A DNA stretch of 31,346 bases from a virus. The notes below the pieces were generated by a model. It was not told the origin of the DNA. It did no database searches and worked only from the letters and a program-made list of their open reading frames with translations. The position numbers and the translations under genes are program-made. Within the stretch, counting starts at the first letter, position 1, and the number at the start of each line of letters is the position of its first letter. The stretch is taken from the IMG/VR virus record IMGVR_UViG_3300033552_000002, positions 64,001 through 95,346 of that record; one strand, written 5' to 3'. This document shows, in pieces, positions 1 to 31,346 of this stretch.

Positions 1-101
1 GTAATAAGCTCTCTTTGGCTCTTATAAGTATTACCTGATACTGGAACAAAAACATCACTATTATTAACTACTATTTCTACTTGATTTTTATTTGCTTCCA
101 T
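1..101 (-). CDS. Partial unknown protein, N-terminus only
   Basis: This is the first 33 codons of a minus-strand gene that runs off the left edge. The ATG reads on the complement of 99-101, and the reading frame stays open to base 1. The visible residues begin MEANKNQVEIVVNNSDVFVP and suggest a soluble beta-strand start, with no signal peptide. The start overlaps the last codons of the upstream minus-strand gene by 14 bases, which implies one operon and translational coupling. Too little is present to assign a function. Its strand places it in the block transcribed away from the replication genes, which in crAss-like phages often carries virion genes; that is inference. Confidence 0.6.
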   Translation of the reverse strand, partial: MEANKNQVEIVVNNSDVFVPVSGNTYKSQRELI

Positions 102-606
102 TCTCTAAATTTTTTAAATAATTATTAATCTTTATCATTTTCTCTTTATGTATCTGAGGCTTATCAAATACCCTAAAGTCCATAAGATTAGAACTTTGTA
201 CATCAGTAAAAACCTTTATTACTTTAGTTCCTTCATACACAGTGAAAGTTGTACCCAATACATAAAGCTTATACTTTCCTTGTTTTGTAAATAAAGAAAA
301 ATACATTCCTTTAGTCCTTTTAAACTCTTGCTTATAATTTTTAACTTTAATATTTTCTCCAAATGTAACAGCCCAGTTAAACATAAACATACCTGCCTCA
401 CCTGTAAACATTGTTATAATTCTACTACTAGGTCTTCTAGATTTAAGAAAGGTTAAATTCATAGCTTCCTGAAAATCTTTTTCTGTAACCACTTTTAAAT
501 TTTTATTTTCTTCTATTTGAGCCAATATTCCTTTACCTAAACTTTTTTTCTTATCTATCTTGTTAATAGCTTTCTCAAAATTATCCATACTATTAAATTT
601 TTTCAT
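88..606 (-). CDS. Conserved phage protein of unknown function, possibly virion-associated
   Basis: A 172-residue protein with a lysine-rich helical N-terminus (residues 1-50). It is followed by a segment SRRPSSRIITMFTGEAGMF (about residues 56-74) and a beta-rich C-terminal half. The pattern of Arg-(V/I)-(I/L)-x-(M/L)-(Y/F)-T-G followed by G-M is one I associate loosely with proteins of the structural block in Bacteroidota phages, but I cannot name the family. No signal peptide, membrane segment or catalytic motif is visible. It is the first gene of the leftward block, so its promoter should lie in the 607-1054 divergent gap. The start is the ATG on the complement of 604-606. Confidence 0.75.
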   Translation of the reverse strand: MKKFNSMDNFEKAINKIDKKKSLGKGILAQIEENKNLKVVTEKDFQEAMNLTFLKSRRPSSRIITMFTGEAGMFMFNWAVTFGENIKVKNYKQEFKRTKGMYFSLFTKQGKYKLYVLGTTFTVYEGTKVIKVFTDVQSSNLMDFRVFDKPQIHKEKMIKINNYLKNLENGSK

Positions 607-713
607 ATCATTAAAGATTAATATGTAGCAAAGTTAATAATAATATTTAAAGAAAAGCTATTTATAAGAAAAAAATTTTTTGGAAATTTCTTGAGAGTGT
701 ATTTCACCTTGAG

Positions 714-736
714 ACAAAACCCCCACTTATTATTAG
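714..736 (+). promoter_or_regulatory. Promoter-like 23-nt element, copy 1
   Basis: First of four near-identical 23-nt elements in the window, with the core pattern AAAACCCTCACTTATTA and a TAG end. This copy has A instead of T at the first position and CCCCCAC instead of CCCTCAC. It lies about 107 bases from the leftward gene start but points rightward. The next 240 bases contain no gene. Confidence 0.5.
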
Positions 737-976
737 TAAGTACAAGTCCCTCCCCATAGTTTTCTATGCTGGGTATTTCTTGCCTGATATATATAAAGAT
801 ATATCAACTGTTGTTACATGCTAGACTTGCTACAGCTTGAGCACACAATTTGTAGGACACTTGATTGTTGTACCTAAGGTTGTATCTCTTGTTGTCTGCT
901 CTGTCTATGTATTGACACATCCACATGATACTATATACACTTGATGTATGTATGTATCATATAATACCTGAGGTAC

Positions 977-999
977 TCAAAACCCTCACTGATCACTAG
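977..999 (+). promoter_or_regulatory. Promoter-like 23-nt element, copy 2
   Basis: Second copy of the element. It matches copies 3 and 4 over TCAAAACCCTCACT and ends in CTAG, with GATC where the others have TATT. It ends 55 bases upstream of the ATG at 1055, a normal leader length, which fits a promoter for that gene. Confidence 0.6.
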
Positions 1000-1054
1000 T
1001 ATAAATAAACTATTATAAAGCCTAGCTCGGGATAATAAAGGAGCAACCCACGTT

Positions 1055-1375
1055 ATGTCAAATACATCAACACCTGCATTAGTTACTGTAACAGTTCAAG
1101 AATTTATGGTAACAAAGAACTTTGTAAGCATACACAAAGCTGTTAGACAGAATGCCAAAGGTTATCCTTATATTACTTTTATCAATAAAAGTAATGTAGC
1201 AGAGAATGTTTACTTCTCAATAAATGCAGGAGCAGACAAGAAAGAAGGGGATTTGATTCAAAGAGGTTTCTTTGACAAGATCAACGTTGCTGAAACTAAG
1301 AATGCTGACGGAGAAGTAAGAATTAAGTTGGTAGGAACATCTACAGAGAGACTTGATCTTGCTGATTTGTTCTAG
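1055..1375 (+). CDS. Small conserved phage protein, first gene of the rightward block
   Basis: A 106-residue soluble protein with no recognised motif. It alternates short beta-strands (VTVTVQEFM, YPYITFIN, VYFSI, VRIKLVG) and ends ERLDLADLF, so a small beta-barrel or OB-like fold is possible but unproven. It stands alone: a promoter-like element lies 55 bases upstream and a strong intrinsic terminator starts 15 bases after the stop, so it is probably a single-gene transcript. That arrangement, with a dedicated promoter and terminator, suggests early or high expression. The ATG at 1055 follows an A/C-rich leader with no Shine-Dalgarno sequence. Confidence 0.8.
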   Translation: MSNTSTPALVTVTVQEFMVTKNFVSIHKAVRQNAKGYPYITFINKSNVAENVYFSINAGADKKEGDLIQRGFFDKINVAETKNADGEVRIKLVGTSTERLDLADLF

Positions 1376-1390
1376 TAGATTAGATAAATA

Positions 1391-1430
1391 CCTATTCATT
1401 GTAGAAATACAGTGGATAGGTTATTTTTTT
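1391..1430 (+). terminator. Intrinsic terminator after the 1055-1375 gene
   Basis: A 13-bp stem (1391-1403 with 1408-1420, two G-U pairs) is closed by a GAAA tetraloop and followed by a tract with eight T in ten bases. This is the clearest rho-independent terminator in the left half of the window. Confidence 0.9.
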
Positions 1431-1501
1431 AACTCTTTATTCAGTTCTAAGCAACTTTCCATCTTAATTTACTGTTGTCTTTTTTAATAAGAAACTTCAG
1501 T

Positions 1502-1524
1502 TCAAAACCCTCACTTATTACTAG
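1502..1524 (+). promoter_or_regulatory. Promoter-like 23-nt element, copy 3
   Basis: This copy is closest to the consensus, carrying the core AAAACCCTCACTTATTA followed by CTAG. It comes about 70 bases after the terminator at 1391-1430 and 190 bases before the next gene at 1714, as expected for a promoter starting a new transcription unit. Confidence 0.6.
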
Positions 1525-1713
1525 CATTATTGCTGTTAATATTATGTTATAAGTCAGTGAGAGTGCGGTGTCAGAGTGTGTGTAACAACCCAACACCTCA
1601 TATTCACGGTAAATCCACACTTACTCATTTTATAAACATTACTATTAATAGCTAAATCTAAATTGGCTATTTAACTATAAACTAATTACTAATCATTAAT
1701 ACCTCAAATAGTC
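1525..1713 (+). other. Long noncoding leader downstream of promoter copy 3
   Basis: No gene is visible. The stretch has G/T-rich and complementary C/A-rich segments (for example AGTGTG near 1575 against CACACT near 1615, and GGTGT near 1568 against ACACC near 1596), so a folded 5' leader or small RNA is plausible. Its end carries the 16-nt leader repeat at 1688-1703. Confidence 0.4.
1688..1703 (+). repeat. Leader repeat A, copy 1 (ACTAATCATTAATACC)
   Basis: An exact 16-nt match to 1879-1894. Each copy sits 8-10 bases upstream of a start codon (1714 and 1903). A shorter version, ATTAATACC, recurs near 2486. Confidence 0.7.
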
Positions 1714-1890
1714 ATGGATAAATGTCCAAATTGCCTTGAACAACACAATAATGTCAATTTTGAGAAATATTGTGATGAATGTTATCAAGAAATATATCTT
1801 GATTATAATGAAGACCCTAATACTGATGAAGATGTAATGATTATAAAATCAACTAATCTTCCATTAGATGTAAAAATAACTAATCATTAA
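1714..1890 (+). CDS. Small zinc-ribbon-like acidic protein
   Basis: A 58-residue protein with two CxxC knuckles (CPNC at residues 4-7 and CDEC at about 20-23), the spacing of a single zinc-binding ribbon. An acidic stretch follows (NEDPNTDEDV). Such mini-ribbons in phages usually bind nucleic acid or a partner protein, but nothing here fixes the role. The start is supported by the leader repeat ending 10 bases upstream. The final codons and the stop lie within the second copy of that repeat, so the repeat is both coding end and leader of the next gene. Confidence 0.75.
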   Translation: MDKCPNCLEQHNNVNFEKYCDECYQEIYLDYNEDPNTDEDVMIIKSTNLPLDVKITNH

Positions 1891-1894
1891 TACC
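1879..1894 (+). repeat. Leader repeat A, copy 2
   Basis: Exact 16-nt copy of 1688-1703. It overlaps the stop codon of the zinc-ribbon gene (1888-1890) and ends 8 bases before the next ATG at 1903, suggesting a conserved translation-initiation context. Confidence 0.7.
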
Positions 1895-1902
1895 AAATTA
1901 AA

Positions 1903-2079
1903 ATGAAACTAGAAATTAAAATTAGCCAGCTATTCATAATCTTACAAGATAATATGGATAGTACTGTAAAGCCTTATCCTAGAATCTTTACAAGTGAAAA
2001 AGAAGCACATGACACAGCTGTAGACTTACATTTTAAAGATACAAAAGCTTACTCTTGTTTTATTAATGATACTAATTAA
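1903..2079 (+). CDS. Small unknown protein, 58 aa
   Basis: A 58-residue soluble protein with beta-alpha-beta character (MKLEIKISQLFIILQ, then a helix TSEKEAHDTAVDLHFKD). This is a pattern common in small Bacteroidota phage proteins that display a value-range feel without a known function. I do not recognise a family. It follows the leader repeat and sits 12 bases after the previous gene; the next gene starts 9 bases after its stop, so all three are likely cotranscribed. Confidence 0.65.
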   Translation: MKLEIKISQLFIILQDNMDSTVKPYPRIFTSEKEAHDTAVDLHFKDTKAYSCFINDTN

Positions 2080-2087
2080 TAATTGCT

Positions 2088-2486
2088 ATGGGATATTACA
2101 CAAAATTAAAATGCGATGTAACATTAAACAATGATACACCAGAAGAAATATTAGACATACTAGAGAAACTATCTAGTGGTGACATGTGGAATGAATTAGC
2201 TCAGGATAAATTTGGTAAAAGTGTAGGTGGATTCTCAGTTGAAGAACAGCCTGAATTACCTATAGACCATATCTTTGGTAAGAGTCATAGATGGAGTCAA
2301 ATCTTTAATACAGCAACTACAGTATTTAATAGAGTTGATAAGACTCTTAAAATAAACTGTGAGATTAAAGCTTATGATGAAATATATGACCATTTAGTAG
2401 ACTGGTTTACTCCATATATATACTCAGGTCTTATTAAAACTAAAGGAGAAGACAATGATACTTGGTACATTGACATCTTAAAATAA
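2088..2486 (+). CDS. Unknown phage protein with MGYYTKL start
   Basis: A 132-residue soluble protein beginning MGYYTKLKCDVTL, a start seen in many small phage proteins of unknown role. The predicted order is a beta strand, an acidic helix (TPEEILDILEKLSSGD), a Trp/His-containing central part (HRWSQIFNTATTVF), a second beta strand (KTLKINCEIKAY) and a helix, then WYIDILK at the end. The order looks like a duplicated beta-alpha-beta half, so a ferredoxin-like fold is possible. There is no catalytic signature. It is the last gene before a putative structured RNA starting 10 bases after the stop. Confidence 0.75.
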   Translation: MGYYTKLKCDVTLNNDTPEEILDILEKLSSGDMWNELAQDKFGKSVGGFSVEEQPELPIDHIFGKSHRWSQIFNTATTVFNRVDKTLKINCEIKAYDEIYDHLVDWFTPYIYSGLIKTKGEDNDTWYIDILK

Positions 2487-2495
2487 TTAATACCA

Positions 2496-2591
2496 AAGAT
2501 AGTCTATATTACAAATGCAATTATATCATTATGCTTAGCTCTGACTATGCAGTAGATATAAATAAGATAGCATAAGAATATAGATTATCTT
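2496..2591 (+). ncRNA. Putative 96-nt structured RNA closed by a 15-bp stem
   Basis: Bases 2496-2510 pair with 2577-2591 over 15 consecutive pairs, with one G-U. Inside, 2529-2535 pairs with 2569-2575 (7 bp) and a small CTG/CAG hairpin sits at the centre. There is no open frame or T-tract, so a plain terminator is unlikely. The function is unknown. Confidence 0.5.
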
Positions 2592-2640
2592 ATTACCTTT
2601 ACAATTAAAACAAACACCTAAACCTAAAACATAAAACACA

Positions 2641-2730
2641 ATGAAAAATTACATCAAATACTTGTACTCACTTATATTAAAAGAATTAAGAGAACTTGGA
2701 GCCAATGCAGGACATGCAATGAGAAGATAA
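2641..2730 (+). CDS. Possible 29-aa peptide
   Basis: A short frame, MKNYIKYLYSLILKELRELG..., that could form one amphipathic or membrane-binding helix. The ATG has a typical A-rich leader (AAAACACAATG) for this genome, and the next gene starts 44 bases after the stop behind its own leader repeat. At 29 residues it may be chance; no homologue can be named. Confidence 0.35.
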   Translation: MKNYIKYLYSLILKELRELGANAGHAMRR

Positions 2731-2747
2731 TTACTTAAACTATTTTT

Positions 2748-2774
2748 TAATCAACATTTAATTTCATCAAAGTT
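2748..2774 (+). repeat. Leader repeat B, copy 1
   Basis: The stretch TAATCAACATTTAATTTCAT followed by CAAAGTT ends at the ATG at 2775. It closely matches 3232-3257, and its first half matches 3905-3920. It is likely a shared 5' leader that sets translation initiation or transcript start. Confidence 0.6.
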
Positions 2775-3017
2775 ATGAAACATTTATTCTACACATTACT
2801 ATTGATACTATTAATTAGTACAACAGTTTCAGCTCAAAAAGTTTATAACCTAGACTTGCCTAAAACAGAGCAACAATTAATTGGTAAATCAGTTAAAACA
2901 TTAGATAAAGCCATTTATAAAGGTATATCTAATACTGTTTATAAATCAGTTAAAGGTAAATTATTCTTTATCTATACCAATAAAAAAGGTAATCCAGCTA
3001 AAAAATATGTAAACTAA
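2775..3017 (+). CDS. Small exported protein with signal peptide
   Basis: An 80-residue protein with a clear Sec signal peptide: MKH, a hydrophobic run FYTLLLILLISTT, then VSAQ, so cleavage probably follows the Ala near residue 20. The mature part is about 60 residues, basic, and ends with YKSVKGKLFFIYTNKKGNPA. The repeated aromatic and Gly-Lys pattern resembles the short basic domain found in many Bacteroidota secreted proteins (lysine-rich, ending in KKYV), but the match is weak. There is no lipobox cysteine. The 1-base TAATG overlap with the next gene, a membrane protein, suggests the two act together at the host envelope. Confidence 0.75.
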   Translation: MKHLFYTLLLILLISTTVSAQKVYNLDLPKTEQQLIGKSVKTLDKAIYKGISNTVYKSVKGKLFFIYTNKKGNPAKKYVN

Positions 3018-3217
3018 TGGCAAAAAATACCTACTCAGACAGCAAACAAACTATGTGGGAAACATGGTTTGTTGCTTCTTTTGTCATACTTGTATCTTAC
3101 ATTTTTGTAGGTACAATGGAAGGCTCTAAAGATATGTTCCCTAATTGGGCTATATTTACTGTTATAGCTATGATTAATTTCATATTCTGTACTGTTAAAG
3201 GTCTTAAAAAACATTAA
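3017..3217 (+). CDS. Two-helix inner-membrane protein, 66 aa
   Basis: The protein has two predicted membrane segments, about residues 16-33 (WFVASFVILVSYIFVGTM) and 44-60 (WAIFTVIAMINFIFCTV). They are joined by a short polar loop, and the C-terminus is basic (KGLKKH). No signal peptide is expected. The start codon overlaps the stop of the secreted-protein gene, implying translational coupling. Small two-helix proteins in phages can be holins, superinfection-exclusion factors or host-membrane modulators. The location away from any lysis gene argues against a holin, but the data do not decide. Confidence 0.75.
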   Translation: MAKNTYSDSKQTMWETWFVASFVILVSYIFVGTMEGSKDMFPNWAIFTVIAMINFIFCTVKGLKKH

Positions 3218-3231
3218 TTCAACTCATACTT

Positions 3232-3257
3232 TAATAAACATTTAATTCATCATAGTT
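3232..3257 (+). repeat. Leader repeat B, copy 2
   Basis: TAATAAACATTTAATTCATC followed by ATAGTT ends at the ATG at 3258. It differs from copy 1 by only a few bases. Confidence 0.6.
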
Positions 3258-3641
3258 ATGAACAATACACATACAATTGCAGTTAACAGGTCTAACCAAA
3301 GGTACACAGCAGAGGATAAAGCAACTATTGCAAATAATATTAAAAGCTTTCCTGATAATATTCAAGAAGCTCTTAGACAATCTTCTATACAAATAGGTAG
3401 AAGTTTAGGTAGTGTACAATGGCAGTATTACCAAGGAGGTATTAAACACAGTCATAATGTTGTAACAGTTGGTTCAACTAAAGGTTTCAGTCATAAAAAT
3501 GTAAAGAATAGAGCTAATTTATCTATTAATCAAACTGAAACACTAGTTCCTCGTTTAAGACCTTTTCAGAGAATAGTTTCTGAAATGCTTACATTAGAAC
3601 CAAGAGATTTAGAAAGAATATTAGAGTTTTTTAGAGATTAA
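3258..3641 (+). CDS. Myb/SANT-like DNA-binding protein candidate
   Basis: A 127-residue basic protein. Residues about 14-58 (from QRYTAEDKATIANNI to SVQWQYYQ) have the three-helix spacing of a Myb/SANT-type helix-turn-helix: an aromatic start, an acidic first helix, a second helix with SFPDNIQEALRQSS, and a third helix IGRSLGSVQWQYY resembling the recognition helix of R-x-x-x-[AS]-[VI]-x-x-[RQ]-[WY]. The C-terminal part (residues 100-127) is a charged helix. Such proteins are common small regulators in Bacteroidota phages. The leader repeat directly upstream supports this start. The DNA-binding assignment is inference from pattern. Confidence 0.65.
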   Translation: MNNTHTIAVNRSNQRYTAEDKATIANNIKSFPDNIQEALRQSSIQIGRSLGSVQWQYYQGGIKHSHNVVTVGSTKGFSHKNVKNRANLSINQTETLVPRLRPFQRIVSEMLTLEPRDLERILEFFRD

Positions 3642-3643
3642 CC

Positions 3644-3787
3644 ATGAAAAAAGCTGACTATAAAGCTTTTAGAACAAGAAGAGAAGGGATGAATTATGAT
3701 TCATCTCAATCTCCTCTTACATTTGGGTATTGGAAAGAACCTTCAAATAGACCTATATTTATTCCTAAAAGAAAGAAAAAGAAATAA
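3644..3787 (+). CDS. Small basic protein, 47 aa
   Basis: The protein begins MKKADYKAFRTRREGMNYD and ends RKKKKK, so it is strongly positively charged at both ends, with an aromatic middle (TFGYWKEPSNRPIF). It starts 3 bases after the previous stop, consistent with cotranscription with the Myb-like gene. High charge suggests nucleic-acid or ribosome binding. I do not recognise a family, and it is short enough for some doubt. Confidence 0.6.
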   Translation: MKKADYKAFRTRREGMNYDSSQSPLTFGYWKEPSNRPIFIPKRKKKK

Positions 3788-3901
3788 TATTGTAAACAAT
3801 ACAGGTCTACACAGCCCTGATTACACAACAAGTGCTTAATTGTACTGGCTAATTCTATATGCGAAAGACTAGAAAAAACTAGAGCTATTATTTACAATAT
3901 T
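3786..3901 (+). ncRNA. Putative 116-nt structured RNA closed by an 11-bp stem
   Basis: AATATTGTAAA at 3786-3796 is an exact reverse complement of 3891-3901. Internal pairs include AGCC near 3815 with GGCT near 3847, enclosing TACA/TGTA, and CTAG-AAAAAA-CTAG near 3869-3882. The closing stem touches the stop codon of the preceding gene. There is no T-tract. The function is unknown. Confidence 0.45.
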
Positions 3902-3904
3902 TAT

Positions 3905-3920
3905 TAATAAACATTTAATT
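3905..3920 (+). repeat. Leader repeat B, partial copy 3
   Basis: TAATAAACATTTAATT matches the first 16 bases of copy 2 exactly. It lies 18 bases upstream of the ATG at 3939; the second half of the leader is not conserved. Confidence 0.55.
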
Positions 3921-3938
3921 TAAAACCAATTTTAGCTT

Positions 3939-4295
3939 ATGAAAGCAGACAAATTACTTCGTAAAAACAAATCAGTAAGTGAAAGAGCTTCTGGATTTGT
4001 TACATCTATCAAAAGAAATATCCAAAGAGATATTCTTGATAAACTAGCTACAAAGTTAGAAGAAATTAATGATAAACTGTTTGAATTAAAAGATTTTAGT
4101 CTTGAGACTAATGTCAATTCAGGCCAAGCAGCAATGTCAAGAGAGTCTTGTGAAAAGAGATTCACAGATATTATTAACCTAGAGTATTCTAAAGAATTGC
4201 TCTCCAGAGAAATTAGAATTAAAACTAAATCTTTTAATAAGTATTTCTCTGATGATGAGAAAGAAGAAGTAGAAGAAGTTAAAATCATGTCATAA
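3939..4295 (+). CDS. Helical conserved phage protein, 118 aa
   Basis: An almost entirely alpha-helical, charged protein. Residues 28-55 (NIQRDILDKLATKLEEINDKLFELKDF) have coiled-coil heptad character, and a second helix follows (CEKRFTDIINLEYSKELLSREIRIKTKSF). The tail is very acidic (DDEKEEVEEVK). The central pattern of LETNVNSGQ followed by a Cys-Glu-Lys-Arg helix is one I associate with conserved unknowns in crAss-like genomes. The complementary strand also has an open frame of equal length, which is a codon-bias shadow. The stop overlaps the next ATG (TAATG), giving tight coupling. Confidence 0.75.
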   Translation: MKADKLLRKNKSVSERASGFVTSIKRNIQRDILDKLATKLEEINDKLFELKDFSLETNVNSGQAAMSRESCEKRFTDIINLEYSKELLSREIRIKTKSFNKYFSDDEKEEVEEVKIMS

Positions 4296-4831
4296 TGAAG
4301 CCTAATATTTATGTTTCAATTCCACTCGCACTTGATTTGGAGGAACCTAAAAAAGTACTTCATAAGTTAAGTAATGATGATTATTATAAGAGTAATCTTT
4401 GTTATTGGAAAAGAGGTAGTAATTATGATAGAGATTCTGTTCGTAGATGTGATATTTTTATATTTATGACTACTAATAATGAATGGAGTTTTAACTCAAA
4501 TACTCTTCCAGTAGGTGTTTTAAAAGAACTTACTCAAGCTCAAATTCTTAATAAGCCAATTTATATGGCCTATAAGAATAAAGAAGGAAACTACAATTTC
4601 TATAAAATATTTACCGCAAATGCTTCAATTATGGGTGTGCCAGGTAGTACTGCAGAAATATGGAAAGAAATTGAGAGTTTTATTCCAATAGAAGATAGAG
4701 ACTCTGTATTTGTAAATGATAAAGTTTCTGAATTAAAGTATCTAGTAGTTAATCCTTTATCAAAGTATTTACGTGTTGATCCTTTAACTCCTAGAGAGTA
4801 TATGGAATATGACCCCAGATTATTATTATAA
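4295..4831 (+). CDS. Possible nucleoside 2-deoxyribosyltransferase-like protein
   Basis: A 178-residue protein. It opens with a Rossmann-like strand (NIYVSIPLAL, residues 3-12), has DSVRRCDIFIFM (about residues 48-59) as a second strand, and then LPVGVLKELTQAQILNKPIYMAYKN (about 72-96). In the nucleoside deoxyribosyltransferase/DUF4406-like fold, an acidic residue in a G-x-x-x-E-L-x-x-A helix, followed by a K-P-I strand, forms the active-site region; G-V-L-K-E-L-T-Q-A fits that order. Such an enzyme would hydrolyse or exchange nucleotide bases for precursor control. The resemblance is at motif level only, and the C-terminal 60 residues are unassigned. It is translationally coupled to the upstream helical protein. 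Confidence 0.45.
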   Translation: MKPNIYVSIPLALDLEEPKKVLHKLSNDDYYKSNLCYWKRGSNYDRDSVRRCDIFIFMTTNNEWSFNSNTLPVGVLKELTQAQILNKPIYMAYKNKEGNYNFYKIFTANASIMGVPGSTAEIWKEIESFIPIEDRDSVFVNDKVSELKYLVVNPLSKYLRVDPLTPREYMEYDPRLLL

Positions 4832-4834
4832 AAT

Positions 4835-4930
4835 AATGAATCAATTAAAGTAAAAAGCTCTACACTGACCCTTAACTGGGAGGTTAATAGAATATAGAAG
4901 GCTGGTGAAGCTCCAGAAAATTGATTTATT
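4835..4930 (+). ncRNA. Putative 96-nt structured RNA closed by a 12-bp stem
   Basis: Bases 4835-4846 pair with 4919-4930 (12 pairs, one G-U). Inside are TTAAC-TGGGAG-GTTAA (4872-4887) and CTGG-TGAAGCT-CCAG (4902-4916) hairpins, so it looks like a branched element. It is directly followed by further hairpins up to 5300. Confidence 0.5.
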
Positions 4931-4961
4931 AAAGTGGACTAAACATTAAAAACCACTTTAA
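4929..4961 (+). ncRNA. 9-bp hairpin in the RNA cluster
   Basis: TTAAAGTGG (4929-4937) pairs with CCACTTTAA (4953-4961) around a 15-nt A-rich loop. No T-tract follows, so it is more likely part of the surrounding structured RNA than a terminator. Confidence 0.4.
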
Positions 4962-4989
4962 AAATTGGATATACATAGTAATATGTAAT

Positions 4990-5056
4990 GTGTTGTACAG
5001 GTTGAGACCCTGCATACCGTCAAAAATAAAGATAGAATATTGGTTCTATACAACAC
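4990..5056 (+). ncRNA. Putative 67-nt structured RNA element
   Basis: GTGTTGTA (4990-4997) pairs with TACAACAC (5049-5056). Inside are CAGG-TTGAGAC-CCTG and TAGAA-TATTGG-TTCTA hairpins. The size and branching are tRNA-like, but T-loop and anticodon features are absent, so it is not called a tRNA. Confidence 0.4.
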
Positions 5057-5077
5057 AAATGAGTTCTCAGCAAAAGA

Positions 5078-5156
5078 AGTAAACAGTTTGAAGCCTGCTA
5101 ATCAGAAAGGAATGGACAGGCAAATAGTCAAAACTCAAACCCGTTAATTGTTTACT
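5078..5156 (+). ncRNA. Putative 79-nt structured RNA element
   Basis: AGTAAACA (5078-5085) pairs with TGTTTACT (5149-5156). Inside, TTTGA pairs with TCAAA and GCCTG with CAGGC. No open frame is present. Confidence 0.4.
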
Positions 5157-5157
5157 G

Positions 5158-5233
5158 ACCCTACTCTTACTATCATTATTAAAGTTAATACCATACTTAA
5201 TAAGACAAGGTATTTGGTAGTAAGAAAGAGGGT
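5158..5233 (+). ncRNA. Putative 76-nt structured RNA element
   Basis: ACCCT (5158-5162) pairs with AGGGT (5229-5233). CTTACTATC pairs with GGTAGTAAG (9 bp, one G-U), and AATACC pairs with GGTATT inside it. This is the best-nested element of the 4835-5233 run. Confidence 0.45.
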
Positions 5234-5280
5234 GCTAACTGTTATGTTCAGCGTTGGAGAAATTCAACCATTGATAAGTG

Positions 5281-5300
5281 CCACTACAAAGTGGATTTTT
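5281..5300 (+). terminator. Short intrinsic terminator ending the RNA cluster
   Basis: CCACT-ACAA-AGTGG is followed by ATTTTTTATT. The hairpin overlaps a GTG that could extend the next gene, which argues for the downstream ATG at 5324 as the real start. Confidence 0.6.
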
Positions 5301-5323
5301 TATTAATCTTAAAAACAAATGTT

Positions 5324-5998
5324 ATGAAAGAACAGTTTAAAAGAGTTCATGTAATTAAGCTATCTACAAATGAAAAAGCAACAGGAGACATAAGAATGTC
5401 AATAATGACAGGAGGACTCCTATACAAAGATAATACAGCAATTGCTTGTAATGTTCAACACCTTTATATCACTTCAGATGATGAGATAAAAGAAGCTGAT
5501 TGGTATCTAGAACCTAATGTAGATGTAAAACCTACACAATGTAAAAAAGTATCAGAATTAACAAATGATGATAGAAAAATCATAGCTACAACAGATACTT
5601 CATTACATATACCTTATGTTACACCTGGGAATGAAAATTTAGATATTTATGAGTATTCTATTTTACCTAAACCCTCACAACAATTCATTGAAAAATATAT
5701 TGAATCTTATAATAAGGATAATATTATTACTGATGTATCAGTTGAGTATGAAGATTATTGGGAAAAAGAATATTATCCAAATGGAGTTTTTATGGGTAAT
5801 AAAATTTTAAGAGAGAGATTAAAAATAAATCCTGATAACACTATTACTATAAAATCAACAAAAAATAGTTGGAATAGAGAAGAAATTGAAAAAAAACTGT
5901 TTGAATTATTACAAGATATTTCAGCAGACGAAACTTTATTAGAACACTATTCTGGTGATTATAGAGAATTTAAAAATTGGATTAAACAAAATTTATAA
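5324..5998 (+). CDS. Conserved phage protein of unknown function, 224 aa
   Basis: A soluble protein with a beta-rich N-terminal half and a helical C-terminus (EEIEKKLFELLQDISADE...). A KKVSELTNDDRKIIATTD segment near residues 77-94 and the following SLHIPYVTPG stretch are recognisable in many Bacteroidota phage and prophage proteins of unknown role. An EYEDYWEKEYYP segment follows in the middle. No catalytic motif is evident. I chose ATG 5324 over an in-frame GTG at 5291 because the latter lies within a terminator hairpin. The gene probably opens the 5324-7286 gene run. Confidence 0.8.
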   Translation: MKEQFKRVHVIKLSTNEKATGDIRMSIMTGGLLYKDNTAIACNVQHLYITSDDEIKEADWYLEPNVDVKPTQCKKVSELTNDDRKIIATTDTSLHIPYVTPGNENLDIYEYSILPKPSQQFIEKYIESYNKDNIITDVSVEYEDYWEKEYYPNGVFMGNKILRERLKINPDNTITIKSTKNSWNREEIEKKLFELLQDISADETLLEHYSGDYREFKNWIKQNL

Positions 5999-6026
5999 AC
6001 ACCTCAAATTTAACCTATAAATAGTT

Positions 6027-6272
6027 ATGTTAATAGATACAGCAGTAATTTACAATGATGAAGAAATCATTGACATAATACATGGTAAACAATCTGGCTT
6101 ATATAGAAGCATTAAAAATCATTCTATTTGGGAAACTATGTTAGAAGAATTAGATGAAGCAAATATTACAGCTAATAACTTAGATGAAATACAAGCTATT
6201 TATAGAGACAGTAAGACAGATTTGTTTACATTTCGCATCAAAATATTTGTAGGAAAGACCTATAAAAATTAA
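6027..6272 (+). CDS. Small acidic protein, 81 aa
   Basis: An 81-residue protein with a helix-rich acidic composition (NDEEIIDIIHG, TMLEELDEANITANNLDEIQ) and a C-terminal beta stretch (LFTFRIKIFVGKTYKN). No motif is recognised. It starts 28 bases after the previous stop, with AAATAGTTATG as its start context, resembling the AGTTATG end of leader repeat B. It is probably cotranscribed with its neighbours; the role is unknown. Confidence 0.65.
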   Translation: MLIDTAVIYNDEEIIDIIHGKQSGLYRSIKNHSIWETMLEELDEANITANNLDEIQAIYRDSKTDLFTFRIKIFVGKTYKN

Positions 6273-6289
6273 TTTTAACAACAATCAAG

Positions 6290-6355
6290 ATGGCACATCA
6301 AAATGAAATCAGATTAGGACTTTTGCATTTCAAGCAAGGTATATTTTTATTCTAA
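6290..6355 (+). CDS. Possible 21-aa peptide
   Basis: MAHQNEIRLGLLHFKQGIFLF fills most of the gap between two genes and ends 5 bases before the next ATG. It may be a leader peptide or chance; the evidence is only its position and A-rich start context. Confidence 0.2.
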   Translation: MAHQNEIRLGLLHFKQGIFLF

Positions 6356-6360
6356 AAGCT

Positions 6361-6807
6361 ATGACTAATAGAAACAGTACACCAAGCAATTATCACGAAG
6401 AAAGGGACAGATGTCCTAGTTGTGGAAGTTATTGTAATTTAGACACAGACTTAGATGATAAGGACCAATGCAATAATTGCAGACCTAGAATTACCAAATC
6501 AGAAGACCTTTTGCAACAATCTCAACAAGAAGAAAATGACTTTAAAGCTTTAGCTTTATCAACAAAGTCATTAAGAGAAGCTAGGTTAGAAAGATTTGAA
6601 GAAAATAATTATGTTCAACTATTGAAAGAGAGTAACTGTATAGTTATTCCTTTTGATGGTAGAAAAATAATTATTGATACTCAAACAGAAGAGTATGGAA
6701 TATTAGATTATTTTCCTAAAGCTAACAAGATACTTATTAGAAAAACTAATACTTGGAAAGCTCAAGGTTTAAAATGGATGTTTAACAATTTATTTCCAAA
6801 GAAGTAA
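6361..6807 (+). CDS. N-terminal zinc-ribbon protein, 148 aa
   Basis: The first 45 residues hold a zinc ribbon with CPSC (18-21) and CNNC (37-40), plus an extra Cys at residue 25. A helical middle follows (ALALSTKSLREARLERFEENNYVQLLKES). The C-terminal 60 residues are beta-rich (IVIPFDGRKIIIDTQTEEYGILDYFPKA, then KILIRKTNTW). Ribbon plus beta domain suggests nucleic-acid binding. It overlaps the next gene by one base (TAATG), so the two are coupled. Confidence 0.7.
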   Translation: MTNRNSTPSNYHEERDRCPSCGSYCNLDTDLDDKDQCNNCRPRITKSEDLLQQSQQEENDFKALALSTKSLREARLERFEENNYVQLLKESNCIVIPFDGRKIIIDTQTEEYGILDYFPKANKILIRKTNTWKAQGLKWMFNNLFPKK

Positions 6808-7286
6808 TGAAAAAAGATTTAGTAATAAAGGAACCTTTAACTGGGGTTGAGCTTAATAAAAAGCTTAAAACAGCCATGAATACAATTGATAGGAAACTAA
6901 AAAAATTAGGAGTTGATGACATGAATACTGTTGTTGCATCAACTAATGGTGCTTTTAAAATGAATGAGAATGACAGTAATACTGTTCAAATTTTTACAAC
7001 TCCTAATCTTCCTTACCTTATTAATGCTTTAAGTTTGATGATGCGTATGCAAAGAGAATATTTAGAAACTGCCAATTATATGGAAGTTAAAATTGTTCCT
7101 ACTCAGAACTGGTGCAACTATAATGTTGAAGGCTGGATTATAGATTTAGAAAGAACTATTAAAAAGGTTAGTAATGCTGATCAAATCAGTAAACTGAGAT
7201 TAGCTAAAACTTCTTTATCTAGTTTTTTATCTCAAGAAGATAGACTTTTTTCTACTCTAACAGATTTGAGTGAATTACTTAAATAA
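6807..7286 (+). CDS. Unknown phage protein, 159 aa
   Basis: A mainly helical soluble protein (KKLKTAMNTIDRKLKKLG near the start, YLINALSLMMRMQREYLETAN in the middle, and an amphipathic C-terminus). A short beta region with NWCNYNVEGWIIDLE lies between. There are no recognisable motifs. It overlaps the zinc-ribbon gene by one base and ends 21 bases before a 15-bp terminator hairpin, so it is the last gene of the 5324-7286 unit. Confidence 0.7.
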   Translation: MKKDLVIKEPLTGVELNKKLKTAMNTIDRKLKKLGVDDMNTVVASTNGAFKMNENDSNTVQIFTTPNLPYLINALSLMMRMQREYLETANYMEVKIVPTQNWCNYNVEGWIIDLERTIKKVSNADQISKLRLAKTSLSSFLSQEDRLFSTLTDLSELLK

Positions 7287-7306
7287 TCTGCAAACCTATC
7301 TATTAA

Positions 7307-7350
7307 ATAAGTAAGAAAGTATTAATTTACTTTCTTACTTATATTTTAAA
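7307..7350 (+). terminator. Strong 15-bp hairpin terminator
   Basis: ATAAGTAAGAAAGTA (7307-7321) pairs perfectly with 7328-7342 around a 6-nt TTAATT loop and is followed by ATTTTAAA. The T-tract is short, but the position between two genes fits termination. The inverted repeat could work in both directions. Confidence 0.75.
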
Positions 7351-7381
7351 CAAAACTAAAATTAAAATCAAATATAATATT

Positions 7382-7819
7382 ATGAAAGCATTCAAAATTA
7401 ATTCTAAACCAGCTATTGCTATTATTACTGCAGCTTTAAGTTTATCTGTCAAAAATAAAGCTGGAAGACAAGAAAGAAAAAAAATTATTGTAAACCTTCA
7501 ACATACAATGTTTAGAAACAGAACTAAATATGGTGTAGATGTACTAGAAACAGATAAGTTTCTTTTTGCTGGAATTATGGAGATTAAAGCTATTGAAGAT
7601 ACAGATGATGTAAGCTTTATTGAAGAAGTACAGGTAGAAGGAGAATTAAAAAAAGAAAAAATTGATCTTGCAAAAGAATTTTCCAAGATATTAGCACAAA
7701 GTAGAGACCCAAAACTAAAAACTGAGGAACCTAAACCTATATCTTCTAAAAAGGAGAAGTGTGATTGTGATTTTTGTGCAACTATGGAGAGGTTGAAAAA
7801 TTATTCTTCAAAAAATTAA
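7382..7819 (+). CDS. Unknown protein with C-terminal cysteine cluster
   Basis: A 145-residue protein. The first 90 residues form a likely beta-rich domain (AIAIITAALSLSVKN, KKIIVNLQHTMF, DKFLFAGIMEIKAIED). They are followed by an acidic/lysine-rich helix and a proline/lysine-rich linker. The tail has CDCDFCATM (residues 129-137), a compact C-x-C-x-x-C cluster that could bind a metal. No family is recognised. Its start at 7382 lies 39 bases after the terminator stem, so its own promoter must be close, or read-through occurs. Confidence 0.7.
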   Translation: MKAFKINSKPAIAIITAALSLSVKNKAGRQERKKIIVNLQHTMFRNRTKYGVDVLETDKFLFAGIMEIKAIEDTDDVSFIEEVQVEGELKKEKIDLAKEFSKILAQSRDPKLKTEEPKPISSKKEKCDCDFCATMERLKNYSSKN

Positions 7820-8196
7820 ACCCTAAAAGAAAAAAGAACCAAAAAAGAAAACTCTATAGTTATCCTCTTTTACTTTAAGAGAGTAGGTTTTCCTGATGCT
7901 GTGGCATGCAGGGCAAACTCTTTGCTCAAAGGTATAAGAAATAATTGAGATAGTCAAGTATTGTTAATAACTTTAATATCAACTGAAGATAACTAGTGTC
8001 TTTTACCCAAGCTTATTCTAACTAAGGTCCTCTCGGAGCAATAATCATTTAAGAGATGTGTACAGTAAGAATTAAAAGTGATTAAGATATAGTATTGCTA
8101 AGAATACGTTGTTTATTGTAAGAATACAAGTGAGTCACAGCAAAAATAGATAATGTCAACACTTGTAATTTCCACTTAGAAATGGATTGATATTAA
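7820..8196 (+). other. Hairpin-rich noncoding stretch
   Basis: No gene is visible. Several local pairings are seen: GAAAAC (7847-7852) with GTTTTC (7887-7892) enclosing CTCTT/AAGAG, and CCTG-A-TGC with GCA-TG-CAGG near 7892-7913. TACAAGTG (8125-8132) pairs with CACTTGTA (8160-8167), and a CTTT-GCTC-AAAG hairpin lies near 7920. The stretch lies between two genes, ends at a terminator and precedes promoter-like copy 4, so a structured transcript is plausible. Confidence 0.35.
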
Positions 8197-8233
8197 AAGA
8201 AAGGAAGAGAATTAAGTTTCTCTTTCTTTTTTC
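8196..8233 (+). terminator. Purine/pyrimidine terminator before promoter copy 4
   Basis: An imperfect stem AAAAGAAAG...AGAGAA pairs with TTTCTCTTTCTTTT and is followed by TTC, giving a T-rich 3' side. It separates the hairpin-rich stretch from the next transcription unit. Confidence 0.6.
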
Positions 8234-8247
8234 TTGTTAACCTCAAC

Positions 8248-8270
8248 TCAAAACCCTCACTTATTTTTAG
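8248..8270 (+). promoter_or_regulatory. Promoter-like 23-nt element, copy 4
   Basis: This copy has the core AAAACCCTCACTTATT followed by TTTAG. It begins 15 bases after a terminator and lies 93 bases upstream of the ATG at 8364, the expected place for a promoter. Confidence 0.65.
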
Positions 8271-8363
8271 CTATAATTAAGTTATCAACTTTGTTAATGT
8301 ATTTATAGTGTGAATTTTTACATTTTGATAGTTAACCAAATCCAATCATAAATTTATACAACC

Positions 8364-8543
8364 ATGTCAGACAAAAAAGTAAAAAGAAACAGAATTATTT
8401 CTGGTAAGTTTGTAGCATCTACTAACAATTTAAAAAACATAATGGGTAAACGTCTTGACGTTACTGTGAAATATGTAGAGACAGGATTCTGTAATAGAAT
8501 TGTTTCTCAAGAAATTGTAGGTATTAGGCATTTTGCTTATTAA
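8364..8543 (+). CDS. Small basic protein, 59 aa
   Basis: The protein begins MSDKKVKRNRIISGKFVAST, with a basic N-terminus, and continues with a beta-rich body (KRLDVTVKYVETGFCNRIVSQ). It is plausibly a small nucleic-acid-binding beta-barrel. It is the first gene after promoter-like copy 4 and is followed by a long hairpin, as for the 1055 gene, suggesting similar regulation. It is not recognised as a known family. Confidence 0.7.
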   Translation: MSDKKVKRNRIISGKFVASTNNLKNIMGKRLDVTVKYVETGFCNRIVSQEIVGIRHFAY

Positions 8544-8555
8544 GATGCCAAGTAT

Positions 8556-8598
8556 ATAATAAGGTGTATATAGTTATAAAACTATTACACTTTATTAT
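8556..8598 (+). terminator. 19-bp hairpin, probable attenuator or terminator
   Basis: ATAATAAGGTGTA plus ATAGTT (one bulged T) pairs with AACTATTACACTTTATTAT around an ATAA loop: 19 pairs with one G-U. The following sequence is AT-rich but not a clean T-tract, so partial termination or transcript stabilisation are both possible. Confidence 0.6.
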
Positions 8599-8635
8599 TA
8601 ATTAAAGTAAATATTAATATTAATCATTATACACA

Positions 8636-8881
8636 ATGTTAAGAAAGTTTATAAATTGGCTAATAAGCCTTGTAAATCCGCCTATAGAAAAGATACAGAC
8701 AGATGAAGCTAAGAAACTATTAGATTCAATAATCTACAGGTTTTCTATTGAAGAGCAATCTCAAATAGTTTTTAAGTTAAAGGAAGAGTTAATACATCAT
8801 AGAAGACAAGAAATTCTAGATACTGATACTCACCTTTGCAGATTAAAAGAAAATTTACTCTTATTAGAGTACAAAGAATAG
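8636..8881 (+). CDS. Small helical protein, 81 aa
   Basis: An almost wholly helical protein: an amphipathic N-terminus (MLRKFINWLISLVNPP), then two charged helices (TDEAKKLLDSIIYRF, EEQSQIVFKLKEELIHHRRQEIL) and a terminal leucine-rich stretch (LKENLLLLEYKE). The N-terminal 14 residues could associate with a membrane. No family is recognised. It is followed 35 bases downstream by a stem-loop with a T-rich tail, so it ends this transcription unit. Confidence 0.65.
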   Translation: MLRKFINWLISLVNPPIEKIQTDEAKKLLDSIIYRFSIEEQSQIVFKLKEELIHHRRQEILDTDTHLCRLKENLLLLEYKE

Positions 8882-8915
8882 ATTTAGATTGGACTAGGTT
8901 TAACGGGGGGAGTAT

Positions 8916-8961
8916 AGAGGAAAATTAAGTCTCGAGTAGCATTTTCCTCTTCTCTTTCTTT
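8916..8961 (+). terminator. Terminator after the 8636-8881 gene
   Basis: AGAGGAAAAT (8916-8925) pairs exactly with ATTTTCCTCT (8941-8950) and is followed by TCTCTTTCTTT. The loop is 15 nt. Confidence 0.7.
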
Positions 8962-8986
8962 AATATAGTTAGTCTAGGTAAAAATT

Positions 8987-9113
8987 TAAAGTTAAGTAGG
9001 GAGTATAAGGTTCTGGAAGCTCTCAATAATATTCCAGGTTACTGAGAAGGTGTGAGAAGTTAATTCGGGGAACTATCTTACACCAAGTAGTATATAATAA
9101 AAACTTAACTTTA
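8987..9113 (+). ncRNA. Putative 127-nt structured RNA directly upstream of the tmRNA
   Basis: TAAAGTTAAGT (8987-8997) pairs exactly with ACTTAACTTTA (9103-9113). Inside are CTGGAA/TTCCAG (9013-9018 with 9032-9037) and a 13-bp hairpin with one bulge and one G-U (9049-9061 with 9071-9084, loop AATTCGGGG). It lies 11 bases from the tmRNA 5' end, so the two may be cotranscribed and separated by processing. Confidence 0.5.
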
Positions 9114-9123
9114 TTGTTTTAAT

Positions 9124-9516
9124 GGGGATGACTGGTTTTGACAGTTTGCACGCTTTTATACAATTCAGCTCAGAGAGATAACTGATTAAAACTAAGGTGA
9201 ATCATTTTAAATGACAAACAAACCGAGAATGCCCAAGTACAAGCTAACATGAATGCGGTAAATAACATCTTAAATGGTGTTGTTGCTTTGTTCTCTACTT
9301 CAGAAGAAGTGGAATTAGCTGTGGCTGCCTAAGCCAAAGAATTAGGTTTTATGATTATATTTTTTATACTGGTTTCCTTATTCCTAAAATAAGGTGGTGG
9401 TAGTCAACTATTTAGTAGGCCCTTTGTCTAACTTAAAGACTTTAAATAAAAGTAAGCTGTAAAAAATTGTGTAATTGAAGTAATCTTGGACCCGAGTTCG
9501 ATTCTCGGCATCTCCA
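9124..9516 (+). ncRNA. ssrA: tmRNA (ssrA), phage-encoded, with a long tag frame
   Basis: tmRNA releases stalled ribosomes by acting first as an alanyl-tRNA and then as a short mRNA that adds a degradation tag. The 5' end GGGGATGACTGGTTTTGACA is the classic tmRNA start. The 3' end has a T-arm, CCGAG-TTCGATT-CTCGG (9492-9508), followed by CATCTCC. GGGGATG (9124-9130) pairs with CATCTCC (9509-9515) as a 7-bp acceptor with one G-U. The discriminator is A and CCA is not encoded. The tag frame ends GAA GTG GAA TTA GCT GTG GCT GCC TAA (stop 9330-9332), giving EVELAVAA, a typical Ala-Ala degron end. The same frame is open back to a TGA at 9198-9200, so the tag may be about 39-43 residues, far longer than usual. 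The resume codon is not certain; GAC at 9213 lies about 90 nt from the 5' end. Confidence 0.93.
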
Positions 9517-9901
9517 CAATATGTACACCCAGCACTTAATAAAGATTTTAGGTTAATTTGCTGATACCTAGACGGATAAAAAGAGTGTCTTTAAAAGCCT
9601 GAAAATGATAGCAAATAATCAAGTAAGGAAAGAAGGTAGTTAAGAAATGTGAGCATTGCAAGGCAATATCAGTGAAGCTACTGGTTGAAGTGGGTAATAT
9701 TACAAAAATGGAAACGTTCTTATTTTTAACGTAATTACAAAGTTGGCACTTTGTACAAAACAAGTAAGATTTTAAATCTTACATAATGTAATTGGAAAAA
9801 CATAATCTCCGTATAAGTGCCCTATAATGTTTTTATTGTTAATTATGATTTGTTGTAAAATCAAAAAAATGTATAGGTTTGACCATTTACCTGTACAACA
9901 T
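9517..9901 (+). other. Noncoding hairpin-rich spacer between tmRNA and tRNA
   Basis: No gene on either strand is convincing. Clear hairpins are ACAAAGT-TGGC-ACTTTGT (about 9737-9754), the near-palindrome GTAAGATTT-T-AAATCTTAC (about 9763-9781) and TGTATAGGT with ACCTGTACA (about 9870-9897), immediately before the tRNA. A structured RNA or the 3' trailer of the tmRNA precursor is possible. Confidence 0.4.
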
Positions 9902-9978
9902 GGAGAGATTAGCTAAAATCTGGTAGAGCAAAAGATGTTAAAATCTTTGGTGTGTGGGTTCAAATCCCACTCTCTCTA
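9902..9978 (+). tRNA. tRNA-like gene, probably tRNA-Asn(GTT), with atypical anticodon loop
   Basis: The acceptor GGAGAGA (9902-9908) pairs with TCTCTCT (9971-9977, one G-U), and the discriminator is A. The D-arm region contains GCT...GGTAGAGC. The T-arm is GTGGG-TTCAAAT-CCCAC. The anticodon stem AAAGA pairs with TCTTT around an 8-nt loop TGTTAAAA, one base more than the normal seven; U33-GTT-AA fits Asn if one A is extra. The acceptor-to-D linker is 3 nt instead of 2. CCA is not encoded. It is either a functional but unusual tRNA, a frameshift-suppressor type, or a decaying copy. Confidence 0.75.
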
Positions 9979-10276
9979 CACAAATTGTCTAGATTCTAAG
10001 AAGTCCATCCCTTAAAAGACTTAAACATAGTTTTTAACTTTGTAGTGTGCTTAATGAGGTCCAACTGATTTGAAATTTTTAGACTTTGGGGGCAGTAAAT
10101 AGTAACAGTAGCTATTTAATTATACTATTCATACTCTGTTGAGTCACTGTAAAAAAGCTGTCCTTTTGAAATTAATAAAAAGCATAACGAGAAACAAAAC
10201 TAAGGAAAAATAGTAAGCAGGTTTTTATGCTTTCTTGCATTACTATTATCCAAAAAAACATTTAAATTAAAACATT
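9979..10276 (+). other. Leader region upstream of the replication operon
   Basis: There is no gene. A hairpin AATAGTAA-GCA (10209-10219) pairs with TGC-A-TTACTATT (10236-10247) just before the ATG at 10277, and AATAGT/ACTATT pairs near 10098 and 10125. This is the likely leader and promoter region of the replication module, but I cannot find a copy of the 23-nt element here, so a different promoter class may be used. Confidence 0.45.
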
Positions 10277-10936
10277 ATGAGTGAAGTAGCCCAAAGTGCA
10301 GTTGCACAAGACAGAATCAGAAAAGAAGAAACTTTTCATCCAATTTTGGTAACAAGAGTTTACAAATCAGAGTACCAAAAAGAAGGTACACAAACTGCTG
10401 AACTTAAACAGACTGTAGAAACAAAGAGTTTCTATCCATCAAAGTCTGTAAGCAGTGATCTTCAAGATAATCCATTTGACTTGAAAGAGTTTGGATTTGA
10501 AGAAAGTGAATACAATGCTTCTTCAGTAAGAGTTGCCTGGATAGACATTCCTTTGGACTGTACAGAAGAAGTTGCTAAAGCTAAAATAGCTAGTTTGGCT
10601 AAAGCTAGACTTTACAGAATTTTGTCAAATCATCCTATCATATCTGATAGACAACAGTATGCTATTGACAATCCTATTCCTGGTGCAACTACTAGACTTA
10701 GTATAGAAGTTCTTGGTGATAGACAAGCTGTTAGATATCCAAAAGATCATCCTACCAATGCTGGTGGCCTGATTATGGACACTAATGGTAAACCACAATT
10801 TAAAGCAGTCTTTTTCAGATCAACTTTAATGTTGGATGTGGACAAGAGAAATGAAATTAAAGATGATTTCTATGCTACTCCAACTATGTTGGAAGAGATG
10901 ACAGGAGTTGTTTCTCAAAGTTTAACAAGACTTTAA
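10277..10936 (+). CDS. Conserved phage protein heading the replication module, 219 aa
   Basis: A soluble protein with an extended polar N-terminus (residues 1-50), a helical region with VAKAKIASLAKARLYRILS (about 98-116), and a beta-rich C-terminal half. The C-terminal half includes ISDRQQYAIDNPIPGATTR and AVFFRSTLMLDVDKR. No catalytic motif is recognised. It is the first gene before the SF1 helicase and is followed by its own terminator, so it may be made in excess over the enzymes downstream. That pattern, with the lack of an active site, would fit a DNA-binding or structural replication factor; this is inference. The start at 10277 has a good A-rich leader. Confidence 0.75.
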   Translation: MSEVAQSAVAQDRIRKEETFHPILVTRVYKSEYQKEGTQTAELKQTVETKSFYPSKSVSSDLQDNPFDLKEFGFEESEYNASSVRVAWIDIPLDCTEEVAKAKIASLAKARLYRILSNHPIISDRQQYAIDNPIPGATTRLSIEVLGDRQAVRYPKDHPTNAGGLIMDTNGKPQFKAVFFRSTLMLDVDKRNEIKDDFYATPTMLEEMTGVVSQSLTRL

Positions 10937-10942
10937 TATTTC

Positions 10943-10988
10943 AAAAGTAAAAGTAAAGAGTAGGGTGTTTGCCTTACTTTTTACTTTT
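10943..10988 (+). terminator. Terminator between 10277-10936 and the SF1 helicase
   Basis: An imperfect stem of AAAAGTAAAAGTAAAGAGTAGG pairs with CCTTACTTTTTACTTTT and is followed by T residues. It spans the first codons of a possible 17-codon upstream extension of the helicase gene, which supports the later ATG at 11020. Confidence 0.7.
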
Positions 10989-11019
10989 TTTTATTAATAC
11001 TACTATAAATAATTTAAAA

Positions 11020-12426
11020 ATGGAGTTAAAGCAAGGGCAGAAAATAGGTCTTCAAGAAAGTCTTAAAATTTTAGAAACAGAGAAAAGACTCTTAGTTAGA
11101 GGAAGTGCTGGAACAGGTAAAACTTCTATGGTTAATGCTTTAATTGATGCAACAATAGAAGAGTTTAACATTAAAGGTCATATAGTTTGCTCAGCTCCTA
11201 CTCATAAGGCATTAGCTATTTTATCAAGTAAGATAGATAATTCAAAAGTTGTTTTTTCTACTATACATTCTGTACTAAAGTATCAAAAAAAGACTAACAG
11301 ATTCACTGGTGAAGAAACTTTTGGCCCTTCATTTAGTCCAAAATATCCTCCAATGCAAGGCTTTGGTTTACTTTTAATTGATGAAGCTTCTATGCTAGGT
11401 ATAGAAATGCTAGGTTATATTGAAATGTATTCTGGAAGATGTATAGTTATTTTTGTAGGTGATGATAAACAAATTAATCCTGTAGGAGAAGATGAAAGTC
11501 CTGTATTCTTAGGTAAACCTACTATGTATAGTAAACTTGAAGATGTACATGATGAAGCTGTTGTACCTTATTACTTTGAGAAAATTCAAAAATGGGTTAC
11601 ATTTAATCCTTATCCTCAAGTTGAATTAACTGAAATTATTAGACAAGGAGAAGGGAACCCAATTATTACTTTAAGTAGAAATGTAAATCTTATCAAAGAA
11701 GGTGAAAAGCAAGTAAATGAAGCTGGCCAAGGTTTTCTTTACACTGAAAACCTACCTAAAATCATTGAAGAGCTTGCAGCTGTTAATGGTACTGATGAAT
11801 GGAAATACTTAGCTTGGACAAATGCTGAAGTTGATAAAATAAATCAGCAAGTCAGAGAAAGAATCTATGGACCTGAACCAGCTAAAGTTGAATTAGGTGA
11901 AAGCATTATTTTTGATGCTCCTTATGGTACTTTATACAACACAAATCAAGAGTTAAAGGTTGAAACTTTAGATATTGATTTTGTTGAATTTGACCAAGTA
12001 GTAGAAAATAGTTCAAGAGAATCTGTCAAAAAGAAAATGATACTTAAATGCTATATAGTAAATGGTAAAAAAGTTGATGACTGGGGAGATGGAATTTTAC
12101 GTTGGAGAGGTGTTTTTATTATACATGAAAATGCTGAAAACAACTTAAAACATTACTTATATCTAATGGCTAACAACTGTAGAAATAAGTTATTAGACTA
12201 TGTTACTAAGAATGATTTTGCAGCTAGTTTTGCAAGGTTCAAATACAATCATGCAGTATCAATTCATAAGTCCCAAGGTTCTACCTACAAGAATACTATA
12301 CTGAATGTGAAAAATGTCAACATGAATTCTAATGAGCAAGAAAAACAAAGACTATTTTACACAGGTATTACAAGAGCAAGTTATTTACTAATTTTATATA
12401 ACAATATTTATAATGGCAGATCATAA
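11020..12426 (+). CDS. SF1B DNA helicase, RecD2/Dda-like
   Basis: A 468-residue helicase expected to unwind DNA 5' to 3' during replication or recombination. Visible motifs in order: Walker A GSAGTGKTS (residues 28-36); motif Ia with CSAPTHKA; Walker B LLLIDEASMLG; motif III VFVGDDKQINPVGEDESPVF; motif IV region with LTEIIRQGEGNPII; motif V-like SIHKSQGSTYKNT; and motif VI LFYTGITRA. The DEAS and GITRA forms match the RecD/Dda branch and not UvrD. The start at ATG 11020 gives a normal N-terminus; a 17-codon upstream extension would run through the terminator. It overlaps the next gene by 14 bases. Confidence 0.93.
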   Translation: MELKQGQKIGLQESLKILETEKRLLVRGSAGTGKTSMVNALIDATIEEFNIKGHIVCSAPTHKALAILSSKIDNSKVVFSTIHSVLKYQKKTNRFTGEETFGPSFSPKYPPMQGFGLLLIDEASMLGIEMLGYIEMYSGRCIVIFVGDDKQINPVGEDESPVFLGKPTMYSKLEDVHDEAVVPYYFEKIQKWVTFNPYPQVELTEIIRQGEGNPIITLSRNVNLIKEGEKQVNEAGQGFLYTENLPKIIEELAAVNGTDEWKYLAWTNAEVDKINQQVRERIYGPEPAKVELGESIIFDAPYGTLYNTNQELKVETLDIDFVEFDQVVENSSRESVKKKMILKCYIVNGKKVDDWGDGILRWRGVFIIHENAENNLKHYLYLMANNCRNKLLDYVTKNDFAASFARFKYNHAVSIHKSQGSTYKNTILNVKNVNMNSNEQEKQRLFYTGITRASYLLILYNNIYNGRS

Positions 12427-12709
12427 ACAAATGACATCCTTAGTAGGAATACTTACAGCAATGACTGAACCCCAGGAAGTTGTAAAGGCTAATAATACAA
12501 AAATGGTTAGAAGTGTTCTAACTATTGAAACTGCAGATGGTCAGAAAGGTTTCTTTGAAGCCAGAATTAAAACAATAGAAAAGATTAAAGCTCTTAATAT
12601 TGAAATAGGTAATGAAGTTGTTATAGGTTATGTTTTTATTGGTTCTGAAAAGAATGATAAATTGTATAATAATTTGTTCATTAACTTTATTGGTCACACT
12701 GTTGAGTAG
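12413..12709 (+). CDS. Probable small OB-fold protein (DUF3127-like)
   Basis: A 98-residue protein, all beta with one short helix. It has an opening strand SLVGILTAMTEPQEVV, then RSVLTIETADGQKGFFEARI, a linker helix, a strand NEVVIGYVFIGSEK and a final strand LYNNLFINFIGH. The order and the closing pattern of N-N-L-x-I-N-x-I resemble the DUF3127 family of small Bacteroidota proteins, which are predicted to bind single-stranded DNA. The position between a helicase and replication genes supports a DNA-binding role. It overlaps the helicase end by 14 bases, so it is translationally coupled. Confidence 0.6.
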   Translation: MADHKQMTSLVGILTAMTEPQEVVKANNTKMVRSVLTIETADGQKGFFEARIKTIEKIKALNIEIGNEVVIGYVFIGSEKNDKLYNNLFINFIGHTVE

Positions 12710-13106
12710 TTTAAGCCAACAAGAGCTTAGTGATGTAATGTTACAAAGTGTAGCTCTTAGTAGTTTATTAATTGATAAGTTTGAAATTTTAGGTGAAAAT
12801 AAACTTGTTATGCATAGAGCTAAACAAAGTTTAAAGACTACTTTTGCCCTTCTGACTGTTTATGTTGACAAAGTTTTTAATGTAGAAGGTCAAGACCTAG
12901 ATACCATTAACCACATGAAATCTGGAGCCAGTCATGTTTCAGAATTATCTAGTAGAATTGAGATTGCACTGAAAGCTGAAAATCTTTTATCAATTGATAA
13001 GAGAAAAGATATTTTATCGGAAATCATTTGGGCAGCTCCATTATTGGAAATTCAAAGACAAGAACTATACGTAAAACTTAGAGATTCAGGAATTATAGAC
13101 TATTAA
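12702..13106 (+). CDS. Helical unknown protein, start uncertain
   Basis: A helix-rich protein of 134 residues if started at the TTG at 12702, which overlaps the end of the OB-fold gene by 8 bases; an ATG at 12738 would give 122 residues. A longer in-frame start at 12630 would overlap 80 bases and encode a hydrophobic leader made only from the other gene's codons, so I reject it. Helices include ELSDVMLQSVALSSLLIDKF and SSRIEIALKAENLLS. The Ser-rich N-terminus with SLSQQEL reads like a normal protein start, favouring the TTG. The function is unknown. Confidence 0.65.
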   Translation: MSSLSQQELSDVMLQSVALSSLLIDKFEILGENKLVMHRAKQSLKTTFALLTVYVDKVFNVEGQDLDTINHMKSGASHVSELSSRIEIALKAENLLSIDKRKDILSEIIWAAPLLEIQRQELYVKLRDSGIIDY

Positions 13107-13108
13107 CT

Positions 13109-13348
13109 ATGGCAAAAATTGAAATTTTTATTGGATATGTAGGCTTAACAGCTCAATACCATACTTTGAACATTCCTTTTCAACCTACTGTACACAAAAT
13201 TGTACCTTTAGATTTAACAATTCCTAAGAATATAAAGAAGCAGATTAAGCTTAATAAATTCTATCTTGCAAAAGCTATGAATTTACTGAAAATTCCACAA
13301 AAAAGGTCTACTAATTATGAAGGTACAGGTTTAAACAAAAGAAGATAA
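13109..13348 (+). CDS. Small unknown protein upstream of the polymerase, 79 aa
   Basis: A 79-residue basic protein with an opening beta strand (AKIEIFIGYVGL), a middle PFQPTVHKIVPLDL and a lysine-rich helical stretch (KNIKKQIKLNKFYLAKAM). It starts 2 bases after the previous stop and its stop overlaps the polymerase ATG (TAATG). Placement in the polymerase operon hints at a processivity or accessory role, but nothing in the sequence proves it. Confidence 0.65.
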   Translation: MAKIEIFIGYVGLTAQYHTLNIPFQPTVHKIVPLDLTIPKNIKKQIKLNKFYLAKAMNLLKIPQKRSTNYEGTGLNKRR

Positions 13349-15291
13349 TGGAATATACTGTATTTGACTTAGAAGCTGATAATTTATTAGATGAAGTAAC
13401 TGTAATTCACTGTTTATCTTGGTATAAATCTGATGGTACTAGTGGTAGTATTACTGATTATTCTGATATAGTTGTGTTTATGGAACAACAAGAAATTCTT
13501 GTTGGTCACAACATTATTTTATATGATAATCCTGTAATAAGAAAAATACTTGGTATTACTTTAAATTGTAGAATGATAGATACTTTAGGTTTATCTTGGT
13601 ATTTATATCCTACTCTTAAGATTCATGGACTAGAAGCTTGGGGAGACTCATTAGGAGTTAAGAAACCTCATATTGAAGATTGGAAGAACCAGTCTTTATC
13701 TGACTATGTTCATAGATGTGAAACTGATGTTATAATCAATACTCTTTTGTTTAAAAAACAGATTAGGTATTTAATACAAATTTATGAAGGAATTAATGTT
13801 GATGAAATACTTGACTATATTACTTTTAAATTAGAATGTATTGAAGAACAAGAAAGAGTTAAGGTTAGAGTTGATGTTGACCATTGTCATAAAGTGCTAG
13901 AAGTTCTTAATCCTGTTATACAGGAAAAAATAGATATTCTAGTAAGTTTGATGCCTAAGGTAATTACTTATAAAACAGTAGTTAAACCAGTTAAAATGTA
14001 TAAGAAAGATGAAACTCTTTCTGTTGCAGGCACTAATTGGTTAGAACTTTTGTTTGAGAAGAACCTAGATGCTTCACATGAAGAACCTATTAAAGTCATC
14101 AAAAAGATAGAAGAACCTAAACCTTCTTCTCCTGGACAACTTAAATCTTGGTTATTTTCTTTAGGCTGGATTCCTACTGTATTTAAATATGTTAAAGGTA
14201 AGGACTACAAAGAACCTCCTAGAGCAATTCCTCAAATTAGTGATAAGAATAGTAAGATTTGTAGAGGTATTAAAGACCTATATATTGAAAATCCATTACT
14301 TGAAAACCTAGAAAGCTTATTCATGCTTAGAAATAGACAATCCACTTTGAAAGGTTTTATTGAATGTGCCAATGAGGACAATTATATGAAAGCTGAAATT
14401 GGTGGATTTACTAATACTATGAGATTCAAGCATAAAAAACCTATAGCTAATTTACCTTCTGTTCACAAACCTTATGGTAAAGAAATTAGAGGAGCCATTA
14501 TTGTTCATACTAAAAAACATTTATTTGCTGGTTCAGATATGTCCTCTTTAGAAGATACTACTAAACAGCATTATATGTCTGATTATGACCCTGAGTATGT
14601 ATTAGAAATGAGAGTACCAGGTTTTGATCCTCATTTAGATATTGCAATACAAGGTAAAATGCTAACTCCTGAACAAGTTCAAGCTCATAAAGATGGAATT
14701 GAAGACCATTCTAAAACTAGAGGTGATGCTAAGCAAGTTAATTTCTCAGCTGTCTATGGTGTTGGAGCAGCTAAAATGTCTTTAGGAACTGGATGGACTC
14801 TAGATAAGTGTAAACTTATGTTAGAGACTTATTGGGAGAGAAATAAAGCTGTAAAAGAAGTAGCTGCTGATATTACAATTAAAATCTTTCATACTGATGG
14901 TAGTATACATAATTATATTGCTAAAAGTATTCTAGCACTTAATAGAACTGATAGAACTTTTTTTGACCAGACTATTAAAGTTATGTGGTTATATAATCCC
15001 GTTTCTAAGTTCTGGTATTCCCTAAGATATATAAAAGATATATTCTCTACTTTAAATCAAGGTACAGGTGTGTTTTGTTTTGATACTTGGGTAGCATGTG
15101 TTAGAAATAAAGGCATTAAGATTTGTTTACAATACCATGATGAAATTTTAGTCCCATTCTTGAAAGAATATGTTCCAGAAATTAAAGAAGCTTTACAACT
15201 AGCTATTCAAGAAACTAATAATAAACTAAAATTAAATGTTCCATTAGCTGTCTCTGTAGATATTGGAGACACTTATGCAGCATGTCATTAA
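13348..15291 (+). CDS. Family A DNA polymerase with 3'-5' exonuclease domain
   Basis: A 647-residue replicative polymerase, close to the T7-type size and without a 5' nuclease domain. The exonuclease domain covers about residues 1-160, with motif I FDLEADN (D7, E9), motif II HNIILYDNP and motif III region YVHRCETDV. The last aspartate has His at -5 (HxxxxD) and not the usual Tyr at -4. The polymerase domain has motif A SDMSSLED (D397), motif B KQVNFSAVYG (K462, Tyr470) and motif C YHDEI (H597-D598-E599). All catalytic carboxylates are present, so it should be active. The gene is coupled to both neighbours by overlaps. Confidence 0.95.
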   Translation: MEYTVFDLEADNLLDEVTVIHCLSWYKSDGTSGSITDYSDIVVFMEQQEILVGHNIILYDNPVIRKILGITLNCRMIDTLGLSWYLYPTLKIHGLEAWGDSLGVKKPHIEDWKNQSLSDYVHRCETDVIINTLLFKKQIRYLIQIYEGINVDEILDYITFKLECIEEQERVKVRVDVDHCHKVLEVLNPVIQEKIDILVSLMPKVITYKTVVKPVKMYKKDETLSVAGTNWLELLFEKNLDASHEEPIKVIKKIEEPKPSSPGQLKSWLFSLGWIPTVFKYVKGKDYKEPPRAIPQISDKNSKICRGIKDLYIENPLLENLESLFMLRNRQSTLKGFIECANEDNYMKAEIGGFTNTMRFKHKKPIANLPSVHKPYGKEIRGAIIVHTKKHLFAGSDMSSLEDTTKQHYMSDYDPEYVLEMRVPGFDPHLDIAIQGKMLTPEQVQAHKDGIEDHSKTRGDAKQVNFSAVYGVGAAKMSLGTGWTLDKCKLMLETYWERNKAVKEVAADITIKIFHTDGSIHNYIAKSILALNRTDRTFFDQTIKVMWLYNPVSKFWYSLRYIKDIFSTLNQGTGVFCFDTWVACVRNKGIKICLQYHDEILVPFLKEYVPEIKEALQLAIQETNNKLKLNVPLAVSVDIGDTYAACH

Positions 15292-15298
15292 ACCTTAT

Positions 15299-15535
15299 AT
15301 GGAAAAACCTTTTTTTAATTTTGAATTGTTTACTCCAATTGTTATGTTTGAAAATCAAGACCTTTCAAATGTAATAGGAACCTTATTTGATTCCTATGAA
15401 GTGCTTCCAATGTCTATCATTTACAATAAGGGTAATCCTGTATTTGAAAGCATTGTTGATGAAAGACCTGAAGGAGGTTCTCCTATAGTCTCTGTAATCA
15501 TACCAATACGTTATTTAAATCAATTTATAGCATGA
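15299..15535 (+). CDS. Small unknown protein between polymerase and SF2 helicase
   Basis: A 78-residue protein if started at ATG 15299, 7 bases after the polymerase stop; ATGs at 15275 and 15263 are in frame but lie within the polymerase. It is beta-rich (FNFELFTPIVMF, PMSIIYNKGNPVF, SPIVSVIIPIRYL) with a short acidic loop. The stop TGA overlaps the next ATG (ATGA). No family is recognised. Coupling on both sides suggests a stoichiometric accessory to the polymerase or helicase. Confidence 0.65.
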   Translation: MEKPFFNFELFTPIVMFENQDLSNVIGTLFDSYEVLPMSIIYNKGNPVFESIVDERPEGGSPIVSVIIPIRYLNQFIA

Positions 15536-16806
15536 AGAAAGTTTTTAAACAGTTGTATTCTCTTATGGAGAATAACAGCTCTATTATTGATGTTGCAGAT
15601 GAGGTACAAGTCCTTAGAAAACAACTCAAGAAGGAAGAAGATATTATCTTATTTGTTAATGCAGTTAGAGAAAAAGTTCAAAAAGAAGCTTTTAATGCTG
15701 TAGTTAATAATAATGGTAGAGGTCTAGTAGCAATGGCTACAGGAGCAGGTAAATCTAGAGTAGCTGTAATGTTAGCTAAACATTATGCTCCTACTGATTT
15801 TAGTAGTAATCTAAGCTTAGTAGTTCCTACTGAAAAACTTAGAGATGAAAATTGGAAAGAGGAATATGATAAATGGGAAGCTACTGAATTATGGAGTAAA
15901 ACTCTAAGATTGTGTTATGCTTCAGCTTCTAAAATTGACTCATACAATATTAGTTTACTGATCTTAGATGAAGGCCACAATATTACACCTTTATCTGCTA
16001 CCTTATTTGAGAATAATATTGTAGAAAATGTAGTTTTACTTACTGCAACTTTGCCTACAGACATGGAAAAGATTGAAATTTTAAAGAAATTAAACATTCC
16101 TTTAGTTTACAATCTTACTTTAGATGTAGCTGTCAAGTTAGGATTTGTAGCTCCATACAAGATTACTGTAGTTTACACTGAATTAGATGCTGTTGATAAG
16201 TATGTAGTAGGAGGTAATAAACAGAATCCTTTCTTTCAAACAGAAAGAGGTATGTATGAATACTTAACTAGAACTATAGATAATTATAAAGGTTCTATGA
16301 TGTCTGCCAATGATAGAATAAAACTTAAATTTACTATTCTTAAAAGAATGCATGTAATATATGGTCTTAAAAGCAAGACTAATGCTGCAGAATTTCTACT
16401 TAAGAATGTAATACCTTTATCTGATAGAAGTTTAATCTTTTGTGGGAGTATCTCTCAAGCAGAGCAAGTTTGTTCTGGTTTTTATCATTCTAAATCTGGT
16501 GATCTAGCTTACAATTTATTTAAAGCTGAACAAATTAACAGGTTATCTTGTGTAAAAGCAATTAATGAAGGACATAATTTTACAGGTCTTGACAGTGGAT
16601 TAATAATTCAGTTAAATTCTAAAGAAAAAGATTTAGTTCAAAGACTAGGTAGACTTCTTAGATTTAGACCTGGGCATGAAGGACACCTATACATTATTGT
16701 AGCTAAAGGAACTCAAGATGAAATTTGGGTTAATAATGCTTTGAAAAGTTTTGATAGTAGTAAAATAGAACACTTTAAATTTAATGACTTAAAAGCTATA
16801 ACATGA
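15532..16806 (+). CDS. SF2 DNA/RNA helicase (UvsW/SSL2-type)
   Basis: A 424-residue ATP-dependent helicase. Motif I is MATGAGKSR (residues 68-76), preceded by a Q-like FNAVVNNNGRGL region. Motif II is DEGHN, motif III is LLTATLP, motif IV is LIFCGSISQAEQ, and motifs V-VI include GLDSGLIIQLNSKEKDLVQ followed by RLGRLLR. DEGH and QRLGRLLR place it in the SF2 group with type I restriction, RecG and UvsW-like proteins. In T4-like phages UvsW handles branched DNA and origin R-loops; a similar role here is inference. ATGA overlaps join it to both neighbouring genes. Confidence 0.9.
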   Translation: MKKVFKQLYSLMENNSSIIDVADEVQVLRKQLKKEEDIILFVNAVREKVQKEAFNAVVNNNGRGLVAMATGAGKSRVAVMLAKHYAPTDFSSNLSLVVPTEKLRDENWKEEYDKWEATELWSKTLRLCYASASKIDSYNISLLILDEGHNITPLSATLFENNIVENVVLLTATLPTDMEKIEILKKLNIPLVYNLTLDVAVKLGFVAPYKITVVYTELDAVDKYVVGGNKQNPFFQTERGMYEYLTRTIDNYKGSMMSANDRIKLKFTILKRMHVIYGLKSKTNAAEFLLKNVIPLSDRSLIFCGSISQAEQVCSGFYHSKSGDLAYNLFKAEQINRLSCVKAINEGHNFTGLDSGLIIQLNSKEKDLVQRLGRLLRFRPGHEGHLYIIVAKGTQDEIWVNNALKSFDSSKIEHFKFNDLKAIT

Positions 16807-16994
16807 AAATAACATATTTAAGGTTTGAAGATTCTCAATTGAGAGTTGCAAACAAAGAAGTTCTTCTTACTATTGACAATCCTGGAGCCATTTTTACTAG
16901 AAATAGAATAATGGTAATTCATCCTGATAATAAAACTTTTGGATTAGATGATATTGAGAAAATAACTGAATTATTAACCAAAGATTTTAGATAA
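16803..16994 (+). CDS. Small unknown protein, 63 aa
   Basis: A 63-residue protein with two beta hairpins (MKITYLRFEDSQLRVA, VLLTIDNPGAIFTRNRIMVI) and a terminal helix (LDDIEKITELLTKDF). The fold suggests a compact alpha/beta domain. It is joined to the SF2 helicase by an ATGA overlap and ends one base before the next ATG, so it is cotranscribed with the helicase and the DnaB region. The function is unknown. Confidence 0.65.
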   Translation: MKITYLRFEDSQLRVANKEVLLTIDNPGAIFTRNRIMVIHPDNKTFGLDDIEKITELLTKDFR

Positions 16995-16995
16995 A

Positions 16996-17541
16996 ATGGA
17001 GATAAATCCTATGATCAATGAAGTTCTTAGGAATTTCGGAATAGATGAAAAAGATGGAATATCTTATTTAATTTCTGTATACTTTGGCTGTATTCCTTCT
17101 TATACTCCTATTATTTTGGTGCAGAAAATGAATACAACTAATATTTTAGGATTAGATGAAAACAAATTTCTAATGTGGAATATTCCTCTTTTTCTAATAA
17201 GTGAAGAAGCTAAAGGTAAATGGGATTGGGTAATTACTTGGATGGAAGGTTTTGAGAATATTAATAAATTCAGAAAGGGAACTAAATCTTCTTGTCTTAC
17301 AAGGATGAAAGCATTTTTTGCTCAGAATCCTGATGTTAGAGTTGATGAAATAATTGGAGCCACTAATTTGTATTTTAGAACTATCTCAGACCCAGCTTAT
17401 CTTATTACTTCTCATTATTTTATCTATAAAGATAAAGGTGTAAACAAAACTTCACCTTTAGAAGAATGGGTAGATAGATATAGAGAAGAAAATAAATCTG
17501 AAGTTTCATCTAATGTTCACATTTCAAATCAAATGCAATAA
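16996..17541 (+). CDS. Conserved protein upstream of DnaB, possible helicase loader or initiator
   Basis: A 181-residue helical protein. The middle holds a Trp-rich stretch (KWDWVITWMEGF) and a basic helix (NKFRKGTKSSCLTRMKAFFAQNP). The C-terminal part, with AYLITSHYFIYKDKG followed by PLEEWVDRYREENK, resembles the tail of phage replication-initiation proteins, which often carry a helix, a K/Y-rich strand and an S-x-L-x-x-W helix. The stop is directly followed by the ATG of the DnaB-like helicase. Loader or initiator genes commonly sit here, so that role is a reasonable but untested inference. Confidence 0.6.
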   Translation: MEINPMINEVLRNFGIDEKDGISYLISVYFGCIPSYTPIILVQKMNTTNILGLDENKFLMWNIPLFLISEEAKGKWDWVITWMEGFENINKFRKGTKSSCLTRMKAFFAQNPDVRVDEIIGATNLYFRTISDPAYLITSHYFIYKDKGVNKTSPLEEWVDRYREENKSEVSSNVHISNQMQ

Positions 17542-18678
17542 ATGAATTTAATAGAGAAATTTAAAGTAGGCCAAACAGGTTCCAACAAAGGACTTTCTAT
17601 GGGACAAGGTTTAAAAGCTATTTCTTTAGCAATTAATGGTATTCAAAAAGGCAGAGTTTATACTGTTGCAGCTGGCCCTAAAGTAGGTAAATCTACTTTT
17701 GTTGATGTTGGCTTTGTAGTTGAACCCTGCCTTGATGCCTTAGAAAACAATTTACCTTTTGAAGTAATTTATTACTCTTACGAAATTGACAGAGTTAGTA
17801 AAGAATTTGATTTTATTGCTCATTTTCTTAGTAGAGATTTTGGTATTGATAGTATTGTATTGCCTCAAGGAATTACTTGGAAAGGCCTTAGAACTATTCC
17901 TTTAGAATCTGGCTATCTTATGGGTCAAGTTCAAGATGATAATGGAGAGATTATAAAAGTTACACCTGATATTCTTAAAAAGATTATAACAGTGTATAAC
18001 ACTAGAATTATTCCTCTTTTTGGAGAATATTCTGCTGATAATACTCAAATCAAACCTGGAATTATAACCTTTATAGAAAATAGAGAAAATCCTACTGGAA
18101 TTAGAAATAAGCTTATTGCTCATGCTAAAACCCAAGGAACCTTTATGTATGAAGAAAGTATAGGTTCAGGTGGTAAAGTATTTACTAGAATGATAGGTTA
18201 TAAACCTAATGATCCAGCTAAACTTACACTTATTGTTACTGACCATTTAAGAAAATTAGTATTGGAAAGAGGTTTTAATCTTAAACAAACTATTGATAAA
18301 TTTGCAGAATACTCTACTGAACTAAGAAATACCTGTAATTATTCTTTTGTGCATATCATACATCTTAACAGAAATATGGCAGACATCAAAAGAATTCAAT
18401 ATGCTGATGATAGACTTTTTCCTACTGCAGATGATATTAAAGAAACAGGTAATTTAAGTGAAGAAAGTAATTATATCTTTACTATGTTTAATCCTAATGA
18501 TGATAAGTACAATCTTAAAAAACATTTTAGTTTAACTCTTAAAGATGTAAAGAATAATTTGTTACACCCCAATATTAGAACCATACATTTAGTAGAAAGC
18601 AGGCATTGTGCTTATCCACAACATTTTAGAGTGGATATGATAGGTGCAACAAAACAATTTAAACAACTAGTAATTTAA
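17542..18678 (+). CDS. dnaB: DnaB-like replicative helicase
   Basis: A 378-residue RecA-fold hexameric helicase. Walker A is AAGPKVGKSTF (residues 43-53). Next come EVIYYSYEIDR, which corresponds to the DnaB strand reading V-x-x-F-S-L-E-M, and the Walker B strand LTLIVTDHLRKL. The segment HIIHLNRNMADIKRI and then RLFPTADDIKETGNLSEESN match the DnaB H4 region. The usual N-terminal scaffold domain is missing, so this is the C-terminal ATPase core, as in many phages. It should unwind the fork together with the primase. It begins directly after the upstream stop codon, indicating coupling. Confidence 0.88.
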   Translation: MNLIEKFKVGQTGSNKGLSMGQGLKAISLAINGIQKGRVYTVAAGPKVGKSTFVDVGFVVEPCLDALENNLPFEVIYYSYEIDRVSKEFDFIAHFLSRDFGIDSIVLPQGITWKGLRTIPLESGYLMGQVQDDNGEIIKVTPDILKKIITVYNTRIIPLFGEYSADNTQIKPGIITFIENRENPTGIRNKLIAHAKTQGTFMYEESIGSGGKVFTRMIGYKPNDPAKLTLIVTDHLRKLVLERGFNLKQTIDKFAEYSTELRNTCNYSFVHIIHLNRNMADIKRIQYADDRLFPTADDIKETGNLSEESNYIFTMFNPNDDKYNLKKHFSLTLKDVKNNLLHPNIRTIHLVESRHCAYPQHFRVDMIGATKQFKQLVI

Positions 18679-18682
18679 TTTT

Positions 18683-19399
18683 ATGTCAGAAGTAGTAGAA
18701 GCAGGTGCACAATTAGCACCAACAGCACCTGTAAAGGTAAGGTCCATTTGTATAGATACTCTCACAGCTATACAAAATGAAGAGTATATGAGAGACAAAA
18801 AGAAAGCAGGACATGATAAATGGAAAGACTATGGTCAAGACATTTACACATTTAATGCTGACTTACAAGCATTAGGTTTTGAACTAATTCTTGTATTAGG
18901 AGAACCTGGAACAGGTAAATCTTCTGGTATGAGAACATTAGAGCATAATACTAATATTTGGTATAATACAGACAGGAAAAATCCAACTTGGATAGGTGGT
19001 ACAGAAGAGTATGGAAGAAAAGTTACTCCTAGAGCACCTTTTCATGTTATTCCTAATAACTATTCTGATATTATCTCCCATATACAAGCAGGTCTTGAAA
19101 GAGGTATGTTTGAAGAAGAAAGATATGCTTTTATTAGTGGTCATACTGAAACCTATAAAGTAGGTAATGATACTAAAGAAAGATTGAAAATCTTAGGTAC
19201 TATGGGTACTAAAATGCAGTTAGAGGGTAAAATGGAATCTGTATTCTATAGTAGAGTTGAAAAAGAAGGTTCTGAAACTAAGTTTTTCTTAGAAACTCAA
19301 AACAGTGGTTTTAATACTGCCAGAAGTCCACAAGGTCTATTTGAGGGAAAGATAGACAATGACTATAAAATGATCTTGGATAAACTTCTAACTTACTAG
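18683..19399 (+). CDS. P-loop ATPase with permuted Walker motifs (AAA_24/Sak4-like)
   Basis: A 238-residue nucleotide-binding protein. Walker A is LVLGEPGTGKSSG (residues 71-83). Its Walker B strand, RSICIDTLTAI (about 20-30), lies upstream of Walker A and is followed by DKWKDYGQDIYTF (45-57), a segment that in AAA_24/Sak4-type ATPases normally comes after it. C-terminal features match the family: YAFISGHTETY, RLKILGTMGTK, SVFYSRVEKEG, FFLETQNSGF, and ARSPQGLFE. The protein therefore looks like a rearranged Sak4-like ATPase, likely acting in recombination or DNA repair with an ssDNA-binding partner. The start at 18683 is the only ATG giving the whole domain. Confidence 0.85.
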   Translation: MSEVVEAGAQLAPTAPVKVRSICIDTLTAIQNEEYMRDKKKAGHDKWKDYGQDIYTFNADLQALGFELILVLGEPGTGKSSGMRTLEHNTNIWYNTDRKNPTWIGGTEEYGRKVTPRAPFHVIPNNYSDIISHIQAGLERGMFEEERYAFISGHTETYKVGNDTKERLKILGTMGTKMQLEGKMESVFYSRVEKEGSETKFFLETQNSGFNTARSPQGLFEGKIDNDYKMILDKLLTY

Positions 19400-19401
19400 T
19401 T

Positions 19402-19608
19402 ATGCAAAGTTATTCAATAGAAGTTATAGCTATCTTTTTTATTCTAGTTTTTATACTAGGTGTTCTACTTGGCATCTTTTTCACTATTGTGAAAATAAAC
19501 AAAGTAAATAAAAAAGATCAAGAACAATTTGACATTTTCTTAGCTAAAAGAGAAAGTAAAATCAAAGCTTTGGCCTTACAAGCTAAAGAGTTACAAAAGA
19601 ATTATTAA
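19402..19608 (+). CDS. Single-span membrane protein with charged tail, 68 aa
   Basis: One transmembrane helix, about residues 8-31 (VIAIFFILVFILGVLLGIFFTI), is followed by a lysine-rich cytoplasmic tail predicted as a helix (KKDQEQFDIFLAKRESKIKALALQA). The N-terminus is outside or short. It starts 2 bases after the ATPase stop, an unusual place for a membrane protein in a replication operon. It could anchor the replication machinery to the membrane, but that is speculation. Confidence 0.75.
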   Translation: MQSYSIEVIAIFFILVFILGVLLGIFFTIVKINKVNKKDQEQFDIFLAKRESKIKALALQAKELQKNY

Positions 19609-19632
19609 TTTTTATATATATATCCATTCATT

Positions 19633-20019
19633 ATGTCCACAGATCAAAGCACAGAAGCTGTAGAAACAGCAGTTAAGCCTAAAGTTAGCATTATTCAATG
19701 CCAACAATTTCTTAAAGAAGGTAAAACAAGAAAAGAAATTGCAGAATACTATGGTGTTCCCATGTCAGTAATGGCAGAGCAAGTTTGGTCCCATCCAGCT
19801 TTAAAAGGATTAAAAACTAAAAGAGTTTTTGAACTTGAATTAGTTGATGACAGAGAAGTAGTTGAAACAGCTACACAAGCTGTAATTGCAGAAGAAGCTG
19901 TTTTAGCTATGACTGAAGTAGTTGCTGAAGATGTAGTTACAACTGAAGCTAATCAAGCTTTTGCTGATAATCTTCAAGGTGAAATAGGTGAAGAAGTTTC
20001 TACCTCAAACTGGAAGTAA
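19633..20019 (+). CDS. Helix-turn-helix protein with acidic C-terminus
   Basis: A 128-residue protein. Residues about 22-57 (CQQFLKEGKTRKEIAEYYGVPMSVMAEQVWSHPALKG) fit a helix-turn-helix, with GKTRKEIAEYYGV as the first two helices and PMSVMAEQVWSHP as the recognition helix. The C-terminal 60 residues are acidic and alanine/valine/threonine-rich (VETATQAVIAEEAVLAMTEVV), probably flexible. This may be a small regulator or a DNA-binding accessory. A putative membrane-protein gene precedes it and the ssDNA-binding candidate follows. Confidence 0.65.
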   Translation: MSTDQSTEAVETAVKPKVSIIQCQQFLKEGKTRKEIAEYYGVPMSVMAEQVWSHPALKGLKTKRVFELELVDDREVVETATQAVIAEEAVLAMTEVVAEDVVTTEANQAFADNLQGEIGEEVSTSNWK

Positions 20020-20082
20020 TTTCCAAATAGATTGCGCATACTATAATAAAACCTAATATTAATATTTACAAATTTAAAAATT

Positions 20083-20883
20083 ATGTCGGATTCAACAATG
20101 CCACAAATTCAAGGTTATGGTTATACTTCAGATACAGATGAAGGATTAAAAAGTAAATCAGGAGGTAAATTTGGACTTAATGCTGGTAACAGTACTTTAG
20201 TTAAATTTGCTTACAATCCTAACACTTCTAAAGAAGGTGATACTGTTAGAGAAGCTCTTGAAATTACTGTTAAAGTAGGTGATAGAGATTTTCCTATGTG
20301 GATTTCTCCAATTACTAGAGTGTACATCAAAAATGTTGAAGTATCAGAATTTACTACAGCTGAAGCTATCAATGCTTTAAATGCAGAAAGAATGCAACAA
20401 CAAGCTGTTGTTACTCACATTCTTAAATCTGTTGGAGTAACTGATGCTCAAATTCAAGGTGCTTTAGGTTCAAATATTGCATCTTTTGCTGATTATGTAA
20501 CTAGATTATGTTCTTTACTTCCAGCTGGATTTGAAAACAGAGCTCTAGATGTGTTTTTAGAATACCAATGGGATTTTAGTAAAAAAGCTGATGGTACTTT
20601 GAATGATAAAACTTATCCAACCTTGCCAAAGAACATGAAAGGTGGACGTTTTATTGAGCCTGCTCAACCTGGAGTATGGATTGAAGAAAGAGCTGCTGAT
20701 GGAGCCTTATCTTATAAAAATTCTAATGGCCAACTTCACCCTATTGCAAAAGATTCTTCTTTTATGGAAGGTAACAAGGGTACTCAACAAATTGTAGGTC
20801 AAGCTAATAAGCCAGCTACTGCACCAGGTATAGCACCTATTGCTCCTGGAGCAGCAACATCTTCTAACTGGGATGGTGTTTAA
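20083..20883 (+). CDS. Conserved phage protein, possible single-stranded DNA-binding protein
   Basis: A 266-residue protein. An opening region (IQGYGYTSDTDEGLKS) leads to GGKFGLNAGNSTLVKFAYNPN. That start and the following beta-rich stretch (ALEITVKVGDRDFPMWISPITRVYIKNVE) match a pattern seen in large phage SSB-type proteins, where a conserved lysine and aromatic residues contact DNA. A helical insert follows, then QWDFSKKADGTLNDKTYPTLP and a long proline/alanine-rich acidic tail ending in SSNWDGV. A disordered tail with a terminal aromatic-acidic motif is typical of SSB partners. The assignment is structural pattern only. It lies just before the primase, supporting a replication role. Confidence 0.6.
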   Translation: MSDSTMPQIQGYGYTSDTDEGLKSKSGGKFGLNAGNSTLVKFAYNPNTSKEGDTVREALEITVKVGDRDFPMWISPITRVYIKNVEVSEFTTAEAINALNAERMQQQAVVTHILKSVGVTDAQIQGALGSNIASFADYVTRLCSLLPAGFENRALDVFLEYQWDFSKKADGTLNDKTYPTLPKNMKGGRFIEPAQPGVWIEERAADGALSYKNSNGQLHPIAKDSSFMEGNKGTQQIVGQANKPATAPGIAPIAPGAATSSNWDGV

Positions 20884-20937
20884 TTAATTATTATCTTAAC
20901 CTCTTTTGTTTTAAATTTGTGGATATAAACATTATTT

Positions 20938-21984
20938 ATGAAACAATATGATTACACATCTGACAATATAAGTAAAAGAGGTTTTATTAAAAAAGAAGAT
21001 ATTCTTAATGTCGTAACCCAAGAGGACATTTTCAAGTTAGTATTTAAAGAGCTTCCCGAAGAGTTTGAGTATGTAAAGTCCCCTTTTAGAAAAGATACTA
21101 GACCTGGTTGTTGGTTTTTATATAACATAGATGGAAAACTTAGATTTGTAGATTTTGCTAATCCTTGTGTAATTAATGGCATTAAAATGCTTAACATTGA
21201 TTGCTTTGATTGTGTACAAGTTTACTTTAAGCTTCCTAATTTCTACTTAACACTAGATTTTATATTTAAACATTTAATAGAAGGTAAGAATATCATTCCT
21301 GCTAATGGTATAGAAATACAGGTTCAAGAGAAAGAAAGAAAGGCTGTAAAATTATTGATTGAACCAAGAATTTTTAATTCCAAAGATGCTGCCTACTGGT
21401 CTTCTTATGGTGTTACTAAGTCTCAATTAATAGAAGATAAAGTCTTTCCAATTTCTAGGTATCATGCTTTGAACACAAAGTTTGGTAATTTCAGTGCCAC
21501 TTGTCCTGATATTTCTTATGCTTACACAGATTTTTTAGAAGGTAGGAAAAAACTATACTTCCCCCAGAAGGAAGGCAAGAAAAGATTCATAACTACATGC
21601 AATAAAGAAGATATAGGTGGTACTACTTCTTTACAGTATGGTGAACAACTAATCATTTCTAAAGCCTACAAAGATTACAGAGTCTTGAAAAATGAAGGTA
21701 AAAATGTCAGATGGTTCCAAAATGAAGGAATGGTTCCTAGCTTAGAAAACTTAACCTTTCTAATAAAGAATTTTAAAAATGTTTTAGTCTTTTTTGACAA
21801 TGATGAAACAGGAATTAAAGCTGCTAGGGACATAACAGACATAATAAATTCAATTTCTAAAGGCAAAGCCAAATCTTTACATCTTCCTGAAAGATTGCTT
21901 AGTGAAAAAATATCTGACCCCTCAGATTTGTATCTAAGGAAAGGTAAACCAGAATTAACCAATTTTTTAAACACTTTTACATAA
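20938..21984 (+). CDS. DnaG-like TOPRIM primase
   Basis: A 348-residue protein that should make RNA primers at the fork. The TOPRIM core is QLIISKAYKDYRVL (residues 237-250) followed by LVFFDNDETG (283-292), with D287 and D289 as the metal-binding pair, and ISDPSDLYLR (325-334) as the third acidic motif. The first conserved position, usually Glu, reads Ser-Lys here; such substitutions occur in phage primases. No N-terminal CHC2 zinc finger is visible, so recognition of the priming site must differ. It ends exactly before the ATG of the UDG gene. Confidence 0.85.
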   Translation: MKQYDYTSDNISKRGFIKKEDILNVVTQEDIFKLVFKELPEEFEYVKSPFRKDTRPGCWFLYNIDGKLRFVDFANPCVINGIKMLNIDCFDCVQVYFKLPNFYLTLDFIFKHLIEGKNIIPANGIEIQVQEKERKAVKLLIEPRIFNSKDAAYWSSYGVTKSQLIEDKVFPISRYHALNTKFGNFSATCPDISYAYTDFLEGRKKLYFPQKEGKKRFITTCNKEDIGGTTSLQYGEQLIISKAYKDYRVLKNEGKNVRWFQNEGMVPSLENLTFLIKNFKNVLVFFDNDETGIKAARDITDIINSISKGKAKSLHLPERLLSEKISDPSDLYLRKGKPELTNFLNTFT

Positions 21985-22713
21985 ATGAACCCTTTAGATC
22001 ACTTTCATGCTTCTTGGAAACCCTTATTTGGGTTGCTACATCAAGATTCTTTAGCAGAACTTAGTGCAAATATTTTGCCTAACTGCGTATATTACCCACA
22101 TAAAGAAAACATCTTTAGAGTTTTCAGAATGCCTTTAAACAAAATTAAGGTAGTTATTTTAGGTCAAGACCCTTATCATGGTCCAGGTCAAGCAAATGGT
22201 TTAGCTTTTGCAGTAAATGAGAATATTAGTACTCCACCAAGTCTAGGTATAATAGCTAGAGAACTAAGTGATGAAGGATTGAAAGATAGTCATAATTATG
22301 ACACTCCTTGGAAAACTTTAGGTCATTGGGAAGAACAAGGAATATTTTTATTAAACACTGCATTAACTGTTGAATCTACTAAACCTGGAAGTCATTTGAT
22401 ATACTGGAATGAATTTGTTAGCCAAGTAATTAAGTTTATTGCTATTAATAATCCTTGTATCTGGTTATTATGGGGTAAGAAAGCTCAATCTTACACTACA
22501 TATATACCTCATAAGACTATTTTCAATGTAAAAAACTATAGTAAAGAAACTATAGGAGGAATACCTAGTAATCCCTATTTCAATTATGTTTTAAAAGCAT
22601 CTCACCCTGCAGCAGAGTGTTATTCTACTAATGCAGGTTTCTTAGGATGTAATCACTTTCATTATGTCAATACAATCTTGATGAAAAATAATCAAGTACA
22701 AATTAATTGGTAA
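21985..22713 (+). CDS. ung: Uracil-DNA glycosylase, family 1
   Basis: A 242-residue enzyme that removes uracil from DNA. The water-activating loop is LGQDPYHGP (residues 59-67; D62 and H65). NTALTVE (124-130) gives the uracil-binding Asn124. ASHPAAECYS (205-214; H207) is the leucine-loop region in the form common in Bacteroidota, and GFLGCNHF closes the fold. All catalytic residues are present and the length is typical. The gene is directly attached to the primase gene. In a very AT-rich phage genome this enzyme protects DNA against uracil from misincorporation or deamination, or limits host uracil-containing defences; both ideas are inference. Confidence 0.95.
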   Translation: MNPLDHFHASWKPLFGLLHQDSLAELSANILPNCVYYPHKENIFRVFRMPLNKIKVVILGQDPYHGPGQANGLAFAVNENISTPPSLGIIARELSDEGLKDSHNYDTPWKTLGHWEEQGIFLLNTALTVESTKPGSHLIYWNEFVSQVIKFIAINNPCIWLLWGKKAQSYTTYIPHKTIFNVKNYSKETIGGIPSNPYFNYVLKASHPAAECYSTNAGFLGCNHFHYVNTILMKNNQVQINW

Positions 22714-22731
22714 ATTTTAAAAAAAATAAAA

Positions 22732-23601
22732 ATGTCAGATTCAAATACAACACCTGCTGTTGAAAATGTTCAAGTAGCAAGAATTATTACTATTTATGCA
22801 ACAAGAGGTAATTCAGACCCTGTTGATGTTTCTTCAAATGCTGTTACTTGGGGAGAATTTATTCCTGAAGTTCAAAAAGCAGGTTATTCTATAGACAAAG
22901 TGTTATGTACTGAAGGTAACACAAGAATGGATTTAGTTAACAAATTAGCTATCCTACCTACTACAGATTTTACAATCTTTATAAGAAATAAAGAAACTAA
23001 ATCTGGTGCAGAACTAAGTTATAAAGAACTTAGAGCTGCTATTAGTGGTTTTATTGCAACTGATGGAGATGTTGCTAAAGATCACTTCAACAAAGATAAG
23101 AATTACACAACTAAAGCTACTGCTGATTTGAAAGAATTGCATGCTTCTTACAAGCCTAAACAAGCAGGTTCTGAAGAAGTAGTAGAAGTTTCTGAAGTTG
23201 TTGAAGCTTCTTTAAATGTAGCTGATATTGTTGAAACTGTTGTTCAAGCTAAAGTAGTAGTAGTTACTAATGCTGACAGAGTAGGTAAAATTTCTGCACT
23301 TCTTATTGAAATTGGAGGTAACACTGGTAACAGTGAAGTCTTAGATAGAATAGAGATGATTCAGGATGAAATAGCAGGATTAAGTAATGCTGTTGAAGAA
23401 GATTCTACTGCAACTACTACTGAAGTTCCTACTAACAATGTAGACCCTGCAGAAGAAGGTAGAGCTCAAGCAAGAGAAGAAGCAAGATTAGCTGAAGAAG
23501 CTAGTATGGCTGCTGAAAAGAAAGCTAAAGAAGAAGCTGAACAAGCTGTTAGAGCTAGAAAAGAAAGACTAGCTAAAGAAGCTAAGTTTCTAGGACTATA
23601 G
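22732..23601 (+). CDS. Ubiquitin-like beta-grasp candidate with helical C-terminus
   Basis: A 289-residue protein. Residues 15-92 (VARIITIYATRGNSDP through FTIFIRNKETKSG) run beta-beta-alpha-beta-beta and match the beta-grasp layout of the small Ub-like proteins of PRTRC-type operons (Prok_Ub family), which share the T-K-x-G end; here it reads TKSG. A second, helical region (YKELRAAISGFIATDGDVAKDHF) follows, then a long acidic linker and an Ala/Glu/Lys-rich C-terminal helix that ends KFLGL. No terminal Gly-Gly is present, so processing after the TKSG segment would be needed if it is conjugated. Its position just upstream of the E2-like, JAB and E1 genes is the main argument. The UDG gene ends 18 bases before it. 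Confidence 0.55.
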   Translation: MSDSNTTPAVENVQVARIITIYATRGNSDPVDVSSNAVTWGEFIPEVQKAGYSIDKVLCTEGNTRMDLVNKLAILPTTDFTIFIRNKETKSGAELSYKELRAAISGFIATDGDVAKDHFNKDKNYTTKATADLKELHASYKPKQAGSEEVVEVSEVVEASLNVADIVETVVQAKVVVVTNADRVGKISALLIEIGGNTGNSEVLDRIEMIQDEIAGLSNAVEEDSTATTTEVPTNNVDPAEEGRAQAREEARLAEEASMAAEKKAKEEAEQAVRARKERLAKEAKFLGL

Positions 23602-23623
23602 TTTTTATTTTATTTATAAATTT

Positions 23624-23660
23624 AAGTGAGAGCAGAAGTGTTCTCACTTTTTTATTTTTT
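23624..23660 (+). terminator. Terminator after the Ub-like gene
   Basis: AAGTGAGA (23624-23631) pairs with TCTCACTT (23642-23649) and is followed by TTTTATTTTTTTT. The Ub-like gene can thus be expressed at a higher level than the downstream enzymes, as expected for a substrate. Confidence 0.85.
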
Positions 23661-23666
23661 TTAATT

Positions 23667-24848
23667 ATGAATTTAACTTCAAATAAAGATTATATAGATT
23701 CCTATACACCATTAGATAGAATTATACATTCAGCTAGATTGCTTTCTTTAACGAAAAGTAAAAAGTGGCTTAATAAGCTGATAGATACAGGTAAAGTTAT
23801 TACTCACGGAGATTCATCAATAACTACTCCTGAAAGAAAAGAAAACTTTAAAGTTTTTATTAGCATCATGGTAGATGGTTTTAATAGAAGATATGGAAAT
23901 GACTGGGATATTCATATAGAAAAATATGGAACAAAATATAAAATAGATTTTTTTACTGTTTTTCCTGTTATTAAAATTTCTAACTCAACTGATTTAGAGC
24001 ATACTATTACAGATTTAATTGTGTCATATCCTATTGGTCTTATGAATTCACAGATATTTTATATTAAAAGAATACGAGGAACTAGAACAAGTCTTTTTAG
24101 GAAAGAACTTGATGCTTCATATTGTCATAGTCATTTAACTAAAAACACAGCTTTATGTATTATGTCAGAGCCTTTTAGTTTAAAAGATTTTTGTATAGGG
24201 TATGGTGATTTATCCATTTTAGAATCTACTTTACGAGATAATTTTACAGTTAGAGCTTTAGAAGGATTTCTTTATGAAGTAGATGCTACATTAAGATGGG
24301 AAAGTCTTTCTGGTTCACCCTACGTTTATATTAGAAATATAAATCCTTCTACACAGATAGCATGTGTACCTAGCAATACTGATAGAGATATTTTTTTAGA
24401 AGATAGAATGAAGTCTGATATACCTTTAACATATTACATTGCTGACAATACTTATAAGATTAAAGCAGATGATGTATTTGAAAATTTTGTCAAAGACAGT
24501 ATATTAAACGTTCCTTTTCTTAAAGATAATTTATTTAATAATGTCTTATGTATCTATAATGCTGAAAGTAAGAATTATTACAGACCCAATAGTGAAGCTC
24601 TTCAAAAACAACCTATTCCCCAAGTTTTATATGGTAGTGAAAGAGCTTACATGATTTACAATGGTCAGAAAAAATACATTAATATCAAAGAAGATGTAAA
24701 AACTTTGACTGAAGTTCCACTAGAAAATTATATTGTTCACCCTCAATTTTTAAAAAATGTACACACCTCCCTTGAAAGCATACTCAAAACCAAAGTCATT
24801 AGACATAGTGCAATTGCCAAGTATCGTGCCCTTGAACATATCTCTTAA
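23667..24848 (+). CDS. E2-like conjugating enzyme candidate
   Basis: A 393-residue protein between the Ub-like gene and the JAB/E1 pair. A helical N-terminus (1-60) is followed by a three- to four-stranded sheet (FKVFISIMVDGF, YKIDFFTVFPVIKIS, HTITDLIVSYPIG, SQIFYIKRI). Next come RGTRTSLFRKELDA, then YCHSHL (152-157) and FCIGYG (175-180, C176). The sheet followed by a histidine motif and a cysteine before a glycine resembles E2 enzymes, where HPN precedes the catalytic Cys; the spacing here is longer. The C-terminal 190 residues are unassigned. The last 92 bases overlap the JAB gene in another frame. The assignment is inference from order and context. Confidence 0.5.
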   Translation: MNLTSNKDYIDSYTPLDRIIHSARLLSLTKSKKWLNKLIDTGKVITHGDSSITTPERKENFKVFISIMVDGFNRRYGNDWDIHIEKYGTKYKIDFFTVFPVIKISNSTDLEHTITDLIVSYPIGLMNSQIFYIKRIRGTRTSLFRKELDASYCHSHLTKNTALCIMSEPFSLKDFCIGYGDLSILESTLRDNFTVRALEGFLYEVDATLRWESLSGSPYVYIRNINPSTQIACVPSNTDRDIFLEDRMKSDIPLTYYIADNTYKIKADDVFENFVKDSILNVPFLKDNLFNNVLCIYNAESKNYYRPNSEALQKQPIPQVLYGSERAYMIYNGQKKYINIKEDVKTLTEVPLENYIVHPQFLKNVHTSLESILKTKVIRHSAIAKYRALEHIS

Positions 24849-25935
24849 AATTCTTCATAAAATACAGTACTTGTGTAAGAGTATTCCAAAAGTAGAATGG
24901 TCAGGAGTTTTATTTTACTCTGTAATAGGAAGTATTAAAGACCCTTCTACCTTTAAAATTGAAATAGAAGACATTTTACCTTTAGATGTAGGTACTCAGA
25001 CTTTTACTTCTTATGATCTAGATGATAGGTTTATTGATTACCTTATGGAAGACCCTAAGAGAATGAAATATAAAGTAGGTCATATTCATAGCCATAATGT
25101 AATGAATGTATTCTTTTCCCATACAGATATGGAAGAATTAAATGATAGTTGTCCTGCTTACAATTACTATCTTTCTCTTATAGTTAACAATTACATGGAA
25201 ATGACAGCTAAAGTAGCTTTTATATCTAATGCTAGTGCCACTATACAAAAAGTAGATTATTTCTCTTTAGATGAAGCAGGAAAACCTTATGCTATGGAGC
25301 AGAAAGATTTTACTTTTGAAAAAGAAAAAATGTATGTTTACAATTGTGGTATTACAGTACCTAAAATAGACATTATTGTAGAAGAAAGTTTTGCTGATAA
25401 AGTAAAAAAAATTCTTATTCCCAAGCCTGTAATTAAACCTGTGGTAGTTCCTACTAAACATGTTGCTGGGAAATCTCCACACATGCCTTTAACAGTAAAT
25501 AATAAACCTGATATTAATTCTAAATTTAAAGATTTCTTTAATGGAGTTGACTTTCAGACTTTAGATACTTTAGAAGATGAAGAAGAAGAGGATGACTATG
25601 AAGAAAAAGCAGATAAGTTACAGATTTTTACAACTTCTTTGTTTAGTAATTCTACTCAACCTTTAGCTGATGAATCATTAGAAGATGCTTTACTAGCTCT
25701 CTTAGATTCTGAAGTAGAACCTTTAGATATAGCTCAAAAAGCATTATTAGCTTATGCTGAAACTTATTTTGCTATGTTTCCAGAAAATGATGACACAGAA
25801 TTTATTATTGATTGTTATGAAGTACTAGATTTACTTTATGATCTTCCTAATACAATGACTGTAATGATTAACCCTACCATTAAAGTAATAGAACTAATGG
25901 TAAAAACTTTTGAAAAAGATGCAAGAACAGTTTAA
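24757..25935 (+). CDS. JAMM/JAB metalloprotease (deubiquitinase-like)
   Basis: A 392-residue protein. The catalytic JAMM signature is complete: Glu47 in KVEWSGVLF, then HIHSH (109-113), seven residues, Ser121 and Asp124 (motif E...HxHx7SxxD). JAB proteins of bacterial Ub-like operons cleave or mature the Ub-like protein. The domain covers about residues 25-160; a middle linker (IPKPVIKPVVVPTKHVAGKS) and a very acidic segment (DEEEEDDYEEK) lead to a C-terminal helical domain (residues 295-392). The ATG at 24757 has a good A-rich context (TTTTTAAAAAATG), so the 92-base overlap with the E2-like gene looks real. The start of the E1 gene overlaps its end. Confidence 0.88.
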   Translation: MYTPPLKAYSKPKSLDIVQLPSIVPLNISLKILHKIQYLCKSIPKVEWSGVLFYSVIGSIKDPSTFKIEIEDILPLDVGTQTFTSYDLDDRFIDYLMEDPKRMKYKVGHIHSHNVMNVFFSHTDMEELNDSCPAYNYYLSLIVNNYMEMTAKVAFISNASATIQKVDYFSLDEAGKPYAMEQKDFTFEKEKMYVYNCGITVPKIDIIVEESFADKVKKILIPKPVIKPVVVPTKHVAGKSPHMPLTVNNKPDINSKFKDFFNGVDFQTLDTLEDEEEEDDYEEKADKLQIFTTSLFSNSTQPLADESLEDALLALLDSEVEPLDIAQKALLAYAETYFAMFPENDDTEFIIDCYEVLDLLYDLPNTMTVMINPTIKVIELMVKTFEKDARTV

Positions 25936-26596
25936 TAGATTTAAAGATGCTGCCTGGTTTCCTAAAGATAAGGAATCTGTTATGATTGGTGGAGCTGGTG
26001 GAATTGGTTCATGGTTAACTTTTTTTCTAGCCAGAATTGGTTTTAGCCCTATTGTGTATGATTATGATACAATTGAAGAGCACAATCTTGGTGGACAATT
26101 ATTTAGAAAGGAAGATGTAAACAAACTTAAAGTATTGGCTTTAGCTGATATAACTAGTTCTTTCTGTAATACTCAGATTACTACCTTTGCTCAAAAAATA
26201 GATTTAAATTCTCCTACTCATTATTTCATGTTTTCAGCTTTTGACAATATGTTAGCTAGAAAAGAAGCTTTTGAAGTATGGAAAAGGTCTATTCCTAATT
26301 GTCCTGTAACTCCTATCTTTATTGATGGTAGATTAGAATTAGAACAATTACAAATATTTGCTGTAACACCAGACAGAATTGCTGAGTATGAGACTTACCT
26401 GTTTGATGATAGTCAAGTTGAAGATTTACCATGTACCTTGAAACAATCTTCACATACAGCAGCTATGATTGCTAGTCACATGGTTGGTATTTTTACTAAT
26501 CATATTGCCAATTTGTATATGAGAAGAAATCTTAGGAGTGTACCTTTTTATTATGAATTCTATACTCCAATGACATTAACTACTTTAAATAATTAG
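25919..26596 (+). CDS. E1/ThiF-type Ub-like activating enzyme
   Basis: A 225-residue adenylyltransferase, full length for a ThiF/MoeB-type E1. The nucleotide-binding loop is GGAGGIG (residues 24-30). YDYDTIEEHNLGGQLFR (47-63) carries the Asp, Asn, Gln and Arg of the adenylation site, K71 is a candidate ATP-contact lysine, and FDNMLAR (108-114) matches the D-N-x-x-x-R motif. EDLPCTLKQ (168-176) supplies Cys172, in the same place as the catalytic Cys-Thr pair of canonical E1s, so thioester transfer to an E2 is possible. I chose ATG 25919 over an in-frame TTG at 25910; it overlaps the JAB gene end by 17 bases. Confidence 0.9.
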   Translation: MQEQFNRFKDAAWFPKDKESVMIGGAGGIGSWLTFFLARIGFSPIVYDYDTIEEHNLGGQLFRKEDVNKLKVLALADITSSFCNTQITTFAQKIDLNSPTHYFMFSAFDNMLARKEAFEVWKRSIPNCPVTPIFIDGRLELEQLQIFAVTPDRIAEYETYLFDDSQVEDLPCTLKQSSHTAAMIASHMVGIFTNHIANLYMRRNLRSVPFYYEFYTPMTLTTLNN

Positions 26597-26601
26597 TTTT
26601 T

Positions 26602-27375
26602 ATGGAAATAGACCCAATTATAATATCTGGAAGCTATTCAGGAAGTTATGAAATGTCTTCAGAAGGACAATCTAACCTTGTGAGTAATGATTTTTTACCT
26701 TTTATTTGTTTTCATCAATTGAGGAGATACGCAGAGTATTCTTATAATGCAGTTATTACTTACAGTAAACCTCCTAGGTCATCTGCTATTTCTAAAAGTA
26801 CTTCTAGTGCTAATATTATGAAATCATTAAATTATGGAAATGTAAGTAAATATGTTTTTACTTCTTCTACGTATTTTATTACTAAAGGTTTTATTACAGA
26901 TGATAAAGGTGATATATTATTAGCTTTAACCATTAAAAAACAATGTTATAAAGATAATCAGGAAGTTTCATCATACTTATCTGAATATGAAAGTACTTTT
27001 ACTTATGATAATTTTGTTTTGTTTATTTCAAGTGAGTTGGCAACAAATAAAAAACATTCAGTACTTTATAGAAGACTTCAAAATATTTATTTAAATGACT
27101 GCTATGAAAAAGGAATGGAAGTAAGATTCTTACCTTCTTCTGTAATAGAAAAAAATACCTTTGCAGTTCCATTTAAACTAAGATTTAATTCTGTTACTGA
27201 ATTAGATTTTCATCTTAGAAATGAAGTCAAATCTTTCTTTAGAGTGTCAGAAGAAACTAAACTACATATTGATATACCACCTATTAGTATAGTAGAAACT
27301 TCTTATGAAGTTGATCCTTATCTTGAGGAGCTTCCACTAAGTGTAGACTCTGATACTATAGAATTAGATTTTTAA
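26602..27375 (+). CDS. Unknown protein linked to the Ub-like cassette, 257 aa
   Basis: A soluble protein starting 5 bases after the E1 stop. It contains LPFICFHQLRRYAEYSYNAV (about 32-51), a Ser/Thr-rich stretch (RSSAISKSTSSANIM), a beta-rich middle (KYVFTSSTYFITKGFI) and an acidic C-terminal tail (DPYLEELPLSVDSDTIELDF). There is no metal-binding, nucleotide-binding or cysteine motif. It does not look like the known E2-like PRTRC B proteins, which carry a conserved Cys-x-Gly. Its place at the end of the cassette suggests a substrate, adaptor or regulator. Confidence 0.7.
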   Translation: MEIDPIIISGSYSGSYEMSSEGQSNLVSNDFLPFICFHQLRRYAEYSYNAVITYSKPPRSSAISKSTSSANIMKSLNYGNVSKYVFTSSTYFITKGFITDDKGDILLALTIKKQCYKDNQEVSSYLSEYESTFTYDNFVLFISSELATNKKHSVLYRRLQNIYLNDCYEKGMEVRFLPSSVIEKNTFAVPFKLRFNSVTELDFHLRNEVKSFFRVSEETKLHIDIPPISIVETSYEVDPYLEELPLSVDSDTIELDF

Positions 27376-27430
27376 TATAATAAAGGTATTGTAAGTTTAT
27401 AATTTGTTAATAAGTAAAACAATTACTTAC

Positions 27431-27949
27431 ATGGGAATAGGAAAGACAAATAAGACAATGGGAAGCAATGCAGAAAAAATGTACTCTAAGTTATTTAGAG
27501 ATATAGGATTTAAGCATTGTATTCCCTCTCGTCATATTAGCAGCCAGCATGATAATGCTAAAATAGATTTAATGAATTTACCCTTTAATGTACAAGTTAA
27601 AGCTGGTAAACAAACCAATATGAATCCTGGGAAGGAGTTGCTAAGTATGCAACATTGTATTGGACTTATGTTCCCTACTGGACATGAAAATGCAAGTAAA
27701 CCTAATATATTGCTCCACTATAAGACAATAGAAAAAGAGCAAAATAGGTTGCCTGAAAATGAGATAGTTTATATGTCATTACAACAATTTGATTATTGGA
27801 GAAATAAAGGTTCAAAAATAGAATATCTTAGTATGAAAGAATTCAAGTTTGATCTTAATTCTGAGTTTAAAACTATTGTGTGTGTGACTTTAGAAGTTTT
27901 TATTAAAGAAATCATATCAAAACACTATCACAATGGTATTTATAACTAA
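27431..27949 (+). CDS. PD-(D/E)XK-like nuclease candidate, possibly Holliday junction resolvase-like
   Basis: A 172-residue protein. The core reads KIDLMNLPFNVQVKAGK (residues 44-60): Asp46, a short strand, then Gln55-Val-Lys57, matching the PD-(D/E)XK pattern with Gln at the second acidic site, as in several Holliday junction resolvases. GSNAEKMYSKLFRD (11-24) at the N-terminus fits the first helix of this fold. I chose ATG 27431 because a TTG start at 27404 has a weak context; ATG 27458 is also possible. It overlaps the next nuclease gene by 17 bases. The role is inferred to be replication or recombination intermediate cleavage. Confidence 0.65.
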   Translation: MGIGKTNKTMGSNAEKMYSKLFRDIGFKHCIPSRHISSQHDNAKIDLMNLPFNVQVKAGKQTNMNPGKELLSMQHCIGLMFPTGHENASKPNILLHYKTIEKEQNRLPENEIVYMSLQQFDYWRNKGSKIEYLSMKEFKFDLNSEFKTIVCVTLEVFIKEIISKHYHNGIYN

Positions 27950-29204
27950 TCAGGAAAGCATACAAGAATATTTTGATTCACCTAGTTTAGGACAATCTAC
28001 ATTAAAAAAACTTCTAGGTAATCTCTCAGCTTATCACAAAGAAGTAGATTCAAAAGCATCTCATTTTGTTATAGGTTCTGCTGTAGATTGCATTCTAACT
28101 GCAGAAAGAGGACAATTTGAAGAGCAATATTATACTTCTACTGTTGAAAAAACTCCTTCAGATGCCATAATAGCTATATTAGATATAGTTCATGTTAGAA
28201 TTCTTGAAGATTATCAAGAATATTTATCTACTGTAGTGGCCCCTACTGAGGGACAAGAAAAAGACTGGGGTTGGGAAAACCTAGAATCTAATGAAGTTAC
28301 AGATTTAGTTGTTGATGTCACTCCAATTTCATCTTTTGTAGATTTCTTTGGTACTTTAGCTAATTGGGAAACCTATTTACTAGATGCTGCTGCACAAATG
28401 GACTGGCAAAGAACTTGGGGAAATCCTGCTAAAATCAAGAATTTAACTACTGAAGTTACTGAAGGGTATTTTATTGATTTGTGTAGTTCTTATGGAAAAA
28501 CCATTATAGATGGGGCCCAAAGCCAAACTATTTGGAATATAGTTAGGTCTTTAAAGACTAATCCTAGAACCTCTAGATTTTTCAATAGAAGTAGCTTTGA
28601 AGAAAATAATAATATGGAAGTTTATTATCAATTTCCAATTTATTTTGAACATAAAGGAGTAGAGTGTAAAGCTTTATTGGATATGGTTATTGTAGAAAAA
28701 AGCACAATAACTTTTATAGAAGGTGAAGAAATTGAACCTTATATTAAATCTATTACCCCAATAGATTTTAAGACAATGTTTGATGATACTTACAATTTTA
28801 TGGCAAGCCTAAAACTTAGAAGATATGACATTCAAGCAGCTTGGTATACTTTAGCTTTGCATAAATGTTTTAACATTAGTGAAGACTCTGATATCATAAA
28901 ACCATTTATCTTTGTAGTTGAAAGTACCACCTTTCAAGGGAAACCTTTAGCATTTCAACTTACTGATGAAGTTCTTAACATTGGAAGATATGGTAGAGGA
29001 GCAGTGAAATTGATAGAGTCAGCTTTTAAGTATTCTATTCCACCTGTACAAGTTACTATGCAAAATAAAGTTCCAGGTTTTGAAGAACTTATGGATGATT
29101 ATCTTTTTTACCAAGAAAATGGATGGCATGAAGAAAAACTTATTCAGTTTTCAAAAGATAAGCCTATTTTATTAACCTGGGAAGGAATAGTAGATATGTC
29201 TTAG
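27933..29204 (+). CDS. PD-(D/E)XK exonuclease, RecB/Cas4/exonuclease VIII-like
   Basis: A 423-residue protein. The N-terminus has SLGQSTLKKLLGNLSAYHKE (about 17-36), the S-x-S-x-L-K-x-L start of the exonuclease VIII family, then HFVIGSAVDCIL (about 44-55), the G-x-A-x-H/D element. The active site is built from CKALLDMV (about residue 250), PIDFKTM (about residue 275; Asp and Lys of the D-x-K motif) and YDIQAAWYT (the Q-x-x-x-Y element). All elements are present. It would digest dsDNA ends to give recombinogenic single strands, working with a ssDNA-binding or annealing protein and perhaps the Sak4-like ATPase upstream. Coupling to the resolvase-like gene supports a shared repair role. Confidence 0.85.
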   Translation: MVFITNQESIQEYFDSPSLGQSTLKKLLGNLSAYHKEVDSKASHFVIGSAVDCILTAERGQFEEQYYTSTVEKTPSDAIIAILDIVHVRILEDYQEYLSTVVAPTEGQEKDWGWENLESNEVTDLVVDVTPISSFVDFFGTLANWETYLLDAAAQMDWQRTWGNPAKIKNLTTEVTEGYFIDLCSSYGKTIIDGAQSQTIWNIVRSLKTNPRTSRFFNRSSFEENNNMEVYYQFPIYFEHKGVECKALLDMVIVEKSTITFIEGEEIEPYIKSITPIDFKTMFDDTYNFMASLKLRRYDIQAAWYTLALHKCFNISEDSDIIKPFIFVVESTTFQGKPLAFQLTDEVLNIGRYGRGAVKLIESAFKYSIPPVQVTMQNKVPGFEELMDDYLFYQENGWHEEKLIQFSKDKPILLTWEGIVDMS

Positions 29205-29207
29205 ATT

Positions 29208-29795
29208 ATGGAAATAAAAATAGGACAAACAGTTGAGAATAAAACTATTAAATATCTATTACCTAGTTTAAAATACTTAGGTAATGATTTTAAGGCTAAA
29301 TTTAATTTAATTCATCCTTTAGCTTTTGGTGTGCATGATGTTTTACTGGATGGTACACACTTTGAAGGACAAAAATTAATTTATATATTAATTGATAAAT
29401 TGGTAAAACCAAATTCATTTAATTCATTTCTTTCTTGGATTAAATTACAACCCTTTTATGCTTTAGATTATGCATTTGACAACATGCAAACAGGTAGAAT
29501 GCACATGGTTGCAATATCTTATCCTGAAAAATTAGCAGATGCTTATGATAAATTCATACAAGGGAAATACAGTAAAATGTATAGTAAAGAAGAAGTTAAT
29601 CTTTTCTTTACTGAAAACAGAGAAGCTGCTAGAAATATTATAAATAAGACAGATGATACAGGTAGAGTTCATGTAAACAATCTTAATCATATGTATAATT
29701 CTAACATTACTCTAAAAGATTTATTACATGAAGGCGGAGAACATGATTTTCCACCTCAAAAGCATAAAGAAGTTTTTAATTGTAAAAAACCTTGA
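29208..29795 (+). CDS. Conserved crAss-like unknown, 195 aa
   Basis: A soluble protein starting 3 bases after the exonuclease stop. It opens MEIKIGQTVENKTIKYLLPS, has a globular middle with HPLAFGVHDVLLDG and YALDYAFDNMQTGRMHMVAIS, then FIQGKYSKMYSKEEVN (about 127-142), a motif I recall from crAss-like proteins of unknown function. The C-terminal tail is polar (HEGGEHDFPPQKHKEVFNC). There is no catalytic signature. Because it follows the recombination nucleases, a helper role is possible. It stops at a TGA just before a GAGGGGG leader. Confidence 0.7.
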   Translation: MEIKIGQTVENKTIKYLLPSLKYLGNDFKAKFNLIHPLAFGVHDVLLDGTHFEGQKLIYILIDKLVKPNSFNSFLSWIKLQPFYALDYAFDNMQTGRMHMVAISYPEKLADAYDKFIQGKYSKMYSKEEVNLFFTENREAARNIINKTDDTGRVHVNNLNHMYNSNITLKDLLHEGGEHDFPPQKHKEVFNCKKP

Positions 29796-29803
29796 GGGGG
29801 TAT

Positions 29804-29813
29804 AGGTTAACCT
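29804..29813 (+). promoter_or_regulatory. Palindrome in the HU leader
   Basis: AGGTTAACCT is a perfect 10-nt palindrome, flanked upstream by GAGGGGG, and lies 13 bases before the HU-like start codon. It may be an operator or part of a leader hairpin. Confidence 0.35.
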
Positions 29814-29825
29814 CTAATCTACATT

Positions 29826-30080
29826 ATGAATAATAATTCAAAATTAACAGCTGCAGTACAAGCAGTGACAGGACAAACTAAAGTACAAGCAGAAGAAAGT
29901 ATTCAAGCTGTACTTTCTTCAGTTAAAATTTTAGCAATTGCTGACAAGAAACTTACTATTCAAGGTTATGGTACATTTTCTAATGTATTAAAACCAGCTA
30001 GAGAAGGTAGAAACCCTATGACAGGTGCTGCTATTACTATTTCTGCAAGAGAAGTATTTAGCTTTAAAGCATCTAAATAA
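29826..30080 (+). CDS. HU/IHF-type DNA-binding protein
   Basis: An 84-residue histone-like protein that bends and compacts DNA. It has two N-terminal helices (LTAAVQAVTGQTKVQAEESIQ), a beta body, and the diagnostic arm-region motif GRNPMTGAAITI (about 63-74), where Pro of the conserved RNPxTG intercalates into DNA. A GYGTF strand also matches. Length and motifs fit the family exactly. It is followed by a strong terminator, so expression can be high and separate from the downstream genes. Its likely role is phage chromosome organisation or replication initiation. Confidence 0.93.
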   Translation: MNNNSKLTAAVQAVTGQTKVQAEESIQAVLSSVKILAIADKKLTIQGYGTFSNVLKPAREGRNPMTGAAITISAREVFSFKASK

Positions 30081-30086
30081 TATTTA

Positions 30087-30127
30087 AAATAAGAGTGAGG
30101 TAAGTGCGAAGGCCTCACTCTTATTTA
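30087..30127 (+). terminator. Strong 14-bp terminator after the HU gene
   Basis: AAATAAGAGTGAGG (30087-30100) pairs perfectly with 30113-30126 across a 12-nt loop. The 3' arm is T-rich and continues as AATTTT. Confidence 0.9.
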
Positions 30128-30146
30128 ATTTTAAAACTAAATCAAA

Positions 30147-30278
30147 ATGGCTAAATTTTATTACAGATGTAGAAGTTGTGGAGAAGATTTTGGTTCTTCA
30201 GTTAGAGAAACAGTTTGCACTGAATGTCTAAGTCAGGACATTGTAGGTGGGGAAGTATTGGAGGGAATAGATGACTAA
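30147..30278 (+). CDS. Mini zinc-ribbon protein, 43 aa
   Basis: The protein begins MAKFYYRCRSCGEDFGSS. It has CRSC (8-11) and CTEC (24-27), a treble-clef/ribbon spacing of the rubredoxin-like or transcription-factor type, with aromatic and Gly residues between. The C-terminus is acidic (GGEVLEGIDD). It is probably a zinc-binding nucleic-acid or protein adaptor. The stop overlaps the start of the dNMP kinase gene by 8 bases (ATGACTAA), giving coupling. It is short, but the Cys pattern and context make it believable. Confidence 0.75.
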   Translation: MAKFYYRCRSCGEDFGSSVRETVCTECLSQDIVGGEVLEGIDD

Positions 30279-31032
30279 TCTTATATCAGTAAGTGGCAGA
30301 ATAGGAAGTGGAAAAGATACAGTAGGTAAAATTATTCAAGCTTATAGAGATTTTCCTTTAGCTTCTAATGAAAGTATTCTTCGTATAATGGTTGATGGTA
30401 TTGATACTCCAACAGCTAAAATTAAAAAATGGGCTGATAAACTTAAAGATATTGTTTGTATTCTCATTAACTGTATCAGAGAACAACTTGAAGATTCTGA
30501 TTTTAAAAATAAAGAATTAGGAGAAGAATGGTGGTATTGGCAACTTGAAAGAGATGGTGAATATTCTACTATACTTTTACCTTATTATGAAAGTACAGGT
30601 ACAGAAAACTTTAAATTAGTCAAACTTACACCTAGATTACTTCTTCAATTACTTGGTACAGAATGTGGTAGAAACATAATTCATCCTAATATTTGGGTAA
30701 ATAGTTTAATGAGTGAATATTTAATGAAATCTCATTCTGGTCCAACCAGAGACTTAAAATTTCCAAACTGGATTATCACTGATACTAGGTTTCCTAATGA
30801 ATTACAAGCTGTTAAACAAAGAAATGGTCTTACTATTAGAGTTATTAGACTTGATGTAATTACTAATTCTATTACAGGTAAAACTTTTCCTGTAAAAGTT
30901 CATAGAAAACTACATGAATCTGAAACAGCTTTAGATAATGCTACATTTGACTATAATATTGTTAATAATAGTACAATTGAAGAATTAATCAAAAGAGTAA
31001 AAGAAATATTAATCACAGAAAAAATTATTTAA
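30271..31032 (+). CDS. Deoxynucleoside monophosphate kinase, phage type
   Basis: A 253-residue kinase that phosphorylates dNMPs to dNDPs for phage DNA synthesis. The P-loop is GRIGSGKDT (residues 9-17). LLQLLGTECGRNIIHPNIWVN (about 127-147) and WIITDTRFPNELQAVK (about 169-184) are the substrate-binding and Walker B-like elements of the T4 gp1-type family. A basic helix (KTFPVKVHRKLHESE) may be the lid. The size is normal, and no key residue seems to be missing. It is coupled to the zinc-ribbon gene. Confidence 0.88.
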   Translation: MTNLISVSGRIGSGKDTVGKIIQAYRDFPLASNESILRIMVDGIDTPTAKIKKWADKLKDIVCILINCIREQLEDSDFKNKELGEEWWYWQLERDGEYSTILLPYYESTGTENFKLVKLTPRLLLQLLGTECGRNIIHPNIWVNSLMSEYLMKSHSGPTRDLKFPNWIITDTRFPNELQAVKQRNGLTIRVIRLDVITNSITGKTFPVKVHRKLHESETALDNATFDYNIVNNSTIEELIKRVKEILITEKII

Positions 31033-31034
31033 TT

Positions 31035-31208
31035 ATGGAAGAATTAAGGAAATACGTAGATGATTTTAAAAGAGATCATCCTTTATTTGCTACTGAAGCT
31101 GAACAGTTATATGACTTATGTGTAACAGAAATTGAGCAAGGAGGTTCTCCTGAACATGAAAGAGAAATGTGTTACAGCTGCATTGACCAAATACTAGAAG
31201 ATGACTAA
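31035..31208 (+). CDS. Small acidic helical protein, 57 aa
   Basis: A fully helical protein beginning MEELRKYVDDFKRDHPLFA and ending SCIDQILEDD, with a CYSC pair near residues 46-49. The start lies 2 bases after the kinase stop, and its stop overlaps the next ATG (TAATG). It is probably a real small gene of unknown role; no motif is recognised. Confidence 0.65.
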   Translation: MEELRKYVDDFKRDHPLFATEAEQLYDLCVTEIEQGGSPEHEREMCYSCIDQILEDD

Positions 31209-31346
31209 TGGTTCCTAGCATAAGACAACAAACTGTATATGACACTTGGACAAATACAGACAGTAACATTCTAATTCAAGCAGTAGCAGGTGGAGCTAAG
31301 ACAACTACATTAATGGGAATCTTAGCTTTATGTGAATACAGAACTT
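31208..31346 (+). CDS. UvrD/PcrA-like SF1A helicase, N-terminal fragment
   Basis: The first 46 codons before the window ends. The protein starts MVPSIRQQTVYDTW, then a Q-motif-like region and Walker A AVAGGAKTTTLMGIL. Note GGAKT in place of the usual GSGKT. UvrD helicases unwind DNA 3' to 5' in repair or replication. It is coupled to the preceding small gene by a TAATG overlap. The fragment is too short to say whether the Walker A change matters. Confidence 0.75.
   Translation, partial: MVPSIRQQTVYDTWTNTDSNILIQAVAGGAKTTTLMGILALCEYRT

Follow-up and report, generated by a model that had tools for sequence, protein, structure and literature searches.

The tags that trans-translation adds to polypeptides are usually treated as short degrons, and the commonest tag length in a tmRNA database of 2025, which holds 79 phage tmRNAs among 97,179, is 10 amino acids (PMC11915505). 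Why, then, should a phage carry a tmRNA with a tag about four times as long as that of its hosts (39 versus 8–10 residues)? The locus that raises this question lies in a 31,346-nt stretch of DNA, hereafter referred to as the window, which comprises positions 64,001 to 95,346 of the 95-kb virus record IMGVR_UViG_3300033552_000002. A sequence-only reading had recognised there a tmRNA with an exceptionally long tag reading frame, and had suggested that such a tag could offer a longer handle on tagged proteins, yield a regulatory peptide or direct targets to a specific protease. Mycobacteriophages and phage G appear in earlier lists of tmRNAs (PMC4131195); the methylophage Melnitz is described in PMC9004378, as is a survey that finds tmRNA in 402 phage genomes. 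We found no description of the present tag family in the open-access (as distinct from subscription) literature; the database mentioned above may hold some of its members without comment. Judged by sequence comparison, the notable feature of this tag is a conserved internal core, and not its length.

A one-piece tmRNA with an unusual PK1 region

A search with cmscan yields a full-length match to the Rfam tmRNA model RF00023 at 9124–9519 on the plus strand of the window (66.1 bits, E 7e-24), which exceeds the gathering score of 47 bits. The mature gene ends with the discriminator base A73 at 9516, and CCA is not encoded; 9124–9516 (+) is thus delimited from mature 5' end to A73 and, by its match to the model, its aligned relatives and its covarying helices, is a one-piece phage tmRNA. 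In the acceptor stem, GGGGATG (9124–9130) pairs with CATCTCC (9509–9515, with A73 following) in seven of seven positions, including the alanine determinant G3-U70, which is found in 52 of the 53 relatives measured, and the T-arm (CCGAG/TTCGATT/CTCGG, 9492–9508) forms five of five pairs. The tRNA-like domain built from the acceptor stem, T-arm and A73 is intact in the window and in 52/53 members of the family. An RNAalifold analysis of 23 relatives supports the acceptor stem, P2, the T-arm and stem S1 of PK1 with covarying pairs; beyond P2, the aligned relatives have reduced helices that vary. The identification of the tmRNA from its acceptor stem, T-arm and 5' end is therefore borne out, and the end coordinate of 9516 given by the sequence-only reading is exact. 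The tmRNA finders that it had proposed to run disagree, in that the Rfam covariance model detects the gene, whereas ARAGORN reports no tmRNA in the window.

The PK1 region is located upstream of the resume codon, as expected for RF00023. It comprises the stem S1 (CAG/CUG) with a near-invariant loop, AGAGAUAA (9171–9184, +), and a conserved 3' part, AAACTAAGGTGAA (9189–9201, +), the latter being recovered independently in loci chosen by their tag motif only. The loop AGAGAUAA and the 3' sequence AAACUAAGGUGAA are nearly invariant, also in the loci chosen by tag motif, and S1 covaries among the relatives, with GCAC/GUGC in L259, ACCG/CGGU in L262 and GAG/CUC in L253. A second Watson-Crick stem (S2) is evident neither in the window (9171–9201) nor in the relatives, and PK1 possibly adopts a tertiary motif here in place of the usual pseudoknot. 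Its sequence has no exact match across 84,980 bacterial and archaeal species genomes.

The resume codon and the tag reading frame

In the phage relatives, PK1 ends in GGTGAA, which is followed after 10–13 nt by the box TAA[ACT][CT] and, directly thereafter, by a resume codon GGC, GGA or GAC. This arrangement of box and codon is found in at least 97 phage relatives, and the same box precedes the GGC of the GENNYALAA tag in Flavobacteriia host tmRNAs. In the window, PK1 is followed by a spacer of 11 nt, by GAC and by a tag that ends in ELAVAA and TAA. Because the box is homologous to that of the phage relatives and of the Flavobacteriia host tmRNAs, we assign the resume codon to GAC at 9213–9215. 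The tag reading frame, DKQTENAQVQANMNAVNNILNGVVALFSTSEEVELAVAA, accordingly spans 9213–9329 (+) and encodes 39 amino acids, with the stop codon TAA at 9330–9332 and an in-frame TGA upstream at 9198–9200. These positions agree with the earlier proposal of a resume codon near 9213, a tag of about 39 residues and a frame open from the TAA back to the TGA. That proposal had also named two grounds for doubt, a resume codon fewer than 15 codons from the TAA and a long frame lacking conservation. Neither is what we find: the homologous resume box and the conserved upstream codons rule out a short tag, and 80 of 81 relatives selected by PK1, among the matches listed, keep the core described below.

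A shuffled tag of the same length and composition would remain open in 5% of cases for the window and in 6.8% for the family mean, and in none of the 97 relatives among the matches listed is either of the other two frames open across the tag. For the phage Calle_1, the tag is predicted to begin with GNNTNAVNAQIEANMEAV.

A family of long tags

To collect relatives, 2.9 million viral contigs were scanned with two independent patterns, each used by itself: the PK1 sequence and a set of degenerate codons for the tag motif. Both patterns recover mostly the same loci, as 92 of the 124 motif-only matches carry the exact PK1 pattern upstream; about half of the remainder lie behind a close PK1 variant, and the others are chance matches in unrelated genes. 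The viral contigs yielded at least 97 distinct reading frames for the tag. With lengths of 24–49 residues and a median of 35 among the matches listed, they make the 39 residues of the window ordinary within their own family. Searches with blastn additionally found relatives in isolated phages, namely Cellulophaga phi14:2 (Crassvirales), Cellulophaga Calle_1 (Pervagoviridae), phi38:1 and FpV4-like Flavobacterium phages. Plain BLAST is poorly suited to tags this short: tblastn against phages gave nothing at E 10 with the window's own tag, and 29 Flavobacterium phages with a tag of the 35-residue class. The PDB and PHROGs yielded no useful similarity to the tag, and a six-frame search of all loci returned, beyond the tags themselves, only weak chance matches. 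We also considered the tag as a copy of a segment of a phage protein and rejected this idea, since only the tmRNA was retrieved when 18 whole phage records were searched with a profile; likewise, the tag motif does not occur outside the tmRNA in these 18 records.

Comparison of the tags in related phages, as the sequence-only reading had advised, reveals that the long frame is conserved together with an internal core. In the window, this core, QVQANMNAVNNIL, is located at 9234–9272 (+). The pattern Q-x-x-A-N-M-x-x-V with a hydrophobic helix face is present in 80 of the 81 loci chosen by PK1 alone (among the matches listed), and is thus not a product of selecting for the motif; in its fuller form, it extends over 13 residues, Q-[IV]-x-A-N-M-x-x-V-[FHNY]-x-[LI]-[LI]. 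When modeled as a helix, the core is amphipathic, with a mean moment of 0.44 compared to 0.24 for shuffled sequences, and AlphaFold predicts it as helical in the lone 39-residue peptide, with a mean pLDDT of 91 over residues 11–20, which is supportive only, as befits a lone peptide. The core is preceded by 2–14 residues up to its Q and followed by 15–31 residues from its M to the stop, and such variation in the distances to either end is what a linear docking motif connected through linkers to a C-terminal degron would allow.

The two ends of the tag are reminiscent of host tags. At the start, host GENN corresponds to phage G/D-[KN]-N/Q-N/T, and at the end, host Y-A-L-A-A to phage [EV]-[LV]-A-V-A-A, so that the C-terminal ELAVAA of the window (9312–9329, +) is the counterpart of host (Y)ALAA. 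Among the matches listed, 75 of 81 PK1-selected tags end in AA; five of the other six end in VA, and that of Calle_1 in VGV. By sequence, the phage tag therefore looks like a host tag that was split open, with a host-like start, an inserted core, a variable spacer and a host-like hydrophobic end. Four tags (L178, L234, L180 and L191) are mosaics of a start typical of the 35-residue class (GKNTNSVVSQGDNAQ, GNTNNSVVSLEDNAQ) and an end of the TVVHNILNGG or LLGDDTQEE class, a composition that suggests recombination at the core. A further locus (L158, 2430–2793, minus strand) combines the same PK1 and an intact tRNA-like domain with a 49-residue tag that lacks the core (GNIDNDAQEVVDINYTFSTPMMVVHKGERKSVSPSQDLSWGTRQVAIAA), and constitutes a natural core-less variant.

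Selection on the tag peptide

The pairwise pN/pS is 0.53 in the tag frame, which is under purifying selection, and 1.07 and 1.29 in its two alternatives, which are not; the underlying pair counts ignore relatedness, whereas the contrast between frames is independent of it. Within the core, pN/pS is 0.15–0.43. All 96 aligned tags have the Q, A, N and M of the core, and 95 of them have its V, yet the codons of these residues change freely: Gln is encoded by CAA (91) or CAG (5), Ala by GCT (81), GCA (9), GCC (5) or GCG (1), Asn by AAC (60) or AAT (36), and Val by GTA (57), GTT (33) or GTG (5). Accordingly, pN at the invariant Q, A, N and V is at most 0.004, at a pS of 0.16–0.68. This combination of free silent change with almost no change in amino acids argues for strong selection on the peptide. 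The last six codons, by comparison, have a pN/pS of 1.5 among close relatives, which indicates relaxed constraint and a tail that is freer to vary than the core.

A putative docking helix and its alternatives

We think it probable that the locus encodes a hijacked trans-translation RNA, which adds a bipartite tag composed of a conserved amphipathic docking helix and a degron-like C-terminal end. In such a mechanism, the phage tmRNA would be charged with alanine by the host AlaRS, as G3-U70 suggests, and would be brought to stalled ribosomes by host SmpB, as the lack of smpB in the phage record suggests. The ribosome would resume at GAC 9213 and append the 39-residue tag to the stalled chain. 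The core helix could then dock on a single conserved partner, for which a host AAA+ protease or its adaptor is the likeliest candidate and a phage protein a less likely one. The -AVAA end, a putative degron, could feed the tagged chain into a ClpXP-like protease. VAA, MAA, MVA and VGV ends are maybe weaker degrons than LAA. The phage would thereby take over the rescue of ribosomes that stall during infection and decide the fate of the freed polypeptides.

Several other readings have to be weighed against this one. The long tag might be merely a longer degron handle, i.e. an unstructured initiation region for the host protease with a core that has no specific partner. The -AA end, kept in 75 of the 81 PK1-selected tags among the matches listed, and the widely varying tag length and spacing would agree with this, but a plain linker would not hold Q, A, N and M in 96 of 96 tags (V in 95) at a pN near zero amid ample silent change, and we regard it as unlikely. 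Somewhat more doubtful still is a role of the core as a nascent-chain signal, which would slow or pause the ribosome on the tmRNA from within the exit tunnel, or as a regulatory peptide in infection. Strictly conserved short peptides in the nascent chain are typical of arrest peptides, and a tag of 24–49 residues is long enough to fill the tunnel; however, arrest peptides need a fixed spacing to the stall site, whereas 15–31 residues lie between the core Met and the stop, and the tag end has no conserved codon or proline motif. Of the roles proposed for the tag at the outset, that of a handle recognised by a particular partner or protease fits best, and a stalling or regulatory peptide agrees less well with this range.

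We give just as little credence to the idea that the core is kept for the RNA structure of the tmRNA, for instance through a helix that GCUA in the core might form with a UAGC close to the end of the tag, and that the peptide is a by-product. RNAalifold does pair these columns, and 88 of 96 sequences are able to pair at the variable position. Nevertheless, the invariant residues vary at third codon positions and almost never in the amino acid, the residues Q, M and V as well as the hydrophobic positions are outside the 4-bp pairing, and of 15 departures from GCU, no more than about 9 preserve the pair, several of these being related; constraints on RNA pairing and on the peptide could coexist. 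Lastly, phages often acquire tRNA-like genes, and the tmRNA might be a decaying copy of a host gene with an accidentally open frame. While the reduced and variable helices beyond P2 would be in line with decay, the tRNA-like domain, intact and covarying in all but one of 53 relatives, the purifying selection and the wide spread among phages render it highly improbable.

The docking-helix reading has a precedent of sorts in the E. coli SsrA tag, AANDENYALAA, which comprises internal residues that bind the adaptor SspB and a C-terminal ClpX site. The phage tag may follow a similar bipartite logic of internal adaptor residues and C-terminal degron; in the E. coli tag, though, the adaptor binds a short peptide in extended form at the beginning of the tag, and not an inserted amphipathic helix. 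The one-piece tmRNA of the Bacteroidia type (ssrA, RF00023; GENNYALAA) shares with the phage gene the G3-U70 domain, P2, the position of PK1, the TAAAY|GGC box and a hydrophobic -AA tag end before the stop. By contrast, its tags have 8–10 residues and no core, as opposed to 24–49 residues with a conserved, predicted helical core and a spacer, and the PK1 sequence of the phages is different, near-invariant and absent from the cellular genomes searched. The tmRNAs of the mycobacteriophages Bxz1 and Wildcat and of Bacillus phage G (PMC4131195), and the permuted tmRNA of Melnitz (PMC9004378), are likewise phage-borne and presumably work with host SmpB; unlike here, the excerpted text of these sources describes no conserved internal tag core. 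Other long phage tags that lack the Q-x-x-A-N-M core, ADEEYRDLLAEAEQIFNNADAYVPEEALLAA, ADVELSTMTFGDAMAWMESFDYAVAA and GNTNFWSLVNQGVNTPVAEELLAA, are repeated across contigs (L001, L022, L033, L034; L013, L078, L102, L107; L099), and to go by their sequences, conserved tags of great length may have several origins.

The near-absolute constraint on the core suggests that the tagged polypeptides must meet a specific partner. It is conceivable, although we would put it at slightly under an even chance, that a widespread class of phage tmRNAs adds a dedicated docking helix to every rescued chain and redirects the products to a partner of the phage's choosing, as a targeting module within the tag that is conserved across phage families and confined to viruses as far as searched. 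The tag thus offers a testable route to why lytic phages carry tmRNA, and may reveal a new protease adaptor or receptor of tagged proteins in Bacteroidota.

Carrier phages and their hosts

The carriers of this tmRNA family that we checked are crAss-like phages and Pervagoviridae; in the human-gut phages crAss001 and crAss002, neither a match to the tag nor a tmRNA scoring above threshold was found. A helicase-like protein of the window's record (phrog_15558) is closest to that of FpV4 (54.7% identity) and also resembles proteins of Bacteroides phages, including crAss-like ones. Its family is present in 18 of 25 tested records and missing from Calle_1, which implies that the tmRNA type crosses phage families. 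The flanking ORFs, which were examined for a conserved neighbour as partner, fall into clusters that are each specific to a lineage, and the commonest clusters include none that the isolate lineages share. Neither SmpB nor ClpP was found in searches of 18 phage records each, several of them incomplete, so that the phages would have to rely on the SmpB and the proteases of the host.

In sampled Bacteroidia genomes, 29 of 30 ARAGORN calls gave host tags of 8–10 residues with no internal core, such as GENNYALAA; the window's tag, with its 39 residues and its core, falls outside this host type. A search of 395 Bacteroidota genomes for the core pattern found none, with a pattern that requires 40–70 nt after the core and so misses the 35-residue class; this negative is accordingly weak, and the PK1 scan of the 84,980 species genomes carries more weight.

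Current annotation misses or mis-maps these genes, as is apparent from ARAGORN and from the FpV4 (L126) and phi14:2 (L124) records: neither record has a tmRNA feature there, and in that of phi14:2, hypothetical proteins are annotated across the gene. In Calle_1 (L125), the deposited tmRNA feature and the Rfam match are offset by about 52 nt.

Finally, the window contains a tRNA gene at 9902–9979 (+), which scores 43 bits with Rfam. Its anticodon loop is odd in having 6 or 8 bases (AAAGA UGUUAAAA UCUUU), and ARAGORN assigns it an anticodon of two bases. Such a tRNA could cause frameshifts or read stop codons, or it could be degenerate.

Follow-up and report, generated by a model that had tools for sequence, protein, structure and literature searches.

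Bacteria use ubiquitin-like conjugation against phages. Whether their viruses own such a cascade themselves is the question raised by a locus in a 95 kb virus, in which four consecutive plus-strand genes (positions 22732-26596 of the window, i.e., the whole stretch of 31,346 nucleotides analysed here) encode a ubiquitin-like precursor, an E2 candidate, a JAB protease and an E1. An earlier note, written from the DNA letters, had claimed a complete conjugation cassette at this place, and all four open reading frames were found there on the plus strand. We consider a phage-borne ubiquitin-like conjugation module with a counter-defence role the best explanation overall, and a reasonably probable one. 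If true, a whole cascade owned by a phage would show that viruses of bacteria run ubiquitin-like chemistry too. A full-text search of open-access papers, with subscription papers outside its coverage, found none that joins crAss-like phages with ubiquitin. New are the separate phage lineage, the all-or-none retention of the genes, a modifier with KSG followed by a tail of variable length, and the alternation of the cassette with rIIAB.

The cassette and its phage

The cassette and the genes at its borders comprise the following features:

21985-22713, plus strand: uracil-DNA glycosylase (UDG), slot border outside the cassette (Pfam UDG and NCBIfam PRK05254.1-5 above cut-off)
22732-23601, plus strand: predicted ubiquitin-like modifier precursor, 289 aa (beta-grasp 17-86, TKSG 89-92, tail 93-289; phrog_15560)
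23005-23007, plus strand: codon of G92, predicted C-terminus of the mature modifier (sole invariant column, 88 homologues)
23667-24848, plus strand: E2-like conjugating enzyme candidate, 393 aa (AlphaFold2 topology, invariant residues)
24192-24194, plus strand: codon of C176, candidate catalytic cysteine of the E2 (86/86 orthologues)
24757-25935, plus strand: JAB/JAMM metalloprotease, 392 aa (JAMM residues 98/98, Prok-JAB 87/98)
25910-26596, plus strand: E1/ThiF-type activating enzyme, 228 aa (Pfam ThiF, UBA5 profile match)
26432-26434, plus strand: codon of C175, candidate catalytic cysteine of the E1, in PCTLKQ (80/80 orthologues)
26602-27375, plus strand: fifth cassette gene, fast-evolving, phrog_15446 (ORF position after E1, family membership)
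27404-27949, plus strand: RusA-like/unknown gene, other slot border, outside the cassette (phrog_15993; same neighbour in rIIAB-bearing relatives)

The first 92 nt of the JAB gene are also the last 92 nt of the E2 gene. In agreement with the crAss-like affiliation claimed before, the MCP, TerL and portal proteins of the record match those of crAss001 (E 1e-36, 3e-36 and 4e-42, respectively), with 27-28% identity in the main matched stretches. The portal match, G000:C1:56205-57641 on the virus's own genome and outside the window, contains one in-frame TAA, for which a frameshift, an insert or a sequencing error is possible. By its E1, the closest cultured relative is Flavobacterium phage FpV4 (67.6%). 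GenBank labels the E1 'thiamine biosynthesis protein ThiF', in one record 'E1 enzyme family protein'; for crAss001, whose set comprises gp79-gp75, it describes gp77 as a protein with a 'metalloprotease domain'. The Ub and E2 partners have the label 'hypothetical' there.

Elsewhere in the window, at 9124-9519 on the plus strand, there is an Rfam tmRNA match of 66.1 bits (gathering threshold 47), in which a candidate frame for the tag closes with ...ELAVAA-stop. A tRNA-like gene (9902-9979) adjoins this match, and ARAGORN did not call a tmRNA at 9124-9519. A tmRNA carried by a phage is unusual.

Activating enzyme and protease

Judged from sequence, the E1 and the JAB protease are firmly identified. 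The E1 carries GGAGGIGS, D53, N59, Q63, K74, D112 and C175, and K74, D112 and C175 are invariant in 80/80 orthologues. It scores 49 bits against Pfam ThiF (PF00899, cut-off 28.1), while the best solved relatives of its profile are UBA5 (E 9e-14, the best PDB match), MccB and the SUMO E1. The adenylation motifs and the cysteine of the Cys-Thr pair described in the earlier note hold, but the residue is C175 and not C172, a number that had been counted from an internal ATG at 25919. For the protease, a JAMM site with all metal ligands had been proposed, and all five residues of E47 plus H111-x-H113-x7-S121-x2-D124 are invariant in 98/98 members. Prok-JAB (PF14464) was matched by 87 of these 98 (best 1.4e-7), with the window JAB alone scoring below the Pfam cut-off; a PDB search with the JAB profile gave helical-bundle designs only, against the C-terminal part. 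Since the catalytic residues are kept across the orthologue sets, their presence in the window proteins is not due to chance.

In some loci, inserts of about 1 kb split JAB or E1 (L046, 5983-7085; L123, 9759-10750; L153, 8222-9313; and L154). Rfam gave no intron match that would confirm group I introns as the cause in the JAB of L046 and the E1 of L123 and L153; the inserts are likely homing elements or introns.

A predicted ubiquitin-like modifier and its tail

The 22732 product is a well-supported ubiquitin-like modifier on the evidence of its AlphaFold2 model. The model comprises strands 17-23 and 31-35, helix 40-49, strands 57-61 and 80-86 and a flexible KSG, with pLDDT > 90 across most of residues 20-80. 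Foldseek related it with probability 1.00 to UBX domains, archaeal ubiquitin and SUMO/ISG15-type proteins, and the top matches having a local fit were Ub-fold domains; a PDB sequence search with the Ub profile gave designed helical proteins and noise only. G92 of the [TV]KSG motif is the only invariant column among the homologues (88/88). Both a predicted beta-grasp fold and the conserved C-terminal glycine were thus found, the latter presumably being exposed by processing. The earlier reading of this protein as a beta-grasp substrate with TKSG, for which structure prediction had been proposed as a check, is thereby upheld.

At least one residue follows G92, and a JAB is present, in 88/88 phage cassettes. 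Tail lengths are 1-252 residues; three homologues terminate 1, 3 and 4 residues past the glycine. In two homologues the tail domain has SAP-like matches, SAP being a DNA-binding motif. An rIIAB-bearing phage (L358) retains only this tail domain, as a separate gene for a 160-aa protein (L358:8448-8930) beside rIIA-rIIB that contains two copies of it (SAP/HeH-like, ...GKNYTxxST..L). This gene had appeared to encode a Ub protein and was rejected as such, as it has the tail domain only, without beta-grasp or KSG. The occurrence of the tail domain as a separate protein suggests that the modifier tail can stand as a protein by itself.

Plasmid and prophage loci of the PRTRC type offer a comparison, since their modifier has a conserved KG near its end. 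A tail follows the KG in 62 of 66 such loci with JAB versus 0 of 22 without (Fisher 5e-17). On the tree, this link corresponds to 3-5 independent changes, too few for a sign test to reach 0.05; random pairings join tail and JAB in 2.8 of 3, and the opposite never occurs. With so few independent changes, the correlation is corroboration and not proof. The phage cassettes follow the same rule, JAB and tail both being present throughout. Among the PRTRC-type loci (L166-L177, L188-L267), the modifier of the JAB-less ones is encoded with KG as its last residues, or LG in one case.

Linkage and distribution

Profile searches of IMG/VR yielded 186 relatives of the E1 and 184 of the JAB, and 80 loci were kept from each. 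The order Ub-E2-JAB-E1 on one strand was seen in 146/146 loci having a single full copy of each gene, a count that exceeds the number of independent phages because a single contig is in part represented by several overlapping loci. Separation of the four genes in close homologues, named in the earlier note as an argument against its reading, did not occur. Departures from the order came from gene copies that were truncated, split or duplicated and from a Xanthomonas jumbo phage that has E1 alone; the E2/JAB gene overlap had a median of 103 nt across loci. As these linkage counts begin from a cassette gene, we used the primase as anchor instead: 31 loci had all four genes, 7 had none and 0 had a subset.

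The cassette extends to a fifth gene, missed in the earlier note, which is conserved and lies directly downstream of E1. An ORF directly follows E1 in 148/162 loci, and of 105 distinct ORFs at this place a minimum of 72 form one family. In nearly all loci the cassette is flanked by primase/UDG and RusA-like/exonuclease genes. Among GenBank phages, the cassette occurs in Steigviridae, in the FpV group of Flavobacterium phages and in relatives; crAss-like phages sharing the capsid gene (e.g., cr10, cr50 and cr118) are absent among the E1 matches listed. Across 84,980 bacterial and archaeal genomes, the E1 profile found two close relatives only, a 12.3 kb contig with all four genes (L179) and a 3.7 kb contig with E1 only (L180). 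Both are short metagenome-bin contigs, so that no host-chromosome version was found. Xanthomonas jumbo phages of about 228 kb encode a related E1 (L005:5947-6630) with no recognisable E2, JAB or Ub adjoining; its neighbours are an 892-aa Cys-rich protein and topoisomerase genes.

Exchange with rIIA-rIIB

In 7/7 relatives without the cassette, its slot is occupied by rIIA-rIIB of the T4 type (RIIA, phrog_612, 222 bits in L282; RIIB, phrog_609, 95 bits). The flanks are kept in these relatives, i.e., primase and UDG on one side and, in most, RusA-like and exonuclease genes on the other. The crAss-like phages with rIIA-rIIB homologues at the slot are L282, L284, L290, L291, L293, L295, L299 and L346-L358. 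Among 17 viral loci anchored on rIIA, the pair (the first gene only in cut contigs) lies beside the same primase/UDG in 16, and none of the 17 contains E2, JAB or E1. Correspondingly, rIIA was found in 0/27 long cassette-bearing records (positive controls detected, 2/2) and E1 in 0/9 long rIIA-bearing records (positive control detected). The slot hence alternates between two modules, one of which is a classic counter-defence locus. The function of rIIAB has been a problem since early phage genetics, and to our knowledge it is poorly understood beyond T4. In T4, rIIAB confers resistance to the RexAB abortive-infection system (PMC8594841). Given a conjugation cascade, we therefore lean toward counter-defence as its role, since rIIA-rIIB takes the same slot, each module is absent where the other is present and T4 rIIAB acts against RexAB. 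The swap thus lends support to the counter-defence role suggested in the earlier note, by an argument of guilt by position.

The location among replication genes also fits a role in replication. The cascade might regulate the phage's own replication and recombination proteins, in analogy to PCNA ubiquitination, instead of serving counter-defence. The primase/UDG and RusA-like/exonuclease genes that enclose the cassette in nearly all loci and the SAP-like matches in the tails of two homologues point in this direction, as does the conservation of E1, which exceeds that of the primase. However, the seven close relatives without the cassette keep the replication genes and carry rIIA-rIIB, and the E2 candidate evolves faster than the replication proteins that it would contact. 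We thus regard this explanation as rather unlikely. The rates are best seen in pairs with 60-75% E1 identity, where median identities are 66 for E1, 52 for primase, 51 for UDG and 47 for exonuclease, followed by 43 for JAB, 39 for Ub, 32 for E2 and 29 for the fifth gene. Likewise, the window and L007 share 91% identity in E1 and 83% in primase versus 47% in E2 and 48% in the fifth gene. E1 is hence better conserved than the replication genes, and E2 and the fifth gene diverge fastest, as expected if these proteins face a changing partner. The putative catalytic residues of E2 are unchanged despite this divergence, which fits a fixed chemistry with changing partners.

The E2-like candidate

The 23667 product may be considered E2-like by its modelled topology, its cysteine and its gene position. 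The AlphaFold2 model (pLDDT 90.9) shows the order a-b-b-b-b-Cys-a-a, i.e., a helix, four strands, C176 and two helices. S155, H156, C176 and G178 are invariant in 86/86 orthologues, as are E212, S213 and G216 in the alignment, and a Y-x-H-S-H motif (152-156) precedes the cysteine. The histidine motif and C176 noticed earlier are thus confirmed within an E2-like order, but no significant match to an E2 fold accompanies them: in Foldseek searches of PDB and BFVD, the protein's own family apart, no E2 reached significance, and the weak, non-significant matches include Tsg101 UEV, UFC1, a CBASS E2 and a viral E2. None of 82 members matched a Pfam E2 family, and a PDB sequence search with the E2 profile gave designed helical proteins and noise only. 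In an hhalign comparison with PRTRC protein B, the sole segment pairs FCIG with VCLG and is not significant alone. One cassette has two tandem E2-candidate genes (L139:6058-8131), the adjoining modifier ending in SGEVV.

The 23667 product might hence not be an E2 at all, and the locus could serve peptide modification or processing, with an MccB-type E1 adenylating the SG terminus and a JAB that only trims. Such a function would agree with the missing Pfam and significant PDB matches and with MccB among the relatives of the E1 profile. It is nevertheless improbable, given an invariant cysteine within an E2-like order of strands and helices, a gene at the position of PRTRC protein B, itself an E2 relative, and weak fold matches that include four E2-type proteins. 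Least probable is a sulfur carrier system like ThiS/MoaD/Urm1, in which a thiocarboxylate formed by E1 on the Ub-like protein would serve to thiolate tRNA or nucleotides: ThiF/MoeB models match the E1 and its GenBank name refers to thiamine biosynthesis, but it reaches 52 bits versus a ThiF equivalog cut-off of 159, rhodanese, thiazole-synthesis and thiolase genes were not seen in the conserved block, and neither the invariant cysteine of the E2 candidate nor a JAB is ever missing.

Proposed mechanism

The four-gene set most probably is a conjugation cascade, because all four proteins have invariant catalytic residues, the modifier model is a beta-grasp, the genes are kept all or none and JAB goes with a tail. 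In this cascade the 22732 product would be made as a precursor, from which JAB may cut after Ser-Gly92 to free the C-terminus of the modifier. The E1 would then adenylate Gly92, load the modifier on C175 and pass it to C176 of the E2-like protein, which could attach it to target lysines; JAB might also remove it again. The target may be chosen by the fast-evolving E2 together with the fifth protein, possibly a target adaptor. We favour the view that in these phages the module plays the part which rIIA-rIIB has in close relatives; its target would be a host protein linked to abortive infection or to another defence. Possible as well, if on the doubtful side, is the more specific proposal of a counter-defence cascade interchangeable with rIIA-rIIB whose modifier is a fusion, JAB releasing an independent, possibly DNA-binding tail.

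From the terminal K-S-G, a Ser-Gly remnant (+144.05 Da) is predicted on target lysines after trypsin, so that proteomes already recorded from infected cells could be screened for it without delay. The cassette lineages include the cultured phages crAss001 (Bacteroides intestinalis) and FpV4 (Flavobacterium psychrophilum), and the swap would offer a handle on rIIAB function.

Comparison with known systems

Sets of E1, E2, JAB and Ub, including PRTRC-like operons, were described in 2006 by Iyer, Burroughs and Aravind (PMC1779556). PRTRC, by its description their fourth operon type, 6d, occurs on plasmids and integrative elements, and sets of this type are also found in prophages and phages, e.g., BgVeeders33. 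That such operons hold the same roles, as stated in the earlier note, proved correct, and the order is also the same: Ub (C), E2 (B), JAB (A) and E1 (ThiF). Both modifiers have a conserved glycine and a variable tail, in KG for PRTRC and in KSG for the phage. Sequence kinship is detectable for E1 (98.7% in profile-profile comparison) and weakly for JAB (A, 72%, around HSH...FFS..D), whereas B (1.7%) and C (0.4%) reveal no sequence link for E2 or Ub. In contrast to PRTRC, the phage E1 scores 30.8 bits against a TIGR03736 cut-off of 144.75, E2 (393 aa) and JAB (392 aa) are far longer proteins and a fifth gene is added. The NCBIfam models of PRTRC A, B and C did not match the phage cassette proteins, and no ParB-family, protein E or protein F partner was found among the window proteins scanned; the cassette is therefore not classed as PRTRC.

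The E1 also resembles the E1 half of E1-E2 fusions such as CBASS Cap2 (PADLOC E1-E2, 2.5e-7; NCBIfam 6A-MBL cap2_3, 7.5e-8), and the JAB shares the deconjugase logic of type II CBASS Cap3 and bacterial E1-E2-JAB operons. Unlike in type II CBASS, the phage E1 (228 aa) has no E2 domain, E1 and E2 are separate and the genes belong to a virus and not to a host. Neither a cyclase nor an effector was seen among the cassette neighbours scanned, which sets the cassette apart from type II CBASS by definition. The Bil defence genes A-B-C-D (Ub, E2, JAB, E1) would resemble the phage order. A resemblance to the UFM1 system lies in UBA5 as best solved match of the E1 profile and in UFC1 among the weak E2 fold matches; UFM1 also is processed to a single terminal Gly. 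This relation is distant, with weak fold matches only, and no E3 was identified in the phage cassette. Lambda-type tail assembly proteins I and K, a Ub-like and a JAB/NlpC protein, are another phage case in which a C-terminally extended Ub-like protein is paired with a JAB (PMC1779556); they differ by their structural-gene context without E1/E2, the cassette lying in a replication block. Finally, a modifier fused to an independent protein, as may be the case for the phage tail, would have its analogy in eukaryotic ubiquitin-ribosomal protein fusions.
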